Assembly (NCBI RefSeq): GCF_009371975.2 | Contig: NZ_VIKT02000005.1 | Span: 62,001-126,000 of the forward strand | Reading direction: 5' to 3' | DNA from: Microcella pacifica | Lineage (GTDB): Bacteria > Actinomycetota > Actinomycetes > Actinomycetales > Microbacteriaceae | Length of the DNA: 64,000 nt | In this document: in pieces, positions 1-64,000 of the stretch | Layout: each line of letters opens with the position of its first letter | How positions within the stretch are numbered: position 1 is the first letter of the stretch | Notes under the pieces: model-generated | The model's database searches: none | What the model saw: the letters and a program-made list of their open reading frames with translations, nothing else | What the model was told of the DNA's origin: nothing | Made by a program: the position numbers and the translations under genes

Positions 1-1751
1 ACTCCGCGCAGACCCTCGAAGTAGCCCGCCACGGCGTCGCGTTCGACGCGGATGCGTGCGAGCGACTCCTCCGCCTCGGCGACGAGCTTCGCACTGCGCT
101 CCTCCGCCTCCTTCTGCAGCGCCTGCGCGCGCTGCTCGGCATTCGCGAGCACCTCGCGCGCCGTGGCGTCGGCATCGGCCCTCCGCTTCTGGGCGTCTTC
201 GCGCGCGCTGCGGTCGAGATTCTCGGCCTCGGTGCGCACCGCGGCCGCTCGAGCCTGGGCCTCGGTGAGCTGGGCGGTCGCCTCATCGAGGTAGCGCTGC
301 GTCTGAGCAACGGCCTCCTGCTGGCGCGCGAGGTACTCCTTCTCGGCTTCGTCCCGTCGCGCCGTGAGCTCGACCTCGAGGTCGGTGCGGGCCTGCTCGG
401 CAGCGCGCTCCAGGCGCGCGCGGCTCTCCTCCGCATCGTGCACGAGCTGCGCCCGTGCCTTCGCGGCCTCGTCGGCGAGGGCGCCGCGCTGCCGGGCCGC
501 CTCGCGCTCGAGCGCACTGCGGGTCTCGAGCGCCTGCTGCTCAGCTGCTTCTCGCAGTTCGGCGAGCTCGCGCTCGGTCGTCGCGCGCAGCTCCATCGTG
601 TCCTGCTCGGCTCGCTCGCGCAGGCGCAGCGCGGCCGTCTCGGCATCCTGGCGCCGTTGCGATGCTTCGCGCTCGGTCGACGCCCGCAGCTCCGCGAGCT
701 CGCGCTCGGTGCTCTCCCGCAACTCCGTCGTGTCGCGCTCGGCGGCGTCGCGCAGTTCGGCGGCCTCCCGCTCGGCGGTCTCCCGCAGCTCGGTGGCGTC
801 GCGCTCGGTGATGTCGCGCAGCTCGGTGGTCTCCCGCTCGGTGGTCTCCCGCAGCAGCGTCGTCTCGCGCTCCGCGGTGAGGCGCAGAGCGGCGAGCTCG
901 TCCGTGAGCTCCTTCCGCCGACGGGCCTCCTCGGCCGCCCAGGCCTCCCGACCCTGCGCGACCTCGCGCGCGGCCTCGTCGCGAGCCCGCCGCACCTCGT
1001 CCTCGAGGTCGGCCCGCGCGTTCGTGATGTCGGCGTCGAGCTGCGCGCGGCGCGTGGCGTCGTCGCTCTCGAACTCTGCGCGGGCCTGCTCGGTCTCACG
1101 GGCGAGCTGTGCCGCGGCATCCCGTGCGTCGGCCACCTCGCGGTCGGCGACGACACGCAGCTCGGCGAGCTGCCATTCGGTCTCGGCGCGCTGCGCCGCG
1201 ATCTCGCGCTTCGCCGTCGCGCGCGACTCCGCCGCCTCCGTGGCGACGGCTCCGCGGATGGCGGCGGCCTCCCGCTGCGCCTCGGTCACGAGGGCGTCGG
1301 CATCGGCGCGCGCACGCGTCACGAGTTCCTCGGCCTCGCGCGTCGCGTCGTCGATCAGCTGTCGCGCGCGCTCCGTCGCTTCGGCGACGAGCTGCTCCGT
1401 GCGGCCCGCCGTCTCGGCCTGCAGACGCTCCGCCTCGGCCTGAGCGCTCGTGCGCAGCTTCTCCGCATCGATGTCGGCCTGGCTGATGAGCCGCGTGGAC
1501 TGCTCCTCGGCGACGCGCAGGGTCTGCTCGAGCTTCGTGCCGAGGCCCGCGTAGGTCGGGCGGCCCACCTCGTCGAGCTCCGACTGCAGGTCGTCGATGA
1601 CGGCGTGCAGGCGCTTGAGCTCCTTGGCGGTCTCCGCCCTCTCCGTGTTCGACTGGATGAGGTCGCGCCGGAGGTCCTGGAGGGCCTTGTCGACGTCCTC
1701 GCGCTTGTAGCCGCGCATCTCGGTGCCGAAATCGAACTCTGTGCCTGCCAC
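1..1751 (-). CDS. Long coiled-coil DivIVA/Scy-like cytoskeletal protein (partial, C-terminus beyond window)
   Basis: The minus strand is open from a GTG at 1751 to the left edge, giving at least 583 residues. The first 35 residues (FDFGTEMRGYKREDVDKAL) resemble the short globular N-terminus of DivIVA-type proteins. Everything after that is charged, Glu/Arg/Ala-rich helix without Pro or Gly breaks, as expected of a long coiled coil. About residues 290-360 consist of an 11-residue repeat of the form TERxxxELRxx, a hendecad period also seen in Scy/FilP-type scaffold proteins. The start is supported by GGAG about 10 nt upstream; the ATG at 1767 is in another frame. Assignment to polar growth or cell shape is inferred from this architecture only. 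No enzymatic domain is visible. Confidence 0.8.
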   Translation of the reverse strand, partial: MAGTEFDFGTEMRGYKREDVDKALQDLRRDLIQSNTERAETAKELKRLHAVIDDLQSELDEVGRPTYAGLGTKLEQTLRVAEEQSTRLISQADIDAEKLRTSAQAEAERLQAETAGRTEQLVAEATERARQLIDDATREAEELVTRARADADALVTEAQREAAAIRGAVATEAAESRATAKREIAAQRAETEWQLAELRVVADREVADARDAAAQLARETEQARAEFESDDATRRAQLDADITNARADLEDEVRRARDEAAREVAQGREAWAAEEARRRKELTDELAALRLTAERETTLLRETTERETTELRDITERDATELRETAEREAAELRDAAERDTTELRESTERELAELRASTEREASQRRQDAETAALRLRERAEQDTMELRATTERELAELREAAEQQALETRSALEREAARQRGALADEAAKARAQLVHDAEESRARLERAAEQARTDLEVELTARRDEAEKEYLARQQEAVAQTQRYLDEATAQLTEAQARAAAVRTEAENLDRSAREDAQKRRADADATAREVLANAEQRAQALQKEAEERSAKLVAEAEESLARIRVERDAVAGYFEGLRG

Positions 1752-2060
1752 GTGGGGGTCTCCATGGGTCGGTGGGGCGCGAACCCTGCGAGTCTATCGG
1801 CGCGCGCGGCCTTTGCCTCGCCTGAGTATTCGGCCTGAGGGGGCCCGCTTGGCCGCCCCGCGACGACGCGCACCCCGAGCATCCGCTAATCTGGAATGTC
1901 TGTAATCTGCTGGCCGCTGACTGCACCGAGCTGACGCTCTCGTCGCCCGATCAGTCCTGAACCGCAGCGACCTCGTCCCTCAGCGACCGCCTCCCGCGGT
2001 CGTCACGCGTGGGCGGGCGCTGAACGGGGAGTCGTGCGCCGGCACGAGAGGAGTGAATCC
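1752..2060. other. Divergent intergenic region
   Basis: About 310 bases separate the leftward coiled-coil gene from the rightward DUF8094 gene. TAATCT occurs at 1887-1892 and again at 1903-1908, either of which could be a -10 box for the rightward operon, but no convincing -35 partner is seen. I see no gene and no strong hairpin here. Confidence 0.4.
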
Positions 2061-3905
2061 GTGCGATTCATCATTGCCATCGTGTTCTTCGTGGTCGCCG
2101 TCGTCGGCGTCGGCCTCGGGGTCGCCCAGCGCACCGTGCTCGCCCCGCCCGAGAGCGTCACGTCGACCGTGCAGCTCGACAGCGCCGCGACCGTCACGGT
2201 CATCGACGGGTCGGCCCTCAACGCCTACGAGGGTCGCCAGACCCTTGCCATCAGCGGCGGGGTCGTCGCCCCGCCCGAGACCGCCGCCGATGCCGAGGCC
2301 GACCCGGAGGCGGATGCCGACGCGGAGGACGGCGAGGAGCAGATCGCCCAGACCGACCGGGTCGTGGCCGCCTACGGGCGCACGGGCGACGTGCTCGCGT
2401 GGGTCGGCGACGCGCGCTACACGCTCGTGACCTTCGACGAGGAGCTCGGCGAGCTCGTGGCGCAGCCCGTGAGCGGGTCGGAGGAGTCGGTTCCCGACCC
2501 CTACGGCAGCGACCTCTGGTACGACGACTTCACGGGCGAGGGCGAGCTCGGCATCACCGTCAACGTGCCGCGCGACGTCTCGCTGCTGCTGGCCTCGGAC
2601 GGCGAGCTGCCCGCGCCCCAGGAGTTCTCGGTCACCTGGCCTCTCGACAGCAGCACGCCGTACTCGACCTGGCTCATCCTCGGCGGAGTCGGATCGCTCA
2701 TCCTCGGCCTCATCGCCCTGCTCTGGGCGCTCCTGCACATGCGCCGGCAGCGCGGACCGCGCCGGAAGTCGTCCAAGACGCAGAAGATGCCCAAGGTTCC
2801 GCGGCCCTCCCGCTACCGCCCGCTCTCGGGGCGACCGTCGCTCGGTCGGCCGAAGGGGCGGCGCTCAGCGTCGCGCATCGCTCTCGTGCCCGGGCTGCTC
2901 GTCACAGGCCTCGTGCTCTCGGCGTGCACGCCCAGTGCATCGATCGTTGCGACGCCGAGCCCCACGCCGACGGAGGAGCCCGAGACTCCCGCGGTCGCGG
3001 CGAGCGAGCGCCAGATCGACCGCATCGTCAGCCGCATCGGCGAGACGGTGGCACGCGCCGACGAGGAGACCGACGAGAGCCTCGCCGCCACGCGACTCGC
3101 CGGCCCCGCGCTCCAGTTCCGCGAAGCGGCCTACGCGGTGCGCGAGGAGGACTCCGAACTCGGGTCGCTGCTGTCGATCCCCTCTCGCGATGTCGCGCTC
3201 GCCCTGCCGCAGCGCCTCCCCGACGAGGGCGCCACGTGGCCGCGCGCGATCTTCGCCGTCGTCGAGGACCCGAGCGATGAGACGCGGCCCCCGCAGGCGC
3301 TCATGATGATTCAGGACGACCCGCGTAGCCCGTATCGCGTGCACTACGCCCTGACCCTCGAGCCGCAGGCGGTCGTGCCGCCGCTCGCGCCCGTGGGGCT
3401 CGGCAGCCCCCTGCTGCCCGCCGACACCCCGCAGCTGGCCGTGACGCCCGCCGAGGTCGCCGCCTCCTACTCGCAGCTGCTCCTCCGCGGCGAGGATGCC
3501 GAGAACTTCGACCTGTTCGCGGCCGAGGGCGACAGCCTGCGCACCCAGATCGGCGTCGAGGCGAAACGAGATCGTCGCTCCGCCCTGCCCGACACCGCGT
3601 CGATCGAGTTCACCAACCGCGTCGTGGAGGACGCCGACATCCTCTCCTTCGTCACGAACGACGGCGGCGCGATCATGACGGCCTACCTCACCGAGACCGA
3701 GACGGTCACGCCCACGCAGTCCGGCGCGGCCGTCAACTCGAGCGGCGCCGTCGAGGCGCTCTCCGGCAGCGCGCAGAGCACGCGCGGCATCATCGCCACC
3801 TACGGCTTGCAGATCCTGTTCTTCGTCCCGCCCCTGGACAGCACGGAACCCGTCCGCGTGCTCGGCTACACCCAGGGGCTCGTCAGTGCCAGGGAGGTAC
3901 CGTGA
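2061..3905 (+). CDS. DUF8094-type membrane-anchored protein
   Basis: A 614-residue protein starting at GTG 2061, chosen because AGAGGAG lies 7 nt upstream; an ATG 27 nt earlier lacks this. It opens with a hydrophobic segment (FIIAIVFFVVAVVGVGLG), carries an acidic Ala/Asp/Glu linker near residue 85 and has a second membrane segment near residues 210-235. A basic stretch follows, then a third hydrophobic segment ending in LVLSAC that resembles a lipobox inside the chain. The remaining 330 residues look extracytoplasmic. This mosaic matches actinobacterial DUF8094 proteins that sit beside thioredoxin-TPR genes. Function is unknown. The stop overlaps the next start by four bases (GTGA), so the two genes are probably translationally coupled. 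Confidence 0.75.
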   Translation: MRFIIAIVFFVVAVVGVGLGVAQRTVLAPPESVTSTVQLDSAATVTVIDGSALNAYEGRQTLAISGGVVAPPETAADAEADPEADADAEDGEEQIAQTDRVVAAYGRTGDVLAWVGDARYTLVTFDEELGELVAQPVSGSEESVPDPYGSDLWYDDFTGEGELGITVNVPRDVSLLLASDGELPAPQEFSVTWPLDSSTPYSTWLILGGVGSLILGLIALLWALLHMRRQRGPRRKSSKTQKMPKVPRPSRYRPLSGRPSLGRPKGRRSASRIALVPGLLVTGLVLSACTPSASIVATPSPTPTEEPETPAVAASERQIDRIVSRIGETVARADEETDESLAATRLAGPALQFREAAYAVREEDSELGSLLSIPSRDVALALPQRLPDEGATWPRAIFAVVEDPSDETRPPQALMMIQDDPRSPYRVHYALTLEPQAVVPPLAPVGLGSPLLPADTPQLAVTPAEVAASYSQLLLRGEDAENFDLFAAEGDSLRTQIGVEAKRDRRSALPDTASIEFTNRVVEDADILSFVTNDGGAIMTAYLTETETVTPTQSGAAVNSSGAVEALSGSAQSTRGIIATYGLQILFFVPPLDSTEPVRVLGYTQGLVSAREVP

Positions 3906-4846
3906 CCGACAGCCCGATGAACCCTGACGCCCTGCGGGGCGCCGTCGACCTCTCCTCGCTCGTGCGCGCGGCGCAGCAGCCGCCGGCCCAGCAGGCCTCG
4001 GCGGGCGCCGCCGGCCCCGCGCCGGCCACGGGCACCGGCACGAGCGCCGTCGTGCGCGATGTGGGCGATGCCGAGTTCGGCGAGGTCGTCGAGCTCTCGC
4101 GCAGCGTGCCCGTGATCGTCGAGTTCTATGCCGCGGGCATCGCCCCGGCCCTGCCGGGCATTGTGAGCTCCTACGGTGGCCGACTCGTCCTCGCCACGGT
4201 CGACGGCAACAGCAGCCCGCAGGTCGCGCAGGCGTTCCAGGTGCAGCAGGTTCCCGCGGTCGTCGCCCTCGTCGGCGGTCGGCCCGTGAACCTCTTCGTC
4301 GGCATGCCTGCCGAGGCGGAGGTGCGTCAGGTTCTCGACCAGGTGCTCGAGCTCGCGGCGCAGAACGGCGTGACCGGAACGGTGTCGGCCGACACGCCCG
4401 AGGAGGGCGAGGAGGAGCCCGCCGAGCAGCCCCTGCCGCCCCTCCACCAAGAGGCCTTCGACGCCATCAGCCGCGGCGATCTCGAGGCGGCGGCCACGGC
4501 CTACCGCACGGCGATCGCGCAGAGCCCCGCCGACGGCGACGCGGTGGCCGGTCTCGCGCAGGTCTCCCTGCTGCAGCGGCTCGAAGGGCGTGAGGCATCG
4601 GAGATCCGCGACGCGGCAGCGGCGGCACCCGATGATCTGGATGCTCAGCTCGCGGTCGCCGACCTCGACCTCAGCGGGGGTCACGTGGAGGACGCCTTCG
4701 CGCGCCTCCTCACGCTCTTCCCGGGCCTCGACGCCGACGGCAAGGCGGTCGTCCGCACCCGCCTGCTCGACTACTTCGAGATCGTCGGGGCGGAGGACGA
4801 GCGCACGATCACCGCGCGCCGCGCCTTCACCAACCTGCTCTACTGA
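3902..4846 (+). CDS. CnoX/YbbN-like thioredoxin-TPR protein without active-site cysteines
   Basis: A 314-residue cytoplasmic protein. Residues about 55-155 form a thioredoxin-like fold (VPVIVEFYA, then VQQVPAVVAL with the conserved cis-Pro), and residues about 180-314 form tetratricopeptide-like helices. In thioredoxins a WCxxC motif follows the first strand, but here the equivalent is AAGIAPALPGI, with no cysteine. The protein therefore cannot do dithiol chemistry and fits the chaperone/holdase side of the CnoX family. It is coupled to the upstream DUF8094 gene by a GTGA overlap. Family assignment is confident; the client proteins are unknown. Confidence 0.85.
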   Translation: MTDSPMNPDALRGAVDLSSLVRAAQQPPAQQASAGAAGPAPATGTGTSAVVRDVGDAEFGEVVELSRSVPVIVEFYAAGIAPALPGIVSSYGGRLVLATVDGNSSPQVAQAFQVQQVPAVVALVGGRPVNLFVGMPAEAEVRQVLDQVLELAAQNGVTGTVSADTPEEGEEEPAEQPLPPLHQEAFDAISRGDLEAAATAYRTAIAQSPADGDAVAGLAQVSLLQRLEGREASEIRDAAAAAPDDLDAQLAVADLDLSGGHVEDAFARLLTLFPGLDADGKAVVRTRLLDYFEIVGAEDERTITARRAFTNLLY

Positions 4847-4850
4847 CGCC

Positions 4851-7168
<2,318 letters not shown>

Positions 7169-7169
<1 letters not shown>

Positions 7170-9193
7170 CAGACCCCCTTCGGGTAGTCGATGCGGAAGA
7201 TGTGGACGGGGTGCACGAAGGCGTCGAGTCTGACGTAGTTCTCCGTGCCCCAGGTGTACCGCTCGCCTGAGAGCAGGTCCTTGACCTCGAAGGTCGACCC
7301 GGGCGGGAGGCCGAGCGCCTCGAGATCGAGCGACACGGTCGTCTCGCGGGCCGAGTGGGGGTCGACGTTCGCGACGACGATGATGCCGTCCGTGCGGCCG
7401 GAGCGTACGAATCGGCCGGGCAGCACCTTCGAGTAGCAGAGGATCGCATCGTCGCGCGTGACGTGGATGCGCAGGTTGCGCAGCTGGCGCAGAGCGGGGT
7501 GCTGCGCACGGATCGTGTTGAGCTGCGTGAGGTACGGCGCGATCGACCGGCGCTGCGTCTCGGGGCTCGACCAGTCGCGCTGCTTGTACTCGTACTTCTC
7601 GTTGTCGATGTTCTCCTCGCTGCCGGGGCGCGCGACGTTCTCGATGAGCTCGAAGCCCGCGTATGCGCCCCACGAGGGGCTCGCCGTCGCGGCGAGAGCT
7701 GCCCGGATCTTGTAGGCGGGCACACCGCCGAACTGCAGGTACTCGGTGAGGATGTCGGGAGTGTTGACGAAGAAGTTGGGGCGGAAGTACGCGCTCGTCT
7801 CCTGCGAGACCTCCGTGAGGTATTCCTCGAGCTCCCGCTTCGAGTTGCGCCACGTGAAGTACGTGTACGACTGCTGGAAGCCGACGGCCGCGAGGGACTG
7901 CATCATCGCGGGGCGCGTGAACGCCTCGGCGAAGAACACCACGTCGGGGTGCTCGGCGTTAATCTCGTGCAGGAGCCACTCCCAGAACGCGAGCGGCTTC
8001 GTGTGCGGATTGTCGACCCGGAAGATGCGCACGCCCAACTCGATCCAGTAGCGCACGATGCGCAGGATCTCGGTGCTCAAGCCCTCCGGGTCGTTGTCGA
8101 AGTTGAGCGGGTAGATGTCCTGGTACTTCTTCGGCGGGTTCTCCGCGTAGCGGATGGAGCCGTCGGGCAGCGTCGTGAACCACTCGGGGTGCTCGGCGAC
8201 CCACGGGTGATCGGGGGCGCACTGGAGTGCGAGATCGAGAGCCACCTCAAGCCCGTTCTTCGCGGCACTCGCGAGGAACGCCTGGAAGTCCTCCACCGTG
8301 CCCAGGTCGGGGTGGATCGCATCGTGTCCGCCCTCCTTCGCGCCGATCGCCCACGGGCTTCCCGGGTCGTTCGGGCCCGCCTCGAGGGTGTTGTTGGGGC
8401 CCTTGCGGTTGAGGCGGCCGATGGGGTGGATGGGCGGCAGGTACAAAACGTCGAAGCCCATCTGCGCGACCGCCGGCAGCCGCCGCGTGGCCGTCGCGAA
8501 GGTGCCCGACTGCCAGGAGCCGTCCTTGCGGCGCTTCGCCCCCTCCGAGCGGGGGAAGAACTCGTACCAGCTGCCCACGCCGGCGCGCGTGCGCTCGACG
8601 CGCAGGGTGTGCGGGGCCGAGACGGTCTCGAGGCTCGTCAGGCGATGCTGCTGCAGTGCGGCCACGACACGGGCGTCGCTCGCGACAGCGAGACGCGCCG
8701 CCGGCGACAGCGAGGCGTTCATCATGGCGGCGCGGGCATCGGAGAAGGTCTTGCCGGCCGGGGTGTCGGCCCCGGCGAGCTCGGTCGCCCGCTCCAGCAG
8801 CTCGCCGCCGCCCATGAGCGTGACCTCGACGTCGACGCCCGCATCGATCTTGATCGTCGCGGCGTGCATCCACGTCGCCCAATCATCGGAGTAGGCCTGC
8901 ACGCGCCACGTGTACAGCCCTAACTGGTCCACGAGCACCTCGGTGTGCCAGCGGTCGGTGCCGGGTGCGCCCATCGCGAGAGGGTGCGCGCTCTGTGTGC
9001 CGTCCGGCGCGCGCAACAGCAGATCAGCGCCGAGCAGATCGTGCCCCTCGCGGAACACCGTCGCGCCGAAGGGCACGACCTCGCCGAGGAAGGCCTTGCT
9101 CGGCCACCGGTCCTCCGGTTGCACAGGGCTCAGGTGCCGGATCGGGATGCGCCCGATGCGCGGGGTGAACGGGGTCGATTCGGTGACAGCCAC
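7169..9193 (-). CDS. glgE: Alpha-1,4-glucan:maltose-1-phosphate maltosyltransferase GlgE
   Basis: A 674-residue GH13_3 enzyme that extends alpha-glucans with maltose-1-phosphate. The catalytic Asp is in the family motif [10 protein letters not shown], the acid Glu in FFAEAFTRP, and the family signature [11 protein letters not shown] is present. The length matches the family (about 650-700). GTG 9193 is chosen because the family N-terminus begins close to [13 protein letters not shown]; an ATG about 114 nt upstream gives an unrelated Arg-rich extension. It is the first gene of glgE-glgB, diverging from glgP. With GlgB and GlgP it indicates a GlgE pathway, although TreS/Pep2 are not in this window. 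Confidence 0.95.
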
Positions 9194-9310
9194 GTCTCGA
9201 CCGTACTCCGCCCGGACGGCGAGCGCTCGGGAGGCGTCCAGGCGTCCAGGGGCCTCGGAGGTGCGGGTGGGTCTCGGTGACGGGCGTGTCGGGCAAAGAG
9301 GGGACAAAAT

Positions 9311-9328
9311 GTACCCCGGGCAGGGTAC
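9311..9328. promoter_or_regulatory. Inverted repeat, possible operator
   Basis: GTACCC and GGGTAC arms of 6 bp are separated by 6 bases, about 120 bp upstream of glgE. The symmetry suggests a regulator site; no regulator is encoded nearby and the sequence does not match an operator I know. Confidence 0.3.
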
Positions 9329-9595
9329 GCGAATTCCTGTCAGACTCTTGGGATCGAGCGGTTGCGTGCGTATCGTCGAAGAACGACGTCAGCACTGTCG
9401 CGAGACCCGAACGCGACAGCATGGCGTCGGAACGACAGCACGATGATGAGTCCGACCCGAACGGACTCATGAGACAGGACCGAGACTCGCACCCCCCAGC
9501 GAGGCCGGTCCTGTTCGTCGTTAACCGAGCTTCGCCCGTCGCGGCGGGAGCCCTGCAGTCGACCGCCGGGCGTTCTGGAACCGGTTCCCGATTCG

Positions 9596-9627
9596 GCCCC
9601 GACTCGCCTAGAGTGGCGAGTCGGGGC
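9596..9627 (+). promoter_or_regulatory. Palindromic operator overlapping a putative glgP -10 box
   Basis: Perfect 13-bp arms (9596-9608 and 9615-9627) flank the hexamer TAGAGT (9609-9614), which fits the actinobacterial -10 consensus TANNNT. A weak -35 (TTCCCG, 9586-9591) lies 17 bp before it. A repressor bound here would cover the -10. Neither side has a T-run, so a terminator is unlikely. Predicted transcription start is near 9621, leaving a leader of about 100 nt before glgP. Confidence 0.45.
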
Positions 9628-9720
9628 GTGCGCACCCTCACGACCACGCAGACGTGATCGAGTCGCGCTCCCCACGCTCGTTCGCACCGCCGCACCCATC
9701 CAGGCCCCCGAGGAGAAGCT

Positions 9721-12276
9721 GTGAAGGCGATCCGCCGATTCACCGTCCGCACTGTCCTGCCCGAGGCGCTCGACGCCGTCTCGGCGCTCGCCGCGAACCT
9801 GCGCTGGTCGTGGCACGAGCCGACGAGGCGACTCTTCGCCCGCATCGACCCCATCCTCTGGGACGAACTCGATCACGACCCGATCGCCCTGCTGGGGGCG
9901 GTCGACTCCGCGCGGCTCGAGGAACTGGCCGGCGACGGGCAGTTCATCGCCGACGCGCAGGCACTGCGCGCCGACCTCACCGCCTACCTGGAGGAGCCCC
10001 GCTGGTACCAGTCGCTCGAGGACGCCCCGCAGCGCATCGCCTACTTCTCGCCCGAGTTTGGCATCGCCTCGGCGATTCCCCAGTACTCGGGGGGCCTCGG
10101 CATCCTCGCCGGTGACCACCTCAAGAGCGCGAGCGACCTCGGGCTGCCGCTGCTCGGCGTGGGCCTCTTCTATCGCGCCGGCTACTTCCGGCAGGCCATC
10201 GACCGCGACGGCTGGCAGAAGGAGACCTACCCGCTCCTGGACCCCGACGGCCTGCCCATGCAGGTGCTGCGTGAGGGAGACGGCGCTCCCGTGCTCGTGA
10301 CTCTGCCCCTCACCGGCGGCAGCCAGTTGCACGCGCGCGTCTGGCAGATGCACGTGGGCCGCGTGGTGCTGCTGCTGCTCGACACCGATATCGCCGAGAA
10401 CGAGGAGGAGCTGCGCGGCGTCACCGACCGGCTCTACGGCGGAGGAGGAGAGCACCGTCTCCTCCAGGAGCTGCTGCTCGGCATCGGCGGCGTCCGGGCC
10501 ATCAAGGCGCACGTGCGCATCACCGGTTCGCCCGCCCCCGAGGTGTTCCACACCAACGAGGGGCACGCGGGGTTTCTCGGGCTCGAGCGCATCAGCGACC
10601 TCATCGCCGAGGGCCTGACCTTCTCGGAGGCCCTGCAGGTCGTGCGGGCGGGGACGCTCTTCACCACCCACACGCCCGTGCCCGCGGGAATCGACCGCTT
10701 CGACGCCTCCCTCGTCGAGCGCTACTTCCAGACCGACCTCCTGCCCGGCGTGGATGCGCATGACGTGCTCGCGCTCGGCCGGGAGGACTACCCGGGCGGC
10801 GACCGCGGCGTGCACAACATGGCGGTCATGGGCCTGCGGCTCGCGCAGCGCGCCAACGGCGTCTCCCAATTGCACGGTGAAGTCTCGCGCGGCATGTTCG
10901 GCGAGCTCTGGCCCGGATTCGATGCTGCCGACGTGCCCATCACCTCGGTCACCAACGGCGTGCACGCGCCCACCTGGACCGACCCGCTCATGGTCACCCT
11001 CGCGAAGGACTCCCTCGGCACCTACGACACGACCCGCTGCGACTGGAGCTCGGACGCGGTCTCGGATGCTCAGTTGTGGTCGGTGCGCCGTGCCATGCGC
11101 GAGCAGCTCGTGACCGACGCGCGCGAGCGCGTCGCCGCGGCGTGGGTCGAGGAGAACCCCGGCATGGCCGCGCCGCAGTGGATGACGGGCGTGCTCGACC
11201 CCGACGTGCTCACGATCGGCTTCGCGCGGCGCGTGCCCACCTACAAGCGCCTCACGCTCATGCTGCACGACCAGGATCGCCTGCGCGCTCTCCTCACCGA
11301 CCCCGAGCGGCCCGTGCAGCTCGTCATCGCGGGCAAGTCGCATCCCGCCGACGACAGCGGCAAGGCGCTCATCCAGAAGCTCGTGCAGTTCGCGGCCGAG
11401 CACGACGTGCGGGAGCGCATCGTCTTCCTGCCGAACTACGACATCGGCATGGCCCGCCTGCTCTACCCGGGCACCGACATCTGGCTCAACAACCCGCTGC
11501 GCCCCTTCGAGGCGTGCGGAACATCGGGCATGAAGGCCGCGCTCAACGGGTCGCTCAACCTCTCCATTCTCGACGGATGGTGGAACGAGTACTACGACGG
11601 CGAGAACGGCTGGGCGATCCCCAGCGCCGACGCCGCGGGGGACGGCGCCGAGCGGGATGCGCTCGAGGCCGAGGCGATGTACGACCTCATCGAGCACCAG
11701 ATCGCTCCGCGGTTCTACGACCGTGACGACGAGGGCCTGCCGCGCCGCTGGCTGCGCAACATCCGCCACACCCTCGCGACGCTCTCGCCCGAGCTCTCCG
11801 CGGACCGCATGGTGAGCGAGTATGTCGAGCGCCTCTACGTGCCCGCGGCCCGCGCCCGCCGCGCGATCTCCGGCGAGTCCTACGGGCCCGCGCGCGATCT
11901 CGCGCAGTGGAAGGCGCGCGTCACGGCCGAGTGGCCGAACGTCGCCGTCGCGCACGTCGAGTCGGGAGGCGTGCAGTCACCGCAGGTCGGCGATGAGCTG
12001 ACCGTCCGCGCACACGTGGAGCTCGCGGGCCTAAGCGCCGACGACGTGCTCGTCGACGTCGTCTTCGGCCGGGCGCGCGACGGCGATGAGCTCGCCGACG
12101 TACACCACATGCCGCTCACGCTCGAAGCGCACGAGCTCGGCCAGTCGGCGACGTTCACCGGCACGGTGCCGCTCGCGCGCTCCGGCTCGTTCGGGTACAC
12201 CGTGCGCGTGACGCCGTGCCACGAGCTGCTCGCCCACCCGGCAGAGCTCGGCCTCGTGGCCGTCGCGGAGCACTAG
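9721..12276 (+). CDS. glgP: Alpha-glucan phosphorylase (GT35, DUF3417-containing)
   Basis: An 851-residue phosphorylase releasing glucose-1-phosphate (or acting in reverse) on alpha-glucan. The N-terminal DUF3417 domain (LPEALDAVSALAANLRWSW) and the PLP-site motif EACGTSGMKAALNGS (residues near 600) identify the actinobacterial 850-residue class. HTNEGHAGFL and THTPVPAGIDRF are also family hallmarks. Start GTG 9721 follows GAGGAGAAG by about 5 nt. It is divergent from glgE-glgB, so synthesis and breakdown are probably controlled from the shared intergenic region. Confidence 0.93.
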   Translation: MKAIRRFTVRTVLPEALDAVSALAANLRWSWHEPTRRLFARIDPILWDELDHDPIALLGAVDSARLEELAGDGQFIADAQALRADLTAYLEEPRWYQSLEDAPQRIAYFSPEFGIASAIPQYSGGLGILAGDHLKSASDLGLPLLGVGLFYRAGYFRQAIDRDGWQKETYPLLDPDGLPMQVLREGDGAPVLVTLPLTGGSQLHARVWQMHVGRVVLLLLDTDIAENEEELRGVTDRLYGGGGEHRLLQELLLGIGGVRAIKAHVRITGSPAPEVFHTNEGHAGFLGLERISDLIAEGLTFSEALQVVRAGTLFTTHTPVPAGIDRFDASLVERYFQTDLLPGVDAHDVLALGREDYPGGDRGVHNMAVMGLRLAQRANGVSQLHGEVSRGMFGELWPGFDAADVPITSVTNGVHAPTWTDPLMVTLAKDSLGTYDTTRCDWSSDAVSDAQLWSVRRAMREQLVTDARERVAAAWVEENPGMAAPQWMTGVLDPDVLTIGFARRVPTYKRLTLMLHDQDRLRALLTDPERPVQLVIAGKSHPADDSGKALIQKLVQFAAEHDVRERIVFLPNYDIGMARLLYPGTDIWLNNPLRPFEACGTSGMKAALNGSLNLSILDGWWNEYYDGENGWAIPSADAAGDGAERDALEAEAMYDLIEHQIAPRFYDRDDEGLPRRWLRNIRHTLATLSPELSADRMVSEYVERLYVPAARARRAISGESYGPARDLAQWKARVTAEWPNVAVAHVESGGVQSPQVGDELTVRAHVELAGLSADDVLVDVVFGRARDGDELADVHHMPLTLEAHELGQSATFTGTVPLARSGSFGYTVRVTPCHELLAHPAELGLVAVAEH

Positions 12277-12301
12277 CCGAGCATCCCGCTGTCGGCCGGC
12301 C

Positions 12302-12805
12302 TCAGCGGGCGAGGGGCGCGAGCCGACCGCCGGTGACGCGCAGGAGGTCGTCGGGGGCGAGCTCGAGGTCGACGCCGCGCCGCCCGCCCGAGACGAAGAT
12401 CGTCGCCCAGGCGGCGGCCGAGTCGTCGAGGAAGGTCGGGCTCGCGGTGCGCTGCCCGAGCGGCGAGATGCCGCCCACGACATACCCGGTCTTGCGCTCG
12501 GCGAGGGCGGGGTCGGCCATCGACGCGCGCTTGGCGCCGGCGGCCGCGGCGAGCGAGCCGAGGTCGAGCATCCGCGACACGGGGACGATGCCGACGAGGA
12601 GGCGACCGTTCGCGACGGCCAGCAGCGTCTTGAACACCCGGTCGGGGTCGACGTCGAGCGCGGCCGCCGCTTCGAGCCCGTAGTTCGAGACCTGAGGGTC
12701 GTGCACGTAGGCGTGCGCCGTGTACGGGATGCCCGCCGCCGTGAGCGCGACCGTCGCGGGAGTGCCCGGCCCGGCCTGCGCACCCGTGCGCTTCTTCTTC
12801 GCCAT
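12302..12805 (-). CDS. ybaK: YbaK/EbsC-type Cys-tRNA(Pro) deacylase
   Basis: A 167-residue YbaK-family protein that hydrolyses Cys mischarged on tRNA(Pro). Recognisable features are the N-terminal TPATVALTAAGIPYTAHAY, the conserved Lys in DRVFKTLLA and the C-terminal GGISPLGQR / TFLDDSA region. Length matches E. coli YbaK (159). It lies downstream of glgX on the same strand with 35 nt between the genes, so it may be co-transcribed. Glycogen context is probably coincidental. Confidence 0.9.
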   Translation of the reverse strand: MAKKKRTGAQAGPGTPATVALTAAGIPYTAHAYVHDPQVSNYGLEAAAALDVDPDRVFKTLLAVANGRLLVGIVPVSRMLDLGSLAAAAGAKRASMADPALAERKTGYVVGGISPLGQRTASPTFLDDSAAAWATIFVSGGRRGVDLELAPDDLLRVTGGRLAPLAR

Positions 12806-12840
12806 GCGCTGCGCCGTGCCCTTCGTCGCCGTTCGCGCCG

Positions 12841-14958
12841 CTACTCGCCGTGCGCCCGGAACAGCAGCATCGAGGTCGGCCCGACGTCGAGCGCCGTACC
12901 GGGGGAGTGCTCAGACGCGAGGTCGGAGATGTCGTCGTGCGAGCTGTCCCACAGCAGCGTGTAGCCGGTGACCCCCTCGTGCTCGGGCAGCGTCACCTGC
13001 ACCGGCTCCTCCAGGCCGTGGACGACGAGCAGGATGCGGTTGAACTCTTCGCGCTCAGGGGTCGACGCCGCGAGGTACTGGAGGGTGCGCTCGGCGGGCG
13101 AATCCCAGTCCTCCATCGTCATGGAGGCGCCCTCCTTGTTGTACCAGTCCATCTGGGTCGCGTTGGGCACCGTCTCGCCCCAGCGGCCGTATCGGCTGGG
13201 CCGCAGCGCCGGGTTCTCGCGGCGCAGCTGCGTCAGGCGCGAGGCGACCCGCAGCAGGTCCTGCTGCCAGCCCTCGTGCGCCCAGTCGAGCCAGGTGAGC
13301 TCGCTGTCGTGGCAGTACGCATTGTTGTTGCCGCGCTGCGTGCGCCCCACCTCGTCGCCCGCGGTGATCATGGGCGTGCCGGCGCTCAGCAGCAGCGTGC
13401 CCAGGAGGTTGCGCATGGCCTTGCGCCGCGCGCCGGTGATGCCGGGCTCGTCGGTGGGACCTTCCACTCCGAAGTTGTAGGAGCGGTTGTGATCGTTGCC
13501 GTCCCGGTTGTCCTCCCCGTTGGCCACGTTGTGCTTGTGGTCGTGGCTGACCAGGTCGGCGAGCGTGAAGCCGTCGTGCGCGGTGACGAAGTTGACGCTC
13601 GCGAGCGGCCCGCGCTCGGCGGCGAACACGTGCGCGCTGCCGGTGATGCGGCGGGCGAGCGACCCGATGCCCTCCGGCGCGTGCCCGTGCTCGCGCGCCG
13701 AGGCAATGTCGGTGAGCCAGAAGTGTCGCGCGCGGTCGCGGTAGCCGTCGTTCCACTCGCTGTACCCGCGGGGGAAGTTGCCGACCTGCCAGCCGCCCAT
13801 CCCGACATCCCACGGCTCCGCGACCATCGTCACGTCCTGCAGGGCGGGGTCGTCGAGAATCGCCCTCAAGAGGGGATGCTCGGGGTCGAAGTGCGCCGCC
13901 GCATCCCGCCCGAGCGTGGCCATGAGGTCGAAGCGGAACCCGTCCACCTGCACCTCGCGCGCCCAGTAGCGCAGCGAGTCGAGGATGAGCCGCTGCACGA
14001 CGGGCCGCGAGGCGTCGATCGTGTTGCCGCAGCCGGTGACATCCAGGTACTCGCCGCCGCCGCCGCTGCCGCTGCCACTCTCGCCCTCGCCGTCACCGGC
14101 CCCGCCCCCGATGTGCCGGTAGTAGGTCGCGTTGTCGATGCCGCGAAAGCTCGACGTCGGGCCGTCGAGCCCCTCCTCGGCGGTGTGGTTGTAGACGACG
14201 TCGAGCATGACCTCGAGGCCGGCCTCGTGCAGTAGCCGCACCATGCCCTTGACCTCGCGCAGCACGGCGTCCGGGCCGCCCTGCTGGGCCTTGCGCGTGG
14301 CGTACGCCGCGTGCGGGGCGAAGAAGTTCAGCGTGTTGTAGCCCCAGTAGTTGGTGAGGCCGAGGGCCTGCAGCCGCTGCTCGCTCACGAACTGGTGGAT
14401 CGGCAGCAGCTCGACCGTCGTCACGCCGAGGTTCTTGAGGTACGCGATCGTCGTCGGGTGGGCGAGCCCCGCGTAGGTGCCGCGCAGCTCGTCCGGCAGT
14501 TCGGGTGCGAGCTTGGTGAGCCCCTTGACGTGCGCTTCGTAGATGACGCGCTGATCGTCCGGGATGCGCGGCTTGCGCACGCCGCCCCAGTCGAACGCGT
14601 CCCCGAGCACGCGGGCGCGCCACTCGCCGCGCGGGCTGCGCTCGACGCCGCGCGCGTAGGGGTCGAGCAGCAGCCGGTCGGGGTCGAAGGCGTGCCCCGT
14701 GCCGCGTTCGGCGTCGCGCGGGCCGTCGACCCGCAGTGCGTACACGGCACCGGGGGAGAGCTCGCGCGCGGCGATGTGCCACGTTCCCTTGTCCTTCTTC
14801 ATGCGGTGCATGACCAGCTCGCCCGTCACCCGGTCGAGGTCGTCCGGGTCGAACAGCACGAGCCGCATGCTCGACGCGTGCTCGCTCCACACGCGCAGCT
14901 CGCCGCCCGTCGACGTCGGGTGCACGCCGAGGCGCGCGAAAGCGGGTGCGGAGGGCAT
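12841..14958 (-). CDS. glgX: Glycogen debranching enzyme GlgX
   Basis: A 705-residue GH13_11 isoamylase-type enzyme that cleaves alpha-1,6 branches after phosphorylase action. The catalytic Asp is in DGFRFDLMATLGRD, the Glu in MVAEPWDVG and the third Asp in VTAHDGFTLADLV. An unusual Gly/Ser/Glu-rich insert of about 19 residues (near residue 290, DNA 14040-14110) sits between YYRHIG and EYLDVTGCGN; in relatives these segments are nearly adjacent. The ATG at 14958 lies 7 nt after TACCCT (14971-14966), indicating a leaderless transcript. Confidence 0.94.
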   Translation of the reverse strand: MPSAPAFARLGVHPTSTGGELRVWSEHASSMRLVLFDPDDLDRVTGELVMHRMKKDKGTWHIAARELSPGAVYALRVDGPRDAERGTGHAFDPDRLLLDPYARGVERSPRGEWRARVLGDAFDWGGVRKPRIPDDQRVIYEAHVKGLTKLAPELPDELRGTYAGLAHPTTIAYLKNLGVTTVELLPIHQFVSEQRLQALGLTNYWGYNTLNFFAPHAAYATRKAQQGGPDAVLREVKGMVRLLHEAGLEVMLDVVYNHTAEEGLDGPTSSFRGIDNATYYRHIGGGAGDGEGESGSGSGGGGEYLDVTGCGNTIDASRPVVQRLILDSLRYWAREVQVDGFRFDLMATLGRDAAAHFDPEHPLLRAILDDPALQDVTMVAEPWDVGMGGWQVGNFPRGYSEWNDGYRDRARHFWLTDIASAREHGHAPEGIGSLARRITGSAHVFAAERGPLASVNFVTAHDGFTLADLVSHDHKHNVANGEDNRDGNDHNRSYNFGVEGPTDEPGITGARRKAMRNLLGTLLLSAGTPMITAGDEVGRTQRGNNNAYCHDSELTWLDWAHEGWQQDLLRVASRLTQLRRENPALRPSRYGRWGETVPNATQMDWYNKEGASMTMEDWDSPAERTLQYLAASTPEREEFNRILLVVHGLEEPVQVTLPEHEGVTGYTLLWDSSHDDISDLASEHSPGTALDVGPTSMLLFRAHGE

Positions 14959-14964
14959 GAGTCT

Positions 14965-14971
14965 TAGGGTA
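14965..14971. promoter_or_regulatory. Shared bidirectional -10 box of glgX and the cysteine desulfurase gene
   Basis: On the plus strand TAGGGT (14965-14970) ends 7 nt before the desulfurase ATG. On the minus strand TACCCT (14971-14966) ends exactly 7 nt before the glgX ATG. Only 19 bases separate the two start codons, so both transcripts would be leaderless and RNA polymerase could occupy only one promoter at a time. Confidence 0.6.
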
Positions 14972-14977
14972 AAGGCG

Positions 14978-16156
14978 ATGACGATCTACCTGGACCACGC
15001 GGCGACCTCGCCCATGCCGCGCGCCGTGCGCGAGCGGTACGTCGAGGCGCTCGAGGTCGTGGGCAACCCGTCGTCGATCCACTCCTCCGGCCAGTCGGCG
15101 CGCGCCCTGCTCGACGAGGCACGTGCCCGCATCGCGGCCACCCTCGGCGTCGACCCGATCGAGGTCACCTTCACGGGCGGCGGCACCGAGGCGGTCAATC
15201 TGGCCGTCAAGGGGATGCTCTGGTCGCGCCGCGCGGCCGGCCACGGCTCGCGCATCCTCGCCCCGGCAGCCGAGCACCACGCGACCCTCGATGCGGTGCA
15301 GTGGCTCGTCGACCACGAGGGCGCGACGGTCGACTGGTTGCCCGTCGACGCGAGTGGCCGGCTGCGGCTCGACGCCCTCGAGGCGGCGCTCGCGAGTGGG
15401 CCCGCCGCTCTGCTCACGATGCTGTGGGCCAACAACGAGGTCGGCACGCTGCAGCCGGTCGCCGAGGCGGCGGCGCTCGCCGCGGCTGCGGGTGTTCCCG
15501 TGCACGTCGACGCGATCGCCGCCTACGGCCAGGTGCCGCTCGCGCCCGTGCCCGTGGGGGTGAGCGCCGTCTCGATCTCGGCCCACAAGGTGGGCGGGCC
15601 CGTGGGCGTCGGCGCGCTCGTGCTGCGCCGCGGTACCGAGGTCGAGCCGCTGCTGCACGGCGGCGCCCAGCAGCGGGGCCGTTCGGGCACGATGGACGCC
15701 GCGGGGGCGGCCGCGTTCGCGCACGCTACCGAGCTCGCGCACGACGCGCTCGACGACCGGGCGGCGCACAAGCGTGCGCTGCGCGATCGGCTCGCGGAGG
15801 GCATCCGGGATCGCGTGCCGGAGGCGCGCCTCTCGACCGACCTGACCGATTCTCTGCCGGGCACGCTGCACCTGCGCGTGCCGGGGGCGGAGGGGGATTC
15901 GCTGCTGTTCCTGCTCGACCAGGCGGGGTTCGCCGTCTCGACCGGGTCGGCGTGCCAGGCGGGCGTGCCCGAGCCTTCGCACGTGCTGCTGGCCATGGGG
16001 GTCTCGCCCTCCGAGGCGAGGGGCTCGCTGCGCATCTCTCTCGGCCCCGACACGACCGCCGCCGAGATCGACGCCCTCCTGGATGCCCTGCCTCACGCCA
16101 CCCGCCAGGCCCTCGCCGCGGGGCTCGCGGCGCGGCAGCCGCGCCTCGGCCGCTAG
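14978..16156 (+). CDS. Cysteine desulfurase (NifS/IscS class)
   Basis: A 392-residue PLP enzyme that removes sulfur from cysteine to form an enzyme persulfide. N-terminal [14 protein letters not shown] is typical. The PLP Lys is in [12 protein letters not shown], the PLP-contact His in AEHHATLD, and the persulfide Cys in [17 protein letters not shown] 14978 was chosen because the family starts at this residue and the -10-like TAGGGT lies 7 nt upstream; the open frame extends further but is antisense to glgX. The next gene is mnmA, which needs this sulfur for tRNA 2-thiouridine. Confidence 0.93.
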
Positions 16157-16257
16157 CCCCGCCGCCCCCGCTAACCGGCCCTGCGGCCCCGTCTCGCAGC
16201 CTCGCCCTGCAGTCCCGCACTGCAGCCCCGCCCAGCGCACCCGCGTACCCTGGAGGC

Positions 16258-17511
16258 ATGAAGGTTCTCGCGGCGATGAGCGGTGGCGTCGACAGCGCCG
16301 TGGCTGCCGCGCGCGCGGTCGACGCGGGCCACGACGTCGTGGGCGTGCACCTCGCGCTGAGCCGCATGCCGGGCACCCTGCGCTCGGGTGCGCGCGGCTG
16401 CTGCACGATCGAAGACTCACTGGATGCTCGTCGCGCGGCCGAGAGGCTGGGCATCCCGTTCTATGTGTGGGATTTCAGCGAGCGGTTCCGCGACGACGTC
16501 ATCGACGACTTCATCGCCGAGTATGCGGCCGGCCGCACGCCCAACCCGTGCATGCGCTGCAACGAGCGCATCAAGTTCGCGGCCGTGCTCGAGAAGGCCC
16601 TCGCGCTCGGTTTCGACGCCGTCGCGACCGGGCACTACGCGCACATCGTGACCGACGACTCCGGGCACCGTGAGCTACACCGCGCCTCCGACGAGGCGAA
16701 AGACCAGTCGTACGTGCTCGGGGTGCTCACGAGCGAGCAGCTCGCGCACGCGATGTTCCCGCTCGGGCGCACGCCGAACAAGGCCGCCGTGCGGGCGGAG
16801 GCATCCGCACGCGGGCTCACCGTCGCGCAGAAGCCCGACAGCCACGACATCTGCTTCATCCCCGACGGCGACACCCGCGGTTGGCTCGCCGACCGCATCG
16901 CTCCGGAGGCGGGCACCATCGTCGACCGCGACGGTGCGCAGGTCGGCTCGCACGACGGGGCGACGAGCTTCACGGTCGGCCAGCGCCGCGGACTCAACCT
17001 CGGCGTTCCTGCTCCCGACGGCCGCCCGCGCTTCGTTCTCGAGGTGCGCCCGCGCTCGAACGAGGTCGTCGTCGGCCCGCGCGAGGCGCTCGCGGTGCGC
17101 GAGCTCGCCGGCGCGCGCTTCACGTGGGCGGGGCTCGACCCGGTCGCATCCGGCATCGCGGTCGCCGATTCCACCGCACCGGATGCCGTGGCCGAGTTCG
17201 CGTGCGAGGTGCAGGTGCGCGCGCACGCCGACCCGGTGCCAGCGCGGGCTCGCGTGGTGCCGAGTACGGGCGCAGCGCCGGGCGCCGCCGCCGACGCGGA
17301 CGACGCCGGCTCGCCCGCCGGGCTCCCGAGCGCGGGCACCCTCGAGCTCGTCGTCACGGTGCAGGAGCCCCTCCACGGCGTCGCCCCGGGCCAGACCGCC
17401 GTGATCTACGTCGGCACGCGCGTGCTCGGCCAGTGCACGATAGATCGCACGGTCAGTGCCGATGCGCACTCGGATTCGCCGAGCGACGCCGTGCCGGCCA
17501 CCGCGTCTTGA
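16258..17511 (+). CDS. mnmA: tRNA-specific 2-thiouridylase MnmA
   Basis: A 417-residue enzyme that 2-thiolates wobble U34 of tRNA Lys/Glu/Gln. The PP-loop SGGVDS is at residues 9-14. The catalytic Cys pair is the first Cys of [12 protein letters not shown] and the Cys of [10 protein letters not shown]. The C-terminal beta-barrel contains a family-atypical Ala/Asp/Gly linker (about residues 335-360). ATG 16258 has GGAGG just upstream and TACCCT (16246-16251) 6 nt before it. The preceding 100-nt spacer is C-rich and holds two CTGCAG copies but no gene. Confidence 0.94.
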
Positions 17512-17529
17512 GCGAGCGCGCTTCGCGCG

Positions 17530-17553
17530 CCTTCCACTCCGAAGTTGTGGAAG
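17530..17553. repeat. Hairpin sharing a 19-nt stretch with glgX
   Basis: CTTCCAC (17531-17537) and GTGGAAG (17547-17553) form a perfect 7-bp inverted repeat just after mnmA. The 19 bases from 17530 to 17548 are identical to 13460-13478 inside glgX (coding for YNFGVEG). No T-run follows, so a terminator role is uncertain. Confidence 0.4.
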
Positions 17554-17610
17554 GTGCGGCGGAATGCTGGGCGAGCCGTCGCGGCGCGTGATGTCAGCGT
17601 GCGCTTCTAG

Positions 17611-19977
<2,367 letters not shown>

Positions 19978-20138
19978 CGCGCGGCAGACTCTTGATGTCG
20001 TCCGTGTAACGACTCCGTGAATGATGAAGGTCTTTGCGGCGATACCCCCCGTTGGGGTCACTTTTCCCCTACCATGAAACCGCGCTGTCTACCCGTGTCT
20101 CGGGGACAAGGGGTCTGGCAGCGCGCGAGGGGATCGCA

Positions 20139-21626
20139 GTGCTCTTCGATGCGACGGCTGTACTTATTGCCTCGCTGACTGTCGCGACGGTCGGCGGGCC
20201 CGTCGTGCTGCCCGAGAACTCGGGCGTCTCCTCGAGCTTCTCCTCCGCTCACGCCGGCTACGCGTTCACGACCCCCGACGCTCACGCCGTCACCTCCCCG
20301 GCACCGCACACCCTCGCGAGCCTCACCTCCGCACCGCTCGCCCCCATGACCCCCGCCCCTGGGCGGGCCATCGACCTGCCCACCAGTCTGGATCAGCGGT
20401 CGGCCCCGACCGTCGTCGCTCCCGCGCTCCCCCTCGCGGCCGAGCAGTTGGCGACGTTCTCGGGCTCTTCGCTTCTGCATGGCCTCTCGGCGCTGCCCCC
20501 GGCTGCCGCGGCCGACTTCGTGACCACGCATCCCCATGCGGTTCACGAACTCCTGAGTTCGCCGCCTGCGGCGCACCAGGTGACCAGCTGGTGGGCAGGC
20601 CTCGATGCCACCGCGCAGCGTTCGCTCATCGCCGCGACCCCCGAGGTCGTCGGCAATCTGGACGGCGTGCCGTTCGCGGTGCGCAACCAGGCGAACCGGG
20701 CGCTGCTGCGCTCCACGATCCGCGAGCTGGAGCTGGAGGCCGATGCCGCGGTGGGGCGCGCGGTCGCCACGCAGAACCTGCACCGACTCGAGATGCTCTA
20801 CGAGGTCGTGGATGCTCTGGGCCCGGCCATCGCGAACCCGCCGCGCTCGCTGCTGAACCTCGACACGCACGGGCAGGGCAAGGCCGCGGTCGTGCTCGGC
20901 GATCTCGAGACGGCCGACTACGTGAGCTACATGATCCCGGGCATGCTCGTCACGGTCGCGGGCGACATCGTGGGCTGGACGGGCTTCGGCGCGCGCTTGT
21001 ACGACGACCAGACGTCGTGGCTCGCCCTGCTGGCAGAGGCGGGTGCGGCGACGCAGGAGCAGACGGTCGCGACGGTCGCGTGGATCGGCTACCAGACGCC
21101 GAGTCTCATGAACGTCGGCAGCATGGAACTGGCCTACGAGGGTCGGGATGCGATCGCTGCCGCGATCGAGGGCCTGCAGACTCTCCGGGCGGATGACCCG
21201 CCCTTCGTCTCCCTCCTGACCCACTCGTACGGCTCCACGGCGGCACTGCTGGCGCTCGAGGACGACACGACGGTCGACGCGCTCGCGATGGTCGGCTCGC
21301 CCGGCTCGCCCGCGCAGAGCGTCGACGAGCTCAACGTGCGCGGTGACGTGTTCGTGGGCGAGGCGGCGTGGGATCCGATTCCGAACAGCGCCTTCTTCGG
21401 CTCCGACCCGGGCGCCCCGTCGTACGGCGCGCGTGTCATGAGCGTGCTCGGGTCGGTCGACGTCATCACGAACGAGGTGCTCGCCGGGTCGGCCGGGCAC
21501 AACGAGTACTGGGTGCCGGGCACCGAGTCGATGCGCAACCTGGCGCTCATCGCGATCGACCGGGGCGAGCTCGTGACCGACGGTTCGGCGCTCGACGCGG
21601 GGCGCACGCTCGCGATGCTGCACTGA
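20139..21626 (+). CDS. DUF1023-type alpha/beta hydrolase
   Basis: A 495-residue protein with an N-terminal hydrophobic segment (TAVLIASLTVATVGGPVVL) and an Ala/Pro/Ser-rich stretch, then a C-terminal alpha/beta-hydrolase domain. Evidence for the fold is the nucleophile elbow THSYGS, an upstream TADYVSYMIPGM block typical of DUF1023, and a late GHNEYW carrying the probable catalytic His. GTG 20139 is preferred because GAGGGG lies about 8 nt upstream; an in-frame ATG at 20034 is possible but lacks this signal. Substrate unknown. Confidence 0.75.
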   Translation: MLFDATAVLIASLTVATVGGPVVLPENSGVSSSFSSAHAGYAFTTPDAHAVTSPAPHTLASLTSAPLAPMTPAPGRAIDLPTSLDQRSAPTVVAPALPLAAEQLATFSGSSLLHGLSALPPAAAADFVTTHPHAVHELLSSPPAAHQVTSWWAGLDATAQRSLIAATPEVVGNLDGVPFAVRNQANRALLRSTIRELELEADAAVGRAVATQNLHRLEMLYEVVDALGPAIANPPRSLLNLDTHGQGKAAVVLGDLETADYVSYMIPGMLVTVAGDIVGWTGFGARLYDDQTSWLALLAEAGAATQEQTVATVAWIGYQTPSLMNVGSMELAYEGRDAIAAAIEGLQTLRADDPPFVSLLTHSYGSTAALLALEDDTTVDALAMVGSPGSPAQSVDELNVRGDVFVGEAAWDPIPNSAFFGSDPGAPSYGARVMSVLGSVDVITNEVLAGSAGHNEYWVPGTESMRNLALIAIDRGELVTDGSALDAGRTLAMLH

Positions 21627-21725
21627 GCAGCCTCGCGCTGGCTGCCACCCGACCGCCACCCACGCAGACCTGACAGTCTGCTGTTCCTGCGGCGCATGCC
21701 GGTGTTAGGTTGACCGCGGAGGGCC

Positions 21726-22178
21726 ATGATCAGGCGCAGCAGGTTCGGCATCGTCGCCGTGGCGGCGGTCATCGGTGTCGCCGCTCTCAGCGGATGCACG
21801 CTGCAGGCTCCGTCGGCGGTGGAGGACGAGGAGGCGCGTGAGCGCTTCGTCGCGCTGCTCGACGACACCCAGGCGGCGGCGGGCGGCTCCTGGTCGGTGC
21901 AGGACGATCCGACGCCGCGCGAGTGCACGATTCCGCTGTGGGTGACGGGGGAGCGCTTCCCGGCGCTGCGCCTGGCCGAGGCGCCGGCGTCGCCGTCTCG
22001 CGCTGCCGATCGGGTGGAGGAGGCGTGGCGAGCCCATGATCTCGAGGTGACGCTCACCGAGGTGTCTGACGTCATCGAGCTGAAGGGCGAGAGCGCGCAG
22101 GGCGAGCTGCTGCTGTTCCGCGCGAGCGACAGCGCGATGACGCTTACGGGCGAGAGCGAGTGCCGCCCCGTCGCGTGA
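21726..22178 (+). CDS. Small putative lipoprotein
   Basis: A 150-residue protein with a basic N-terminus, hydrophobic segment and lipobox LSGC (Cys near residue 20), so it is predicted to be lipidated and held on the outer face of the membrane. Two further Cys (residues about 67 and 147) could form a disulfide. ATG 21726 follows GGAGGG at 5-7 nt. I do not recognise the family. It precedes gatC but with a 130-nt gap and its own stop in a repeat, so it is probably a separate unit. Confidence 0.7.
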   Translation: MIRRSRFGIVAVAAVIGVAALSGCTLQAPSAVEDEEARERFVALLDDTQAAAGGSWSVQDDPTPRECTIPLWVTGERFPALRLAEAPASPSRAADRVEEAWRAHDLEVTLTEVSDVIELKGESAQGELLLFRASDSAMTLTGESECRPVA

Positions 22179-22214
22179 GCGCTGAGCCGTGAGCGCTGTC
22201 CCGTGAGCGCTGTC
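22174..22214. repeat. Three tandem copies of a 14-nt unit
   Basis: CGTGAGCGCTG recurs at 22174, 22188 and 22202 with a strict 14-nt period. The first unit contains the stop codon of the lipoprotein gene. Likely a slippage-generated tandem repeat. Confidence 0.7.
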
Positions 22215-22310
22215 GCGTGGGACCCCTCGCGTGAGCCCGTCGGGGCCGAGCATCCGTCTCAGTAGGATGGGAGCATCCCGCTTGCCTGCAATTTTTCGTT
22301 TCGGAGTCCC

Positions 22311-22610
22311 ATGTCTGAGATCACGCCCGAGCGCGTCGCGCACCTGGCGTCGCTTGCCCGCATCGCTTTGACCGACGACGAGATCGAGCAGCTCACGGGC
22401 GAGCTCGGCGCGATCGTCGACGCGGTGGCGACCGTGCAGCGCGTCGCGACGCCGGATGTGCCGGCGACGAGCCACCCGATCCCGCTGACGGGCGGCATGC
22501 GCCCCGACGAGGTGGGGCAGACACTCACGACGGAGCAGGCCCTCGCGGGCGCGCCCGACCACGACGGCAGCCGCTTCCGCGTGACCGCCATCCTGGGCGA
22601 AGAGCAGTAG
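22311..22610 (+). CDS. gatC: Asp/Glu-tRNA(Asn/Gln) amidotransferase subunit C
   Basis: A 99-residue GatC, the small stabilising subunit of the GatCAB complex that amidates Glu-tRNA(Gln) and Asp-tRNA(Asn). The pattern [18 protein letters not shown] followed by LRP-like GGMRPDE is diagnostic. CGGAG lies 5 nt before ATG 22311. gatA begins 11 nt after the stop. TAGGAT at 22262 may be the -10 of the operon. Confidence 0.92.
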
Positions 22611-22621
22611 GGGCCACGATC

Positions 22622-24124
22622 ATGACCGATCTCACTCGCCTTTCTGCTGCCGACCTGTCGTCTCGCCTGACGTCGGGCGACGTCTCGAGCGTCGAGGTGA
22701 CGCAGGCGCACCTGGACCGCATCGCGGCCGTCGACGGGGATGTTCACGCGTTCTTGCACGTGAGCGTCGACGCCCTCGACTCGGCGGCGGCGGTCGACGC
22801 CGACCGGGCTGCCGGCAAGACTCTGGGCGAGCTGGCCGGGGTGCCGATCGCCATCAAGGACGTGCTGTGCACGCTGGATATGCCGAGCACCTCGGGCTCG
22901 CGCATCCTCGAAGGATGGGTGCCGCCGTACGACGCGACGGTCGTCGCCCGCCTGCGCGAGGCGCGCCTGATTCCGCTCGGCAAGACGAACATGGACGAGT
23001 TCGCGATGGGCTCGTCGACGGAGCACTCGGCGTACGGGCCGACGAAGAACCCGTGGGCACTGGACCGAATTCCTGGTGGTTCGGGCGGCGGTTCGGCGGC
23101 GGCGGTGTCGGCGTTCGAGGCGCCGATCGCGCTCGGCAGTGACACGGGCGGCTCGATTCGCCAGCCGGCCGCGGTCACCGGTTCGGTGGGCGTCAAGCCG
23201 ACCTACGGCGGGGTGAGCCGGTACGGCGCGATCGCGCTCGCGTCGTCGCTCGACCAGGTGGGCCCGGTGTCGCGCTCGGTCCTGGATGCGGCTCTCGTGC
23301 ACGACGTGATCGGCGGGCACGACCCGCGCGATGCGACGTCGATTCCGGATGCGTGGCCGTCGATGGCGGCTGCGGCGCGCGCAGGCCAGTCGGGTGACGC
23401 TCTCAAGGGCGTGCGCGTCGGCGTGGTGAAAGAGCTCGAGGGCGAGGGCTTCCAGGCGGGCGTGAAGCAGCGCTACCACGAGACGCTCGACCTGATGGCG
23501 GCGGCGGGTGCCGAGATCGTCGAGGTCAGCGCTCCGAACTTCGAGTACGCGATCGCGGCGTACTACCTGATCCTGCCGGCGGAGGCCTCGAGCAATCTGG
23601 CGAAGTTCGACTCGGTGCGCTTCGGCATGCGCCGAGAGGTCGCGGGCGGAACGGTCGAGGATGTCATGGCGGCGACGCGCGAGGCCGGGTTCGGCCCCGA
23701 GGTGAAGCGCCGCATCATCCTGGGCACGTACGCGCTGTCGGCGGGCTACTACGACGCCTACTACGGCAGTGCGCAGAAGGTGCGCACGCTCATTCAGCGC
23801 GACTTCGCGGCGGCGTTCGAGCAGGCGGATGTTCTCGTCTCGCCGTCCGCGCCGACGACGGCCTTCAAATTCGGCGAGAAGATGTCGGACCCGCTGGCGA
23901 TGTACCTCAACGACGTGACGACGATCCCGGCGAACCTGGCGGGAGTGCCCGGCATGGGCCTGCCGATCGGTCTCGCGCCGGAGGACGGTCTGCCGGTGGG
24001 TCTGCAGATCATGGCGCCCGCGCGCGAGGATGCTCGCCTGTACACGGTAGGTGCAGCGGTCGAGCAACTGCTCGAGGCGCAGTGGGGCGGCCCGCTGTGG
24101 ACCCAGGCGCCCGAGCTCACCTAG
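22622..24124 (+). CDS. gatA: Glutamyl-tRNA(Gln) amidotransferase subunit A
   Basis: A 500-residue amidase-signature protein that releases ammonia from glutamine for transamidation. The Ser-cisSer-Lys triad is visible as the Lys in [11 protein letters not shown], the Ser in [10 protein letters not shown] and the nucleophile Ser in [12 protein letters not shown]. Length is as expected. It normally runs directly into gatB; here gatB starts 4.3 kb further on and a strong terminator-like hairpin follows. Confidence 0.95.
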
Positions 24125-24506
24125 CCGCGCCAACCCCGCGCTACCCTGCGCGTTCCCGCACGGCCAGCCAGCCCCGTGCAGCCAGCCGGCCCTGCCCCGC
24201 ACAGCTGATATGTGACTGATTCCTGTCAAGTGGCAGGGGAAAGAGCGCCCGGAGTGATCATGCTCCGGGCGCTCTTTCGTGTGGTCGGCGCAGGTCGCGT
24301 GGGTGTCGTGCGTGTCGTGGGCGACGCGCGGTCAGACTGATATGCGCGGGTTGGATACCGCAGGACGTGCTGTTCGGCTGGAGCGGTTCCGCTTGTCTAG
24401 GATCGAGCGTCGCCTGCCCGTAGGCGGGCTGCTCATAGCTGTTCCGCGGGTCGCTCCTCGCGCTGCCGTCACCTGCCGCCTGAACCGACCGGTCAGAGGG
24501 CCCAGG
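24125..24506. other. gatA-IS110 spacer
   Basis: No gene seen in these 382 bases. The first 85 are C-rich with CCCGCAC and CCAGCC repeats, then the hairpin at 24240-24277 appears. The rest (about 24335-24506) is probably the 3' non-coding part of the IS110-family element. Confidence 0.5.
24240..24277. terminator. Strong bidirectional rho-independent terminator
   Basis: Perfect 15-bp arms (24240-24254 and 24263-24277) with an 8-nt loop; the stem ends in AAA on one side and TTT on the other, so it can act in both directions. It ends gatCA transcription and would shield it from the leftward transposase gene. Confidence 0.85.
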
Positions 24507-25589
24507 TCAGTCGGGCATCACGGCCAGGGACCAGCACCAGCCGGCGAGCTCGCGGGCGATGGCGACGTTCGCGATCGTGGACCGCTTCTTGCGTGCGGTG
24601 AAGTGCTGCCATTTGTGATGCAGGCGCCGGTTGCCGTCGTCGCCGCGGGATACGGCAAGGCTGGGCGCGGCAGCCCACCGGGCCTGCATCACCGCTCCGG
24701 GCCGATAGGGCTTGCGGTGATGCCAAGCCGCCTCGACCAGCAGGCGTCGGGCGTGAGTGTTGCCGGTCTTGGTGATCGAGCCCTGGGAGCGTGACTGTCC
24801 GGAGGAGTGCTCTGAGGGCACCAGTCCGACGAACGCTCCGATGCTGGATCCCGTGAAGCGCTCCCAGTTGCCGATCTCCACCGCGAGGCCGAACCCGGTC
24901 AAGGTCGAGATCCCGCGCAGGCACCCCAGTCGTCGCACCACGGGCGCGTAGTCACTGGTGGTGGCCATCTGCTGAATGATCGCGTCGAGTCGGTCTTTGC
25001 GGGCGCGCACCTGCTGCACTGCTTCGTAGTCGGCATCGAACGCGGCCTGCAGTCCGGGATGGTCGAACCTCTGCCGGCGAAGCCAGGCATCATGCGCGCC
25101 GGTCCACGCCTGCTTGCCGTCATAGATGATCCCGTGGCGCAGCAGCAGCTTCGAGAGCCGATGCCGTGCCGCCATCAGCTCACCCCGATTGTCTTCCCGG
25201 GCTCGCACCAAGTCGCGTGCGGTTTCCTGCTCGATCGTGGGCACGGCAACCGCGACGATCTCCCCCAACCTCAGCAGCCTGGCCAAATGCAACGCGTCCC
25301 TGGCATCGGTCTTGACCCGATCCCCGACCGGGCGCTGCAACTTCGACGGCGCCGCCACGAGGCACTCGATGCCGGCGGCGGTGAATAGGCGGGCCAGAGC
25401 GAACCCGGTCGGCCCGGCCTCATAGGTCACTGCTGCCGGCTGCGGCAGGCTCCGCACCCACTCCAGCACTGCCGCAGGGTCGTAGCCGAAACGGTGACGG
25501 ATCACCTCACCGGTGTCCTCATCGATCGCGCATGCCACAACGCTGCGGGCGTGCACGTCCAGACCGACGCTCGTACGCTGGATTCTCAA
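24507..25589 (-). CDS. IS110-family transposase (DEDD recombinase)
   Basis: A 360-residue recombinase. The N-terminal RuvC-like domain has the DEDD residues: Asp in VGLDVHARS, Glu in VTYEAGPTG and the pair in VKTDARDALHLA. The C-terminal Transposase_20 domain contains the Ser-rich SEHSSGQSRSQGSITKTG with the catalytic serine. No frameshift or stop, so it appears intact. Family members insert through a structured bridge RNA encoded beside the gene. Its position between gatA and gatB shows it entered what is usually a compact operon. Confidence 0.93.
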   Translation of the reverse strand: MRIQRTSVGLDVHARSVVACAIDEDTGEVIRHRFGYDPAAVLEWVRSLPQPAAVTYEAGPTGFALARLFTAAGIECLVAAPSKLQRPVGDRVKTDARDALHLARLLRLGEIVAVAVPTIEQETARDLVRAREDNRGELMAARHRLSKLLLRHGIIYDGKQAWTGAHDAWLRRQRFDHPGLQAAFDADYEAVQQVRARKDRLDAIIQQMATTSDYAPVVRRLGCLRGISTLTGFGLAVEIGNWERFTGSSIGAFVGLVPSEHSSGQSRSQGSITKTGNTHARRLLVEAAWHHRKPYRPGAVMQARWAAAPSLAVSRGDDGNRRLHHKWQHFTARKKRSTIANVAIARELAGWCWSLAVMPD

Positions 25590-25590
25590 C

Positions 25591-25666
25591 TGGGGCCTCC
25601 ATTCGCCTGGTGGATAGGCCAGCCCTCAACAGCTGGCAACCCACGAATACGCGAATCGAGGCCCCA
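25591..25666 (-). ncRNA. Candidate structured RNA (bridge-RNA-like) next to the IS110 transposase
   Basis: Arms 25591-25606 and 25651-25666 pair over 15 of 16 positions, enclosing a second stem GCCAGC (25618-25623)/GCTGGC (25632-25637) and a short GTGG/CCAC pairing with internal loops. This lies directly upstream of the transposase start, where IS110-group elements encode bridge RNA. The RNA identity is inferred from position and fold only. Confidence 0.4.
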
Positions 25667-25788
25667 GCCTCAAGAACCGGACCGAAGACCCATATCGTCT
25701 AGCCCGGACCCGCCGCCCAGCCCTGCCGTGGGCAGTCCGGCCCTGCCGTGCCAGCAGGCTCGGCATGTCTGCGTTCCACGCGGCGCCG

Positions 25789-27315
25789 CTACCCGGCCTG
25801 GGCGCCGAGGGCGCGCTCGAGCACCCGAGTCTTGCGGGGTGCGGGGACGGGACGTTGTTCGGGGTCGAGAGACCGGGGTGGCACGACTGCGAGCTCGCCG
25901 TCGACCCGGGTGATGCCCCAGTCGTTGTTGTGCAGCAGCAGGTGGTGATGTCGGCAGAGCAGCACTCCGTTGTCGACGTCGGTGGGACCGCCCTGCTGCC
26001 AGGGGATGATGTGGTGCGCTTCTGCCCAGGAGGGTGGCCGATCGCAGCCGGGGAAGCGGCAGCCGCCGTCGCGCGCGGCGAGGACCAGGCGCTGGCGGCC
26101 TGTGAACAAGCGGGTGCGACGCCCGAGCGACAGCACCTCGCCCGCATCGGTGACGACGATGGGCGTGACGCCCGCCTCGCACGCGTGCCGCTCGGCGGTG
26201 GTGATGCTGATGGGCTCTGTCTGGCCTTCGAGGCGGGCGATACCGCGGCCCTCGCGGAGGTCCCGCTCGGCGACGATGACCTGGACGGCGGGAGGTCGGG
26301 CTCCGAGCAGGTCGGTGGGCGCGACGCCTCCGCCCAGTCGAAGCAACTCGACGAGCGTGTCGGCGGCGATCTGCTCGGTCGTGCGGGTGTCATCGACGAG
26401 CCGCTCCGCTCGTTCCACGTCGGCGGTGCTCACGAAGCGCGGCCCGCCCCGCCGCGGTGAGGTCGCGGCGTCGATCGCGGACGTGACGAGTGCCGCGGAC
26501 TCTGGGTCGAGCAGCCCGGAGAGTCGGGTCATGCCGTCGGGCTGCCGCGAGAGGTAGAGGTAGCGCCGGTCGCGCAGGGCCTGCTCGCGCTCGGCGACGC
26601 GACTCGCGTCTGCCTCTGCATCGAGCTCGGCGCGGGCGTATCGTGCTCGGGCGGCGAGCTGCTCGACCGTGCAGGTCGGGGCTTCGGCCACGAGCCGCTC
26701 GGCGGCCACGGCCAGTTGTTCCGCGGTCACGCCGCCGCTGTCGCCCTCATCAGGGCTCTCGCCGGCGCGCGACTGCACCGAGCCGTCTCCCGAGGCGTCG
26801 CCCGAGGCGTCGGGCGCGCTCGGCTCGCCGAGCCCGGCGCGGATGGCGTCGGCGGCGGCGAGCGACAGTCGCGCTGCGGCGACGGCCGCTGAGACCGACG
26901 CGAGCCACGGCTTGCCCAGACGCGCATCACCTGGGTCGGCAGCGCTCGAGTCGTCGGGGGAGGGGAGCGGAGCATCCTGATCAGAGGCGGGAGGCGGAGG
27001 CGTCGCCATGAGGGTGCCGACGCGCACCATGGCGGTCGCGTCACGGGCGGTCGCGCCGGTGAGGCGTTGGACGAGGCGTTCGGGGGTGCGGACTCCGAGA
27101 CGGTGGGCGAGGCCCTCGCCGCCCAGGTCGCGGCGCGAGCGGTGGGCGATCTCGGCGGCGACCGTGGCGGCGGCGGTATCGACGCGGCGCCCGATCTCGG
27201 CGAGTGTGCGCTGCTGGGCGATGAGGTCGTCATCGGTCAGGTCTGACACGGTCGGGGGCGCGAACGCGCGCGACACATCGATGAGCGATGTGTGCAGTGC
27301 GTTCGAATCTGACAT
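25789..27315 (-). CDS. DUF222 / HNH endonuclease (13E12-repeat family)
   Basis: A 508-residue protein with the N-terminal DUF222 helical domain and a C-terminal HNH nuclease motif: CRFPGCDRPPSWAEAHHI with zinc-type Cys and the HH pair, then DNGVLLCRHHHLLLHN. An acidic Ser/Asp-rich insert occupies about residues 110-200. GGAGAC lies 7 nt before ATG 27315. Such genes are numerous in Microbacteriaceae genomes and behave like dispersed mobile or selfish genes; their role is not settled. It lies between gatA and gatB. Confidence 0.88.
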   Translation of the reverse strand: MSDSNALHTSLIDVSRAFAPPTVSDLTDDDLIAQQRTLAEIGRRVDTAAATVAAEIAHRSRRDLGGEGLAHRLGVRTPERLVQRLTGATARDATAMVRVGTLMATPPPPASDQDAPLPSPDDSSAADPGDARLGKPWLASVSAAVAAARLSLAAADAIRAGLGEPSAPDASGDASGDGSVQSRAGESPDEGDSGGVTAEQLAVAAERLVAEAPTCTVEQLAARARYARAELDAEADASRVAEREQALRDRRYLYLSRQPDGMTRLSGLLDPESAALVTSAIDAATSPRRGGPRFVSTADVERAERLVDDTRTTEQIAADTLVELLRLGGGVAPTDLLGARPPAVQVIVAERDLREGRGIARLEGQTEPISITTAERHACEAGVTPIVVTDAGEVLSLGRRTRLFTGRQRLVLAARDGGCRFPGCDRPPSWAEAHHIIPWQQGGPTDVDNGVLLCRHHHLLLHNNDWGITRVDGELAVVPPRSLDPEQRPVPAPRKTRVLERALGAQAG

Positions 27316-27610
27316 GTCAATAGTCTCCAGCAGTATCGAACACCAGTCCAGAGGGCGAGCAATACTCGTGGATAGGTTTTCGCAAGCGGCGCCTATGGAG
27401 GAGCGGCGGGACGGTGGAGCGGTACGAGAGGGCGGGCGGCGAGGGCCCGGTGCCGGGTGGGGCGCGAGTGCGCGGAGCGGGCGAGAGGGAGACCCAGACG
27501 AACGAGAGTGGGGCCGACAAGAGCGGGAGAGAGCGACACGAATCAGAACGGAGCCGAGGCCAAAGAAAGGACACCCGCCTCGCTCCGCTCACCCCTGCCA
27601 GAATCTCCTC

Positions 27611-28330
27611 ATGGCCCCGACCTCCGCGCCGACACACGCCCTCGCGCGCCTGCTCGCGATCGCCGCCTACACCCTCCTACCCCTCGCCAGCGTGCTCGCC
27701 CTCGGCTGGGACTGGCGCGAGGTGATCATCCTGTACTGGCTGGAGAACCTGACGCTCGGCGCCGCGATGGTGATCCGCCTGCTGCGCACGCGCGGCGACC
27801 CCGGCCCCGAGCCGATGATCATCAACGACCGCCGCGTCGCCCAGACTCCAAAGACGATCGGCTGGCTCGCGCGCTTCTTCGTCCTCCACTACGGCCTGTT
27901 CACCCTCGTGCACGGCGTTTTCGTGTTCCTCATCGCGGCAGGCGTCTTCAGCGGCATTGCGACGACGACCAGCGCCACCAGCATGGCAGCCACCGCAGCC
28001 GCCGAGACCGGACTGGCCGGGGTCGATGGGCCGGGCATCCTCATCATCTGGATCATCGCCGGCATCGCCCAGCTGCTGATCGCCGCCCGCGGCCCCCTGC
28101 CCGCCCGCCGCGGCACCGCCCTCATGATGAGCGCCTACCCGCGCATCATCGTGCTGCATCTGGGCGTCATCGGCGGTGCGATTCTCATCGCCGAATCCGG
28201 ATGGCCCCCCATCGCGGCCGTCCTCCTGATCGCGCTGCATGGCATCGTCGATGCATTCGGGTGGATGCTCAGCGCACGCCGCGCGAACCGCCCGGGCTCG
28301 GGGCCCACCGTGTCGATACGCCTCGGCTGA
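27611..28330 (+). CDS. DUF6498-like integral membrane protein
   Basis: A 239-residue protein with about six hydrophobic segments. The sequence [22 protein letters not shown] near residue 35 resembles the conserved YWxEN block of DUF6498 proteins. ATG 27611 follows CAGAAT by 6 nt, a leaderless arrangement; the longer open frame upstream is out of place relative to this. The 295-nt spacer before it is strongly purine-rich on the plus strand and contains no other gene. Function unknown. Confidence 0.65.
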
Positions 28331-28415
28331 GAGTCGCGCACACCGCCCCGCACACTGCCCCCCTCCCCGCACCGCAGCGAACCCTGCCCCGCACCCGACC
28401 CCCGCCGACCCCGAA

Positions 28416-28421
28416 TAGGAT
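28416..28421 (+). promoter_or_regulatory. -10 box of a leaderless gatB promoter
   Basis: TAGGAT ends 7 nt before the gatB ATG at 28429, the spacing of actinobacterial leaderless promoters. This gives gatB its own transcription now that it is separated from gatCA. Confidence 0.6.
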
Positions 28422-28428
28422 TGACCCC

Positions 28429-29943
28429 ATGGCGCGCGCAGAACTCATGGACTTCGACAAGGCACTCGAGATGTTCGAGCCGGTGCTCGGCTTCGAGGTG
28501 CACGTCGAGCTGAGCACCCGCACGAAGATGTTCTCCGACGCCCCCAACCCGGCGCTGAGCGACAACACCATTACTGAGCCCAACACCGCGATCACCCCCG
28601 TGTGCCTCGGCCTGCCCGGCAGCCTCCCGGTCGTCAACGAGCAGGCGGTGCGCTTCGCGATCTCGCTCGGCCTCGCGCTGGGCTGCCAGATCGCCCCGAG
28701 CAGCACGTTCAGCCGCAAGAACTACTTCTACCCGGATCTGGCGAAGAACTACCAGATCAGCCAGTACGACGAGCCGATCGCCTTCGAGGGCTCCGTCGAG
28801 GTCGAGCTGGAGGACGGCACGCTCGTGCAGGTGCCCATCGAGCGCGCCCACATGGAGGAGGATGCCGGCAAGCTCACGCACGTCGGCGGCTCGACGGGCC
28901 GCATCCAGGGCGCCGAGTCTTCGCTCGTCGACTACAACCGCGCCGGCGTGCCGCTCGTGGAGATCGTGACGAAGCCGATCTACGGGGCCGAGCACGGCGC
29001 GCCCGAGATCGCGAAGGCGTACGTGAGCACGATCCGCGACATGGTGCGCGCGCTGGGCATCAGCGAGGCGCGCATGGAGCGGGGCAACCTGCGCTGCGAT
29101 GCGAATGTGTCGCTGCGGCCGCGCGGGCAGGTTGAGCTGGGCATCCGCACGGAGACCAAGAACGTCAACTCGTTCCGCTCTGTGGAGCGGGCGGTGCGCT
29201 ACGAGATTCAGCGCCAGGCGGCGATTCTGGCGAAGGGCGGCTCGATTCAACAGGAGACCCGCCACTGGCATGAGGATACGGGCGTGACGTCGGCGGGCCG
29301 CGTGAAGAGCGACGCCGACGACTACCGCTACTTCCCGGAGCCGGACCTGCTGCCGGTCGTGCCGACGCAGGCCCTGATCGATTCTTTGCGGGATGCCCTG
29401 CCGGAGCCCCCCGCGGCCCGACGCCGCCGCCTGCGCGAGGAGTGGGGTTTCACCGATCTGGAGTTTCGCGACGTCGTCAACAGCGGCCTGCTCGTGGAGG
29501 TCACCGACACGGTCGCGGCGGGCGCGTCACCGCAGCAGGCCCGCAAGTGGTGGACGGGCGAGATCGCCCGCATCGCGAACGCTCGGGATGCTGAACCGGC
29601 GTCGCTCATCACCGCGGCCCACGTGGCGGAGATCGTGCAGCTCGTCGAGTCGGGTGCGCTCACCGACCGGCTTGCCCGGCAGGCGCTGGAGGGTGTCATC
29701 GAGGGGGAGGGCACCCCCGCCGAGGTCGTGGAGTCGCGCGGGCTCACGGTCGTCTCGGACGACGGTGCTCTCATCGCCGCGGTCGATGCGGCGCTCGCGC
29801 AGCAGCCCGACGTGCTGGAGAAGATCCGCGACGGCAAGGTGCAGGCCGCCGGCGCCGTCATCGGTGCGGTGATGAAGTCGATGGGCGGGAAAGCGGATGC
29901 GGCGCGCGTGCGCGAGCTCGTGCTGGAGCGAGCTCAGGCGTAG
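28429..29943 (+). CDS. gatB: Asp/Glu-tRNA amidotransferase subunit B
   Basis: A 504-residue GatB, the tRNA-binding kinase subunit that phosphorylates and then amidates the mischarged Glu/Asp. Family landmarks are [62 protein letters not shown] and the C-terminal YqeY-like tail. It is complete and intact. About its last 125 codons recur, diverged, 1.3-3.1 kb downstream. ATG 28429 was chosen for the leaderless -10 box. Confidence 0.95.
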
Positions 29944-29951
29944 CGCACACC

Positions 29952-30431
29952 ATGTCTGCCCTGGACTCGCTCCCGACCTTCGTCGTAACGACGCTCGTGG
30001 CGGGGACGGGTGTGGGGGCGGCGGTGCCGCTGGTCCACCGCGTCGTGACGTCTGGCCCGGCCAGTGTGCTCGACGGGTGGGCCATGACAATGGCAGGCCT
30101 CCTACTCTTGTACGGCGCCATGCTCGGACTGTTTCTCGCAGGAAGCGCAGCGGCCGGAGCTGTAACTCTCGGCCTCCTCGCCGGACGGCCGCGATGGTCC
30201 TGGATGCGTCCGATCGCTCCTTTCGTGGGTGCCAATGTGGCGTTGATGTGGGTGCCCTTCTTGACGTTCATGTGGTGGGAGTCTCTCCTCTTCATGCTCA
30301 TTCCGTCGGTGACCGTCGGGGTCACGGCGTGGCTACCGTGGCGGGGTGGTTTCATGAGTGCTCGTGCCGTCGCGAGCGTTCGGCAGGATCAGGACGCCAC
30401 GCGCCTCGTCGGGACGGTGCGGGCGGAGTGA
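29952..30431 (+). CDS. Small integral membrane protein of unknown function
   Basis: A 159-residue protein with three to four hydrophobic segments (FVVTTLVAGTGVGAAV, MTMAGLLLLYGAMLGLFLAG, PFVGANVALMWVPFL, and a segment near residue 115). It starts 8 nt after gatB stops and its stop overlaps the next small frame by GTGA. The family is not recognised. It lies between the two copies of the gatB 3' end and so probably arrived with that duplication. Confidence 0.6.
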   Translation: MSALDSLPTFVVTTLVAGTGVGAAVPLVHRVVTSGPASVLDGWAMTMAGLLLLYGAMLGLFLAGSAAAGAVTLGLLAGRPRWSWMRPIAPFVGANVALMWVPFLTFMWWESLLFMLIPSVTVGVTAWLPWRGGFMSARAVASVRQDQDATRLVGTVRAE

Positions 30432-30568
30432 TCATCTGCGGCGGCTTCAGCGACAGCGATCAGGCCGGGTTCGTCTACCCGGCGACAGTGCTCGCCGACC
30501 TCGGTGGGCTGGGCTGTGACCTGCTGGGAACGGCGTACCTCGGCTCTGACGTCGGTTCGCGCCCGTGA
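30428..30568 (+). CDS. 46-residue ORF coupled on both sides
   Basis: GTG 30428 to TGA 30568. Its first and last four bases (GTGA) overlap the stop of the upstream membrane gene and the start of the downstream one. The peptide contains ICGGFSDSDQAGFVYPATVL and ends in YLGSDVGSRP. The double coupling argues for translation, but the frame could also be the remnant of a longer gene. No family recognised. Confidence 0.45.
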   Translation: MIICGGFSDSDQAGFVYPATVLADLGGLGCDLLGTAYLGSDVGSRP

Positions 30569-31230
30569 CTCAGAAGCAGGACGGGAAGCGGCCCGTCTCG
30601 CTACCGCTCCTTCTCTTCTCCGTCGTGTTCTTGGTTGGCATGAGCGCGATCTTCCTGTGGGGACCTCTCTCGCCGAGGTTCGACGACTCCAGAGTCTTCA
30701 TGGGCGTGTTCTTCGCTATCGCGGCGCTCGTCGTCGTGGTGGTGTCTGTGCGCGGCGTCAACCCGGAGGGCGCGTATGCGCAGAGGCACGCTGACCTGCA
30801 GGCCGCACTGGCGCTGGGTGTCGGCGAACCGGCTGTGCTCTTCGCTGGCATTCTCACGACGAAAGACTCTGCGGAGCGCACTGTCGAGGGTCTGCGGGCT
30901 CTGCGCCGCCCGTGGCCAGCCAGCGTCTTGTGTGCTGTGGGGCCCTCGGGAGTGATGCTCGGGCGCCCTGGTCGTCGTGGCCCGCGGACGGTGACTCTCG
31001 CCAAGACCGGAGACGTTGTTCGGTTCAGGCGGGGCGGAGCCGGAGGCTTCTTCCTCCGGCCTCGAAGCGACTCCACTCCGCGGCTGCGCATCGACATCGA
31101 GCGCGCGGGAGGTACCGACACTGTCGTGCTCGACCAACTCGTCAGTCCCACGCGCCCGCTTGAGGTGCGCGACGAGTCAGAGGTCGCGATGCTGCTCGAC
31201 CAGATCGCGCAGGCGCAGTCTCGGGATTGA
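30565..31230 (+). CDS. Two-TM membrane protein with soluble C-domain
   Basis: A 221-residue protein with two N-terminal membrane spans (PLLLFSVVFLVGMSAIFLW and VFFAIAALVVVVVSV) and a cytoplasmic, beta-rich C-domain of about 140 residues that could be PH-like. GTG 30565 overlaps the preceding stop. Family unknown. The gene is the last of the three between gatB and its partial second copy. Confidence 0.6.
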   Translation: MTQKQDGKRPVSLPLLLFSVVFLVGMSAIFLWGPLSPRFDDSRVFMGVFFAIAALVVVVVSVRGVNPEGAYAQRHADLQAALALGVGEPAVLFAGILTTKDSAERTVEGLRALRRPWPASVLCAVGPSGVMLGRPGRRGPRTVTLAKTGDVVRFRRGGAGGFFLRPRSDSTPRLRIDIERAGGTDTVVLDQLVSPTRPLEVRDESEVAMLLDQIAQAQSRD

Positions 31231-31405
31231 GCGCTCTTCGATTTGACGTGTAGCCCGCATCACCGAGGCGGGCCCGGCCGTAGTGGAGGAGCGTGGACGC
31301 CCGCATCGCGAACGCGCGGGATGCTGAACCGGCGTCGCTCATCACGCCCGCCCACGTGGCCGAGATGGCGCAGCTCGTCGAGTCGGGTGCGCTCACCGAC
31401 CGGCT

Positions 31406-31413
31406 GGCGCGGC
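31406..31413. repeat. Target-site duplication, left copy
   Basis: GGCGCGGC, repeated directly at 32823-32830 on the other side of the IS256-family element. Eight bases is the normal duplication length of the family. Confidence 0.85.
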
Positions 31414-32822
31414 GGTCAAGTCCCTGGTAGTGGTGTAACGGCTGATCCTTCGCTTTATGCGCTGAGCGCGATGAAGGTATCGGCGACCACCTCGCTTTCG
31501 ATGTCGGGCACCACGCGCATGCGGGAGCGGGCCAGAACCTCCAGTCCCAGGTAGCGGCGCCCCTCGGCCCACTCGTCGGTCTGCTCGGCCAGGACGCCGC
31601 CGACCAGGCGGATGATCGCGTCGCGGTTGGGGAAGATGCCGACGGAGTCGGTGCGGCGGCGGATCTCGCGGTTGAGGCGCTCGTTGGGATTGTTCGACCA
31701 GATCTGTGACCAGACGTCTTTGGGGAAGTCGGTGAAGGCGAGGATGTCGGCCCTGGCGGTATCGAGGTGCTCGGCGACCGCGGGTAGCTTCTCGGTCACG
31801 TAGTCCAGGGTGCGATCGAACTGAGCGTGGACGTCTGAGGCGGTGGGTTGGTCATAGACGGAGTGCAGCATCGCTTTCACCGCCGGCCACATGCTCTTCG
31901 GGCTCACGCTCATCAGGTTCGCCGCGTAGTGGGTGCGGCAGCGTTGCCAGGTCGCACCGGGCAGGTTCGCCGCGATCGCGTCTTTCAGCCCGGCGTGAGC
32001 GTCACTGGTGACCAGCTGGACCCCGGTCAGGCCGCGGGCGACCAGGTCGGCGAAGAACGCATTCCACGCCGACCCGGTCTCAGCTGTCGCTGTCTGCACC
32101 CCCAGGACTTCGCGGCGGCCGTCGCCGTTGACGCCGGTGGCGATCAGCACGACCGTGTTCACCACCCGGCCGCCCTCGCGAACCTTCATCGTGAGAGCGT
32201 CGGCTGCGACGAAGGTGAACGGGCCTGCCTCCAAAAGCGATCGGTGCCGGAACTGGTTCACGTGCTCGTCGAGCTCGGCCGCCATCCGGGAGACCTGCGA
32301 CTTCGACAGGGCGTGAATGCCGAGCGTCTTCACGAGTTTGTCCATCCGACGAGTGGACACCCCGGCGAGGTAGCAGTCGGCGATCACGGTGATCAGAGCC
32401 GCCTCGGACCGTTTGCGGCGCTCCAGCAACCACTCGGGGAAGTAGGTGCCCGATCGTAGTTTCGGGATCGCGACATCGATCGTGCCAGCCCGAGTATCGA
32501 GGTCTCGGTGGCGGTAGCCGTTGCGGTGAGTGACACGGTCAAGGCTCGGCTGACCCCATTCGGCGCCGACCACGGCGTCGGCGTCGGCGGACAGGAGGGC
32601 GTTGATTATGGTTTGCAGCAGGTGTCGCATCAAATCGGGCGACGCGTCGCTGAGGGCTTCACCGAGCACCGTTGCAGGGTCGACAATGTGGGGAGCGGTC
32701 ATCGTGTTGATGCCTTTCGAGTTGGGGTAAGAGACTTCTCGAAGGATCACACGGTGACCGCGTTCACGTCGTCACCGACGCGGTGGGCCACCGGGCGTTA
32801 CACCACTATGCGGGACTCCACC
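31414..32822 (-). mobile_element. IS256-family insertion sequence, complete (1409 bp)
   Basis: The left end (GGTCAAGTCCC...) and the right end read in reverse (GGTGGAGTCCC...) agree at 22 of the first 27 positions and both run into TAGTGGTGTAACG. The 8-bp direct repeat GGCGCGGC flanks both ends exactly. The single transposase gene is intact, so the element may be active. It sits inside the gatB fragment. Confidence 0.92.
31455..32702 (-). CDS. IS256-family transposase
   Basis: A 415-residue DDE transposase of the Transposase_mut family. The catalytic residues are in VAADALTMKVREG (D), LVTSDAHAGLKDA (D) and NNPNERLNREIRRR (E). ATG 32702 is preferred because the family starts near here and AAAGG precedes it; an in-frame ATG 48 nt upstream adds residues atypical of the family. 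No frameshift or stop. Confidence 0.93.
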   Translation of the reverse strand: MTAPHIVDPATVLGEALSDASPDLMRHLLQTIINALLSADADAVVGAEWGQPSLDRVTHRNGYRHRDLDTRAGTIDVAIPKLRSGTYFPEWLLERRKRSEAALITVIADCYLAGVSTRRMDKLVKTLGIHALSKSQVSRMAAELDEHVNQFRHRSLLEAGPFTFVAADALTMKVREGGRVVNTVVLIATGVNGDGRREVLGVQTATAETGSAWNAFFADLVARGLTGVQLVTSDAHAGLKDAIAANLPGATWQRCRTHYAANLMSVSPKSMWPAVKAMLHSVYDQPTASDVHAQFDRTLDYVTEKLPAVAEHLDTARADILAFTDFPKDVWSQIWSNNPNERLNREIRRRTDSVGIFPNRDAIIRLVGGVLAEQTDEWAEGRRYLGLEVLARSRMRVVPDIESEVVADTFIALSA

Positions 32823-32830
32823 GGCGCGGC
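32823..32830. repeat. Target-site duplication, right copy
   Basis: GGCGCGGC, identical to 31406-31413 and directly abutting the right terminal repeat of the IS. Confidence 0.85.
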
Positions 32831-33286
32831 AGGCGCTGGAGGGTGTCATCGAGGGGGAGGGCGCTCCCGCCGAGGTCATTGCGGCTCGCGGCCTGGAGGT
32901 CGTCTCGGACGACGGTGCTCTCATCGCCGCGGTCGATGCGGCGCTCGCCCAGCAGCCCGACGTGCTGGAGAAGATCCGCGACGGCAAGGTGCAGGCAGCC
33001 GGCGCCGTCATCGGTGCGGTGATGAAGTCGATGGGCGGCAAGGCCGATGCGGCTCGGGTGCGCGAATTCGTGCTGGAGCCCGAGCAGGTGGGAAAACTCC
33101 AGACCGCTTGCCCGGAGGGCGAGTCCGGAGCCTACCAATGCTGGATTCGGGACACTCTGAGCTTGGCATCGTCACTGGCGTCCGTAATGAGCAGAGTCCT
33201 GATCAAGACGATGCCAGGCCAAAGCAGTCCGACTCACCGAGGATCCGTGGACTACGAATGGATCGCGAACAGTCGAACGTACTCCT

Positions 33287-34489
33287 CTAGTGCGTCTGCG
33301 GGTAAAGGGTCCAATCTGAGGGATCGAAAACCGACCATTCGTGATCTGTCTTCGACCGTTCGATAGCCCACCTCGTCCTCCACCAGGCGGCGATCTCATC
33401 CACTTCGAGTGTCTGCCAGTCCAATTCGGCGTCGTCCCCGCGAAGCCAAGCCAGGGAGTTGCTGGCTAGTTCAGATACGAACACTTGGCGGTGAACACCG
33501 TGGACTCGCATGCCATGTGAGTTTAGGCCAAGCGACGACATGGCTTTTTGGATCACTTCCCGACGATTCCTGAAGCCACGACCCCATTTCTCGTGTCTTT
33601 GAGACTCTCCCAGCTCGGTGTCGGACATCGCGAAAGCGGCAAGTCGGTCATATATTGCTCCCGAGAGATGGAAGTCCCCGCTCCCCTTGGTGAATCCGAC
33701 CGGCCGTAGGACCAGCGATCCGTCCATGCGCCTCACTCTGTTGTAGACCGAAGAGCGCCCAAGAGCAGAGGTGGTTGTGATCAGTGCGAGGTGAGCATCA
33801 GGATCTCGTTCGCTAATCAGTGTGGTTCGGTGGCCATACCGTTCTCGGAACGCATCGCTTAGAGTCCTCGACTGGAGAAGCGAAGCAAGTAGTTTCCCTC
33901 CGAGCAGGTGAGAGTAAGGAGGCACCGCTCCCAGGACGAAAGCGTCCATGACACTCGCTAGCTTTGTCATTCGTTGATCCCTGGACCAACCAATTTCCTT
34001 GTCTCGAACCCCTAGCGCGAACACGGGATCCGCCAGTCCGATTAGTCCAATGACTGCGTCTCCGTGTGCTTCATCAACAACCAGGGCCCTGATTCGACGA
34101 CCGTAGCCCGACGAAACTGGAATCGTCCAATGGAGTGAGCACCACCTCCAGAGAAGAGCGTTCTCAGAGCGCCCGGTCGGAAGAATCTCCAATCGCGGCT
34201 TGATATCAGCCGGATTCAAGTCTGAACCCGCGCGTAGCCTCCTGGCGAAGCGAGTGTCTAGTTTGGCGAGTGCGCCATGAGCACGATCTCTTTGTGCTGC
34301 TACCGACTCTGCGTGGAGGTTGCGTACTGAGTCCTTGTCGGTGGAAACCGGCACGATCAGGCCACGATCGGTCAGCTTGAAGCCTTGATCCCGAAGATGC
34401 TGAAACAACGCCGAACGAAGCTCGTTGGCAACTTTCTCTCGACCGGCGACTACATTCTGAGCTATTGGGACGGCTTCCGCTGCATCCAT
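33287..34489 (-). CDS. DUF4338 protein related to Druantia DruA
   Basis: A 400-residue protein. The central block, about residues 125-230, with [40 protein letters not shown] and [20 protein letters not shown], has the order and spacing of DUF4338 (DruA of Druantia anti-phage systems), whose biochemical role is unknown. A strong AAGGAGGG lies 3-4 nt before ATG 34489. It is the last gene of a leftward operon, 95 nt after the 378-residue protein. GC is visibly lower than in flanking housekeeping genes. No DruE-type helicase is adjacent, so this is not a standard Druantia locus. Confidence 0.75.
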
Positions 34490-34584
34490 CGGCCCTCCTT
34501 CTCGTCCTAGTCGCTATGCGATCAAGCTACTGGCCACCTTGGGGACGTCTACGCCCGCAGCGCGGTCAACTGCAGGTTGCGACC

Positions 34585-35721
34585 TCACTGCACCTCCGTG
34601 AGCTGACCCACACTAGACAGAAGGCTCGAAATGTCCTGCAAGCTACCGAGATGTAGCAAGTATATTTGGCCGACCCCGTGGGAGTAGCTCCTGCCGGCAT
34701 ACCGGGCAGGACCAAGAAGTTGAGCCTTCACATCCGACCGCATCTCGCAGAACAACGCGGTCGCCACGGTCTGCATCTTCGATCCGAATGGCAACACCGT
34801 CAGACGCTCGTGCCCGAAAGCATCCTGGTAGCATGACTCGAGACGTTGAAGTGTTTCTGCATAGTTCAAGGTTGACGTGACGTGGAAGTCCATCTCCGAG
34901 TTGCCTTCCACCGATGAGTGGATGTCCATCATCGCTGTCAGCCTCCACTCATCCTTCTTGCGCGGTGGTCGACCAGCGATGTAGGTGACCCGAGAGTGCG
35001 GAACATCAATATTGAACGCCGTGTCGATGTGGTCTAGTGCTGCTCTAGCGCGGTCCGCATTGAAACCGCAGACGACTACCGCTCGGTCTGGAACATGCTC
35101 GATGTGCTGCCCCGGGTACTCAACGGAGGGACTCACTTCCTCAGCGTCGAAGTCGAGACCTAGAGTCGATTCGCCTGGCTTTCGTGAGGCCTCGATGAGG
35201 GCTCGCGCCTCGCGATGAGTGGGGGCGTATTCGCCTGCCTCGGCATACGCGATCGTCAAGATCACCTGCAGCCGAGACGATCTCTGCAACTCGAACAGTG
35301 AGCGAAGGACGCGGAGGATGATGCGCCCAGATGCTCCGCTTATGTCGAGCAGGATTCTGACCACATCGTCCGCCGCACACGCCTCCGCGATCTCTTGCAG
35401 CTCGTTCCGAAGCTTCGGAGCGGCTATGCCGAACTCAACATGAATGACACGCTCTGAACACACTGACAGAGCTTCTTCAAGATCGTCGACCGTGCGGCGA
35501 TTGTCTTCAATGTTGCTGGGGTAGTGAAGGAGCAACGTAGTTGCCACCCGAATGTGGCGCTGGGCAAGCCACTTAGGCACGGCCGCGGTGCGATCTTCGA
35601 AACCATTGACTGCGACACAAAGATCAAACTGCGGCAAGCCAGACTTCTCGACAGACTCGGCCGTAGCCAAGGGGGGCAGTTGGCCGATGACATCCGAGAG
35701 AGTGGTCTTATGAAAGCGCAT
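34585..35721 (-). CDS. Unrecognised 378-residue protein with FEDR and DISG motifs
   Basis: The first half has a strand-like LCVAVNGFEDR block, LLLHYPSN and then ILLDISGASGRIILRVLRSL, followed by ILTIAYAEAGEY. The second half has RAVVVCGFNADRAR and VTYIAGRPP. The alternating hydrophobic strands and Gly-rich turns suggest two Rossmann-like halves, but no known catalytic signature is present and I do not recognise the family. ATG 35721 overlaps the end of the kinase-ATPase gene by 14 nt and has GGAAGG 8 nt upstream, so the two proteins are translationally coupled and probably act together. Confidence 0.7.
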   Translation of the reverse strand: MRFHKTTLSDVIGQLPPLATAESVEKSGLPQFDLCVAVNGFEDRTAAVPKWLAQRHIRVATTLLLHYPSNIEDNRRTVDDLEEALSVCSERVIHVEFGIAAPKLRNELQEIAEACAADDVVRILLDISGASGRIILRVLRSLFELQRSSRLQVILTIAYAEAGEYAPTHREARALIEASRKPGESTLGLDFDAEEVSPSVEYPGQHIEHVPDRAVVVCGFNADRARAALDHIDTAFNIDVPHSRVTYIAGRPPRKKDEWRLTAMMDIHSSVEGNSEMDFHVTSTLNYAETLQRLESCYQDAFGHERLTVLPFGSKMQTVATALFCEMRSDVKAQLLGPARYAGRSYSHGVGQIYLLHLGSLQDISSLLSSVGQLTEVQ

Positions 35722-38215
35722 CGAAGTCGCCTTCCCACAGGCCGGTATCCGGCTTCTTTCTGCGCTGAGCTTCCTGGACAGCGAGCATCTCGACAGGGCT
35801 CTGCAGGAACCACTGGAACTGGCCGGGTGCGATCTTCACTGCGTCGTTCTTGCCAAGGCCGGCACGAAACGCGGGCAGGTAGATCCGTCGAAAGTGCCAG
35901 CGCAACGACGTCACGTTGTCATGCCGACTTCGCCCAACGTCCATTTCAATGAACACTGCCCGCCTCAGCAGTTCCTGACTTAGTTCAAGCTCTTTTTCGC
36001 TAAGCTTTATGGTCGCATTCGAAGCGCTGTCGACTTCAATTCTGGGGACTTGAATCGGAACGATCTTGCCATGCTCTTTGATTCCCTTCCCCTTTCGGTA
36101 CGCATTGCCAACAAACTTGCCATATGCGTTCGCGATTTCATACATCGACTTCCCCAACGGACGGTGGTAGACGACCGCGTGAAGAAGCTGCCGGCTCGTC
36201 TCACGGACTGCCTTGTCTTGGAGCGAAGAGGAAACGGTTGCGACGGTGTAGGGGCCGCTCATCGCGAGCATGCGCCTGTATAGAAACAGAAGAGTCGAAA
36301 CATCGCCGGAACACAATTGTGATATGACGTCGACTCCGAAGTAGGCAGCGTTCTGTGAGCCTGCCTTTGTGAGAGCCGTATTCATCTCCTCGGTCGACGG
36401 GGAATTGCCGAGTAGATCTGCCGCAGTGCCCTGCCATTGTGCGGCTCGCAGCCGATTATTGAGAAAGTCCAGAGCAAACTGGCGGTTCGGCACCGTCGAC
36501 TCACGCTTGAGATACTCGGCGCCACAATCGATTTCAATACGTTCTCGTGCTGGGTCTGCGGTTAGCTTGTTCCAAGTCGCTATGGCGCCGTACTTCTCGC
36601 TGCTCACCTTGAAGATGTGGCTCGAGCGGCGTTCCCAGACAATAGGCGAGAGGATCAGCTGAACTGCCTCCGTTATCCGATGTGTACTGAAGTCGTCGAG
36701 CAAGAACGCAATCGGGTGCGCGGAGAAGAACGGCAGAATCTTCTCGACCCGCGACGTTACGTCTGCGATAAGGGTTGCCGGTGCAATCGGCGCGGAAGTC
36801 GCGTTGTGCAGTCTCTGTTGCGATGCGAAAATCTCTTGCTCTACTCGTTCCCGCGCGGCGACCAAGGGTGAAGGGCTGAAGCGGACGGTGTGTTCGGACG
36901 GCAGGAACCGAACAACCATCTCGTGGATTTCTATCGCCTGGTCTTCTCCAAGTCCGAAGACTGACTCTGAGTCATGCCGCGCGGCAATCGCAATGAGGGT
37001 ATTCAGCAATTCGAGCACATGGAGGAGGTTGAAATAGTGGACGATCTCGCCTTCGTGGCCGAGCGTATCCTCCGGCGTCCGAAAGTGACTAAATCGCGTT
37101 TGCAAGTCAGAGGTGCACGACACGTAGACGCCACTGATTCTCAAGGTATCGAGTGGGACTGGTGCTTGTTCTTGGCTGGCGTGCGCGCGCAGCGACAGCC
37201 ACCTGAAGACCATACTCTTTCCGCACCCGCGAGGTCCAGTCAGCAAGATGGGGTCAGCACTCGCAACTGCGTCGACCCATGTCGTACGCGCAAAGAGCGT
37301 TAGGAGCAGTTCATCGCTGCTAATTTGCTCCGCACTGATGTATTCGAATGGGTTGGAGAGTCGTTGCCCCCGGTTCGTTGGCATCTGGGCTGCGGACATC
37401 GCGTCAAGGATTGCGCGTCGGATAGCCTCCCCGCTTCGCAGAGCTCGGTTGGCATCGTCTTCGACCATCATCTGGACAACGGGAAGCAGGGCGGCCAAGA
37501 AGCGCCTATCAGAAAGGCTGATGTCCCTTCGCCTTGCAACAATGTTGTGAAGACGAACTAAATGGCGTGCAACGTGGTCTACGTCGCTCACGCCTTTCGA
37601 TGTTCGTTCGGCATGCTTGAGGCTTCCCGTATCCACAACCACGAGTTGGAATCGATCTTGGCCTGCCTGGCTGTATCCGGCTTCACCGGCTCGCGCCGGA
37701 CGGAGCATCAGGTTTTTGGCATGCAGATCGTCGTGCGCCAGGTTGTTGCCCTCGAGTGCCTCCAGCGCGCTCGAGATTTGCCGTGCAAAGCTGACGATCG
37801 TACTTACAGATATCTGGCCGGCGTGCTCATTGCATAACTCGTCTAGTGTGATGGCATCATCGACCCATTCCTCAATGGAGACGATGAATCGTCGATCGGT
37901 CCCAGAAGGAACCCACTCGCCAGCGTCGGCCCACCTCGTAAACAGTGGTGACGGAAGTCTGCCTCTTCGCGCGGCCTCGGCGAAGACCGACTTGTCGACG
38001 TAGTCCTCTACCAGAGTCAGCTTCGCGGCATATTCTTGGCCGTATTCGTCTTTGACCTTCCAGACAACACCCTTGAAGCCGTGAGTGATGTACTCAACAG
38101 GGAGGTAGTCACGTCCGACGTGGAGTTTGCCGTCCTCAAATATTGCGGCCTTGCTGAGCAACTGGACAAGCTCGTCGTCGAGGTCGCCGATGCCTAGTTC
38201 ACGAGGGGCACTCAT
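35708..38215 (-). CDS. Protein-kinase-like domain fused to ORC/CDC6-like P-loop ATPase
   Basis: An 835-residue fusion. Counted from ATG 38215, residues about 35-240 are kinase-like: GFKGVVWKV (loop), the ATP Lys in EYAAKLTL (about 65), HDDLHAKNLML (161-171) as catalytic loop and VVVDTGS (about 193) in place of DFG. A P-loop NTPase follows: Walker A GPRGCGKS (327-334), Walker B AFLLDDFS (about 503) and FKVSSEKYG as a sensor-like strand. This resembles ORC/CDC6-type AAA proteins found in defence loci. AGGA precedes ATG 38215; an ATG 21 nt earlier is possible. GC is low, indicating transfer. The role as sensor/effector of an anti-phage system is inferred. Confidence 0.75.
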   Translation of the reverse strand: MSAPRELGIGDLDDELVQLLSKAAIFEDGKLHVGRDYLPVEYITHGFKGVVWKVKDEYGQEYAAKLTLVEDYVDKSVFAEAARRGRLPSPLFTRWADAGEWVPSGTDRRFIVSIEEWVDDAITLDELCNEHAGQISVSTIVSFARQISSALEALEGNNLAHDDLHAKNLMLRPARAGEAGYSQAGQDRFQLVVVDTGSLKHAERTSKGVSDVDHVARHLVRLHNIVARRRDISLSDRRFLAALLPVVQMMVEDDANRALRSGEAIRRAILDAMSAAQMPTNRGQRLSNPFEYISAEQISSDELLLTLFARTTWVDAVASADPILLTGPRGCGKSMVFRWLSLRAHASQEQAPVPLDTLRISGVYVSCTSDLQTRFSHFRTPEDTLGHEGEIVHYFNLLHVLELLNTLIAIAARHDSESVFGLGEDQAIEIHEMVVRFLPSEHTVRFSPSPLVAARERVEQEIFASQQRLHNATSAPIAPATLIADVTSRVEKILPFFSAHPIAFLLDDFSTHRITEAVQLILSPIVWERRSSHIFKVSSEKYGAIATWNKLTADPARERIEIDCGAEYLKRESTVPNRQFALDFLNNRLRAAQWQGTAADLLGNSPSTEEMNTALTKAGSQNAAYFGVDVISQLCSGDVSTLLFLYRRMLAMSGPYTVATVSSSLQDKAVRETSRQLLHAVVYHRPLGKSMYEIANAYGKFVGNAYRKGKGIKEHGKIVPIQVPRIEVDSASNATIKLSEKELELSQELLRRAVFIEMDVGRSRHDNVTSLRWHFRRIYLPAFRAGLGKNDAVKIAPGQFQWFLQSPVEMLAVQEAQRRKKPDTGLWEGDFDALS

Positions 38216-38282
38216 TAGTCCTGTATACCGCATCACGGTAGGTGTCGCGTTTTGTGAAGGAACGAGACAGACCGCGCCTTGT

Positions 38283-38777
38283 CTAGCGCGGCTCAGCTCC
38301 TATGGTTCGCCAAGCGAACCTGGGCTCGAGTGCGAAGAGATCACCATTCCCGCTGCTCGCTCGAGTGACCATGAGTCCCTCCACAAGAGCAGCGAAACCA
38401 TTTAGTTCCGCAAGCGCGCCCTCGAGACGCGTCAACTCTGTGCTCGTCGCGTGGGACTCGGAGAGCGCCTGTGCGGCGGCACTTCGGCGCCGAAGTACTT
38501 CTGACGCAAAGATCTCCAAAGCGGCGAAATCGAGGTGGTCCGGCTCGCGACGAAGGCCAAGCGATCGCACCTCTGACGCCTGATGCTCCGCGAGCAGAGT
38601 GTCCCTACTCTGGCATCGATCGGTACGGGTGTCGACGATGAGGGTCTCGCCGCAGGAGCACTCGTATTCGATAACGCCTCGTGCTCGAGACCAGCCTTGC
38701 GGTTCGATCAACTGATGACGCGCCAAGGTTTGTGCGATCTCGCCATCAAGAAGTTCATTCATTTGGCTGTTGTCCAT
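38283..38777 (-). CDS. Small CxC protein heading the kinase-ATPase operon
   Basis: A 164-residue protein from ATG 38777 (an in-frame start 60 nt upstream would add 20 residues). Residues about 30-60 contain EYECSCGETL, a third Cys in DRCQS and LAEHQASEV, which could make a small metal-binding fold. The second half is helical and Ala/Glu-rich. It lies 67 nt before the kinase-ATPase gene on the same strand and shares its lower GC, so it is probably the first gene of the same operon. Family unknown. Confidence 0.55.
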   Translation of the reverse strand: MDNSQMNELLDGEIAQTLARHQLIEPQGWSRARGVIEYECSCGETLIVDTRTDRCQSRDTLLAEHQASEVRSLGLRREPDHLDFAALEIFASEVLRRRSAAAQALSESHATSTELTRLEGALAELNGFAALVEGLMVTRASSGNGDLFALEPRFAWRTIGAEPR

Positions 38778-39140
38778 CCATATTGATGTGATTCTGGTCG
38801 ATGGCCAGACGCGCGGCGATTTCTGCGGGTAGGACACGCTGGCAGACTAGACGCCCAAGAAACAAGTCTTATGCTATCGGCTCTCGCTGGGCCCAGCAGT
38901 CACCCTTTTGGGGGACCAAAGGCAGGGTGATTCTCCTCTCCCCATGACCCGCTGGAGTTCTGTGTGCGTGGATTGGCCGATACGCGTCACGGAGAATTCC
39001 TCGAGAAGAATGAAGTGATCATTCCATTGCTGTATCAAGCCCGAAGCCCGAAGCCCGACGGGCAAGATCCAGTCCCTTGGGATATGCGCATTCCCGCGCG
39101 AGAAGCTCATTGTGTTGGCGGCTGCCTGCGGAGGCCGATC
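38778..39140. other. Right boundary of the low-GC island
   Basis: About 360 bases between the small CxC gene and the NERD-helicase gene. A minus-strand frame of 78 codons (38874-39110) has no recognisable content. I find no integrase, tRNA end or clear direct repeat marking an attachment site. The promoter of the leftward operon should lie here but I could not place it. Confidence 0.4.
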
Positions 39141-41270
39141 TCAATGAGTCGATGACTTGACGCCCTCAACCAACGAATTGCTCACGGTGTAGTTGCGGCA
39201 ACCAACCCACAACCCATCGCGGGCGCGGGTCATGCCGACGTACAGCTCCCGCCGCTCGATCTCGCGACGCTCCCGGGCTCCATCGTCGAGCCCCTCGACC
39301 GTGAGTGCGAGCAACTCCTCGGCCACGCGCCCGAGCAGCACGTGCTTGAACTCGAGACCCTTCGCGCGCTTAATCGTTCCGACCTTCACGAGCGAGGCAG
39401 TCGACCCCGTGTAGCTCGTCAACTCGACCACGCCGAACCCGGCTGCGCGCAGCGCGGTGGCGAGAGCCTGGGCATCCCGATTCGTCGCTGCCAGCACACC
39501 GATGTCGCCGGCATCGACACTCGAGGCGACGAGCGACCGCACGTGCGCCACGAGAGCGGCATCGTGCTGGGCGTGCGACGCGAACGACGACAGCACGGGG
39601 GAGGGGCCGGTGCGGGGGACGGCGAGCGCGGCATCCGCCCGGCCCGGCCCGCCCTCGATGTCGACGAACTCGTCACCCTCGACAATCGAAGACGCGAACG
39701 ACGCGATCTCGCGGGTGTTGCGGTAGTTCGTCGACATGACGACTCCGCGGCCGGCGACCGAGATGCCCGACTCGGAGAGCGAGTAGCCGCCCGTGTAGAT
39801 GGTCTGCTGGCCGTCGCCGATCAGCGTCAGGCCGTCGGGGCGGTCGCCGACGATCGCGTGCAGCATGCGCAGCATGACGCACGACAGGTCTTGCGCCTCG
39901 TCGATCACGACGGCGCTGATGCCCTCGAGTGGGCGCTCGCGCAGGGATGCCTCAGCGTGCAAGATCACATCCTCGAAGTCGACCACCCCCGCGGTGCGCA
40001 GGTTCTGCTCGTACTGCAGGTACAGCCGCCACACCTCGCGACGCTGGTCGACGCCCAGTCGTCGGCGCCGGCCGCTACGCGCCAGATCGGCGTACTGCTC
40101 GAAGCTGGTCAACCCTCGGCCCTTGATGACCTTGAGCAGCTCGTCCTGCCAGTACTTGCTGTTGGCGTCGACCGACCCGAGCAGGCCGTTGCGGCCGACG
40201 ACCGCCCACGCGCGGTTGAACGCCTGCGTCGCCTCCGGCAGCTTGAGCTCGACACGGTGCCCGCGCTCGCGCAGCACCCGCAGGGCGAACTGGTGGATGC
40301 CCGTGAACTCGACCCGGTCGGCGACCTCCGGTGCGAGCCGCTGCAGCAGCGTCGAGAGCACGTCGGGCAGCGTGCGCACATACGTTGTCACGATGACGCG
40401 CCCCGTCGTGCCGCGCGCCAGGTACGCCGCCCGGTGCAGCCCGACAACCGTCTTGCCCGTGCCGGCGGCCCCGCGAATCCTCGCCGGGCCTGAGAAGCTG
40501 CGTCGCACGAGCTTCGCCTGATCGGGGTGCAGAAAGGCCATCCACTCCTCGATGGGGGCGGCGAGCATCCCCGCCAGGAACGTGTCGGCCACCTCGTCGA
40601 CCGTCAGCAGCGCAGGCCCCTCGATCACCGGGTCGGGAACGCTCAGATCGCGCGGCACGGCCTCCTCGCCGAGCGGCGGAAAGTGCGCCATGACCGCGCC
40701 CAGCACGGCATGCTGCTGGCGCTCCGTCAGGCGGCGCCCGAACCCGTTGATGAACGCGGATGCTCGCCTCTCGCCGACCACCACCAGGCCGCCCAGGCTC
40801 GAGAGCGCTACCGCATCCATCGCGGAACCGGCGAGCACCACGACCACGCGCACCTCACCCGGAGCGAGCCCCAGCTCGGCGAGCACCGCCTCGGTGCCCA
40901 CACCGACGTCGGCGAGCCCGGCCAGGTCGTCGGTCACGTCGGCCTGGCCACGGAAGAGCCGCCCGCCCGCGACCGACACGTCGCGCCACCCCTTCGTGTC
41001 GACGACGAAGACGCCGCCCGGCCCGACGAGCACGTGGTCGATCTGCGCGCGGCTGCCACGGCGGGCGCCCGGCCAGCCGCGGTCGTGCAAGAACGTGAAG
41101 CCGCACGCGCTCAACGGCGCGAGCGTGCCGGCCACCTGCCGCTCGGTGCGGTGGGCGATCATCCAGCGCTGGGCAGCCTCGCGGGCCGCGGCCGCGCGCT
41201 CATCGTGCGCATCGGCGAGCGCGACGAGGCGGTGTGCCTCGACCCCCGCCGACCTGCCTGCCTCGCTCAT
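39141..41270 (-). CDS. NERD nuclease-UvrD-type helicase
   Basis: A 709-residue protein. The N-terminal NERD domain has the nuclease core QIDHVLVGPGGVFVVDTKGW. The helicase domain has Walker A IRGAAGTGKT, Walker B AVVIDEAQD, motif III-like LIGDGQQTIY, TNYRNTREI and a C-terminal RELYVGMTRARDGLW. This nuclease-helicase combination is known in anti-phage proteins such as Nhi and in DNA repair. ATG 41270 is chosen; the 28 extra upstream codons are Arg-rich. Codon use matches the chromosome, so it may be older here than the adjoining island. Confidence 0.85.
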   Translation of the reverse strand: MSEAGRSAGVEAHRLVALADAHDERAAAAREAAQRWMIAHRTERQVAGTLAPLSACGFTFLHDRGWPGARRGSRAQIDHVLVGPGGVFVVDTKGWRDVSVAGGRLFRGQADVTDDLAGLADVGVGTEAVLAELGLAPGEVRVVVVLAGSAMDAVALSSLGGLVVVGERRASAFINGFGRRLTERQQHAVLGAVMAHFPPLGEEAVPRDLSVPDPVIEGPALLTVDEVADTFLAGMLAAPIEEWMAFLHPDQAKLVRRSFSGPARIRGAAGTGKTVVGLHRAAYLARGTTGRVIVTTYVRTLPDVLSTLLQRLAPEVADRVEFTGIHQFALRVLRERGHRVELKLPEATQAFNRAWAVVGRNGLLGSVDANSKYWQDELLKVIKGRGLTSFEQYADLARSGRRRRLGVDQRREVWRLYLQYEQNLRTAGVVDFEDVILHAEASLRERPLEGISAVVIDEAQDLSCVMLRMLHAIVGDRPDGLTLIGDGQQTIYTGGYSLSESGISVAGRGVVMSTNYRNTREIASFASSIVEGDEFVDIEGGPGRADAALAVPRTGPSPVLSSFASHAQHDAALVAHVRSLVASSVDAGDIGVLAATNRDAQALATALRAAGFGVVELTSYTGSTASLVKVGTIKRAKGLEFKHVLLGRVAEELLALTVEGLDDGARERREIERRELYVGMTRARDGLWVGCRNYTVSNSLVEGVKSSTH

Positions 41271-41372
41271 GGTGCCCCCAGTTGCCGCTCGGGGCGACAC
41301 CGCGCTGAACCCGAGCCTCGCTCTAGTCTGTCGCCTCAAGCTCGGCAGCGGCACCCCCTGAGGTGGGGGCGC

Positions 41373-42020
41373 TTAGTGCTCGCGCGGCACTCCGAGCAGC
41401 TGCCGCGCCCGCGCGAGCGCATCCTGCCGCTCCCCACCGCTCAGGACCGCGAGCGGGTGCCGTAGGAGCCCGAGTGGCACGCCGACGGGCCCCGACGCGG
41501 AGTCAACCGCGAGGTTGAGGGTGGGGATGCGCAGCATGCCATCGGTGATGGCGCCGAGCGCGGCATCCTCGATCGCGGAGGCGGCGAAGAAGCGTGCTTC
41601 GTCGCGGTGCTTGGGGTGGCTGTGCACGTGCACGCCCTGCGGGGTGATCTCGACGAGCTTCCAGCCCCAGAGTCCGCGCGGCGTGGCCTGCGCACCCTCG
41701 ATCGCCATGAGCCGCAGGCCGGTGGTGCCGAAGCCGAAGGTGGGGAAGAGCATCCGGTCAGGGCCCTCCGGCGGCACGGTCGCCTCGAGGGCACGCAGAC
41801 TGCGCACCGCGTGCGCCGTGAAGGCGAGCACCACGAGCAGGATCACCACCGCCCCGATACCCACCATGTAGACGAGGGCGGCGACGCCGCCGTCGGTGAG
41901 CGTGCGGCCGAGCCGATTCAGCACCGAGATGATCGCGTAGGCGATACCGGCCGCCGCCAAGATGCGCAGCCACGGCCACTGCGGCGCGTTGATCTTCGGG
42001 TCGGAGAGCGCGGGGTGCAC
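41373..42020 (-). CDS. Two-TM membrane protein, unknown function
   Basis: A 215-residue protein with two membrane spans (ILAAAGIAYAIISVLNRLG; VAALVYMVGIGAVVILLVVLAF) and a cytoplasmic C-domain with beta-rich WGWKLVEITPQGVHVHSH. Starts at GTG 42020. Lies 100 nt upstream of the NERD-helicase gene on the same strand, so co-transcription is possible. Not recognised. Confidence 0.6.
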   Translation of the reverse strand: MHPALSDPKINAPQWPWLRILAAAGIAYAIISVLNRLGRTLTDGGVAALVYMVGIGAVVILLVVLAFTAHAVRSLRALEATVPPEGPDRMLFPTFGFGTTGLRLMAIEGAQATPRGLWGWKLVEITPQGVHVHSHPKHRDEARFFAASAIEDAALGAITDGMLRIPTLNLAVDSASGPVGVPLGLLRHPLAVLSGGERQDALARARQLLGVPREH

Positions 42021-42083
42021 GCTTCAGGATGGCACGCCTCGCGCGCACGGCGAGGCCATAGGGGTGCGCAGTAGCATGGCCGC

Positions 42084-42386
42084 ATGATCGAGCAGCTGCA
42101 GCGTCTCGCCCTCGCGGGCGGTGGCGCGCTGCTCGTCGCCCTCGCGCTCGGGCACGCCTCGCCGCTCGACACAGCCTCGGCGCTCGCCACGGGTGTGCTG
42201 CTCGCCGCGAGCCTCACCCTGCTCGCCCGTGCGGCGGTGCGGCCCGCCGCACGCGTCGAGCTCGCCGTGGGCAGCCGCGCGCGGGCTCACCGCGAGTCGC
42301 TCGGCGAGCAGGCGCAGCCTGCGCATCCTCTCACCGCGGGGCGGCCCCTCGCGCGCGCTCCCGGCGCGGCCCTCTCGGCCGCCTGA
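42084..42386 (+). CDS. DUF6412-like small membrane protein
   Basis: A 100-residue protein with two N-terminal membrane spans (LALAGGGALLVALALGHA and ALATGVLLAASLTLLAR) and a basic tail. Small proteins of this layout (DUF6412) are regularly found directly before a second YidC in actinobacteria, as here. TAGCAT (42072-42077) ends 6 nt before ATG 42084, so the mRNA is probably leaderless. Confidence 0.7.
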   Translation: MIEQLQRLALAGGGALLVALALGHASPLDTASALATGVLLAASLTLLARAAVRPAARVELAVGSRARAHRESLGEQAQPAHPLTAGRPLARAPGAALSAA

Positions 42387-42493
42387 GCGCAGCACACCTG
42401 CACTCACCACGCACCCCCGCTCGAGCTCTCTGAGCTCGAGGGATGCGGCGGCCCCACGCCCCCGCACACCCTCGACCGTTTTGGAGATCCCTC

Positions 42494-43258
42494 ATGGACA
42501 TCACCACCTGGCCCCTCATCGGGCCCCTCGTGCAGCTCGGCGCGGCAGGCCTGCACGAGTTCGTCGACCTGCTCGAACCCCTCGCCGCGGCGGGTGCAGC
42601 GGCCCTCGCCGTGGCGCTCATCACGCTCGTCGTGCGTGCGCTGCTCATCCCGCTCGACGTGCGGATGGTGCGCGCCGAGGGCGCCCGTCGACGACTCGCC
42701 CCCGCCCTCGCCGCGCTGCGCACGCGGTGGAAGAAGAAGCCCGAAGAGCTGCAGCGCCGCACCATGGAGCTCTATCGCGACGCAGGCGTCTCGCCCGTTG
42801 CCGGCTTCGGGTCGATGCTCGCGCAAGCGCCGATCGTCTCGCTGCTCTACCTCGTGCTCGCGAGCCCGGCCATCGCGGCCGAGCCCAACCCGCTACGGGT
42901 CGAAGAGCTGCTCGGCGTCGGATTCGGCGAGGCTCTCGGTCTCGCCGTCGTCACCGGCGGGGCGGGCGCGATCGTTCTCACGGCATCTGTCGTCGTGCTG
43001 CTGACCCTCTCGGGGCTGCTGCAACGGCGCGCCATGCGGATGCTCCAGCAGGGTCTGCCCACCCCCGAGATTCCCGCCGCCATCGCGCCGATGCTCGGCA
43101 TCCTGCCGTTCATCGCCATCATCCCGGCCCTCATCGTGCCGTTCGGGGCCGCGATCTACCTCGCAGTGAGCAGCCTGTGGAGCGCGATCGAGCGGCCCGT
43201 GCTGCGCCGCGTGCTGTGGGGCGAGACGGAGTGGCGGCCGGGGGAGGGGGACGAGTGA
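42494..43258 (+). CDS. YidC/Oxa1-type membrane protein insertase (second paralogue)
   Basis: A 254-residue protein with the YidC core: an N-terminal span, a positively charged cytoplasmic loop (RTRWKKKPEELQRRTMELYRDAGV), then GFGSMLAQAPIVSLLYLVL and two further spans. It lacks the long tail and flanking rpmH/rnpA context of the main YidC, so it is a paralogue. GGAG is 6-7 nt before ATG 42494. Partner of the preceding DUF6412-like gene by position. Confidence 0.85.
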   Translation: MDITTWPLIGPLVQLGAAGLHEFVDLLEPLAAAGAAALAVALITLVVRALLIPLDVRMVRAEGARRRLAPALAALRTRWKKKPEELQRRTMELYRDAGVSPVAGFGSMLAQAPIVSLLYLVLASPAIAAEPNPLRVEELLGVGFGEALGLAVVTGGAGAIVLTASVVVLLTLSGLLQRRAMRMLQQGLPTPEIPAAIAPMLGILPFIAIIPALIVPFGAAIYLAVSSLWSAIERPVLRRVLWGETEWRPGEGDE

Positions 43259-43330
43259 GGGCTCCTGAGCTGTTCGCGTGGCGGCTCGATTCCTCGTGAG
43301 AGAAGGTCGGCGACATCAGGAGTCAACGAG

Positions 43331-43382
43331 CGCTTAACTCACAAAACTACGCAAAAAATTACTCTTGAGGTAATGTTAAGCG
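43331..43382 (+). promoter_or_regulatory. Inverted repeats upstream of abiE, probable autoregulatory operator
   Basis: CGCTTAAC (43331-43338) and GTTAAGCG (43375-43382) form perfect 8-bp arms, with a smaller imperfect repeat ATTACTC/AGGTAAT between them in a notably AT-rich stretch. AbiEi antitoxins repress their own operon by binding inverted repeats in this position. Confidence 0.5.
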
Positions 43383-43397
43383 TATTGGAGGTCGTCC

Positions 43398-44057
43398 ATG
43401 CGAGAAATAGCGGTGCCCATCGTGATTGCACGCGCTCCGATGCGCACTGTGCGACCAAGCGGATTGACGCAGCGTTGGGCGCAACCGGCGAAAGAACTCA
43501 AGCGTCTTCGAGACAACGGAGTGATCCGACGGCTCGCGCATGGCCATTACATTGCGCCGCCGGACGGTGCCGTCGCGCGCGACTGGCGTCCTGATCTCGA
43601 AACCGCGGCGATGGCGCTGGCCACGGCACGCTATGGCGACCGGGTTCCAGTCCTCATGGGGATGGGCGCCGCGCGATTTCATCGAGCTGTGCCGCGCGCG
43701 TTCGACCGTACTGTGGTGGCCGTGCCAGAACAGGCGCACAGGGTTGATCTCGATGACGAACTGGGCCGAGTTGTCTTCGCCACTCGAGATACCGCGCTCC
43801 TCGATGCGCGGCTCGAAGAGTTCGGCATCGGGCGCGCACTCGTGGCGACACCGGAACAGACCGTGCTCGACGTTGCTCATCGCCCGGAGTGGGGTGGAGG
43901 CGATGATGTGGCCGCAGAGACGATTCGGGCACTGTGGCCGCGCGTGGATCGAGTGCGCCTCGATCGACTCGCCGTGCGTCAGGGGCGTGTGGCAGCACGA
44001 GATCGGGCCATACGCGTGGCGACGAGAGAACCGGTGACTAAGGAATCACAGCAGTGA
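43398..44057 (+). CDS. AbiEi-type antitoxin / transcriptional regulator
   Basis: A 219-residue protein. The N-terminal winged-helix part includes KELKRLRDNGVIRRLAHGHYIAPP, and the body (VPVLMGMGAARFHRAVPR, DTALLDARL, VATPEQTVLDVAHRPE) follows the AbiEi antitoxin family. It acts as DNA-binding antitoxin of a type IV toxin-antitoxin pair. GGAGG lies 6 nt before ATG 43398. Its stop overlaps the toxin start by GTGA. Confidence 0.85.
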   Translation: MREIAVPIVIARAPMRTVRPSGLTQRWAQPAKELKRLRDNGVIRRLAHGHYIAPPDGAVARDWRPDLETAAMALATARYGDRVPVLMGMGAARFHRAVPRAFDRTVVAVPEQAHRVDLDDELGRVVFATRDTALLDARLEEFGIGRALVATPEQTVLDVAHRPEWGGGDDVAAETIRALWPRVDRVRLDRLAVRQGRVAARDRAIRVATREPVTKESQQ

Positions 44058-44854
44058 GCACGCCACAACCGGGGGTACTTGCCGAGACCGAGCTGCGCGC
44101 CGTTGCGAAGAAGTTCGGTGTCGCCGATGAACAGGTTCGCCGCGATCACCTGATCTCGCATGTGCTCGCCTCGATCCAGTTTGTGCCTGGAGTGGTGTTC
44201 TACGGCGGCACCGCACTGACCCGAACGGTACTGCCTGATCTTCGACTGAGCGAAGACGTCGATTTGCTCGTCTCCCGATCCCGACGAGAGGTCGCCCGCG
44301 AGTTGTCGGACGCAATCGACGATGGGCTCGCGCGATCATTCGGTGAAGTGAACTGGGTTCCCGCACTTGACGCCACCCACGACGCGCAGCCGGCCACGCT
44401 CGAGGTGCTCGGGCGCATGAGCGTGCAAGTTCAGATCGTCGATCAGATCGGTCGTGCGGTATGGCCCACCGAACGTCGCGCGATCGATCAGCGGTACAGC
44501 GATGCGCCACCGGCGGAGCTTGAGTCGCTGACGAATGCAGGCTTCGCCGCCGCCAAGATCTCGGCATGGCTCGAACGACGTGAGTGCCGGGATCTCTTCG
44601 ACCTGTGGGCACTGGCCAGCGCTGGGCTGCTCGATTCTGGTGCGAAACACCTGGTGCGTCGTTCGACCATCTGGAGTCGATTCCCGCAGAACGTCGTGTG
44701 GCCGACGCAGCCGGATGAGTCCACGTGGCAGTCCCGGCTCAGCCACCAGACTCGGCTCAGGGTGGCGGCTGCAGATGCGTACGCCGTTGTGCGGTCGACG
44801 CTGGAAAGGTGGGCCACTGAAACGGCAGAGCGTCACAACCCCACGGCAGACTGA
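44054..44854 (+). CDS. AbiEii-type nucleotidyltransferase toxin
   Basis: A 266-residue AbiEii/AbiGii family nucleotidyltransferase. The active-site signature is complete: FYGGTALTR at residues 49-57 and LSEDVDLL near 65-72 with both metal-binding acids. A late FAAAKISAWLERRECRDLFDL holds the conserved Lys. In studied relatives this toxin modifies tRNA 3' ends or uses GTP and causes abortive infection. It is translationally coupled to the antitoxin by GTGA. Both genes appear intact. Confidence 0.88.
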   Translation: MSTPQPGVLAETELRAVAKKFGVADEQVRRDHLISHVLASIQFVPGVVFYGGTALTRTVLPDLRLSEDVDLLVSRSRREVARELSDAIDDGLARSFGEVNWVPALDATHDAQPATLEVLGRMSVQVQIVDQIGRAVWPTERRAIDQRYSDAPPAELESLTNAGFAAAKISAWLERRECRDLFDLWALASAGLLDSGAKHLVRRSTIWSRFPQNVVWPTQPDESTWQSRLSHQTRLRVAAADAYAVVRSTLERWATETAERHNPTAD

Positions 44855-44858
44855 ACGC

Positions 44859-45167
44859 ATGGCCATCGCGTACGACTTCACCGCCGAGCTCTGGGAGTGG
44901 GAGGGCAAGGCGGCCTGGCACTTCGTGACCGTGCCGGTCGACGTGAGCGACGAGATCGCCGCGCGCATGGAGGGCTTCACGCGCGGCTTCGGCAGCGTGC
45001 GCGTGCGGGTGACGGTCGGTGGCAGTCATTGGGCGACGAGCGTCTTTCCCGACTCGAGCCGCGAGGCATACATCCTGCCGATGAAGAAGGCCGTGCGCGA
45101 GGCCGAGAACCTCAGGGTCGGCACGGCGACGCGCGTGCACCTCGAGCTCGTCGACCTGCGCCCATGA
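44859..45167 (+). CDS. DUF1905 protein
   Basis: A 102-residue protein of the DUF1905 small beta-barrel family (YDFTAELWEWEGKAAWHFVTVP, GSVRVRVTVGGSHWATSVFP, YILPMKKAVR). Function unknown. ATG 44859 follows CAGACT by 6 nt. The longer open frame upstream is antisense to nothing useful and overlaps abiEii in another frame. Confidence 0.85.
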   Translation: MAIAYDFTAELWEWEGKAAWHFVTVPVDVSDEIAARMEGFTRGFGSVRVRVTVGGSHWATSVFPDSSREAYILPMKKAVREAENLRVGTATRVHLELVDLRP

Positions 45168-45255
45168 AGCCGCCGAGAATCGCCGCCTACCCGTTGCTCG
45201 TGGCCGATCGTTCGGCCATCCACCAGCTCGCGCTCACGCTGGCAGACTGGGCGCC

Positions 45256-45789
45256 GTGACCGACGTCTACCTCTTTCGAGCCGTCAACGTCGGCGGTATT
45301 GCGAAGCTGCCGATGGCCGACCTGCGCGCTCTCGCGACCGAGCTGGGTGCCACCGACGTGCGCACCTACATCGCCTCCGGCAACCTGCTGTGCACGCCGC
45401 CGGGCGACCCGGCTGCCTTCGCCGACGAGCTGCGCTCCGCCGTGCGGCAGAGGTACGGCTTCGACCGGGAGGTTCTGCACCGCACGCCCGCCCAGCTGCG
45501 GGATGCCCTGCGCGAGCATCCCCTCGATGTCGACGACCCCGCCCGCTCGTATGTGACGTTCCTCGACGCGGTGCCCGCCGCTGCGGCCGTCGATGCGGCG
45601 CAGGCCGTCGAGTCGGGCGACGACGAGTGGGCCGTCGTCGGCGACCACCTGCACGTGCGTTTCGTGCACGGCGCCGGTCGGGCCACGCTCAGCACCGACC
45701 GGCTTCTTCGGGCCCTCGAGGTCGTCGGCACCGCGCGCAACCTGCGCACCGTCGCGCTGCTGGAGACCCGCGCGGGCGAGTCGCCGTAG
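45256..45789 (+). CDS. DUF1697 protein
   Basis: A 177-residue DUF1697 protein: VYLFRAVNVGGIAKLPMADLRAL, VRTYIASGNLLC, then TARNLRTVALLE at the end, all family hallmarks. Role unknown. GTG 45256 follows CAGACT by 7 nt, indicating leaderless mRNA. Confidence 0.9.
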   Translation: MTDVYLFRAVNVGGIAKLPMADLRALATELGATDVRTYIASGNLLCTPPGDPAAFADELRSAVRQRYGFDREVLHRTPAQLRDALREHPLDVDDPARSYVTFLDAVPAAAAVDAAQAVESGDDEWAVVGDHLHVRFVHGAGRATLSTDRLLRALEVVGTARNLRTVALLETRAGESP

Positions 45790-45799
45790 CTCGTCGCCC

Positions 45800-46942
45800 C
45801 TAGCCCTTCGCGGCCCTGCGCCGCAGCGGCTTCGGCTGCTCGAGCTGCCAGTCGCGCTTGTCCCAGGTCTTGACGATCGCCCACGCGGTCGCCGCGATCG
45901 GCACGGAGAGCACGGCGCCGACGATGCCGCCGAGAATCGTTCCGGCGCTCAAGGCGAGCAGGATCACGAGCGGGTGCAGCTTGAGCGACTGCGCCATGAC
46001 GACCGGCTGCAGCAGGTTGCCCTCGAGCTGGTTGACAGCGATGACGACGATGACGACGACGAGAGCCACGAACGGGCTCACCGCAACGAGCGCGACGAGA
46101 GCCGCGAGGGCTCCCGCGACCGTCGCACCCACGATGGGGATGAACGCAGCGACAAACACGATGACGGCGAGGGGGAGCGCGAGCGGAACACCGAGGATCC
46201 ACAGCGCGATGCCGATGCCGACCGCGTCGACAAGGGCGATGATCGACGTGCCACGGATATAGCCGCCGAGCGTGCTGACCGCCGTGCGACCGACGCGCTG
46301 ACCGCGAGCCTGCTGCTTCGCCTTGAGCGGCTGCAGGAAGAACGCCCAGATCTTGTCGCCGTCCTTGAGGAAGAAGAACAGGATGACGAGGAAGAGCAGG
46401 AAACCGGTGACGAACTCGCCGACGGCGACGGCGCCCGAGAGCGCGCCGGAGCCGAACTGAGCGCTCGTGACGAAGTCGATCGCCTGGTCGCGCAGCTCGT
46501 CGAAGTCGATCGTGTCGAGCGGCAGCGGCAGGCCCTGCACCCACTCGACGAGCTGGTCGAAGCCGGTCTACGCCTGCTCCCAGAGCTCGGCCCACTGGCT
46601 GCGCACGGCGAACACGATGGCGGTGACGATGCCACCGAGGATGAGCACGGAGCCCAGCAGCGTGATCCACGCTGCGGCGAGGGCGGGCAGACCACGGACG
46701 CGCATCCAGCGGATGACGGGGCTGAACGCCGCCGCGATGATGACCGCCAGTAGCAGCGGGATGACAGCGATGCGCAGTTGCACCATCGCGAACACGATGA
46801 GCGCCGTGAGCGTGATGACGAGGAGGATCTGCAGGCTGCGCGTGCTGAGCGCACCCAGCCGGTCGGTCCACATCTCGCGCAGCGACGTGCGGGGAGTCTC
46901 CTCCTCGGCGGTGGCGGTCTCGAACATGCGGCGGAAGATCAT
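45800..46942 (-). pseudogene. AI-2E family transporter gene interrupted by an amber codon
   Basis: Reading from ATG 46942 (GGAAGG upstream), a normal AI-2E/PerM-type transporter of about 380 codons is seen, with N-terminal spans (ILLVITLTALIVFAMVQ), a periplasmic domain and the C-terminal spans (FVAAFIPIVGATVAGALAAL, NQLEGNLLQPVVM). A single in-frame TAG at 46570-46568 separates the first 124 codons from the rest; the frame is unchanged on both sides. Either a recent nonsense mutation or a sequencing error. The downstream part could restart at GTG/ATG codons near 46550-46540, but would lack two spans. Confidence 0.8.
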
Positions 46943-47013
46943 GCGGTGCGGTCCTTCCCGTGGAGATCTCTCGGACGCGTCGCACCCCCGGCATGCGGAG
47001 GTGCCCACCCAGC

Positions 47014-47583
47014 CTAGGGGGCGGTCTGGCCGGCGTGCTCGCCCTCGTCGACCTCTTCCACTAGCTTCGCGCAGAACGCGGGCAGGTCGTCGGGGGTGCG
47101 GCTCGAGACGAGCCCCGCGTCGACGACGACCTCCTCGTCGACCCACTCGGCGCCGGCGTTGAGGAGGTCGGTGCGCAGGCTCGGGTAGCTGGTCAGCTCG
47201 CGGCCCTTCACGACGTCGGCCTCGATGAGAATCCAGGCGCCGTGGCAGATGACGCCCACGGGCTTGTGCTGCTCGAAGAAGGCGCGCGTGAACGCGACGG
47301 CGTCGGTATCCATGCGCAGGTGGTCGGCGTTGACGACGCCGCCGGGCAGCATGAGCGCGTCGAAGTCATCGGCGTCGGCCTGGCTGACGGGCTGGTCGAC
47401 CGACTGGCTGTGGCCCTTCTTGCCCTCCACGGAGGCGCCGGCGGGCGAGACGAGCACGGCAGTGCCGCCTGCCTCGGTGACGGCCTTCCACGGCTCGGTC
47501 AGCTCGCTGTCTTCGTAACCGTCGGTGAGCAGAAAGGCGACGGTCTTGCCGGTGATGTCATGGGCGCTGATGTCATGAGCCAT
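47014..47583 (-). CDS. DJ-1/PfpI-family protein (type 1 glutamine amidotransferase-like)
   Basis: A 189-residue protein of the PfpI/general-stress-protein-18 group. The nucleophile elbow is VGVICHGAW with Cys and His, and the preceding MLPGGVVNADHLR holds the conserved GG. Relatives act as chaperones, glyoxalases/deglycases or proteases under stress; the exact activity cannot be told. Start ATG 47583 follows GGGGGAA. Confidence 0.88.
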   Translation of the reverse strand: MAHDISAHDITGKTVAFLLTDGYEDSELTEPWKAVTEAGGTAVLVSPAGASVEGKKGHSQSVDQPVSQADADDFDALMLPGGVVNADHLRMDTDAVAFTRAFFEQHKPVGVICHGAWILIEADVVKGRELTSYPSLRTDLLNAGAEWVDEEVVVDAGLVSSRTPDDLPAFCAKLVEEVDEGEHAGQTAP

Positions 47584-47761
47584 GGTGGTTCCCCCTGGTG
47601 ATCAGAATGGACGCAGTGGTCGACAGAGACGCAGAAGTCGGTCGTGCTGTCGGACGCCTCCACGCTAGGCAGGGGAGCGTGCCTATGGGGCGTGTACTCA
47701 GCCCGCGTCCAGCCCCGCGGTCGGCGGATGCTCAGGAACCGGGCCGCGCTAGGCTCACGGC

Positions 47762-48334
47762 ATGCCTTCGCCCTCGTCGCCGCGTCGCTCCGCCCTCATC
47801 GTCGTCGACGTGCAGACCGGCTTCGACGACCCGCGCTGGGGTGCGCGCGACAACCCCGACTGCGAGGCGAACATCCTCGCCCTGCTGCGGTCGTGGCGCG
47901 ACGCGGGCGACCCCGTCGTGCTCGTGCGCCACGACTCGGTGAGCGAGGGCTCGCCCCTGCGCCCGGGACAGCCGGGCAACGCCCTCAAGCCCGGCGTGGA
48001 CGGCGCGCACGACCTGCTCGTGAGCAAGAACGTCAACTCGGCCTTTTACGGCGACCCCGACCTGCACGCCTGGTTGCAGGCGCAGGGCGTCGGCAGCGTC
48101 GTGGTGTGCGGCATCCAGACCAACAAGTGTTGCGAGACGACGGCGCGCATGGCGGGCAACCTCGGCTACGATACGACGTTCGTGCTCGACGCCACCCACA
48201 CCTTCGACGCGCCCGACCTCGACGGTGCGACGATCCCCGCCGCCGAGCTCGCGCGCGTCACGGCGGCGAACCTGCACGGCGAGTTCGCGACCGTGCGTTC
48301 GACCGCCGAAGTGCTCGGCGCCCGCGACGCCTGA
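47762..48334 (+). CDS. Isochorismatase-like cysteine hydrolase
   Basis: A 190-residue hydrolase with the complete triad of the family: Asp in ALIVVDVQTGF, Lys in LLVSKNVNSAF and Cys in IQTNKCCETTARMAGN. Substrate (nicotinamide-like or other amide) cannot be decided. TAGGCT (47750-47755) ends 6 nt before ATG 47762, a leaderless promoter. Confidence 0.9.
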   Translation: MPSPSSPRRSALIVVDVQTGFDDPRWGARDNPDCEANILALLRSWRDAGDPVVLVRHDSVSEGSPLRPGQPGNALKPGVDGAHDLLVSKNVNSAFYGDPDLHAWLQAQGVGSVVVCGIQTNKCCETTARMAGNLGYDTTFVLDATHTFDAPDLDGATIPAAELARVTAANLHGEFATVRSTAEVLGARDA

Positions 48335-48337
48335 CCG

Positions 48338-49297
48338 TCAGTCCCGCAGCCGCACGCGACGGTTCTGCGAGCTCTCGTCGAGCTCGGCGACCTCCTCGCG
48401 CGACTTGACGAACGCGCTGAACGACGAGAAGCCGAGCACCTTCTCGTTGAAGGCGGGGTCGAGGCGCACCATCTGCTTCTTCACCTCAGAGTTGTGCAGC
48501 CAGTCGCTATCGTCCTTCTCGTGGGCGAGGCGCAACGCGCGCACGAGCAGACCGGTCGCCTCGTCCTGCGTCGTGCGGGGCGACGTGGTCGCGGCCTTCG
48601 TCGCCCGGCGGCGGCGGGGCTTGGTGCCGGCGGAATCGTCGGCGCCGTCGGCCTCGGCCGCATCCTTCGCACCGTCCTCCGCCTCGACCGCGCTGCTGAG
48701 GTCGGCGGCGATGCGGGATGCAGGCCGGATGCCCGGCAGACCGTCGTAGTCGGCGAATTCGTTGCACGCCGCCTTGAGGCTCTTGCTCGTGCCGCCCGCT
48801 ACCCCGATGCCGACCACGTAGCGGCCGAGTCGCTTGGAGCGCTGCGCGAGGGCGATGTAGTCGCTGTCGCCCGCCGCGATGACGACGTGCGTGATGTCGG
48901 GCAGGCGGAAGAGGTCTTCGACGACGTCGACCGAGAGTCGGATGTCGGCGCCGTTCTTCATCTGCTGCGTGGCCGGGAAGAGCTGCGTGAGGTCGACGGC
49001 GCGCTCCATGAGCTGGCCCTGGTAGGCGGCGTTCACTCCGATCGACCAGTCGGCGTAGGCGCGCGAGAGCACGATCGTGCCGAAGCTCGAGGCGAAGTCG
49101 AGGATGGCGCTGATGTCGACCTCGGCGTGCCGCAGCTTGTCCTTGATCTCGTCCGTCGCGCCCGTGAGGCCCGCCGGCAGCCGGTAGACGTTGTCTTTGC
49201 GCCACGCGCCGCGACCGTGCACCTGGTCGTAGCGGGAGATCACGATGTTGTCGAAGTCGATGTAGACCGCGACACGACCCTCGAACGGTTCAGCCAT
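48338..49297 (-). CDS. NYN-domain RNase with C-terminal LOTUS/OST-HTH-like domain
   Basis: A 319-residue LabA/DUF88-type protein. The PIN-like NYN domain shows the acidic residues in VAVYIDFDNIVIS, KNGADIRLSVDVVEDL and VIAAGDSDYIAL. An acidic then Arg-rich linker (residues about 200-240) leads to a C-terminal winged-helix-like domain (WLHNSEVKKQMVRLDPAFNEKVLGFSSF) as in OST-HTH/LOTUS proteins. Probably a ribonuclease; targets unknown. CAGACT (49309-49304) lies 6 nt before ATG 49297. Confidence 0.85.
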   Translation of the reverse strand: MAEPFEGRVAVYIDFDNIVISRYDQVHGRGAWRKDNVYRLPAGLTGATDEIKDKLRHAEVDISAILDFASSFGTIVLSRAYADWSIGVNAAYQGQLMERAVDLTQLFPATQQMKNGADIRLSVDVVEDLFRLPDITHVVIAAGDSDYIALAQRSKRLGRYVVGIGVAGGTSKSLKAACNEFADYDGLPGIRPASRIAADLSSAVEAEDGAKDAAEADGADDSAGTKPRRRRATKAATTSPRTTQDEATGLLVRALRLAHEKDDSDWLHNSEVKKQMVRLDPAFNEKVLGFSSFSAFVKSREEVAELDESSQNRRVRLRD

Positions 49298-49330
49298 GGG
49301 GCCAGTCTGTCAGGCCCGCGGCGGGCACGG

Positions 49331-50272
49331 TCAGACTGCGGGCACCTGCTCGACGAAGCGCACACCGGTGAGGCGCTCCGACACCGCCCACAGGCGGGCC
49401 TCGGCCGCACGATCGCGAGCGGCGCGGGGGATGCGCGCGGGCGCGGGCTCGCCGCGCACCTCGAGGAAGCCTTTCGGGCCGTAGTAGCCGCCCGGCTCGG
49501 CGTCGGGGCTCGTCGCCGCATACAGGGACGGCAGCATGCCGACATCGACTGTCTGCATGATGCGGGCGGAGAGGCGCTGGCGGCGCTTGCTCGGCGCGAC
49601 CCCGCGCCGCGGGCCCGTCGTCTGCAGGTTCGTGAGGGTGCCGCCGGGGTGCGCCGCGGTGCTCACGAGCCCCCAGCCGTGGGCGTCGCTGCGGCGCTGC
49701 AGCTCCCGTGCGAAGGAGAGGTTCGCGAGCTTCGACAGGCCGTAGGCGCCCCAGGCACTGTAGCCCTGCTCGGCGTTCAGGTTCTCCCACTGCCAGCGGC
49801 CGGCGTTCGCCGCGAGGCTGCTCGTCGAGACGACGCGCGGGGCCTCGGCGCGCACGAGGGCGGGCAGCAGATGGCCGGTGAGCGCGAACGGGCCGAGGTG
49901 GTTGCTGCCGAACTGCAGCTCGAAGCCCTCCTCGGTGCGCTCGAGCTCGGGCACAGCCATGATGCCGGCGTTGTTGAGGAGCAGGTCGATGGGGCGGTCC
50001 TCGTCGAGGAGCGACTGCGCCGCGGCGCGCACGCTGTCGAGCGAGGCGAGATCGAGGTCGAGCAGGCGCAGCGTCGCGGCGGGGTGCTGCTCGAGCAACC
50101 GCGTGCGAGCATCCTCGCCCTTCTCCCGGTTGCGCACGGCCATGACGACCTCGGCGCCCGCTTCGGCGAGCCTGCTGGTGAGGCCGAAGCCGAGTCCGCT
50201 GTTGGCGCCGGTGACGACGGCGAGGCGTCCGGTGAGGTCGGGCACGGTCGTGTCGAGGGCGCGGCGGGGCAT
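49331..50272 (-). CDS. Short-chain dehydrogenase/reductase
   Basis: A 313-residue SDR with cofactor motif TGANSGLG (residues about 20-27), NNAG strand, catalytic Ser in VVSTSSLAA and the YGLSK pair (Tyr/Lys). The length and C-terminal extension fit the retinol-dehydrogenase-like bacterial SDRs that resemble protochlorophyllide reductase. AGGAG lies 4 nt before ATG 50272. Substrate unknown. Confidence 0.9.
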
Positions 50273-50404
50273 GAGGCTCCTAGGTTGTGGGATGTGCGGG
50301 TGGTGTCATCCCATCATTCGGAGCGCGAGACGCGCTGGACGGGAGCCCGGTGCAGGCTGGGAGCGCTGTGTCGGCCGGAAGCGCGGCGGCTGCGGAAAAC
50401 GCGC

Positions 50405-51433
50405 TCAGGCCCCGAGCGCGCGATCCTCGGCGGCGTAGTCGAACCAGTTCTCGGCGCCGTACCGCGCGAGCCCGGGGAAGAGCTCGCGCCAGTCGCCCTC
50501 CGCCACCCGCGCGAGCATCCAGTCGAGTGCTGAGCCGATCGTCGACCGGTGCGTGCCGAGCGGCTCGTAGCCGAGCTGCTCGCGCGCCGCCTGCATTGAC
50601 AGCACCATGGGGTTCGGCGCCGCCCACGGGTGAGCGCCAACGCCGTCGACGGGCGGCCCCGCGAGCAGGTCGAATTCGGCGGTATGGCCGACGTGGGCGA
50701 AGACGTCCTGCCCGATCTCGAGCGCCGTGGGCACCGGGTCGTCGACGGCGTTGAGAACCCTCCGGCCCGGATGCTCGGCCGCGAGCCGCACGAGCTCGGC
50801 GATGTTCACCGTCGCCGATGTCGAGAACCTGCTCTCCCCGCGGTAGGCGAGCGGCACGCGGTCGCGACCATCGAGCGCGCGCTGGAGGAAGTACCACTCG
50901 CGCAGCGCCGGCGACTCGGGGCCGTGGATCGCGCCGGGGCGCAGGATCGTCACGGGCAGGTCGTCGAACTCGAGCAGGGCGCGCTCGAGCGCCGCCTTGC
51001 CCGCCGAGTAGCTCGTGCGCGCGCCGGGCCCCGCGTCGCCGACGGTGGGGTGATCCTCGGTGATGGGCACGGGGTACGTGGGGAAGTCGTCGACCCCGGT
51101 CGCGTCGTCGGGCGAGGAGCCGTCGAGCCCCGCGTATACGGACGCCGTGGAGATGACGACGAGCGAGCCCACGTCGCCCGCGAGGGGCGCGTACGTCTCC
51201 GCGTGCTCGGCGGTGTAGGCGACGGAGTCGAGAACGAGGTCGGCACCGGATGCCGCTGCCCGCACGGCCGTCGCATCCTCTCGGTCGAGGGTGAGCGTGC
51301 GCACGCCCTCGACGACGCTCGACCGCGCGCCGCGGTGCGCGACCGTGACGTCCCAGCCGTGGGAGAGGAGGGTGCGGGCGGTGGCTGTGCCGATCTGACC
51401 GGATCCGCCGAGAAGAATCGCCCGCTTCTGCAT
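50405..51433 (-). CDS. NAD-dependent epimerase/dehydratase family protein
   Basis: A 342-residue extended SDR. The N-terminal nucleotide-binding motif is LLGGSGQIGTATAR; the Ser in STASVYAG and the SYSAGK block supply active-site residues; ILRPGAIHGP is also typical. ATG 51433 is preceded by TAGAGT with 7 nt between, indicating leaderless mRNA; the longer open frame upstream is antisense to the next gene. Substrate unknown. Confidence 0.85.
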   Translation of the reverse strand: MQKRAILLGGSGQIGTATARTLLSHGWDVTVAHRGARSSVVEGVRTLTLDREDATAVRAAASGADLVLDSVAYTAEHAETYAPLAGDVGSLVVISTASVYAGLDGSSPDDATGVDDFPTYPVPITEDHPTVGDAGPGARTSYSAGKAALERALLEFDDLPVTILRPGAIHGPESPALREWYFLQRALDGRDRVPLAYRGESRFSTSATVNIAELVRLAAEHPGRRVLNAVDDPVPTALEIGQDVFAHVGHTAEFDLLAGPPVDGVGAHPWAAPNPMVLSMQAAREQLGYEPLGTHRSTIGSALDWMLARVAEGDWRELFPGLARYGAENWFDYAAEDRALGA

Positions 51434-51497
51434 AGGCTGAACTCTAGAGCGCACGGGTTGCGCTTCGACACCCCTCTCCCCACCCTCAGGAGCACTC

Positions 51498-52115
51498 ATG
51501 GCGAACTCGCCGATGACCCGCACCCAGTTCTCCAGCAGCCTCATCGCCGGCGCTGTGGCGCACACGATGTTCCAGACCGGCTGGTTCGGCTTCGGCATGT
51601 CGCTCGCGGGTCTCGCGGCAGCGGCGCTGTTCGGCAACCTCGTCGACGTCATCGGCGACGCGATCGGCAGCGAGGCCCTGCCGAGCCTGTTCAACTCGCT
51701 CGGCGTGGGCGCCGATATCCTCTTCTGGGTGCTCATCGCGATGCTCATCGGCAGCCTCGTGCTCGTGCTGCTCGCCGTCATCGTGAGCGTCTGGTTGCTG
51801 CGCCTGACCGGTCAGCGCAAGCCGTGGGCGGTCACGTGGGCCTCGCTCGGCATCACCGCCGTGCTCGACATCGGCCTGTTCTGGCTGTACGTGTGGCTCG
51901 CCACGGTTGTGACCGACTCGCCCGTCGCCGGCCCCGTGCTGCTGACACCGGTGTTCGCGCTCGTGGGGGGCATCCTGCTCGGAGCCCTCGTGTGGTGGGC
52001 GATCGCGCACGCATTCCGCGACAAGTCGGCCGAGCAGCAACACAGCGACGGGGAGAAGGGCGACGGGGATGCGGCCACCGCCGCACCCGCCCCGGTTACA
52101 CCCGCCGAAGCCTGA
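51498..52115 (+). CDS. Four-TM membrane protein, unknown function
   Basis: A 205-residue protein with four hydrophobic segments (MSLAGLAAAALFG region, ILFWVLIAMLIGSLVLVLL, ITAVLDIGLFWLYVWLATVV, LTPVFALVGGILLGALVWW) and a polar Asp/Ala/Pro tail. AGGAG is 6 nt before ATG 51498. Not recognised. Confidence 0.65.
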   Translation: MANSPMTRTQFSSSLIAGAVAHTMFQTGWFGFGMSLAGLAAAALFGNLVDVIGDAIGSEALPSLFNSLGVGADILFWVLIAMLIGSLVLVLLAVIVSVWLLRLTGQRKPWAVTWASLGITAVLDIGLFWLYVWLATVVTDSPVAGPVLLTPVFALVGGILLGALVWWAIAHAFRDKSAEQQHSDGEKGDGDAATAAPAPVTPAEA

Positions 52116-52153
52116 GGCCTGAATCGCCTGCGACCTGGCAGAATGGGGACACC

Positions 52154-52327
52154 ATGAAAATCACCGTCGTGATCGCTTCCCTCGCGCTCTTCTTCGCCTC
52201 CTTCCTGCTGTTCGCCTACGCCTTCGCGGTGCCGGACGAGTTCAAGGCGATCATGTTCTTCACGGGCATCCTGTCGATCGCGCTCTCGCTCGCGATCCCG
52301 TTCCACATTCTCGGTAGCCGCGAGTAG
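52154..52327 (+). CDS. 57-residue two-TM membrane protein
   Basis: A short protein made almost entirely of two membrane spans (VVIASLALFFASFLLFAYAFAV and FFTGILSIALSLAIPFHIL) joined by PDEFKAI. GGGGA lies 5-6 nt before ATG 52154. No family recognised; the clean codon use and ribosome site argue for a real gene. Confidence 0.65.
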   Translation: MKITVVIASLALFFASFLLFAYAFAVPDEFKAIMFFTGILSIALSLAIPFHILGSRE

Positions 52328-52339
52328 CGCGAGCGCGCG

Positions 52340-53122
52340 CTAGCGCAGAAGCTCGACGAGCAGTGCGGTGAGCTGCTCGCGCATCTGCTCGCTCGTGATC
52401 GAGCGCTCCCCGTCGCCGGACTGCGGCCCGTAGTCACCGAACGCGGCATGGTTGGCGCCCTCGATGATCTCGAACCGCGCGGTGTCGGGCAGCAGCGCGG
52501 CAGACTCGGCGATGGTGTCGAGCTCGGTGAGGCCGTCGTTCTCGGCAGCGATGCTCAGCACCGTGAGCCCGCTCTCGCTCAGGTCGTTGGCGCAGTAGCT
52601 GCCGAGCAGCACGAGACCCTCCGCCTCGGAGTCGGCCGCCATCATGCAGGCACGCACGCCCCCGAGTGAGTGGCCCCCGACGAACCAGCGCTCCACGTCG
52701 GGCGCGGCTGTCGTGAGGTCGTCGAGTTCGCGCGTGTCGAAGAACGCGAGGTTGAGCGCCGGCTCGGTGATGAGCACCGTGACGCCCTGCTCCTCCACGA
52801 TGCCGCTGAGCTGGTAGAGGTACGCGTAGGCGTCGACGCGGGCGCCGGGGATGAAGACGAGGCCGGCGGGGCTCTCGGGGAGGGCGATCGAGTCGGCGAT
52901 CGGAGTCATGAGGATGCCCTCGTCGACGGCGGCGACCTGAATACCGCCGTTGCGGAACACCTCGAGCGTCGCCTCGCGCTCTGCCTGGTACGGGCTGTTG
53001 GCCCAGAGGAGGAAGCCGACGATGACGAGGAGCAGTGCTCCGAGGGCGCCGACTCCGACGGCCCGAACGCGGCGGGTGCGGCGGCTGGCGGGGCGACGGC
53101 GAGAGGAAGCGTCAGAGGTCAT
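52340..53122 (-). CDS. Membrane-anchored alpha/beta hydrolase
   Basis: A 260-residue protein with a basic N-terminus and one membrane span (GVGALGALLLVIVGFLLWA), then an alpha/beta-hydrolase-5-like domain outside the membrane. The nucleophile elbow is GGHSLGG, an Asp lies in AAENDGL and the His in EGANHAAFGDYG, giving a complete triad. Substrate unknown. Confidence 0.88.
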   Translation of the reverse strand: MTSDASSRRRPASRRTRRVRAVGVGALGALLLVIVGFLLWANSPYQAEREATLEVFRNGGIQVAAVDEGILMTPIADSIALPESPAGLVFIPGARVDAYAYLYQLSGIVEEQGVTVLITEPALNLAFFDTRELDDLTTAAPDVERWFVGGHSLGGVRACMMAADSEAEGLVLLGSYCANDLSESGLTVLSIAAENDGLTELDTIAESAALLPDTARFEIIEGANHAAFGDYGPQSGDGERSITSEQMREQLTALLVELLR

Positions 53123-53156
53123 GCCTCATTATCGGCGCAGAGCGCCGGGAGTGCGG

Positions 53157-53651
53157 TCAGGCCGTCTTGAGCAGGTTCGTCGTGAAGCGCTGCAGGCGCT
53201 CGGTGAGACCGGCGCTGCGGCGCGCGACGACCTCACTGCGGCTGAGGGTGAGCTCGCTCGTGGCGGCCAGCATCCTGATCATCATCGAGCACGCCAGATC
53301 GGCGCACAGGTAGGTGCCGATGGTGTTGCCGTCGCGGCCCGCGGCACCGCCCTTGGGCGCGCTGAACATGAGCACCTGCGTCGAGGGCTGCGGCGTGTGG
53401 CAGAACGAGCACATGGCCCCGATGCCGGGGCGCAGGGTCGACGAAGCGGCGCGCACCATGAACCCGACCGGGCGGTCGTCGACCCAGTGCACGATGTAGC
53501 CGCGCGGCGAGCCGTCGGGGTCGCGCCAGCCGAGGTACTCCCGCTCGTCCCACAGGGTCTCGTACAGACCGGGCAGCGGCATTCTCGCGATCTCGGCCTC
53601 GGTCGCGTTCACAATCGAGCCGCGAATCTGCTCGGCAGTCAGTTCTCTCAT
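53157..53651 (-). CDS. FBP-domain treble-clef zinc-finger protein
   Basis: A 164-residue protein similar to the C-terminal domain of FusB/FBP, which binds elongation factor G. The zinc ligands are in MCSFCHTP and YLCADLACS. ATG 53651 is used; an adjacent in-frame ATG (53654) is equally possible. TACGCT lies just upstream and no ribosome site is visible, so leaderless translation is likely. Whether it rescues EF-G here is unknown. Confidence 0.8.
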   Translation of the reverse strand: MRELTAEQIRGSIVNATEAEIARMPLPGLYETLWDEREYLGWRDPDGSPRGYIVHWVDDRPVGFMVRAASSTLRPGIGAMCSFCHTPQPSTQVLMFSAPKGGAAGRDGNTIGTYLCADLACSMMIRMLAATSELTLSRSEVVARRSAGLTERLQRFTTNLLKTA

Positions 53652-53692
53652 CATTCGACAGCGTACGACACGCGGTCGACGGTACCTGAACG

Positions 53693-53730
53693 CAGAACGG
53701 GGCGGCCCCCGGTGGGGCCGCCCCGTTCTG
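53693..53730. terminator. Rho-independent-type terminator of the YceI gene
   Basis: Perfect 17-bp arms (53693-53709 and 53714-53730) with a CGGT loop, just past the stop of the leftward YceI gene. The stem is very GC-rich and ends in TTCTG on the exit side, so the T-tract is poor, as is common in high-GC genomes. Confidence 0.75.
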
Positions 53731-53774
53731 CAGGGCGAGGTGTCGGGGCGCTCAGCGCCCCGCATCCCGCTCGA

Positions 53775-54335
53775 TCAGGACTGCAGCTGGAACTGCGCGT
53801 CGATCGTGATCGTGACCTCGTCGCCGAGGAGGAAGCCGCCGGCCTCGAGGGGAGCGTTCCAGCTCACGCCGAAGTCGTGGCGGTTGATGACCGCGTGACC
53901 GTTCGCGGCGGCGACGATGTTGCCCCACGGGTCCTTCGCGATGCCGCCGAACTCGCCCGTGAACGTGACGGGCTTGGTCACGCCGCGCAGGGTGAGCTCG
54001 CCGTCGAGCTTGAGCTCGTCGCCCTCCGTGCGGATGCCCGTCGAGCGGAACTCCATGGTCGGGTACTGCTCGGGCGCGAAGAAGTCGTTGCTGCGCAGGT
54101 GGCCGTCGCGGTCGGCGTTCTTGGTGTTGATCGACGCGATGTCGACGGAGACGACGACGCTCGACTCGAGGGGGTTCTCGGCCGCGGTGACCGTGGCGTC
54201 GAACTGCTCGAAGGTGCCGCGCACCTTGCTGATCGCGAGGTGGCGCACGCTGAAGCCGATCTCGGAGTGCGAGGCGTCGATGGTCCAGGTTCCTGCGACG
54301 TAGCCGGGGATGGTGTCGGCGGTGAGAGTAGTCAT
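53775..54335 (-). CDS. YceI-family lipid-binding protein
   Basis: A 186-residue YceI lipocalin-like protein (GTWTIDASHSEIGFSVRHL, FEQFDATV, LTLRGVTKPVTFTGEF). The family binds polyisoprenoids or similar lipids. No signal peptide is seen, so this copy appears cytoplasmic, as usual in actinobacteria. AAGGAGAACC lies 8 nt before ATG 54335. Confidence 0.92.
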   Translation of the reverse strand: MTTLTADTIPGYVAGTWTIDASHSEIGFSVRHLAISKVRGTFEQFDATVTAAENPLESSVVVSVDIASINTKNADRDGHLRSNDFFAPEQYPTMEFRSTGIRTEGDELKLDGELTLRGVTKPVTFTGEFGGIAKDPWGNIVAAANGHAVINRHDFGVSWNAPLEAGGFLLGDEVTITIDAQFQLQS

Positions 54336-54506
54336 GCGGTGGGGTTCTCCTTGAGTGTCGTGTCGTGTGGTCGTTCCGTCGTTCCGTCGAACGTGCTGTC
54401 GACGGAGCAACGGTCTATGCAATCGCATGGATGCTCGGACTATTCCCGTACGGAGGACATTCCCTTCTCGTCCCGATCGGGGCGCCGTTCACGGTTGGAT
54501 GGTGTC

Positions 54507-56012
54507 GTGGAATCCGACCTCCTGACCCGCCTGCGCGCCGACCTTGCGGACGCCGCCTACACCGTCGACCGGTTGCAGCAGCTGTGGGGCGCCGACGCCG
54601 ACGCCGCGCTGCACCGCGGCGATCGCGTGCTCGCGCTACGCACGGCGCGGGCGGCGGGCCTCGCGCCGGTCGTCCTGCTCGCGCGGCTGTTCCGCCTGCA
54701 CGACACGCTCACCGGCCCGGAGCTCGCCGCGGCGTTCCCGGCGCTCGGGGTCGAGGGGGCTCGCGCTCTGGGCCTCGTCGGGGAGGCCGGGCGCGCGCTC
54801 ATCGACGTGGGCCCGCTCACCGCGATCGACGGCGCAGGCGCCGCCGAGTGGTGGATCGTCTCCGACCTGGATGAGCAGGCGCTCGGCGGTGCGCTGCCGC
54901 CCGACCACGTGCTCGGCGTGGGTGGGGCGTCGCTCACGCTCGCGGGCCTGCAGCCCACGACGCCCGTCGGGTCGGTGCTCGACCTCGGCATGGGCTGCGG
55001 CGTGCAAAGCCTCTTCGCGGCGCGCCGAGCCACGCGGGTCGTCGCTACGGATGTCTCGACCCGTGCGCTCGAGCTGGCGGGGGCGACGTTCGCGCTTTCC
55101 GGCGTCGACACGGTCGAGCTGCGTCACGGCGATCTCTATGCGCCGGCGGCGGGGGAGCGCTTCGACCGCATCGTCAGCAACCCGCCGTTCGTCATCACGC
55201 CCCGCCGCGAGGGCGTGCCCCTTTACGAGTACCGAGACGGCGGCCGCGTGGGCGACGGCATCGTGGAAGAGGTCGTGCGCGGCGCCCGGGACCACCTCGT
55301 GCCCGGCGGCACGGCGCACCTTCTCGGAAATTGGGAGTATCGCGATGACGAGGATGGCCTGTCTCGCGTCACGCGCTGGCTAGAGCAGGCCGGGCTCGAC
55401 GGCTGGGTCATCGAGCGGGAGCGCCAGTCGCCCGCCGAGTATGCCGCCACGTGGATCCGCGACGGCGGCACGCGCGCGGGTACGCCCGAGTTCGAGCGCT
55501 TGGTGGGGCAGTGGCTCGACGACTTCGCCGACCGCGGTGTCGTGGGTGTGGGGTTCGGGTACCTCGTGCTGCGGCATCCTGCTCCCGGCACGGCGACCCT
55601 GCGACGCACAGAGGTCGTGACGTCGCCCCGCCCCGACGCTGCAGCGGGTCTCGGCGACACCCTGCTCGCGGGCTTCGCCATGCACGACCGCCTCGCACCT
55701 CTCGACGATGCGGCGCTCGCCGAGCTGCGCTGCGCTGTCGCGGGCGACGTCACGGAGGAGCGCCACTACTGGCCGGGCGCCGACGGCCCGACGGTCATAC
55801 GGCTGCGGCAGGGCGGCGGGCTGGCGCGCCAGATCGAGGCGGATGCTGCGCTCGCCGGCTTCGTCGGTGCGAGCGATGGCGGCCTCACCGTCGGCGAGAT
55901 CGCGAGCGCCCTCGCCCACCTGCTCGAGGTGGAGGAGGGCGCTCTGCTCGCGCAACTGCTGCCGCAGGTGCGCGAGCTGCTCGTGACGGGCCTGCTGACG
56001 CTCAGCGAGTAG
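54507..56012 (+). CDS. Class I SAM-dependent methyltransferase with DUF7059 N-domain
   Basis: A 501-residue protein. Residues about 1-150 form a helical N-domain (LLARLFRLHDTLTGPELAAAFP) as in DUF7059. The SAM site is SVLDLGMGCGVQSLFAA (about 155) and the catalytic motif is IVSNPPFVI (about 225), typical of enzymes that methylate N in rRNA or proteins (RsmC/HemK-like). GTG 54507 was chosen because homology begins here; the open frame extends 1.5 kb upstream but overlaps three minus-strand genes. The target is unknown. Confidence 0.88.
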   Translation: MESDLLTRLRADLADAAYTVDRLQQLWGADADAALHRGDRVLALRTARAAGLAPVVLLARLFRLHDTLTGPELAAAFPALGVEGARALGLVGEAGRALIDVGPLTAIDGAGAAEWWIVSDLDEQALGGALPPDHVLGVGGASLTLAGLQPTTPVGSVLDLGMGCGVQSLFAARRATRVVATDVSTRALELAGATFALSGVDTVELRHGDLYAPAAGERFDRIVSNPPFVITPRREGVPLYEYRDGGRVGDGIVEEVVRGARDHLVPGGTAHLLGNWEYRDDEDGLSRVTRWLEQAGLDGWVIERERQSPAEYAATWIRDGGTRAGTPEFERLVGQWLDDFADRGVVGVGFGYLVLRHPAPGTATLRRTEVVTSPRPDAAAGLGDTLLAGFAMHDRLAPLDDAALAELRCAVAGDVTEERHYWPGADGPTVIRLRQGGGLARQIEADAALAGFVGASDGGLTVGEIASALAHLLEVEEGALLAQLLPQVRELLVTGLLTLSE

Positions 56013-56021
56013 CCGATCCGA

Positions 56022-56774
56022 CTACGTGTTGGTGGGCGTGGCCTTTCGCAGGATGAGGTAGGCGGCGCTCGCGGCGATGGCCGAGATCACGAGGCTCCAG
56101 GCAAGGGTGCCGAGCACGCCGGCCGTGGCGAAGAACTCGCCCACGGCGCCCCACGACTCCGTCCAGGTGAGGAGGAAGCCCACCGCGACGAGTAGGACGA
56201 CGAGGCCCGCCCAGAAGACGTACATGCCCGAGGCCTTCCAGCGCACGTACACGGCGGCGGTCGCACCACCGACGGAGGCGAAGAGCAGCAGAAGGAGGAA
56301 CGTGCCGAGGAAGAGCTCGAACCAGCTGAAGTCGGGCGACGAATCGAAGAATCGCAGGCCGATGCCCCAGTAGTCGACGGCGCGCTCCGCCATGGCGAGC
56401 GTCGCGATGAGCGCCGCGTAGCCGGCGGAGAGCAGCGTGAAGAGCGCACCGGTTCCGAGGAGGTAGTCGCGCCGGGTGGCGCCGAACCCGAGGGCGAGGG
56501 GGAACGTCTGGTTGACGCTCTGCACGGCCATGACGAGCGTGTAGACCCAGATGAACCCGACACCGCCGTTGACGCCGACCGCGGTGGCACCCTCGGTCGC
56601 CGTCGAGATGAGGCTGTAGATGGCGAGGTTGAGTACATAGATGAACCCCAGGATCATGAGCGGCCACCCGATGAGGGTCATGGGGTTGGTGAGCTGCAGG
56701 AGCATGATCGTCGAGATGCGGCGCCCGAGCGGGCGCGCCGTCGTGGGCAGGCTGTCTGCGGTGAACGCGGTCAT
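56022..56774 (-). CDS. ABC transporter permease (YtrA-linked)
   Basis: A 250-residue protein with six membrane spans. It starts four bases inside the end of the ATPase gene (overlap 56771-56774) and is the last gene of a GntR-ATPase-permease operon. The exporter substrate is unknown; relatives in Gram-positives respond to cell-envelope antibiotics. Confidence 0.8.
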   Translation of the reverse strand: MTAFTADSLPTTARPLGRRISTIMLLQLTNPMTLIGWPLMILGFIYVLNLAIYSLISTATEGATAVGVNGGVGFIWVYTLVMAVQSVNQTFPLALGFGATRRDYLLGTGALFTLLSAGYAALIATLAMAERAVDYWGIGLRFFDSSPDFSWFELFLGTFLLLLLFASVGGATAAVYVRWKASGMYVFWAGLVVLLVAVGFLLTWTESWGAVGEFFATAGVLGTLAWSLVISAIAASAAYLILRKATPTNT

Positions 56775-57691
56775 GCCGTCGCCTCCTCGTACGTGGTGGT
56801 GGATGGGGTGGTGAAGCCGCCCGTGCGTCGCACGATGAGCTGCTGCAGCGAGACGGGCCCGACCTCGAGGCCGGCGGTGCGGGCCGCGGCACGATCGGCG
56901 TCGTCCATGGCCGCGACGGTGGCGCTCAGGAGCCCGCCGAGCTGCTCGCGGTGAGCGACCTCGCGGCCCGTGATGAAGCGCTCGACGGCCTCGGTCGTGC
57001 CGCTCACGGTCGCGGCGCTCGAGCGCAGCTCCTCGACGGGGGCGTCGATGACGATGCGCCCCTGGTCGATGACGAGCGCATGCTCGAGCAGTTGGCTGAC
57101 CTCGTCGATCAGGTGGGTCGAGAGGATCACGGTGCGGGGGTGCTCGCTGTAGTCGGCGAGCAACCGGTCGTAGAAGATCTGCCGAGCCACAGCATCCAGA
57201 CCGAGGTAGGGCTCATCGAAGATCGTGAGCGGCGCGCGCGAGGCGAGCCCGACGATGACGCCGATGGCGGAGCGCTGCCCGCGGGAGAGCTTCTTGATGC
57301 GCTGCTTCGGCGTGAGGCGGAACTCGTCGACGAGCTGGGCGGCGAAGTCGGCGTCCCAGTTCGCGAAGAAGCGGGGGGCGCCGGCGAGCACGTGCTTGAT
57401 GCGGAACTCGTCGGGGTAGCGCTGCGCCTCCGAGATGAAGCAGGTGTGCTGCAGCACGGCCGCGTTCTCGACCGGCTTGGCACCGAAGAGCCGCACCGTG
57501 CCGCTCGTGGGGAACTCCTGGCCGGTGATGAGGCGCATGAGCGTCGTCTTGCCCGCGCCGTTGCGGCCGAGAAGGCCCGTGATGGTGTTCTGGGGCGTCG
57601 TGAACGTCGCGTCGTCGACGGCGGCGAGCGAGCCGAAGCGCTTGGTGAGACCGCGGGCCTCCAACGCGAGGGACTCAGGGGCGGGTGTCAT
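56771..57691 (-). CDS. ABC transporter ATP-binding protein
   Basis: A 306-residue ATPase: Walker A GRNGAGKTT, Q-loop region HTCFISEAQRYPDEF, signature LSRGQRSAIG (variant of LSGGQ, with Arg for the first Gly), Walker B LTIFDEPYLGLD and switch His in LSTHLIDE. Start overlaps the GntR gene stop by four bases. It drives the partner permease. Confidence 0.92.
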   Translation of the reverse strand: MTPAPESLALEARGLTKRFGSLAAVDDATFTTPQNTITGLLGRNGAGKTTLMRLITGQEFPTSGTVRLFGAKPVENAAVLQHTCFISEAQRYPDEFRIKHVLAGAPRFFANWDADFAAQLVDEFRLTPKQRIKKLSRGQRSAIGVIVGLASRAPLTIFDEPYLGLDAVARQIFYDRLLADYSEHPRTVILSTHLIDEVSQLLEHALVIDQGRIVIDAPVEELRSSAATVSGTTEAVERFITGREVAHREQLGGLLSATVAAMDDADRAAARTAGLEVGPVSLQQLIVRRTGGFTTPSTTTYEEATA

Positions 57692-58044
57692 GGGGTGGTG
57701 TCCTTTCGAATCATGTCTGCGAGCTCCTCGGCGCTGAAGCCGAGGGCTCGGGCCTCGGCGAGCAGGGGGCGCAGGAAGTCGTCGCGGAACGTCGTGCGTC
57801 GCTCGGCGATGAGGGCGGCGCGGGCGCCGTCGGCCACGAACATGCCGATGCCGCGGCGCTTGTAGAGCACGCCGGCGTCGACGAGCAGGGTGATGCCCTT
57901 GAGCGCGGTGGCGGGGTTGATGCGGTGGAAGGCGGCGTACTCGTTGATCGAGGGAACTTGCGCGCCCTCGGTGAGCGAGCCGTCGATGATCTGGTTCTCG
58001 ATCTGCTCGGCGAGCTGCCGGAAGATCGGGCGGCTGTCGTCCAT
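57688..58044 (-). CDS. GntR-family regulator, YtrA subfamily
   Basis: A 118-residue regulator with the winged helix (PIFRQLAEQIENQIIDGSL, QVPSINEYAAFHRINPATALKGITLLVDAGVLYKRRGIGMFV) and a short YtrA-type dimerisation tail. ATG 58044 is chosen because GGGGAG is 7 nt upstream. It is first in the operon, 40 nt after a 28-bp palindrome, so it most likely represses its own ABC transporter. Confidence 0.92.
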   Translation of the reverse strand: MDDSRPIFRQLAEQIENQIIDGSLTEGAQVPSINEYAAFHRINPATALKGITLLVDAGVLYKRRGIGMFVADGARAALIAERRTTFRDDFLRPLLAEARALGFSAEELADMIRKDTTP

Positions 58045-58083
58045 GGGCACCTCCCCTCTGTCGCGGAGCCTTCGCGGCTCGTG

Positions 58084-58111
58084 TGCTGGTTACTTACTCA
58101 AGTAACTAACC
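58084..58111 (-). promoter_or_regulatory. 28-bp palindromic operator of the GntR-ABC operon
   Basis: CTGGTTACTTACTC and AAGTAACTAACCAG are inverted copies with only two symmetric mismatched pairs. It is the most AT-rich spot in the vicinity and lies directly upstream of the ytrA-like gene, the place and form expected of an autoregulatory operator. Confidence 0.8.
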
Positions 58112-58178
58112 AGACAACCGGGCGCGTGTCAAGCCCGGCCGCCATGCGTGCGGGCGAGAGGGCAGAGTGTGCCGGGCG

Positions 58179-58946
58179 TTAGGGGGTGCGCGAGCGCCAC
58201 GACGGCACGGTGAGCAGGATCGCGGTCGCGCTGAGGGCGAAGCCGAGAGCGCCGAACACGATCGAGCCGAGGCTCTGGGTGCCGAACGCGGGGAACGGCA
58301 GATCGTCGGGCAGGCTGATGCCGACGCCGATGTAGGGCGCGAAGGCCGCGGTGACGATGACGCTGCCGACGATCGCCGCGAGCGCGAGGAACCGCCGCGG
58401 GGCGAGGACGCGCTCGAGGGTAGGCCCATCGAGGCGGCCGAGCACGGCGAGGCAGCCCGCGAGAAAGAGCCCCAGCAGTACCCAGATCGTCAGGGCCACG
58501 AAGAATCCGGTCTGCGACACGTCACCCCACGCCGCATAGGTCTCCTCGAGGGTGAGCTGGCCTTGCGCGATCGCGAGCGGCTGCTCGACCGCGAGCGTCC
58601 ACGCGCCGAAGGCGATGAGGCCGAGCAGCGCGAGCGCGGCGCCGGCCCCGATGCGACGGCGTACGGCGGGGTCGGGCAGCGGTTCTGGCTCGAAGGGGTA
58701 CAGGATGCGCTGCCGCGGTTCGAGCGGTGTACTCGCCGCACCACCCGCGCCGTCGAGCTCGCGAGGGCTCAGGCCGCGCAGTCCGCGGGCGACGGCCGCG
58801 AGGTTGAGCGCACCGCCGAGCAGGATGAGCGCGAGCGCGACCCAGCCGAGCGCGGCGCCGACGGGCAGCACCCACCAGGCGAGGAGCGTGAACGGCACGA
58901 GCAGGAGGCAGGTGAGCCCCCAGCGGAACAGTGCGGCAGCGCGCAT
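58179..58946 (-). CDS. Polytopic membrane protein, unknown function
   Basis: A 255-residue protein with about six spans (LTCLLLVPFTLLAWWVLPV, LALILLGGALNLAAVARGL, AALALLGLIAFGAWTLAV, FVALTIWVLLGLFLAGCLAVL, LAAIVGSVIVTAAFAPYIG, IVFGALGFALSATAILLTV). Downstream of the GntR operon reading direction but upstream in position, with its own promoter likely. No family recognised. Confidence 0.65.
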   Translation of the reverse strand: MRAAALFRWGLTCLLLVPFTLLAWWVLPVGAALGWVALALILLGGALNLAAVARGLRGLSPRELDGAGGAASTPLEPRQRILYPFEPEPLPDPAVRRRIGAGAALALLGLIAFGAWTLAVEQPLAIAQGQLTLEETYAAWGDVSQTGFFVALTIWVLLGLFLAGCLAVLGRLDGPTLERVLAPRRFLALAAIVGSVIVTAAFAPYIGVGISLPDDLPFPAFGTQSLGSIVFGALGFALSATAILLTVPSWRSRTP

Positions 58947-59018
58947 CCGTCATCTCCCCTCGACGAGCCCACTGTAGCGATATCGGCGTGGAGCGGTCCT
59001 GCCGCCTGCGACGCCCCG

Positions 59019-59024
59019 TACAGT
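59019..59024 (+). promoter_or_regulatory. -10 box, leaderless promoter of the DUF3097 gene
   Basis: TACAGT, 6 nt before GTG 59031. Supports the start choice for a gene whose open frame extends far upstream. Confidence 0.55.
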
Positions 59025-59030
59025 CGCGTC

Positions 59031-59915
59031 GTGACTCACGGCGATCGATACGGCAATGACGTGCTCTCCGGCGACTGGCGCTCGGTCGGGCGCCGTGTCG
59101 TGCCCGAGGTGCCGGCCGAGCGCGACCTCGTGGTCGAGCTGCCCGCTGCTGGTCTCGACGGAGACGGTCTGGAGGGCAGCGGATTCGTCGGAGCCATCGT
59201 GCTCGTCGACGCCGGCAACGTGCACCTCGAGGATCGCCGGGGGAGGGTTCGCGCGTTTCCGCTGGGCGGCGGCTTCCTCGTCGAGGGCGAGCCGGTCATC
59301 CTTGTACCGCCGGTGGTGCGCACCGCCCCGGCCGCCCGCCGGCGCACCGCGAGCGGCTCCTTCGCCGTGGAGGATGCACCCGCGCGCGTGGCGCGCGCGA
59401 GCCGCATCTGGGTCGAGGGGCGCCACGACGCGGAGCTCGTCGAGCAGGTGTGGGGCGACGACCTGCGGGTGGAGGGCGTCGTCGTCGAGTACCTCGAGGG
59501 CGTCGACCACCTCGGTGACCGGCTGCGCGAGTTCGCGCCGGGCCCCGGGCGCCGGGTGGGGGTGCTCGTCGACCACTGGGTGCCCGGCTCGAAGGAGGAG
59601 CGGCTCGCGCGCGAGGCGCTCGCGAGCCTGGACCGGGCGGCGGCGCGCGGTGTGCTCGTCGTCGGCCACCCGTTCATCGACGTGTGGCAGGCGGTGAAGC
59701 CTGAGCGAGTGGGTATCGCCGCGTGGCCGGACGTGCCGCGCGGCGTCGACTGGAAGACGGGCATGTGCCGCGCGCTCGGCTGGCCGCACGACTCGGCGGC
59801 GGATCGCGCGGCGGCCTGGCGGCGCATCCGCGGCAGCGTGCGCGGGTTCGCCGACCTCGAGCCGGCACTGCTGGGCCGCGTCGAGGAGCTCATCGACTTC
59901 GTCGCAGGCGAGTAA
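59031..59915 (+). CDS. DUF3097 protein
   Basis: A 294-residue actinobacterial DUF3097 protein. It has the family start (RYGNDVLSGDWR), the SRIWVEGRHDAELVEQVWGDDLR block with acidic residues reminiscent of TOPRIM-like folds, and VGVLVDHWVPGSKEERL. Function unknown. GTG 59031 fits the family N-terminus and the -10 box. Confidence 0.9.
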   Translation: MTHGDRYGNDVLSGDWRSVGRRVVPEVPAERDLVVELPAAGLDGDGLEGSGFVGAIVLVDAGNVHLEDRRGRVRAFPLGGGFLVEGEPVILVPPVVRTAPAARRRTASGSFAVEDAPARVARASRIWVEGRHDAELVEQVWGDDLRVEGVVVEYLEGVDHLGDRLREFAPGPGRRVGVLVDHWVPGSKEERLAREALASLDRAAARGVLVVGHPFIDVWQAVKPERVGIAAWPDVPRGVDWKTGMCRALGWPHDSAADRAAAWRRIRGSVRGFADLEPALLGRVEELIDFVAGE

Positions 59916-59969
59916 GGCCCGAGGACGCCCGAGAGGCGCGGGCGGCCCATCAGCGGCACAGACGACGAA

Positions 59970-59997
59970 AGCCGCCCCACATCGTCGGGAGGCGGCT
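59970..59997 (-). terminator. Terminator of the cold-shock gene
   Basis: On the minus strand AGCCGCC (59997-59991) pairs with GGCGGCT (59976-59970) around a 14-nt loop, followed by TTCGTCG. It lies about 50 nt after the csp stop. Confidence 0.6.
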
Positions 59998-60044
59998 GTC
60001 GTTCAGTCATCGGCGGGCGAGCCCACCGAGACGCAAGGGTGAGA

Positions 60045-60248
60045 CTAGATGGGGCGAATGTTCTCCGCCTGCAGGCCCTTGGGGCCCTGCGCGACATCGA
60101 ATTCGACCTTCTGGTTCTCGTCGAGCGAGCGGTATCCGCTCGACTGGATGGCGGAGAAGTGCGCGAACACGTCGGCGCTTCCGTCATCGGGGGTGATGAA
60201 GCCGAAACCCTTTTCGGCGTTGAACCACTTAACAGTGCCTGTCGTCAT
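60045..60248 (-). CDS. Cold-shock protein (CspA family)
   Basis: A 67-residue single cold-shock domain, an RNA chaperone. RNP-1 is KGFGFI and RNP-2 is VFAHFS; start [17 protein letters not shown] is standard. AAGGAG is 8 nt before ATG 60248. A palindrome lies in its leader (60274-60290), where csp mRNAs usually carry structure controlling translation. Confidence 0.95.
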
Positions 60249-60273
60249 TTACTGACTCCTTGTTACTCACGGA

Positions 60274-60290
60274 GTTTCGACTGTCGAAAC
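60274..60290 (-). promoter_or_regulatory. Perfect palindrome in the csp upstream region
   Basis: GTTTCGAC-T-GTCGAAAC, 8-bp arms around one base, 26 nt before the csp start. It could be an operator or an RNA hairpin in the leader. It is not a canonical SOS box. Confidence 0.45.
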
Positions 60291-60510
60291 CACCAGTCGA
60301 ACCACTCATGAATCCTGCTCTATACGAGAGCAACGTGCTGCTGTGACACCGCATGTTTCGGATCGCCGAGGCGTATCAACTTCACCGCTCACAGTAGTGC
60401 ACAAAGGTGCACGCGAGAACATCCTTCACCGAGTTGTTACCGGGCTGTCACTCAGCCCCTCCCTATCGTCGCGCCGTAGCGTGGGGCTCATCGCACCCTC
60501 GGGAGGACCC

Positions 60511-61056
60511 ATGAGCTTCTTCGACCGACTGTTCGGCGCCCCCACGCCGGAACCGCAGGCCCGCGACGACGCCCCGCGCGGCGTTCGCGGCGACGATGAG
60601 CGCGCCGTCGAGCGCTATCGCTACCTGCTCGAGACGGCGCCTCCCGAGGCGATCGAGCAGGTGCACGCCGAGGCCTTCGCGAAGCTCACCCCCGAGCAGC
60701 GCCGCCTCGTCTTCGCGCAGCTCACCGAGAACGCGCCGGCGGGGGATGCGCCTCGCGCCGACGACCCCCAGTCGCTCGCGCAGTCGGCCACCCGATCTGA
60801 GCTGCGGCAGCCTGGCACGATGGAACGCTCGCTCGCCGGCCCAGGGTTCGGCCAGATGCTCGGGGCCTCGCTGCTCGGCACGGTCGCGGGCTATGTCATC
60901 GGCTCGGCGATCGTGAGCGCCTTCCTGCCGCCGGTCGACGCAGGGCTCACCGATGCTGGTGCAGATGCGGGTGCAGGCGCCGACGCCGACCCGGGTGCCG
61001 ATGCGTTCGGTGATGCGGGCGGCGGGTTCGGCGACTTCGGCGATTTCGGGTTCTGA
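60511..61056 (+). CDS. Small membrane-anchored protein with Gly/Asp-rich tail
   Basis: A 181-residue protein. A charged N-part (FFDRLFGAP, ERYRYLLETAPPEAIEQVHAEAFAKLTPEQRRLVFAQL) is followed by one hydrophobic stretch (MLGASLLGTVAGYVIGSAIVSAFLPP) and a tail of Ala/Gly/Asp ending in GFGDFGDFGF. GGGAGG is 4-5 nt before ATG 60511. Seen in other actinobacteria without assigned function. Confidence 0.65.
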   Translation: MSFFDRLFGAPTPEPQARDDAPRGVRGDDERAVERYRYLLETAPPEAIEQVHAEAFAKLTPEQRRLVFAQLTENAPAGDAPRADDPQSLAQSATRSELRQPGTMERSLAGPGFGQMLGASLLGTVAGYVIGSAIVSAFLPPVDAGLTDAGADAGAGADADPGADAFGDAGGGFGDFGDFGF

Positions 61057-61057
61057 C

Positions 61058-61555
61058 ATGCCTCGACCTCAGCGCCAGAAGCCCGGGCCCGGCCAGGAGT
61101 CCGTCTGGGACTACCCGCGCCCACCCCGCGTCGAACCCGTGCACGCCCGCGTGACCGTCGAATTCGGCGGCCGCACTATTGCCGAGTCGACGCGAGCGGT
61201 GCGCGTGCTCGAGACGAGCCATCCGCCCGCGTTCTACCTGCCGCCGGGGGACTTCGTCGAAGGTTCTCTCGTGCCGGCCGAGGGCACCTCGTTCTGCGAG
61301 TTCAAGGGCCGCGCGCAGTACTACGACGTCGTGAGCGGCACGGAGTCTGCGCCGCGCAGCGCCTGGTACTACGCGAGCCCGAGCCCTGGCTTCGAGTCGA
61401 TCGGGGGCTTCGTCTCGGTGTACCCGGGCCGCATGGACCGCTGCACCGTCGACGGCGAGGTCGTGCAGGCGCAGGAGGGCGACTTCTACGGCGGCTGGAT
61501 CACGGCGAGCATCGTCGGGCCGTTCAAGGGCGCGCCCGGCACGTGGGGCTGGTAG
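61058..61555 (+). CDS. DUF427 protein
   Basis: A 165-residue DUF427 protein (VTVEFGGRTIAESTRAVRVLETSHPPAFYLPPGD split over the core, then CEFKGRAQYYDV and YPGRMDRCTVDGE). The family has a small beta-barrel fold and no assigned activity. It begins one base after the preceding stop, so the two are probably co-transcribed. Confidence 0.9.
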   Translation: MPRPQRQKPGPGQESVWDYPRPPRVEPVHARVTVEFGGRTIAESTRAVRVLETSHPPAFYLPPGDFVEGSLVPAEGTSFCEFKGRAQYYDVVSGTESAPRSAWYYASPSPGFESIGGFVSVYPGRMDRCTVDGEVVQAQEGDFYGGWITASIVGPFKGAPGTWGW

Positions 61556-61638
61556 CCGCCCTCGCGTGATCTACCTCGTGATGGGGCTTTCGGGCCGCCG
61601 AACTGCGGAGCGAGGGAGGCCGCTGGCAGGATGACCGG

Positions 61639-62718
61639 ATGACCGACCCTGCGCCGCGCCCCGCCGAGATCCGCCGGTGGCGACGCTATCTGGCCGATGA
61701 GCGCGCCGAAGCCGCCGTCTACCGCGACCTCGCGGTACGTCGTGAGGGGGAGGAGCGCGCTATTCTTCTGGCGCTCGCCGACGCCGAGGGTCGCCATGAG
61801 GCGCACTGGCTCGAGCTCTTGGGCCCGCATGCCGCGCGCGTGCCCGCAGTCTCGGTGCGCACGCGCATCCTCGCCTTCTTCGCGCGCCGATTCGGCAGCG
61901 TCTTCGTGCTCGCCCTCGCTCAGCGTGCCGAGTCGCGGTCGCCCTATGAGCGGGATGCCGATGCCACGCCCGCGATGGCCGCCGACGAGCGCATCCACGG
62001 CGAGGTGGTGCGCGGGCTCGCGGCGCGCGGGCGGCAACGGCTGGCCGGTTCCTTCCGGGCAGCGGTGTTCGGCGCGAACGACGGCCTCGTGAGCAACCTG
62101 GCACTCGTGCTCGGCATCGGAGCGACGGGCGTGGCGACCGGGACGGTACTGTTCACGGGCCTCGCGGGGCTCCTGGCGGGTGCACTCTCCATGGCGGCGG
62201 GCGAGTTCGTGTCGGTGCGCTCGCAGCGCGAACTGCTCGCGGCCTCCACCCCCGACCCTGATGCGCACACGGCGGTCGCCGATCTCGACGTCGACGCGAA
62301 CGAGCTGGCGCTCGTCTATCGAGCGCGCGGCATGAGCGAAGCGGATGCCGAAGCGCGGGCGGCGGCCGTCATCGGCGCGACGGGCGCAGGCCGGCGTGAG
62401 CGGCTCGGCCCCGCGGCGCCTGTCGACGAGCACGAGGCAGTGGGGTCGGCGTGGGGTGCTGCCGGGTCGAGCTTCGCGTTTTTCGCGTCTGGGGCGGTCA
62501 TCCCCGTCATCCCGTATCTCGTGGGCCTGGAGGGCATCATCGCGGTTCTCACCGCGGCGGTCCTCGTCGGCGCCGCGCTCCTGCTCACCGGTGGGATCGT
62601 CGGGGTGCTCTCGGGCGCCTCGCCCGGCAAGCGCGCCTTGCGGCAGCTCGCGATCGGCTACGGCGCGGCGGCCGTGACCTATCTTCTCGGCCTCCTCTTC
62701 GGCGCGGCATTCGTCTAG
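61639..62718 (+). CDS. VIT1/CCC1-family transporter with N-terminal ferritin-like domain
   Basis: A 359-residue protein. Residues about 1-130 are a ferritin/rubrerythrin-like four-helix segment (ADERAEAAVYRDLA, EGRHEAHW, ADERIHGEVVRGLA) with Glu/His ligands. The rest is a VIT1/CCC1 iron/manganese transporter (AAVFGANDGLVSNLALVLG, LSMAAGEFVSVRSQREL). The same fusion is found in MbfA-type iron exporters. CAGGAT ends 6 nt before ATG 61639. Confidence 0.88.
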   Translation: MTDPAPRPAEIRRWRRYLADERAEAAVYRDLAVRREGEERAILLALADAEGRHEAHWLELLGPHAARVPAVSVRTRILAFFARRFGSVFVLALAQRAESRSPYERDADATPAMAADERIHGEVVRGLAARGRQRLAGSFRAAVFGANDGLVSNLALVLGIGATGVATGTVLFTGLAGLLAGALSMAAGEFVSVRSQRELLAASTPDPDAHTAVADLDVDANELALVYRARGMSEADAEARAAAVIGATGAGRRERLGPAAPVDEHEAVGSAWGAAGSSFAFFASGAVIPVIPYLVGLEGIIAVLTAAVLVGAALLLTGGIVGVLSGASPGKRALRQLAIGYGAAAVTYLLGLLFGAAFV

Positions 62719-62940
62719 CGAACACTGTCTGGGTGCCCCGATCAGGGGTTTCCCATGTTCGCGTCGTACCGTGGAGGGTCGACCAGATGGGTCGGCGAGG
62801 AGCGAGTGCTCCCGGTGTGAATGATCCGCCGGGCCCGTCACGATGACCTCCGGCTCCCTACCGAGGAGCAGTTGCGCAACGACGTGCACCGACCGTGTCC
62901 CCGGCCCCGATGGCCGCCACCAAGATTGCCGATACCTCTT

Positions 62941-63624
62941 ATGCTCCACTCGCTCTACGTCTCTGCCGTGCGCACTGCGCACCTCGACCCCTATCGCTTT
63001 CGGCACCGGCTGCTGGCCGCCGCCGCCGTGATCGTCGCCACCGCGGCCGTCCTGCCGACCGGCATGACGGCGATCGCCGCGACCTCGAGCGAGGAGAGGG
63101 CTGCCGCTGCGCCTCCCGAGCAGACCTTCGAGCCGAGCGAGCTGGCGACGATGCCCCTGCTCGAGCGGGAGGAGATCACGATGGATGTTCGGCCGCCGAT
63201 CATGTACCCCGTGGGTGACTTTGCTGTGTCGAGTGGGTTCGGCCTCCGTGAGGCAGCCTGCGGGGCGTGCTCGACGAATCACCGCGGAGTGGACTGGGCT
63301 CTGTCCTATGGAACGGAGATTCGAGCCATGGCAGACGGCGTGGTGACAGAGGTCGGTACTCCCGCAGGCATCGCCGGTAGCCTGGGGTATTGGATGACGA
63401 TCGAGCATGTCGTCAATGGGCAGCGCGTCGTGAGCCTCTACGCTCACCTGATCGAGGATTCGAATCCCTATCAAGTCGGCGACGACGTACGGGGCGGAGA
63501 CGTGATCGGCCTGCTGGGTTCCACGGGTGTGACGACCGCACCGAACTTGCATTTCGAGCTAGAACTCGACGGAGTCAAAATCAGTCCGCTCCCGTGGTTG
63601 CGCGCCAATCGGGCGGCTGGATAG
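62941..63624 (+). CDS. M23-family peptidase-like protein with altered catalytic motif
   Basis: A 227-residue secreted protein from ATG 62941 (an in-frame ATG at 62821 is possible but adds an Arg/Pro-rich stretch before the signal). The hydrophobic signal segment is LLAAAAVIVATAAVLPTG. The LytM/M23 domain keeps the zinc ligands His and Asp (NHRGVDW), the His in YAHL and the zinc His in NLHFEL. The usual HxH motif here reads NLH, so the first His, a catalytic residue in LytM, is Asn. It may bind rather than cut peptidoglycan. Confidence 0.78.
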   Translation: MLHSLYVSAVRTAHLDPYRFRHRLLAAAAVIVATAAVLPTGMTAIAATSSEERAAAAPPEQTFEPSELATMPLLEREEITMDVRPPIMYPVGDFAVSSGFGLREAACGACSTNHRGVDWALSYGTEIRAMADGVVTEVGTPAGIAGSLGYWMTIEHVVNGQRVVSLYAHLIEDSNPYQVGDDVRGGDVIGLLGSTGVTTAPNLHFELELDGVKISPLPWLRANRAAG

Positions 63625-63750
63625 CAGGCGTCTCACCAGATCTCGTGCGGTACCAACCTGCGGAAGGGACCGCTCCGAATACCCCGTGCATAGACTGGCG
63701 CGAGCGCGTCACAGTCAGGCCACCGCCGACCGATTGCACGAGGAGCCCCC

Positions 63751-64000
63751 ATGTCACTGGTTTCATTCGCCCGTCGCATCGAGCTGGAGACGCGCCCGAT
63801 CCACCCGGACACTCGGCGGGCCCTCGACAAGCGCTGGGCAGAGCTGCCGGAGCACGCCCGCACGCCGGAGCAACTTCTCGGCAAGTGCGCCGTCGGCTGC
63901 GAGGGCACGCACGGCGTCTTCCCCAAGTGCAACCTGACGTGCTCGCCGTGCTACCACTCGGCCGACGCGAACAAGGTGCGCATCGACGGCAATCACACCG
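63751..64000 (+). CDS. Radical SAM protein, N-terminal part (cut by right edge)
   Basis: ATG 63751 with AGGAG about 5 nt upstream opens a frame that runs off the window after 83 codons. It contains KCAVGCEGTHGVFPKC followed by NLTCSPCYHS; the CxxxCxxC (CNLTCSPC) would hold a 4Fe-4S cluster. Further Cys just before may hold a second site. The reaction cannot be inferred from this fragment. Confidence 0.8.
   Translation, partial: MSLVSFARRIELETRPIHPDTRRALDKRWAELPEHARTPEQLLGKCAVGCEGTHGVFPKCNLTCSPCYHSADANKVRIDGNHT

Follow-up and report, generated by a model that had tools for sequence, protein, structure and literature searches.

Prokaryotic bidirectional promoters that arise from symmetry of the -10 element were described by Warman et al. 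(2021, as cited in the reports consulted), and the portions of two reports available to us place the divergent start sites of such promoters 7–25 bp apart, most often 18, with the T at -7 and the A at -11 of one direction reciprocally paired with those of the other (PMC12825309, PMC10268837). Within the same excerpts, five promoters of this type from E. coli are described as having basal activity too low for polymerases to compete (PMC12825309). Leaderless genes of the actinobacteria, according to partial texts of two further papers, carry the hexamer TANNNT about 12 bp upstream of the start codon (PMC3160421, PMC3898074), and the divergent neighbours prpD and Rv1129c of M. tuberculosis are both reported there to be leaderless (PMC3898074). 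Here we consider a site at which these architectures appear to meet: the 19-base gap between the divergent glgX and cysteine desulfurase genes of Microcella pacifica is likely to be a minimal bidirectional promoter of the known -10-symmetry kind, with both genes leaderless.

The window (the whole 64,000-nucleotide stretch of M. pacifica DNA that was analysed) contains the two genes head to head (Table 1). The names given to them in the initial annotation hold; glgX is above the cut-off of its NCBIfam model, with its best named relatives in the Microbacteriaceae, including a Microcella MAG, and the desulfurase matches its Pfam family, with NifS as its best NCBIfam match, below the equivalog cut-offs. 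A YbaK-type Cys-tRNA(Pro) deacylase gene lies downstream of glgX, and mnmA lies downstream of the desulfurase. Farther on, ligA (17620, plus strand) has its own TANNNT, TAGACT, 6 nt 5′ of its start codon; because mnmA and ligA each have a TANNNT of their own at 6 nt, the desulfurase, mnmA and ligA may be a run of leaderless genes rather than one operon. Elsewhere in the window, a minus-strand stretch (31455–41354) has a lower GC content (about 57–62% versus about 70%) and is a possible defence island.

Table 1. Features of the window, with positions counted from its first base.
Feature	Position	Strand	Basis or remark
glgX, glycogen debranching enzyme, 705 aa, predicted leaderless	12841..14958	minus	NCBIfam TIGR02100 above cut-off
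glgX start	ATG begins 14958	minus	sequence
Alternative in-frame desulfurase ATG, disfavoured	14957..14959	plus	within CATG that also starts glgX
TAGGGT, -10-like, 7 nt 5′ of desulfurase ATG	14965..14970	plus	sequence
TACCCT, -10-like, 7 nt 5′ of glgX ATG	14966..14971	minus	sequence; relatives
Putative symmetric -10 core TANNNTA (here TAGGGTA), common to both strands	14965..14971	unstranded	sequence; relatives
Cysteine desulfurase start	ATG begins 14978	plus	sequence
IscS/NifS-type cysteine desulfurase, 392 aa, predicted leaderless in this genome	14978..16156	plus	Pfam PF00266
mnmA, tRNA 2-thiouridine synthase	16258..17511	plus	own TACCCT 6 nt 5′ of ATG; matched control
Mutator-family transposase	31455–32750	minus	lower-GC stretch
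DruA homologue	33287–34489	minus	lower-GC stretch
CARF-like protein	34585–35721	minus	lower-GC stretch
Kinase/AAA protein resembling CARF-STK-AAA	35708–38236	minus	lower-GC stretch
NERD-UvrD helicase	39141–41354	minus	lower-GC stretch

A re-reading of the sequence bears out the geometry first described, in which the ATGs are separated by 19 bases (14959–14977, GAGTCTTAGGGTAAAGGCG), TAGGGT on the plus strand and TACCCT on the minus strand have five bases in common, and each hexamer lies 7 nt from its start codon; all of these values are exact. The fixed letters of TANNNTA are their own reverse complement, such that an A added to TANNNT creates a -10 box on both strands, offset by one base. Specifically, the bases at 14966 and 14970 are the reciprocally paired -7T and -11A of both strands, which is the sequence signature of the -10-symmetry promoters, and the divergent transcription start sites predicted from the sequence are 18–20 bp apart. 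The compact arrangement at this site is more than chance, in that the pattern CATN6TANNNTAN6ATG has a single match in the window, a single match in the 2.72-Mb assembly as a whole and none in any of 100 dinucleotide shuffles. Between 14400 and 14977 there is no other TANNNT facing the desulfurase, nor is there another facing glgX between 14950 and 15500, and a search for a -35 element against TTGACA with spacers of 15–20 gave nothing convincing (best match one of six bases on the plus strand and three of six on the minus strand). A pyrimidine is usual directly 5′ of a transcription start site; the base directly 5′ of the desulfurase ATG is a G, and this counts against a two-way leaderless promoter.

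In the mechanism that we propose, the housekeeping sigma factor would use the 19-base gap as a minimal two-way promoter. The key -10 bases of TANNNTA, the second-position A and the last T, would pair with each other's counterparts across the strands, so that RNA polymerase could melt this one stretch of DNA whichever way it faced. The predicted 5′ end of each transcript is the A of its ATG or a position no more than about one base away, with the consequence that both mRNAs would be leaderless. We infer transcription in both directions, as well as these start points, from sequence.

It is informative to examine the site in light of its relatives. From 111 loci collected, we kept 87 in which both genes are present, divergent and at most 200 bases apart, the window (L001) included; those dropped were a duplicate of the window (L002), 18 loci without the pair and 5 with the genes more than 200 bases apart. 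Among the relatives examined glgX is very probably leaderless, because 83 of the 87 pairs have a TANNNT 6–7 nt from an in-frame glgX start (6 nt in 21, 7 nt in 62), whereas every other offset between 1 and 30, when starts could be chosen just as freely, gives only 0–6 of 87. Of the earlier claim that both genes are leaderless, the comparison thus supports a leaderless glgX, through these 83 loci, and a leaderless-type geometry for the desulfurase in this genome.

The base that follows the box is special to this gene pair, where it is kept far above its rate at other promoters. The A that turns TANNNT into TANNNTA occurs at 66 of the 83 loci with a glgX box, the other 17 being without it. As background we used 1.26 Mb of DNA (the window and 60 stretches of relatives), in which 161 starts have a TANNNT at 6–7 nt, compared with about 17 expected by chance from other offsets. 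With the window's own two left out, the A follows the box at only 3 of 159 other leaderless-type promoters, which is a depletion relative to the 6.2% of all 2153 TANNNT in this DNA that are followed by A (one-sided p ~0.01). Likewise, in the mnmA control (77 loci from the same set, duplicate removed), a TANNNT lies at 6–7 nt in 71 loci and is followed by A in 4 of the 71; at the 69 loci with both boxes, the A is present at glgX only in 50, at mnmA only in 0, at both in 4 and at neither in 15. The corresponding p-values (Fisher 3.6e-39, McNemar 1.8e-15) are both too small because the loci share ancestry, and on a tree of the 87 rows the symmetric state amounts to 6 changes, the tree being a quick one with some weak deep branches and with L082 and L084 on long branches. 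We take the comparison as strong evidence that the symmetric base is under selection, which lends indirect support to transcription in both directions.

This base might instead serve glgX alone, with the A favoring glgX initiation, TAGGGT arising as a by-product and the desulfurase transcribed from elsewhere. We consider this unlikely, although the glgX promoter is unusual in another respect, in that its box lies mostly at 7 nt (62 of 83) while leaderless-type boxes at large lie mostly at 6 nt (115 versus 46). Furthermore, while the T column of the symmetric box shows only 9 four-letter changes compared with 26–36 for columns 11–34 past the box, neighbouring columns on the glgX side of the box show conservation as well, and therefore conservation alone is no proof of two-way use. 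Most of the weight for such use comes from the contrast with other promoters: the near absence of the A from the 159 leaderless-type promoters described above argues against a role in glgX initiation alone, as does its rarity where glgX has no adjacent divergent desulfurase, with a box in 6 of 20 loci and the A in 1 of those 6, in a small sample.

The middle three bases of TANNNTA vary freely (GAG, GGC, CAG, GGG and others), and a check that had been proposed at the outset, conservation of the literal TTAGGGTAAA, found that word at this site, among 258 loci, in just two genomes, that of the window and that of its nearest relative, G003; the conserved element is TANNNTA and not the literal word. 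A conserved near-palindrome between divergent genes could also be an operator through which a transcription factor controls both of them. We set this explanation aside as extremely improbable in view of the variable middle bases, and the word also keeps the distance of a -10 box, 6–7 nt from the glgX start.

Loss of symmetry correlates only partially with gain of a separate desulfurase box. The association is clear for L026, where TAGGTT lies at 6 nt, and suggestive for L035, L037 and L039, where the hexamer at 6 nt is CATGCT, which departs from TANNNT at one base. It is not seen in a clade of 11 rows (for the most part Microbacterium) in which symmetry was lost and the gap contains no replacement TANNNT facing the desulfurase. 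L080 has both the symmetric shared box and a separate desulfurase box. The three loci with CATGCT have a common block, GTCATGCTTGTTAC, directly ahead of the desulfurase ATG, and this CATGCT may itself be a -10 box in weakened form.

The position of the desulfurase start relative to the box provides a second line of comparison. Three symmetric rows (L005, L043 and L059) have no assigned desulfurase start, and in the remaining 63 of 66 the distance is 6–9 nt in 6 and at least 21 nt in 57, with none at 10–20 nt. Such a gap is expected if transcripts from the box have either no leader or one with room for a ribosome site, and it argues against use of the box by glgX alone. So does the observation that the shared box is the sole TANNNT facing the desulfurase within the gap at 54 of the 57 long-gap symmetric loci. 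Among the 74 loci with a gap of more than 20 nt and an assigned desulfurase start, a Shine-Dalgarno-like word (from a loose list of ten 5-mers, sought in the last 20 nt of the gap) is present in 59, including 48 of the 57 symmetric ones. Gaps of at most 20 bases are found in L001/L003, L053 (Gryllotalpicola), L074 (Salinibacterium MAG), L084 (Clavibacter) and L082; on the tree, these short gaps require 5 changes. All of these loci except L082, whose desulfurase start lies 9 nt from the shared box, have both starts 6–7 nt from that box, and this dual spacing is thus present in the window's lineage and three others. Counting all 87 loci, a TANNNT lies 6–7 nt from the chosen desulfurase start in 8, of which 5 use the shared box and 3 a separate one.

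In most relatives, then, the desulfurase lies further from the box, usually with a Shine-Dalgarno-like leader. Under the two-way mechanism, the glgX side would be leaderless and fixed in most of the Microbacteriaceae examined and the desulfurase would be expressed through that leader, while in the window's lineage and a few others the starts are so close that both genes would be leaderless. Desulfurase genes without a divergent glgX (L028, L030 and L031) show, when read by eye, TAGAAT 6–7 nt upstream. In L021, also read by eye, TAGGCT lies 7 nt 5′ of a GTG from which about 14 codons can be read before a TGA that overlaps the ATG of the desulfurase, apparently as in a leaderless upstream ORF.

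It is also worth considering that the desulfurase of the window may not be leaderless at all, being translated from the ATG at 14957 or from a leader transcribed from a promoter inside glgX. The reading frame is open from 14699, a start at 14957 would add seven codons (MSLRVKA), and GGAGGG lies one base upstream of that ATG. However, one base is too close for a Shine-Dalgarno site, which counts against this start. The start at 14978 is preferred over 14957 because the homologues begin at the place of 14978. In addition, no TANNNT points toward the desulfurase between 14400 and 14964, and of the relatives with compact spacing L084 has the CATG out of frame and L074 lacks it, all of which makes a start at 14957 or a longer leader quite improbable. 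We conclude that the site is very probably a conserved two-way promoter of a known kind, here taken to a dual-leaderless extreme.

We looked across 60 genomes for a genome-wide excess of the compact geometry and found none in raw counts, the site totals being tallies from match tables. CATN6TANNNTAN6ATG has 7 sites compared with 13 for an AT-centred control, and CAYN5TANNNTAN5RTG has 42 compared with 91, with a backwards control likewise not lower; a pattern in which the boxes overlap by 2 bp has 28 sites compared with 13 for its control. Real and chance sites are told apart by the flanking genes and not by raw counts. Among the 7 sites, ORFs of at least 100 codons occur on both sides only at the two glgX/desulfurase sites (G000 and G003). 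For CAYN5TANNNTAN5RTG they do so in 13 of 29 loci drawn versus 2 of 30 of its control loci, and for the 2-bp form, which has no control loci of its own, in 12 of 21 loci drawn. Several of these rows look orthologous by site and length, and the separate pairs number about 7 and about 10, respectively. By Pfam, four of the loci pair an M20 peptidase with a tetrahydrodipicolinate succinyltransferase-like protein (L201), a lipoyl ligase with a Gfo-Idh-MocA oxidoreductase (L206), a polyprenyl synthetase with DUF3040 (L187) and a periplasmic binding protein with a FecCD permease (L208). In the 1.26 Mb, 11 divergent pairs have a TANNNT 6–7 nt from both starts, and the boxes overlap in three of them: the window (5 bp), L164 (2 bp) and L122 (2 bp). 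Six relatives of the genus (L190, L192, L194, L195, L197 and L198) have a further divergent pair of dual-leaderless type on a shared TANNNTA, with proteins of 223 aa and about 311–319 aa (one ORF in L194 is cut by the contig end); a Pfam search at 1e-5 with the L190 and L192 proteins gave no match for either protein.

The initial annotation held that the two promoters must be mutually exclusive and that polymerase competition links glycogen debranching to sulfur transfer. It is correct that two polymerases cannot sit on the box at once, but output would be altered only at high occupancy, and the five E. coli promoters of this kind are described, in the available part of the source, as free of competition at basal activity (PMC12825309). 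The regulatory link is therefore a hypothesis and not a consequence of the arrangement. Competition between the two directions is possible; the analysis gives no support to a metabolic link between the two pathways.

Start-site maps reveal that bidirectional promoters fire in both directions, but not whether this is selected. Here, evolution itself can be read at one base pair, which much of a family has retained at this gene pair and which is rare at other leaderless promoters. If transcription in both directions is true, this would be about the smallest divergent promoter possible, and exclusion between polymerases would be testable by two single-base changes. We offer more tentatively, and with greater doubt than belief, the idea that -10 symmetry is an evolving switch in high-GC actinobacteria, in which one base, the A after TANNNT, would set a promoter to one-way or two-way use. 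Symmetry would then be avoided at one-way leaderless promoters, selected where a divergent gene depends on it and might lock the glgX/desulfurase pair together through the family, and overlapping dual-leaderless pairs would form a small class that recurs in two geometries (5-bp or 2-bp overlap).

In the literature searched we found no report of two leaderless genes on one -10 box, which does not establish its absence from print. As far as the known systems are described in the portions of the sources available, the site resembles the -10-symmetry promoters in its overlapping boxes on opposite strands, its paired -7T and -11A and the distance between its predicted starts, which falls inside the range of 7–25 bp. 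It differs from them in that the start codons lie on the predicted start sites, such that the promoter core is the whole intergenic gap, and in that those promoters are known from start-site maps whereas the evidence here is evolutionary. With the leaderless genes of actinobacteria it shares a TANNNT 6–7 nt ahead of the ATG and the lack of a usable Shine-Dalgarno site, although here the same box would serve a second gene on the opposite strand. The prpD and Rv1129c genes of M. tuberculosis are likewise a divergent pair with two leaderless mRNAs, which in the present case are predicted.
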